Source of the DNA: Candidatus Hodarchaeota archaeon
GTDB taxonomy: Archaea > Asgardarchaeota > Heimdallarchaeia > Hodarchaeales > YT1-057
Reading direction: 5' to 3'
Length of the DNA: 5,951 bases
NCBI GenBank assembly: GCA_016839955.1
Contig: JAEOTI010000552.1
Coordinates: forward strand, 1-5,951
Shown: piece by piece, positions 1 through 5,951 of the stretch
Layout of the letters: every line of letters starts with the position of its first letter
Position numbering within the stretch: the first letter of the stretch is position 1
Made by a program: the position numbers and the translations under genes
Notes under the pieces: generated by a model
Seen by the model: the letters and a program-made list of their open reading frames with translations, nothing else
Database searches by the model: none
Told to the model about the DNA's origin: nothing

Positions 1-32
1 ATATAAAGGTACTAGTCACTATTCCTTTATAT
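1..32. promoter_or_regulatory. Inverted pair of TATA-like boxes (possible divergent promoters)
   Basis: A perfect 9-bp inverted repeat places ATATAAAGG at 1-9 and its complement CCTTTATAT at 24-32, 14 bp apart. Each arm, read outward, resembles an archaeal TATA box: the right arm for rightward and the left arm for leftward transcription. A start site about 25 bp beyond the right arm would fall near 55, before the ATG at 75. The repeat touches the window edge and may extend beyond it. AT-rich DNA gives such boxes by chance, so this is tentative. Confidence 0.35.
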
Positions 33-74
33 ATTCGAAAAGAAGTTGTAGGTTCAGATTTTTTGGTCAATATA

Positions 75-290
75 ATGTATATGAAAATGAAATCAAAACC
101 TCTTGGGAAAACCAAGGGGAATCAGAACCCTCCCAGAGAAAATTCAGCAATTGTGCTTAGTCCTCCCTCTGACTCATGCTATTTCCTTTTTTTCGTCGCA
201 AAAGCTCTTGAAAGACTTCTTCAATCTGCGAGAGTCAAAAATCTCTTGTCAAAACACTCTCACGAATTTGTAATTTTTGAGCTTGAATAA
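75..290 (+). CDS. Doubtful small ORF, 71 aa, unknown
   Basis: The open frame starts at ATG 75 (an in-frame TTG lies at 63) and ends in TAA at 288-290. It has no recognisable domain. The first third is lysine/asparagine/proline-rich, and the rest could form one or two helices. In favour is a TATA-like box at 24-32 at a sensible distance. Against it are the odd composition, no clear Shine-Dalgarno sequence, a hairpin inside the 5' part (99-119), and an opposite-strand frame over the same bases that looks more protein-like. It is listed because it could be a small gene; I would not assign a function. Confidence 0.22.
   Translation: MYMKMKSKPLGKTKGNQNPPRENSAIVLSPPSDSCYFLFFVAKALERLLQSARVKNLLSKHSHEFVIFELE
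99..119 (-). terminator. Hairpin with trailing T-rich stretch, candidate minus-strand terminator
   Basis: CCTCTTGG (99-106), the loop GAAAA and CCAAGGGG (112-119) form an 8-bp stem. Read on the minus strand, the stem (one mismatch) is followed by TTTTG and more T-rich sequence. It sits about 40 bp beyond the stop of the decayed minus-strand frame at 157, as a terminator for that former gene would. As plus-strand RNA the stem is complete with one G-U pair, so an RNA element inside the 75-290 ORF is the alternative. Confidence 0.3.
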
Positions 291-315
291 GTCTATTAAT
301 AAGTCTATTAATCAT
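157..315 (-). pseudogene. Decayed small minus-strand reading frame with internal stop
   Basis: On the minus strand an ATG at 315-313 opens a 26-codon frame that ends in TGA at 237-235. The same frame then continues for 25 more codons to TAA at 159-157. The two halves together read like one helical, charged protein: the first contains QAQKLQIRESVLTRDF and the second LSQIEEVFQELLRRKKG. That resemblance across a stop codon is the only evidence for a former gene. The N-terminal part lies in a 12-bp tandem duplication, which repeats INRL. No family is recognised. It could also be chance, given its length. Confidence 0.25.
286..312. repeat. 12-bp tandem duplication (2.25 copies)
   Basis: AATAAGTCTATT occurs at 286-297 and again at 298-309, followed by AAT of a third copy. 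The copies are identical, which suggests a recent duplication by slippage. It lies just upstream of the palindrome cluster and the gajA-like promoter. Its period is a multiple of three, so it is frame-neutral on either strand. Confidence 0.85.
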
Positions 316-345
316 CAACGTGGCCACGATATCGTTAATCAACGT
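308..345. promoter_or_regulatory. Palindrome cluster upstream of the Gabija operon, candidate operator
   Basis: Two perfect 10-bp palindromes overlap by three bases: CGTGGCCACG at 319-328 and ACGATATCGT at 326-335. They are bracketed by direct repeats, TTAATCATCAACGT (308-321) and TTAATCAACGT (335-345), which differ by a 3-base indel. The cluster is locally more GC-rich than its surroundings and ends about 45 bp before the TATA-like box of the 418 gene. That position suits a regulator-binding site or an upstream activating site. No protein from the window is shown to bind it. A relic insertion or attachment site is another possibility. Confidence 0.4.
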
Positions 346-390
346 AATAAAAGGGCAGAGAATTACACGTCTATGCTGAAAAGTAATTAA

Positions 391-401
391 GATTATATTT
401 T
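391..401 (+). promoter_or_regulatory. TATA-like box for the gajA-gajB operon
   Basis: GATTATATTTT is centred about 22-26 bp before ATG 418. Archaeal transcription starts roughly 25 bp downstream of the TATA centre, so the message would begin at or very near the ATG, giving a leaderless or nearly leaderless transcript. The only Shine-Dalgarno-like sequence before 418 is a weak GGAAG, which agrees with that reading. Confidence 0.45.
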
Positions 402-417
402 ATTCGGAAGTTTGTGC

Positions 418-2106
418 ATGATTTTAAGAACGGTTGAAATTACCAACCTACGAATGTTTGAAAATGTAAAGATCGAATTCTCTTCATTCACGATTATTAT
501 TGGAGCCAACAACTCTGGAAAAACAACACTGATAGAGACATTAAATAGATTATTTAGGGTTAATAACCCCATGAGTAATATTTTTGAAGAGGAGGAGTTC
601 AGGGATTCATCAGAATCGATTCAAATAAGACTTTCCTTTGATACTTTCTCTGATGCTGATAAAGCACTATTTATTGGGAAAATTCATCAGAATTCATCTA
701 GTAATGAGCTAGAACTTATAATTCAATATCAACAATCAATAACTGAGGACTATCCTATTTGGAAATTTCTGTATCCAGACGACAGGGAGTTAAGATTGGT
801 TGAAGCTAGGCACTTACGCTACTTTCTCTTCTATTCTCATACTGTCCGTGGTCCTCGTGATCACCTTCGACCACAGAGAGCTGGACTGTTTAAGGATTTG
901 ATTAAAACTATTAGATTTTCAAATGACGAAACAGAACGAATTCAAAAAGCTGTTTCAGCCGTGAATCAGCAATTAAAGACCATCTCAAAACTTGAAGAAT
1001 TAAGGCAGACTTTAGACAACCAAATTACTGAAGATCTTCCTACTCCCTTCAACCTATCTTTTAGTTTTTCCTCCGAAGAACCACGAAAGCTATTGAAAAG
1101 TATTTCAATATACCTTGATGAATTAGGGAGAACAGATTCTATTTTTGAATATGGATCGGGGTATCAGAATTTAATTGCGATTATCATGTTTTTTTCTCTT
1201 GTTTCAATGAGTACTGAGAGACAAGCGCTATTTTTAGGGATAGAAGAACCCGAAGCGCACATGCATCCGCAGTTATTGAAAATCTTATTGCGATATCTGA
1301 AAAATCAATCTGCTCAATATCAAATAATTCTAACGACGCACTCTCCTCTAGTGGTTCGTGATTCAGACGCATTTAATATTGTAGTATTGAGAAGAACAAA
1401 TCAATGCTATGTGAGACAACTTCCTAAGTCATCCCAAGAATTTTACACTGAAAAATTATACAAAAAAGTAACCACAGAATTTTGTGAAGCGTTGTTTGCT
1501 AAAGGGGTGGTACTTGTGGAAGGATTTAGTGACCATGTTGTTTATCAAGGACTATGGGACGATTTTTATCGGGGAGATGCTTATTTTTTCTCAGGTGGAG
1601 GAATTGCCTCTACAGCAGGAGCGACTGTTCTCGTAAAAATAGCGAAGGCCCTAAAATCCTTTGATACGCCTATTTTCTACCTTCTCGATAATGATGATGA
1701 GGGTATATTAGCATTTAAGCAATTAGTAGATGCAGGAATGTCTCCGAGTCCTCCTCAGTCCATATCTGAGAATCAAATTCCATCACATGTCAATAGTCAA
1801 TCGAACTCGAACATAATGTTTGTTACTCCTCTGGAAAAGTTAATGCTTAATTCGAATGAGTCGATTGTAGAAGCAGCGATAAGAAAATATCCTAACCAGT
1901 CTTTAGTGGATAATTTTTCGCAAGACATTACAGATCCTACCAAAACCCAACAAGAAATCAATTCAATATTCTTAAATAATATGAAAAAAGATAAAATTCT
2001 CCTTGCTTTCAATTTTTTAGAAGAGGTGCAAGAGAAAACTGACATCGAAGGGGAATTTACTGATATTCTGGATAAAATAGAGGAGTGGATTGGAAATATC
2101 AGATAG
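418..2106 (+). CDS. gajA: OLD-family ATPase/TOPRIM endonuclease, GajA-like (Gabija)
   Basis: This 562-aa protein has the full architecture of GajA, the ATP-regulated DNA-nicking nuclease of Gabija anti-phage defence. The N-terminal ABC-type ATPase shows Walker A GANNSGKTT (29-37), an ABC signature-like GSGYQN (246-251), Walker B with IEEPE (275-279) and the H-loop TTHSP (306-310). The C-terminal TOPRIM domain shows VLVEGFSD (365-372, metal-binding E368), DNDDEG (424-429, D424 and D426) and a late lysine-rich stretch including K526 before a conserved-looking helix. Length is close to known GajA proteins (just under 600 aa). ATG 418 is chosen over the in-frame TTG 412 because the ATPase beta strand begins immediately and the TATA spacing fits. 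The gene overlaps the helicase gene by 17 bp, which is the Gabija order. All catalytic motifs look intact. A stand-alone OLD nuclease is unlikely given the neighbour. Confidence 0.9.
   Translation: MILRTVEITNLRMFENVKIEFSSFTIIIGANNSGKTTLIETLNRLFRVNNPMSNIFEEEEFRDSSESIQIRLSFDTFSDADKALFIGKIHQNSSSNELELIIQYQQSITEDYPIWKFLYPDDRELRLVEARHLRYFLFYSHTVRGPRDHLRPQRAGLFKDLIKTIRFSNDETERIQKAVSAVNQQLKTISKLEELRQTLDNQITEDLPTPFNLSFSFSSEEPRKLLKSISIYLDELGRTDSIFEYGSGYQNLIAIIMFFSLVSMSTERQALFLGIEEPEAHMHPQLLKILLRYLKNQSAQYQIILTTHSPLVVRDSDAFNIVVLRRTNQCYVRQLPKSSQEFYTEKLYKKVTTEFCEALFAKGVVLVEGFSDHVVYQGLWDDFYRGDAYFFSGGGIASTAGATVLVKIAKALKSFDTPIFYLLDNDDEGILAFKQLVDAGMSPSPPQSISENQIPSHVNSQSNSNIMFVTPLEKLMLNSNESIVEAAIRKYPNQSLVDNFSQDITDPTKTQQEINSIFLNNMKKDKILLAFNFLEEVQEKTDIEGEFTDILDKIEEWIGNIR
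2080..2092 (+). promoter_or_regulatory. Ribosome binding site and TTG start of the helicase gene
   Basis: GAGGAG at 2080-2085 lies four bases before TTG 2090, inside the 3' end of the nuclease gene. No ATG or GTG occurs in this frame between 2090 and the Walker A motif (helicase residues 29-36), and the first internal ATG comes after it. The TTG is therefore effectively the only start that keeps the ATPase site. The overlap suggests coupled translation of the two subunits. Confidence 0.7.
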
Positions 2107-3856
2107 AGAACTGGTTTTCGATGAAGATCAAATTCAAGCAATTAATCACGGGGATGGCCCCTGTGCAGTATTTGCAGGCCCAGGCAGTGGAAAGACATTA
2201 GTTCTAACGCAAAGGGTCTTTCGTTTGATACGTGAGAAAATAGTGGAGTATCCCTTCAATATCTTAGCTATTACGTTCACTAATAGAGCAACAGAGGAAA
2301 TGGAGAGTAGATTGAAAAAACTTTTAACTAGACGAGAATTAGATCGAGTTAAAATCTCAACTTTCCACTCTTTCTGCAATGAAATCCTCATTCATTATGG
2401 TTATCTTATTGGTTTTGAGGATTTTTACATTTTCGATCCTCTAGAAAGTAAAAGGTTAATAGATGATTTTAAAAAGAGACGAAGTCCAGTGAGATATCGT
2501 CAATTATCCGAACCAAGATATGAGAATTATTCAAAATGGCTAAGACATCAGTATAATCCAAGGATTCCTAGAATAAGGAGAACTTATTCAGATCTCAATC
2601 AATTCTTTAAAGATTATCAAGCGATGGATTTTGCACACATTTTATACTATACTCATATGCTATTCCAACAAGAAGAATGGGTTCTATCACTTTACCAGAT
2701 TGCTTTTCCATATGTCTTAATTGATGAATTCCAAGACACAAATGAAATCCAATACAAGATTGTACATCAACTATGCTCTGAATCAAGAAATATTTTTATC
2801 GTAGGAGATGATGACCAACAGATTTTTCAATTTCGTGGAGCCTTGAATGAGATTTTTTCCAGATTTTATCTTGATTTTGACAGTCAAAAATTAATCCCTC
2901 TCAGATATAATTACCGGTCTGGCCCTGAAATCGTAGATAGAGCACAGGAGATTCGTGAGCAAAAGACAGAGGTAATGGATAAAAACATGATTCCATTTAA
3001 TACTGAAAGAGAATGCCTTGTATTTCAGCAGGAGCCTTTTGATTCTATAGAGGAAGAAATAGACTTTGTCATTGAAAAAGTCCGATGGTCAAACGAGGAA
3101 AAGCAAATTCCCTTTCATGAAATAGCAATCTTGACTCAACAGTGGAAGTATTTAGAGAATTATGTTAATCATTTAGAAAACCAAGACCTTCCCTTTCGGT
3201 TTCTACAACCCACAAATTTTCAAAATAAGGTAGAATTCCCTATTGCTACTATTATATTAGCCTTTTTACGATCAATTCAACGTCCTAATTCTAATTTTGA
3301 GCTTCGAAACCTTACACTCTCGTATATATCAAACAACTCGTTATCTAGAGAACTATATGAATCAATTCCAATGCAAGAAGAATATACTGAAGTCAAAGAG
3401 TTTATAACTGACATGATTCAAGATGAACTGTTGGAAGACATTATCAATTTAGTAGAAGATCCAGAAGAAGAATTACTTCCTAAATTAAATGAATTAATCG
3501 ATCTCCTACAAGGATCCTTAAATAATCGTCCTAAAGAAACAATTGAAGATGCCTTTTTGGATTTTCTTCTTGAGTATTTACAAGAACGTACAAAAACAAC
3601 GTTCAATTTAGGACGTGTAGTGTCCGAGTTCCTTTTAAGAGGTTATCATGAATATGTTGAGGAAAATAAACTCAATCTGAGTACTTATCACACTTCCAAG
3701 GGACTTCAATTTGATGTCGTGTTTATGGTAGGCTGTCATATTCAAAGAAATATAGACGACGAAGAAATCAATAAAACGTTTGTTGCATTCACCAGGGCCA
3801 GAAAGTACATCTTTTTAACCTGTGTAGAAGATTATCCAAGGCATCTCGAAGAGTGA
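2090..3856 (+). CDS. gajB: UvrD/PcrA-type superfamily 1 helicase, GajB-like (Gabija)
   Basis: This 588-aa protein carries the superfamily 1A helicase motifs in order. They are the Q motif around Q14, Walker A AGPGSGKT (29-36), motif Ia AITFTN (60-65), Ib STFHSF (90-95), Walker B DEFQD (212-216), motif III GDDDQQIFQFRG (239-250), motif IV NYRS (274-277), motif V STYHTSKGLQFD (531-542) and motif VI FVAFTRAR (564-571). In Gabija, GajB binds ATP and joins GajA in a large complex that degrades phage DNA; that role is inferred here from homology and gene order. The protein is somewhat longer than the roughly 500 aa I recall for the Bacillus GajB, with an acidic stretch around residues 440-475 in the 2A/2B region. 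It starts at TTG inside the nuclease gene. A repair helicase is the alternative, but adjacency to the OLD nuclease argues for defence. Confidence 0.88.
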   Translation: MEISDRELVFDEDQIQAINHGDGPCAVFAGPGSGKTLVLTQRVFRLIREKIVEYPFNILAITFTNRATEEMESRLKKLLTRRELDRVKISTFHSFCNEILIHYGYLIGFEDFYIFDPLESKRLIDDFKKRRSPVRYRQLSEPRYENYSKWLRHQYNPRIPRIRRTYSDLNQFFKDYQAMDFAHILYYTHMLFQQEEWVLSLYQIAFPYVLIDEFQDTNEIQYKIVHQLCSESRNIFIVGDDDQQIFQFRGALNEIFSRFYLDFDSQKLIPLRYNYRSGPEIVDRAQEIREQKTEVMDKNMIPFNTERECLVFQQEPFDSIEEEIDFVIEKVRWSNEEKQIPFHEIAILTQQWKYLENYVNHLENQDLPFRFLQPTNFQNKVEFPIATIILAFLRSIQRPNSNFELRNLTLSYISNNSLSRELYESIPMQEEYTEVKEFITDMIQDELLEDIINLVEDPEEELLPKLNELIDLLQGSLNNRPKETIEDAFLDFLLEYLQERTKTTFNLGRVVSEFLLRGYHEYVEENKLNLSTYHTSKGLQFDVVFMVGCHIQRNIDDEEINKTFVAFTRARKYIFLTCVEDYPRHLEE

Positions 3857-3894
3857 TTTCTATCTGGATCAGAAATCTGAAAAATCTAATTTTT
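3855..3894 (+). terminator. Hairpin plus T-run after the Gabija operon
   Basis: GATTTCT (3855-3861) pairs with AGAAATC (3871-3877) in a perfect 7-bp stem with a 9-base loop, and TTTTT follows at 3890-3894. The stem overlaps the helicase stop codon (3854-3856). Because minus-strand reading frames converge here, the hairpin could end transcription from both sides. The gap between stem and T-run is longer than in a bacterial intrinsic terminator; archaea mainly need the T-run. Confidence 0.4.
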
Positions 3895-4164
3895 GAATTG
3901 CATCCCTTTGTCTGCGGTTCTTTCTTGAACGATTTTTTGATCAATGCCCAGCTGTTCTGCCTTACTGGTCATGGCCTTCCGATAGCAATCCGCAGTGGTC
4001 TCTCCATAACCAGTTTGTAAAAGGACAAAGAGTACCTTCCTTTCATAACTGTCAGTTTTAAATTCACACTTCTGGGCACTTCTGTCCAGTTTCGTGGAAT
4101 TGCTTTTTTTGGCACGATTTTTCCCAAAAGCTATTGCTTCTTTATTCAGGTTTCTTGTTATTTC
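3886..4164 (-). pseudogene. Startless 92-codon open frame, probable gene remnant
   Basis: The 316 bases between the helicase and the longin-like gene hold one long minus-strand open frame, from just after a TAA (4167-4165) to TAG at 3888-3886. It reads as a credible protein fragment, for example KVLFVLLQTGYGETTADCYR and KAEQLGIDQKIVQERTADKG, with mixed charged and hydrophobic residues. It has no ATG, GTG or TTG in its first half; the only good start, ATG 3972, would leave 28 aa. It begins eight bases beyond the stop of the upstream gene in another frame. It may be the 3' end of a decayed gene or a frameshifted extension of that gene. No family is recognised. Confidence 0.35.
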
Positions 4165-4172
4165 TTATATCC

Positions 4173-4607
4173 TCACAAAGAATAAGGACGAGTAGCAGAA
4201 GGGTGATGAAAGAAAAATTGCCGCAGAATTTCATCGATTTTATTCTTGAAAGGTTGAAACACGCTAGTACTAACAATGGGTTGGGCTAGGTATTCTGTAT
4301 ATTGGTGGATAAACGAGTGGTATAGCTGGTCAAGGATTTTGCTTAAGTCAATCTGAAATTTCAGGTCTGTCAAGACTGCGACAATAAGATCGGTCTTGGA
4401 TTTGAAAATTATCTTGGTATATTCCAGATGCAACTCTGAGATGTTTTCATTCATTGCAGTCTTCATTATATTATTGATTACAGTAAGTAAAGCACTGAAG
4501 AGATCGATGTGATCCACATCCATTGTCTGATAGTCGTGTGTCAGTAAACACTTGCCTTGGTGGATAATGATGACACTCTTGATCATTGTCTGACAAACCT
4601 GGATCAT
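4173..4607 (-). CDS. Longin/roadblock-like small protein
   Basis: This 144-aa protein begins with a short hydrophobic strand (IKSVIII), then a loop (HQGKCLLTHDY), a long helix with DLFSALLTVINNIM, strands ELHLEYTKIIFKSK and DLIVAVLTD, and a helical tail. This strand-helix-strand order resembles the longin/roadblock-like domains that are expanded in Asgard archaea, often next to small GTPases, where they act as scaffolds or regulators. The assignment is by fold pattern, not by a catalytic motif. ATG 4607 is chosen because it overlaps the upstream TGA as ATGA, a coupled start. An in-frame ATG at 4676 would add 23 residues inside the neighbouring gene and an internal ATG at 4586 is also possible. 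The last residues (FFFHHPSATRPYSL) look unlike a folded domain. The partner and pathway are unknown. Confidence 0.6.
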   Translation of the reverse strand: MIQVCQTMIKSVIIIHQGKCLLTHDYQTMDVDHIDLFSALLTVINNIMKTAMNENISELHLEYTKIIFKSKTDLIVAVLTDLKFQIDLSKILDQLYHSFIHQYTEYLAQPIVSTSVFQPFKNKIDEILRQFFFHHPSATRPYSL

Positions 4608-4957
4608 GGCGGTAAACCTACTGGGGTTCTGGAGTCGGTGAAAAGGTGGCTCAAATATCCACTTATCCCCCCACATAGGAGAATCACTGGCGACGTGTTA
4701 TACCATATTCGTAGAGTTACAAATAGGACAGAAAACGATACCACTAGTCCTAGTAGCATTCGCCACGAATGAAAAAACTCTCTATGGTTCCAATCTGTTG
4801 GGGGTTCGAGGATATTAGGGAGAATAGCCCCAAGACCGCCTCCACTGAGCATTAAAACACTTGTTACTACTAAATCGTAATTTGGCATCCCCTCATACAT
4901 TAACAGTCCGACCCCACCACTGATGATTCCGAGAATTGCGTGATTCTTCACATTCAT
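4604..4957 (-). CDS. YdjM/DUF457-like small membrane protein (putative metal-dependent hydrolase fold)
   Basis: This 117-aa protein is very hydrophobic, with about four membrane segments (roughly residues 7-21, 29-46, 67-86 and 89-106). It keeps the histidine/aspartate pattern of the YdjM/DUF457 family: H6 near the N terminus, GAILPNILEP (43-52), HREFFHS (58-64), and the C-terminal SHLFTDSRTPVGLP (103-116). The family is annotated as membrane-bound, putatively metal-dependent hydrolases, but the reaction is not established. Family members often have LPDxD where this protein has LPNIL, so one metal ligand may be missing. ATG 4957 is preferred; TTG 4963, six bases upstream and closer to a GAAGGG sequence, is also possible. 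It is first in a two-gene minus-strand unit, coupled by ATGA to the longin-like gene. Confidence 0.7.
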   Translation of the reverse strand: MNVKNHAILGIISGGVGLLMYEGMPNYDLVVTSVLMLSGGGLGAILPNILEPPTDWNHREFFHSWRMLLGLVVSFSVLFVTLRIWYNTSPVILLCGGISGYLSHLFTDSRTPVGLPP

Positions 4958-5012
4958 ATCCAATCTACCCTTCTGGTCACTTTTTTCATCTTCGGATAAC
5001 TCATCTAGAAAT

Positions 5013-5026
5013 ACATATATTTAAAG
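5013..5026 (-). promoter_or_regulatory. TATA box for the 4957 to 4173 unit (also readable rightward)
   Basis: On the minus strand the bases read CTTTAAATATATGT, a good archaeal TATA box centred about 62 bp before ATG 4957. Transcription would start near 4993 and leave a leader of about 35 bases. The element is nearly symmetric, so it could also serve the rightward gene at 5093, with a start near 5044. Confidence 0.45.
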
Positions 5027-5050
5027 TTTGCCATAAGTCTATCAAAGTCT

Positions 5051-5060
5051 ACATATATAG
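5051..5060 (+). promoter_or_regulatory. TATA-like box for the 5093 gene
   Basis: ACATATATAG lies about 37 bp before ATG 5093, so a start near 5080 would give a short leader of about 13 bases. The box abuts the right arm of the inverted repeat, so a protein bound there would block it. Confidence 0.4.
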
Positions 5061-5092
5061 ATGAGAGTTATCTCATTACTTATTAATCCGGG

Positions 5093-5479
5093 ATGAAAAT
5101 GACATCTCCGAATTATATGTCCAAGCGCAGGTCAAATATCGAAATATTGAAGTCCCTAAAAGAGTTTGTAGAGAATAAAAAAAGGGAAGGGGTACAAGAA
5201 TTCTTCAAATCAGAATTGAGAAGTTCTAAGGATAAAGTGTTCCCAAAGACTGCATTTAGTTTTTTCCAAATTATTGAAAAAGCACAGACAGAGTTTCCCC
5301 GAATTAAAGTACGAGAAGTAGGAGGTAGTACTCTAATCAGTATCTTGAATGATTCAGAAACATTTGTTGAGTTAATTGACAAATTAATTGCGGATGTCAG
5401 ACTTTCTAAAGAGACATCTGCAGAATTAATTACCCTCCGTACCAAACTTCAATCGGGGGAGATTGATGACCAAAAGTGA
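5093..5479 (+). CDS. Small basic protein, possible winged-helix DNA-binding regulator
   Basis: This 128-aa protein is not confidently assignable. Residues 11-31 (KRRSNIEILKSLKEFVENKKR) resemble the basic first helix of many archaeal winged-helix proteins. A helix-turn-helix-like segment follows (50-66, FPKTAFSFFQIIEKAQT), then a strand-loop-strand (70-84, RIKVREVGGSTLISI) that could be the wing. The C-terminal 40 residues form helices that could dimerise. There are no cysteine pairs or membrane segments. In-frame ATGs at 5093, 5099 and 5117 are all plausible; the first is taken. It faces the inverted repeat at 4995-5072, which fits autoregulation. It is followed 20 bp later by the 5500 gene in the same direction, probably as one operon. 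An uncharacterised coiled-coil or tetrameric protein is the alternative. Confidence 0.55.
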   Translation: MKMTSPNYMSKRRSNIEILKSLKEFVENKKREGVQEFFKSELRSSKDKVFPKTAFSFFQIIEKAQTEFPRIKVREVGGSTLISILNDSETFVELIDKLIADVRLSKETSAELITLRTKLQSGEIDDQK

Positions 5480-5499
5480 GATGCATGTGGTGGTATTAA

Positions 5500-5745
5500 A
5501 TGCCCGATAGAGACCATGTTTATCAGACAACTCTCAAGGATATAGAACAACTGAAAAAGGTGCAGTTGGAAAACCTAGAGTCGTTGAAGACGTTAAGCGA
5601 ATTAAAGAATAATCAACAGATACTTATCGACCAAACAACACGAAATGTCTATACTGCAACTGATGGGCAGGGAAATAAGAAATTTACCAACGAAACCATG
5701 CGGAATACAGAGATCAATAGAAAATTGGCGGAATCGGAAGAATAA
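5500..5745 (+). CDS. Small coiled-coil protein, unknown, apparently truncated
   Basis: This 81-aa protein begins with a charged amphipathic helix (about residues 8-45, rich in L, E, K and Q), passes through a short polar stretch with YTATDGQGNKK, and returns to helix. ATG 5500 is preceded by GTGGTGGT (5487-5494), an acceptable archaeal Shine-Dalgarno sequence 5-7 bases away. The gene lies 20 bp behind the 5093 gene. Translation stops at TAA 5743-5745 in the middle of a helix, and the same frame resumes with a similar helical sequence (see 5746-5877). The intact ancestor, or a read-through product, would be 125 residues. No family or partner is recognised; coiled-coil proteins usually oligomerise or bind another protein. 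Confidence 0.5.
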   Translation: MPDRDHVYQTTLKDIEQLKKVQLENLESLKTLSELKNNQQILIDQTTRNVYTATDGQGNKKFTNETMRNTEINRKLAESEE

Positions 5746-5877
5746 AAAACGCGGAAAAAGAGGATTGAAGAGATAGACACGAAGATCCTACAGAACAAAA
5801 TCGAACAGGAATATTTACGGAACATGATTGCGGTCAATAGAAAATATATCGGATCAGAGATGATTCAAAATGAATAA
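5746..5877 (+). pseudogene. In-frame continuation of the coiled-coil gene after a TAA
   Basis: Immediately after the stop the frame stays open for 43 codons to TAA 5875-5877. It reads KTRKKRIEEIDTKILQ and then EQEYLRNMIAVNRKYIGS, the same charged, leucine/isoleucine-spaced helix as the upstream part. It has no start of its own except ATG 5824, which would give 17 aa. It is best explained as the C-terminal part of the 5500 gene cut off by one nonsense change (GAA, AAA or CAA to TAA) or by a sequencing error. Confidence 0.5.
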
Positions 5878-5885
5878 GAAGGTAT

Positions 5886-5951
5886 GTGTTTGTAGTGGAT
5901 GATTATTATTGTAGTTTGTGCGATACAAAGCATCTCAAAGTAGTTAATGAT
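5886..5951 (+). CDS. Possible start of a further gene with a CxxC motif, cut by the window end
   Basis: A GTG at 5886 (or GTG 5895) opens a frame that stays open to the last base, 22 codons. It begins VFVVDDYYCSLCDTKHLKVV, where C9 and C12 form a CxxC pair with a histidine shortly after, reminiscent of the first half of a zinc finger or zinc ribbon. GAAGG just upstream could be a weak ribosome site. It lies in the same direction as, and 8 bp behind, the read-through end of the 5500 frame. The evidence is short, and the overlapping ATG frames close quickly. Confidence 0.3.
   Translation, partial: MFVVDDYYCSLCDTKHLKVVND

Follow-up and report, generated by a model that had tools for sequence, protein, structure and literature searches.

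The whole 5,951-nt stretch of DNA analysed here (the window) contains two adjacent genes which, judging by their sequences, probably form an antiviral defence operon of the Gabija type (class 2 OLD nuclease and SF1A helicase), belonging to a deep, very divergent and sparsely sampled branch. Class 2 OLD and Gabija (gajA-gajB) are understood as defined in excerpts of PMC10568477 and PMC12796447. As the earlier note had claimed, the genes overlap in the order gajA, then gajB; they lie on the same strand and share 17 nt, and their spacing is inside the distribution for 73 related pairs. The window has neither RNA family matches nor tRNAs, and sigma-70 promoters are not enriched in it (19 found versus 19.4 expected). 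The annotated features are as follows.

418..2106, + strand: gajA-like gene, encoding an OLD-family ABC ATPase and TOPRIM nuclease of 562 aa; ATG start, profile matches
502..525, + strand: Walker A of the GajA-like protein, GANNSGKT, residues 29-36; alignment with relatives
1492..2103, + strand: TOPRIM domain and C-terminal part; profile match and alignment
1519-1521, 1687-1689, 1693-1695, 1834-1836 and 1993-1995, + strand: TOPRIM residues E368, D424, D426, E473 and K526, respectively
2081-2085, + strand: AGGAG, 4 nt upstream of the gajB-like TTG
2090..2106, + strand: overlap of the gajA-like and gajB-like genes, 17 nt
2090..3856, + strand: gajB-like gene, encoding an SF1A UvrD/PcrA/Rep-like helicase of 588 aa; TTG start, profile matches
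2177..2197, + strand: helicase motif I (Walker A), GPGSGKT; alignment
2717..2743, + strand: helicase motif II region, LIDEFQDTN; alignment
3242..3664, + strand: 2B-equivalent part, residues 385-525, acidic, with no recognisable relative, mostly helical in a low-confidence model
3323..3340, + strand: YISNNS, replacing the GIG motif of PcrA/UvrD; alignment
3791..3856, + strand: motif VI TRA and short C terminus (21 aa from TRA), with the UvrD/PcrA hairpin ('pin') region curtailed

Catalytic residues of the GajA-like protein

The GajA-like protein matches the profiles AAA_15 (1.2e-30), OLD-like TOPRIM PF20469 (7.8e-8) and PADLOC GajA (2.8e-42). Conservation of its residues was scored against 73 helicase-paired relatives. 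Residues E276, E277, P278, E279, H283, D424 and K526 are identical in all 73 sequences, H308 and E368 in 72 each (the exception at E368 being D), and D426 and E473 in 68 each, with five E and five D, respectively. Of the Walker A residues, G29, N31 and K35 are conserved in 71 relatives, the other two rows being gapped, and positions N32 and T36 are variable.

The window encodes an OLD-family ATPase and TOPRIM protein with intact catalytic residues, the predicted fold of which resembles Bacillus GajA. The Q motif and motifs I-VI are all present in the GajB-like protein, and the claim that the ATPase, TOPRIM and SF1 helicase motifs are intact is borne out for both subunits. D424 is followed by 138 residues in the GajA-like protein, by 97 in TsOLD and by a median of 143 (lowest value 92) in the 73 paired relatives; in length, this would suit the helical insert of class 2 in the TOPRIM domain.

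The GajB-like helicase and its acidic 2B part

The GajB-like protein matches the profiles UvrD N (2.2e-65) and UvrD_C (4.8e-18). It had been described as longer than the Bacillus protein, which holds against the 494 aa of Bacillus GajB (excerpt of PMC10681800), but its 588 aa are an ordinary length among 66 helicases adjoining GajA relatives (535-688 aa).

The search with GajA and GajB models, proposed as a check in the earlier note, gave the GajA match listed above, but the GajB models fit PcrA-type helicases better than the GajB-like protein. The best PADLOC model for the latter is PDLC00132 (276.7 bits), and four PcrA/UvrD-like controls reach 305-407 bits with PDLC00114 and PDLC00132. Since control helicases outscore the GajB-like protein, the PADLOC GajB models are not discriminating and were rejected as proof of Gabija.

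In sequence alignment, the GIG motif is absent from the 2B part, its place being taken by YISNNS, while the eight PcrA/UvrD/Rep-type rows aligned contain G[IV]G in seven cases and EIG in the eighth. The same comparison, made by alignment only, revealed neither the separation-pin hairpin nor the C-terminal tail after motif VI; counted from the TRA of motif VI, the C terminus comprises 21 residues, versus 30-172 in 23 PcrA/UvrD-like rows.

The acidic region to which attention had been drawn (around residues 440-475) is real, and the remark turned out to be worth following. Acidity peaks in the 40-residue stretch 421-460, with a net charge of -14, the lowest of 90 helicases (the next being -11), and the IV-V segment is the most acidic among the 90 compared; six reference rows, two truncated and four identical to GajB rows, were omitted from the segment comparison. 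The 2B part has no meaningful match to helicase profiles, Pfam families or PDB sequences, PDB sequence matches of this piece being at chance level (E of at least 0.11). Salt adaptation is an unlikely source of the acidity, because residues 385-525 carry -17 in 141 aa and residues 1-273 only -3, and because four flanking proteins have between -0.025 and +0.031 charges per residue.

Pairing, phylogeny and alternative explanations

Of 93 loci retrieved by way of the GajA-like protein, 73 have a related helicase as neighbour. The remaining 20 comprise four whose sequence breaks off no more than 260 nt from the gene (L009, L017, L024 and L041), four with a helicase-like neighbour recognised by eye (L012, L013, L021 and L070), L025, in which a related helicase follows some 1.2 kb further downstream, and 11 with no helicase in the stretch examined, which is short for some of them.

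Together with two metagenomic relatives among the matches listed (67% and 26% identity), the GajA-like protein makes up a deep lineage. In the GajA tree, from which three of the 93 loci were left out (short ORFs), which includes 12 of 119 other listed proteins and in which L005 is labelled paired without helicase evidence, the window branches from the unresolved backbone, as do OLDs lacking a helicase. Helicase trees were obtained with 11 of the 73 paired helicases (500 aa or less) left out and, further, with 38 chosen rows. Neither subunit is placed in a resolved Gabija clade. The gene pair is of the Gabija type at the family level, as indicated by architecture, catalytic residues and GajA fold prediction, but the designation 'canonical' was too strong, given this placement and the preference of the PADLOC GajB models for PcrA-type helicases; the assignment is sound for the family and not for a clade.

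The backbone position of GajA is consistent with a convergent pair, in which a PcrA-like helicase would have been acquired independently by an OLD lineage not belonging to known Gabija; such a pair would resemble Gabija in its working, not by descent. Profile scores point the same way: the GajB-like protein is near a tie between Gabija GajBs (337.0 bits) and PcrA-type helicases (332.4 bits; 12 rows, 'housekeeping' rows being assigned by length and similarity, not by gene context), whereas the preference for their own group exceeds 100 bits in 16 of 17 PcrA-like GajBs and amounts to 11.5 in the remaining one (L002). Identities of GajA and GajB are also uncorrelated for the window (rho -0.03, versus a median of 0.615 for 62 other loci), but this mirror-tree test is uninformative because the distances are near-equal and saturated. 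Grouping with PcrA-like GajBs is compatible with the trees (p-AU 0.39), and the loss of GIG and C-terminal shortening parallel GajB; independent recruitment is considered unlikely.

Improbable, too, is an OLD-helicase defence lineage of its own, probably of archaea, the second subunit of which would have been rebuilt from a PcrA-type helicase. The ATP motor would be retained, the strand-separating elements lost and the DNA-binding 2B arm replaced by an acidic helical domain mimicking DNA, which would block the GajA DNA channel until displaced by real DNA or ATP turnover.

A standalone OLD nuclease beside an unrelated UvrD/PcrA-like helicase, with no joint function, is highly improbable. PcrA-like proteins are indeed at the top among the phmmer matches listed (about 30% identity), and UvrD/PcrA/Rep proteins rank first for the predicted fold, in a model whose alignment had no labelled GajB and whose 2B part is of low confidence; Bacillus GajB is not among the VIA and Foldseek matches listed for this model, though it may be present further down. 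The GIG motif is also missing from some short UvrD-like helicases whose gene context is not known; its absence is therefore not special to GajB, by which chance adjacency gains slightly and the Gabija reading loses slightly. Against chance adjacency stand the 17-nt overlap, a neighbourhood typical of the relatives, and the C terminus, shorter than in all the PcrA/UvrD-like rows. A tree position within the PcrA/UvrD/Rep core costs 4.35 log units, a difference which is not significant (p-AU 0.093).

A non-defence role, by analogy with the cell-cycle protein Cran1 of Saccharolobus, an example of an archaeal OLD protein with a cellular, not an antiviral, function, is hardly credible: Cran1 is described as a new class (both points from an excerpt of PMC12796447), the window gene has a helicase partner, and two near relatives among the matches listed fall short of the even distribution that a core gene would have.

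Origin, distribution and comparison with known systems

Archaeal origin of the window is plausible. Support for the 'probable archaeon' of the earlier note is indirect and comes from a gene in the flank and a single promoter-like site; the archaeal promoter geometry it described is weak for gajA, as no TTTAWATA with at most one mismatch occurs in the 80 nt upstream. The suggested novelty in host range did not hold, Gabija in archaea being already on record in papers and four archaeal-titled contigs carrying gajA-gajB pairs; the archaeal angle alone therefore adds little.

GajA matches were found in 8 of 292 genomes in the phylum of the Thermoplasmatota MAG (E<=1e-10), in 1 of 398 in that of the Thaumarchaeota MAG (E<=1e-15) and in 14 of 392 in that of the Methanophagales MAG (E<=1e-15), the phylum in each case being deduced from the title of the locus that led there; the best match in the sampled genomes reached 102 bits. 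Contigs were scanned at GTDB species coverage with two peptide patterns per scan; one scan confirmed no relative, and the other gave the best 80 of 416 confirmed matches. Viral contigs yielded no relative of GajA, the YdjM-like protein or the 5093 ORF (two to six peptide patterns each), and in phage and plasmid records no match to GajA spanned 80% of the query. The sole match in a protein search with the 4173-4676 ORF was the window itself. A frameshift joining this ORF to the YdjM-like ORF was rejected; the latter has 119 aa, and matching open frames are of 123-147 aa in nine of ten genomes and 180 aa in the tenth.

By analogy with Bacillus Gabija, the GajA-like protein of the proposed Gabija-type operon would oligomerise through its ABC ATPase domain, and bound NTP would keep the TOPRIM nuclease shut. 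The GajB-like protein may dock on it and act as an ATPase and a sensor of DNA or nucleotides, not as a true unwinding helicase. Depletion of nucleotides or exposure of abnormal DNA during infection would then lead to DNA cleavage by the TOPRIM centre (E368, D424, D426, E473, K526). With this gene pair, Gabija-type systems gain a deep branch that is remote in sequence from the structurally known Bacillus cereus system. If the helicase was recruited independently, the Gabija arrangement evolved more than once and the helicase role is separable from unwinding. The acidic 2B part is a concrete feature, testable by deletion.

Adjacent GajA and GajB homologues, with GajA/GajB as best PADLOC matches, occur in the archaeal-titled loci L002 (Methanophagales), L042 (Thermoplasmatota), L057 (Thaumarchaeota) and L028 (Methanobrevibacter). 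In the GajA tree the last three sit in clades with bacterial members, none of which includes the window; L002 groups with two genome loci and two database proteins, and the window is outside that group. Class 1 OLD is a solo gene (excerpt of PMC10781630), whereas the gene in the window has a helicase partner; the class 1 OLD of Thermus scotoductus (6p74) is shorter by about 40 residues in the part following the DxD motif. With PcrA/UvrD/Rep the GajB-like protein shares all SF1A motifs, a PcrA-like core and about 30% identity, but it differs in the absence of GIG, the curtailed C-terminal hairpin region, the lack of a C-terminal tail and the unrelated acidic 2B.

Gabija of Bacillus cereus VD045 (8sm3, 8jqb, 8u7i) has the same gene order, with the SF1 helicase second, and its GajA has the same ABC ATPase and TOPRIM domains with matching catalytic residues, although structural alignment with full-length GajA chains (8u7i, 8sm3, 8x5i_D) gives 16-18% identity. 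The GajB-like protein resembles Bacillus GajB as described in lacking GIG and in its shortened hairpin region; it differs in length, in the PcrA-sized, very acidic IV-V segment and in the intact Q motif, and is nearer to PcrA than to Bacillus GajB in sequence and predicted fold.

Gene pair and nuclease

The following genes were found in the window:

418–2106, forward strand: gajA-like open reading frame (ORF), 562 aa
2090–3856, forward strand: gajB-like ORF, 588 aa, TTG start

The two ORFs overlap by 17 nt; the start ATG 418 is consistent with the closest metagenomic relative of the gajA-like product, P0002, and the TTG start of the second gene is preceded by AGGAG. The Pfam matches of the products are AAA_15, AAA_21 and OLD-like TOPRIM for the first, and UvrD-helicase and UvrD_C for the second. 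The search with GajA and GajB models suggested in the earlier note matched both subunits (PADLOC best matches GajA, 2.8e-42, and GajB, 1.1e-82). The note had recognised the pair correctly. PADLOC matches to GajB alone are weak evidence, since four PcrA/UvrD-like helicases also score 290–469 bits with the GajB and DRT-helicase profiles PDLC00114, PDLC00132 and PDLC03802 of PADLOC-DB. Among virus protein families, the gajA-like product matches phrog_4747, of unknown function (2.4e-46), and the gajB-like product the DNA helicase family phrog_1967 (2.9e-85); related OLD proteins and helicases therefore exist in viruses of prokaryotes.

A tandem helicase defines class 2 OLD nucleases, according to PMC10568477 and PMC12796447. 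By GajA homology, 93 loci were fetched, namely, the best 80 of 416 confirmed and 13 from further searches, including repeat fetches (L085 and L089) of a Thermoplasmatota locus (L042) and a Methanophagales locus (L002). A same-strand helicase, linked by BLASTP to the window GajB and located at −200 to +600 nt, was present in 73 of the 93; most fetched relatives of the window GajA therefore belong to class 2 (Gabija), and their genes are similarly spaced. Among the 20 loci without a counted pairing, four reach a contig edge, inspection by eye showed a helicase-like neighbour farther off in four, another helicase lies at about 1.2 kb in one, and in 11 a helicase is absent from the available stretch.

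A capped search of about 5.8 billion proteins with the GajA-like query gave 1660 matches; among the 120 listed, P0002 is the sole close relative (67% identity), followed by another metagenomic protein, P0003, with 26% identity across 97% of the length. The other listed matches show 21–33% identity with nearly always partial coverage. In the alignment with the 73 helicase-paired relatives, R144, E276, E277, E279, H283, G369, D424 and K526 are invariant, and H308, E368, D426 and E473 nearly so. E368, H308 and K35 align with E379, H320 and K35 of Bacillus GajA; K526 and E473 probably correspond to its K541 and D511. Nicking is lost in the Bacillus variants E379A, D511A and K541A (PMC8136825).

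In the tree of 103 GajA rows, built by a quick method, the window protein shares a single lineage (99*) with P0002 and P0003, which joins an unresolved backbone of paired and unpaired rows. The predicted structure (pLDDT 85.3, pTM 0.85) points to a Gabija fold in the comparison with known structures: its first Foldseek match is Gabija GajA (TMq about 0.6), and in VIA it ties between GajA and the class 1 nuclease of Thermus scotoductus (TsOLD), with the better fit to GajA (482 residues at rmsd 5.4 vs. 455 at 8.2). The DxD aspartate is followed by 138 residues, as in the 73 paired relatives (median 143, 5–95% range 112–189, lowest 92), whereas TsOLD has 97.

Descent and features of the helicase

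In the tree of 96 GajB rows, the window helicase falls, without a resolved placement, on the side that PcrA-like Gabija helicases share with the PcrA/UvrD type. A careful tree of 38 rows places it outside the PcrA/UvrD-type set (87/88); a branch with 74/72 support separates it and that set together from the rest. In AU tests, grouping with 17 PcrA-like GajBs gave p 0.39, with L002 p 0.44, and inside the PcrA/UvrD/Rep core p 0.093. HMM scores were 337.0 for PcrA-like GajB, 332.4 for the PcrA/UvrD type and 280.3 for other GajB; in leave-one-out scoring, members of the first two groups preferred their own group, with a margin of about 100 bits or more; the exception was the Methanophagales GajB of L002 (11.5 bits). 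Given these trees and near-equal scores, the window helicase is an orphan. The phylogeny proposed for both subunits places neither of them within a resolved Gabija group. Two helicases beside GajA relatives (L002 7746–9533 and L076 7709–9451) likewise lack a firm placement between GajB and PcrA types.

Bacillus GajB lacks the UvrD gating helix, GIG motif and separation pin, and has shown no helicase activity (PMC10681800). The window helicase retains the Q motif and motifs I–VI, reads YISNNS at the GIG site and has 21 residues from the TRA of motif VI to the C terminus, unlike PcrA, whose hairpin and PSRF block follow motif VI. A shortened PSRF end is present in many GajBs, so the window helicase is more reduced than most. 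A search with a crude GIG pattern matched 12 of 23 PcrA/UvrD-like rows vs. 2 of 66 GajB rows; by eye, G[IV]G occurs in seven of eight PcrA/UvrD/Rep-type rows and EIG in the eighth. Six of the 23 (611–634 aa; class assumed from length and similarity) combine a missing pattern with a short C terminus, which speaks against a simple GajB reading of these features.

Of the 90 helicases compared, the window protein is the most acidic overall, and its motif IV–V segment carries a net charge of −26 in 260 residues (−0.10 per residue; next lowest −0.058). The acidic region noticed earlier is present, though shifted from residues 440–475: the densest 40 residues are 421–460. Three helicase profiles gave residues 386–525 scores of 1.5–2.9 bits, and searches with the piece beginning at residue 385 gave no Pfam match and no PDB sequence at a meaningful E-value. 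In the model, built on an alignment of phmmer hits without labelled GajBs, the 2B-equivalent part (385–525) is predicted to be mostly helical at low confidence, with residues 399–456 under pLDDT 50; modelled only within the whole helicase, it is not claimed as a new fold.

Other genes and host

The remaining frames are as follows:

3886–4164, reverse strand: frame of 92 codons from stop to stop, no clear start
4173–4676, reverse strand: orphan ORF, 167 aa, overlapping the YdjM-like gene
4604–4963, reverse strand: YdjM-like small membrane protein (PF04307, 8.9e-9)
5093–5479, forward strand: small ORF, no significant family match
5500–5745, forward strand: small ORF, no significant family match

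The first, unmatched in both PHROG (E ≤ 0.1) and Pfam (E ≤ 1), is possibly gene debris downstream of gajB; the only match of the orphan ORF at E ≤ 0.01 was its own gene call, P0241; the last two possibly form one operon.

Evidence for an archaeal host comes from the YdjM-like gene. It has relatives in 10 of 246 genomes from the phylum to which a Methanophagales MAG belongs, and in none of 200, 145, 149 and 150 genomes from four further phyla, two archaeal and two bacterial, searched without an internal positive control; part of the gene is also matched by one plasmid of the bacterium Salinibacter. A promoter-like site, a perfect TTTAAATA that follows A-rich sequence, is located 68 nt before the ATG of this gene. 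The archaeal promoter geometry mentioned earlier is weak for gajA, preceded by a loose AT-rich stretch only; in the same scan, TTTAAATA was absent before five other starts, including gajA. An archaeal origin of the window is plausible.

Proposed mechanism and comparison with known systems

PMC8136825, PMC10822852, PMC10681800 and PMC12796447 describe Bacillus GajA as shut when nucleotide-bound, with nucleotide loss opening the TOPRIM site, and GajB as tuning substrate choice and sensing, with no unwinding seen; they disagree on ATP hydrolysis by GajA. By analogy, the window GajA would be shut with nucleotide bound and open its TOPRIM site on nucleotide loss, and its GajB would tune substrate choice and sensing. 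The intact Walker and EEPE residues would allow ATP binding, and perhaps hydrolysis, by GajA; the Q motif and motifs I–VI would allow ATPase activity of the helicase. An acidic 2B should repel DNA instead of binding it; sensing or gating would thus be a likelier role than unwinding.

A word search of the main texts of an Asgard survey and a survey of 7747 archaeal genomes (PMC11291487, PMC12988326) did not return Gabija. Other studies report Gabija from an Aenigmarchaeota bin (PMC8407114) and give its frequency among bacteria and archaea as about 8.5% in an earlier count (PMC8136825) and, for sequenced genomes, as more than 15% (PMC10781630). The window pair is a real, divergent system of an expected kind, somewhat odd in its helicase.
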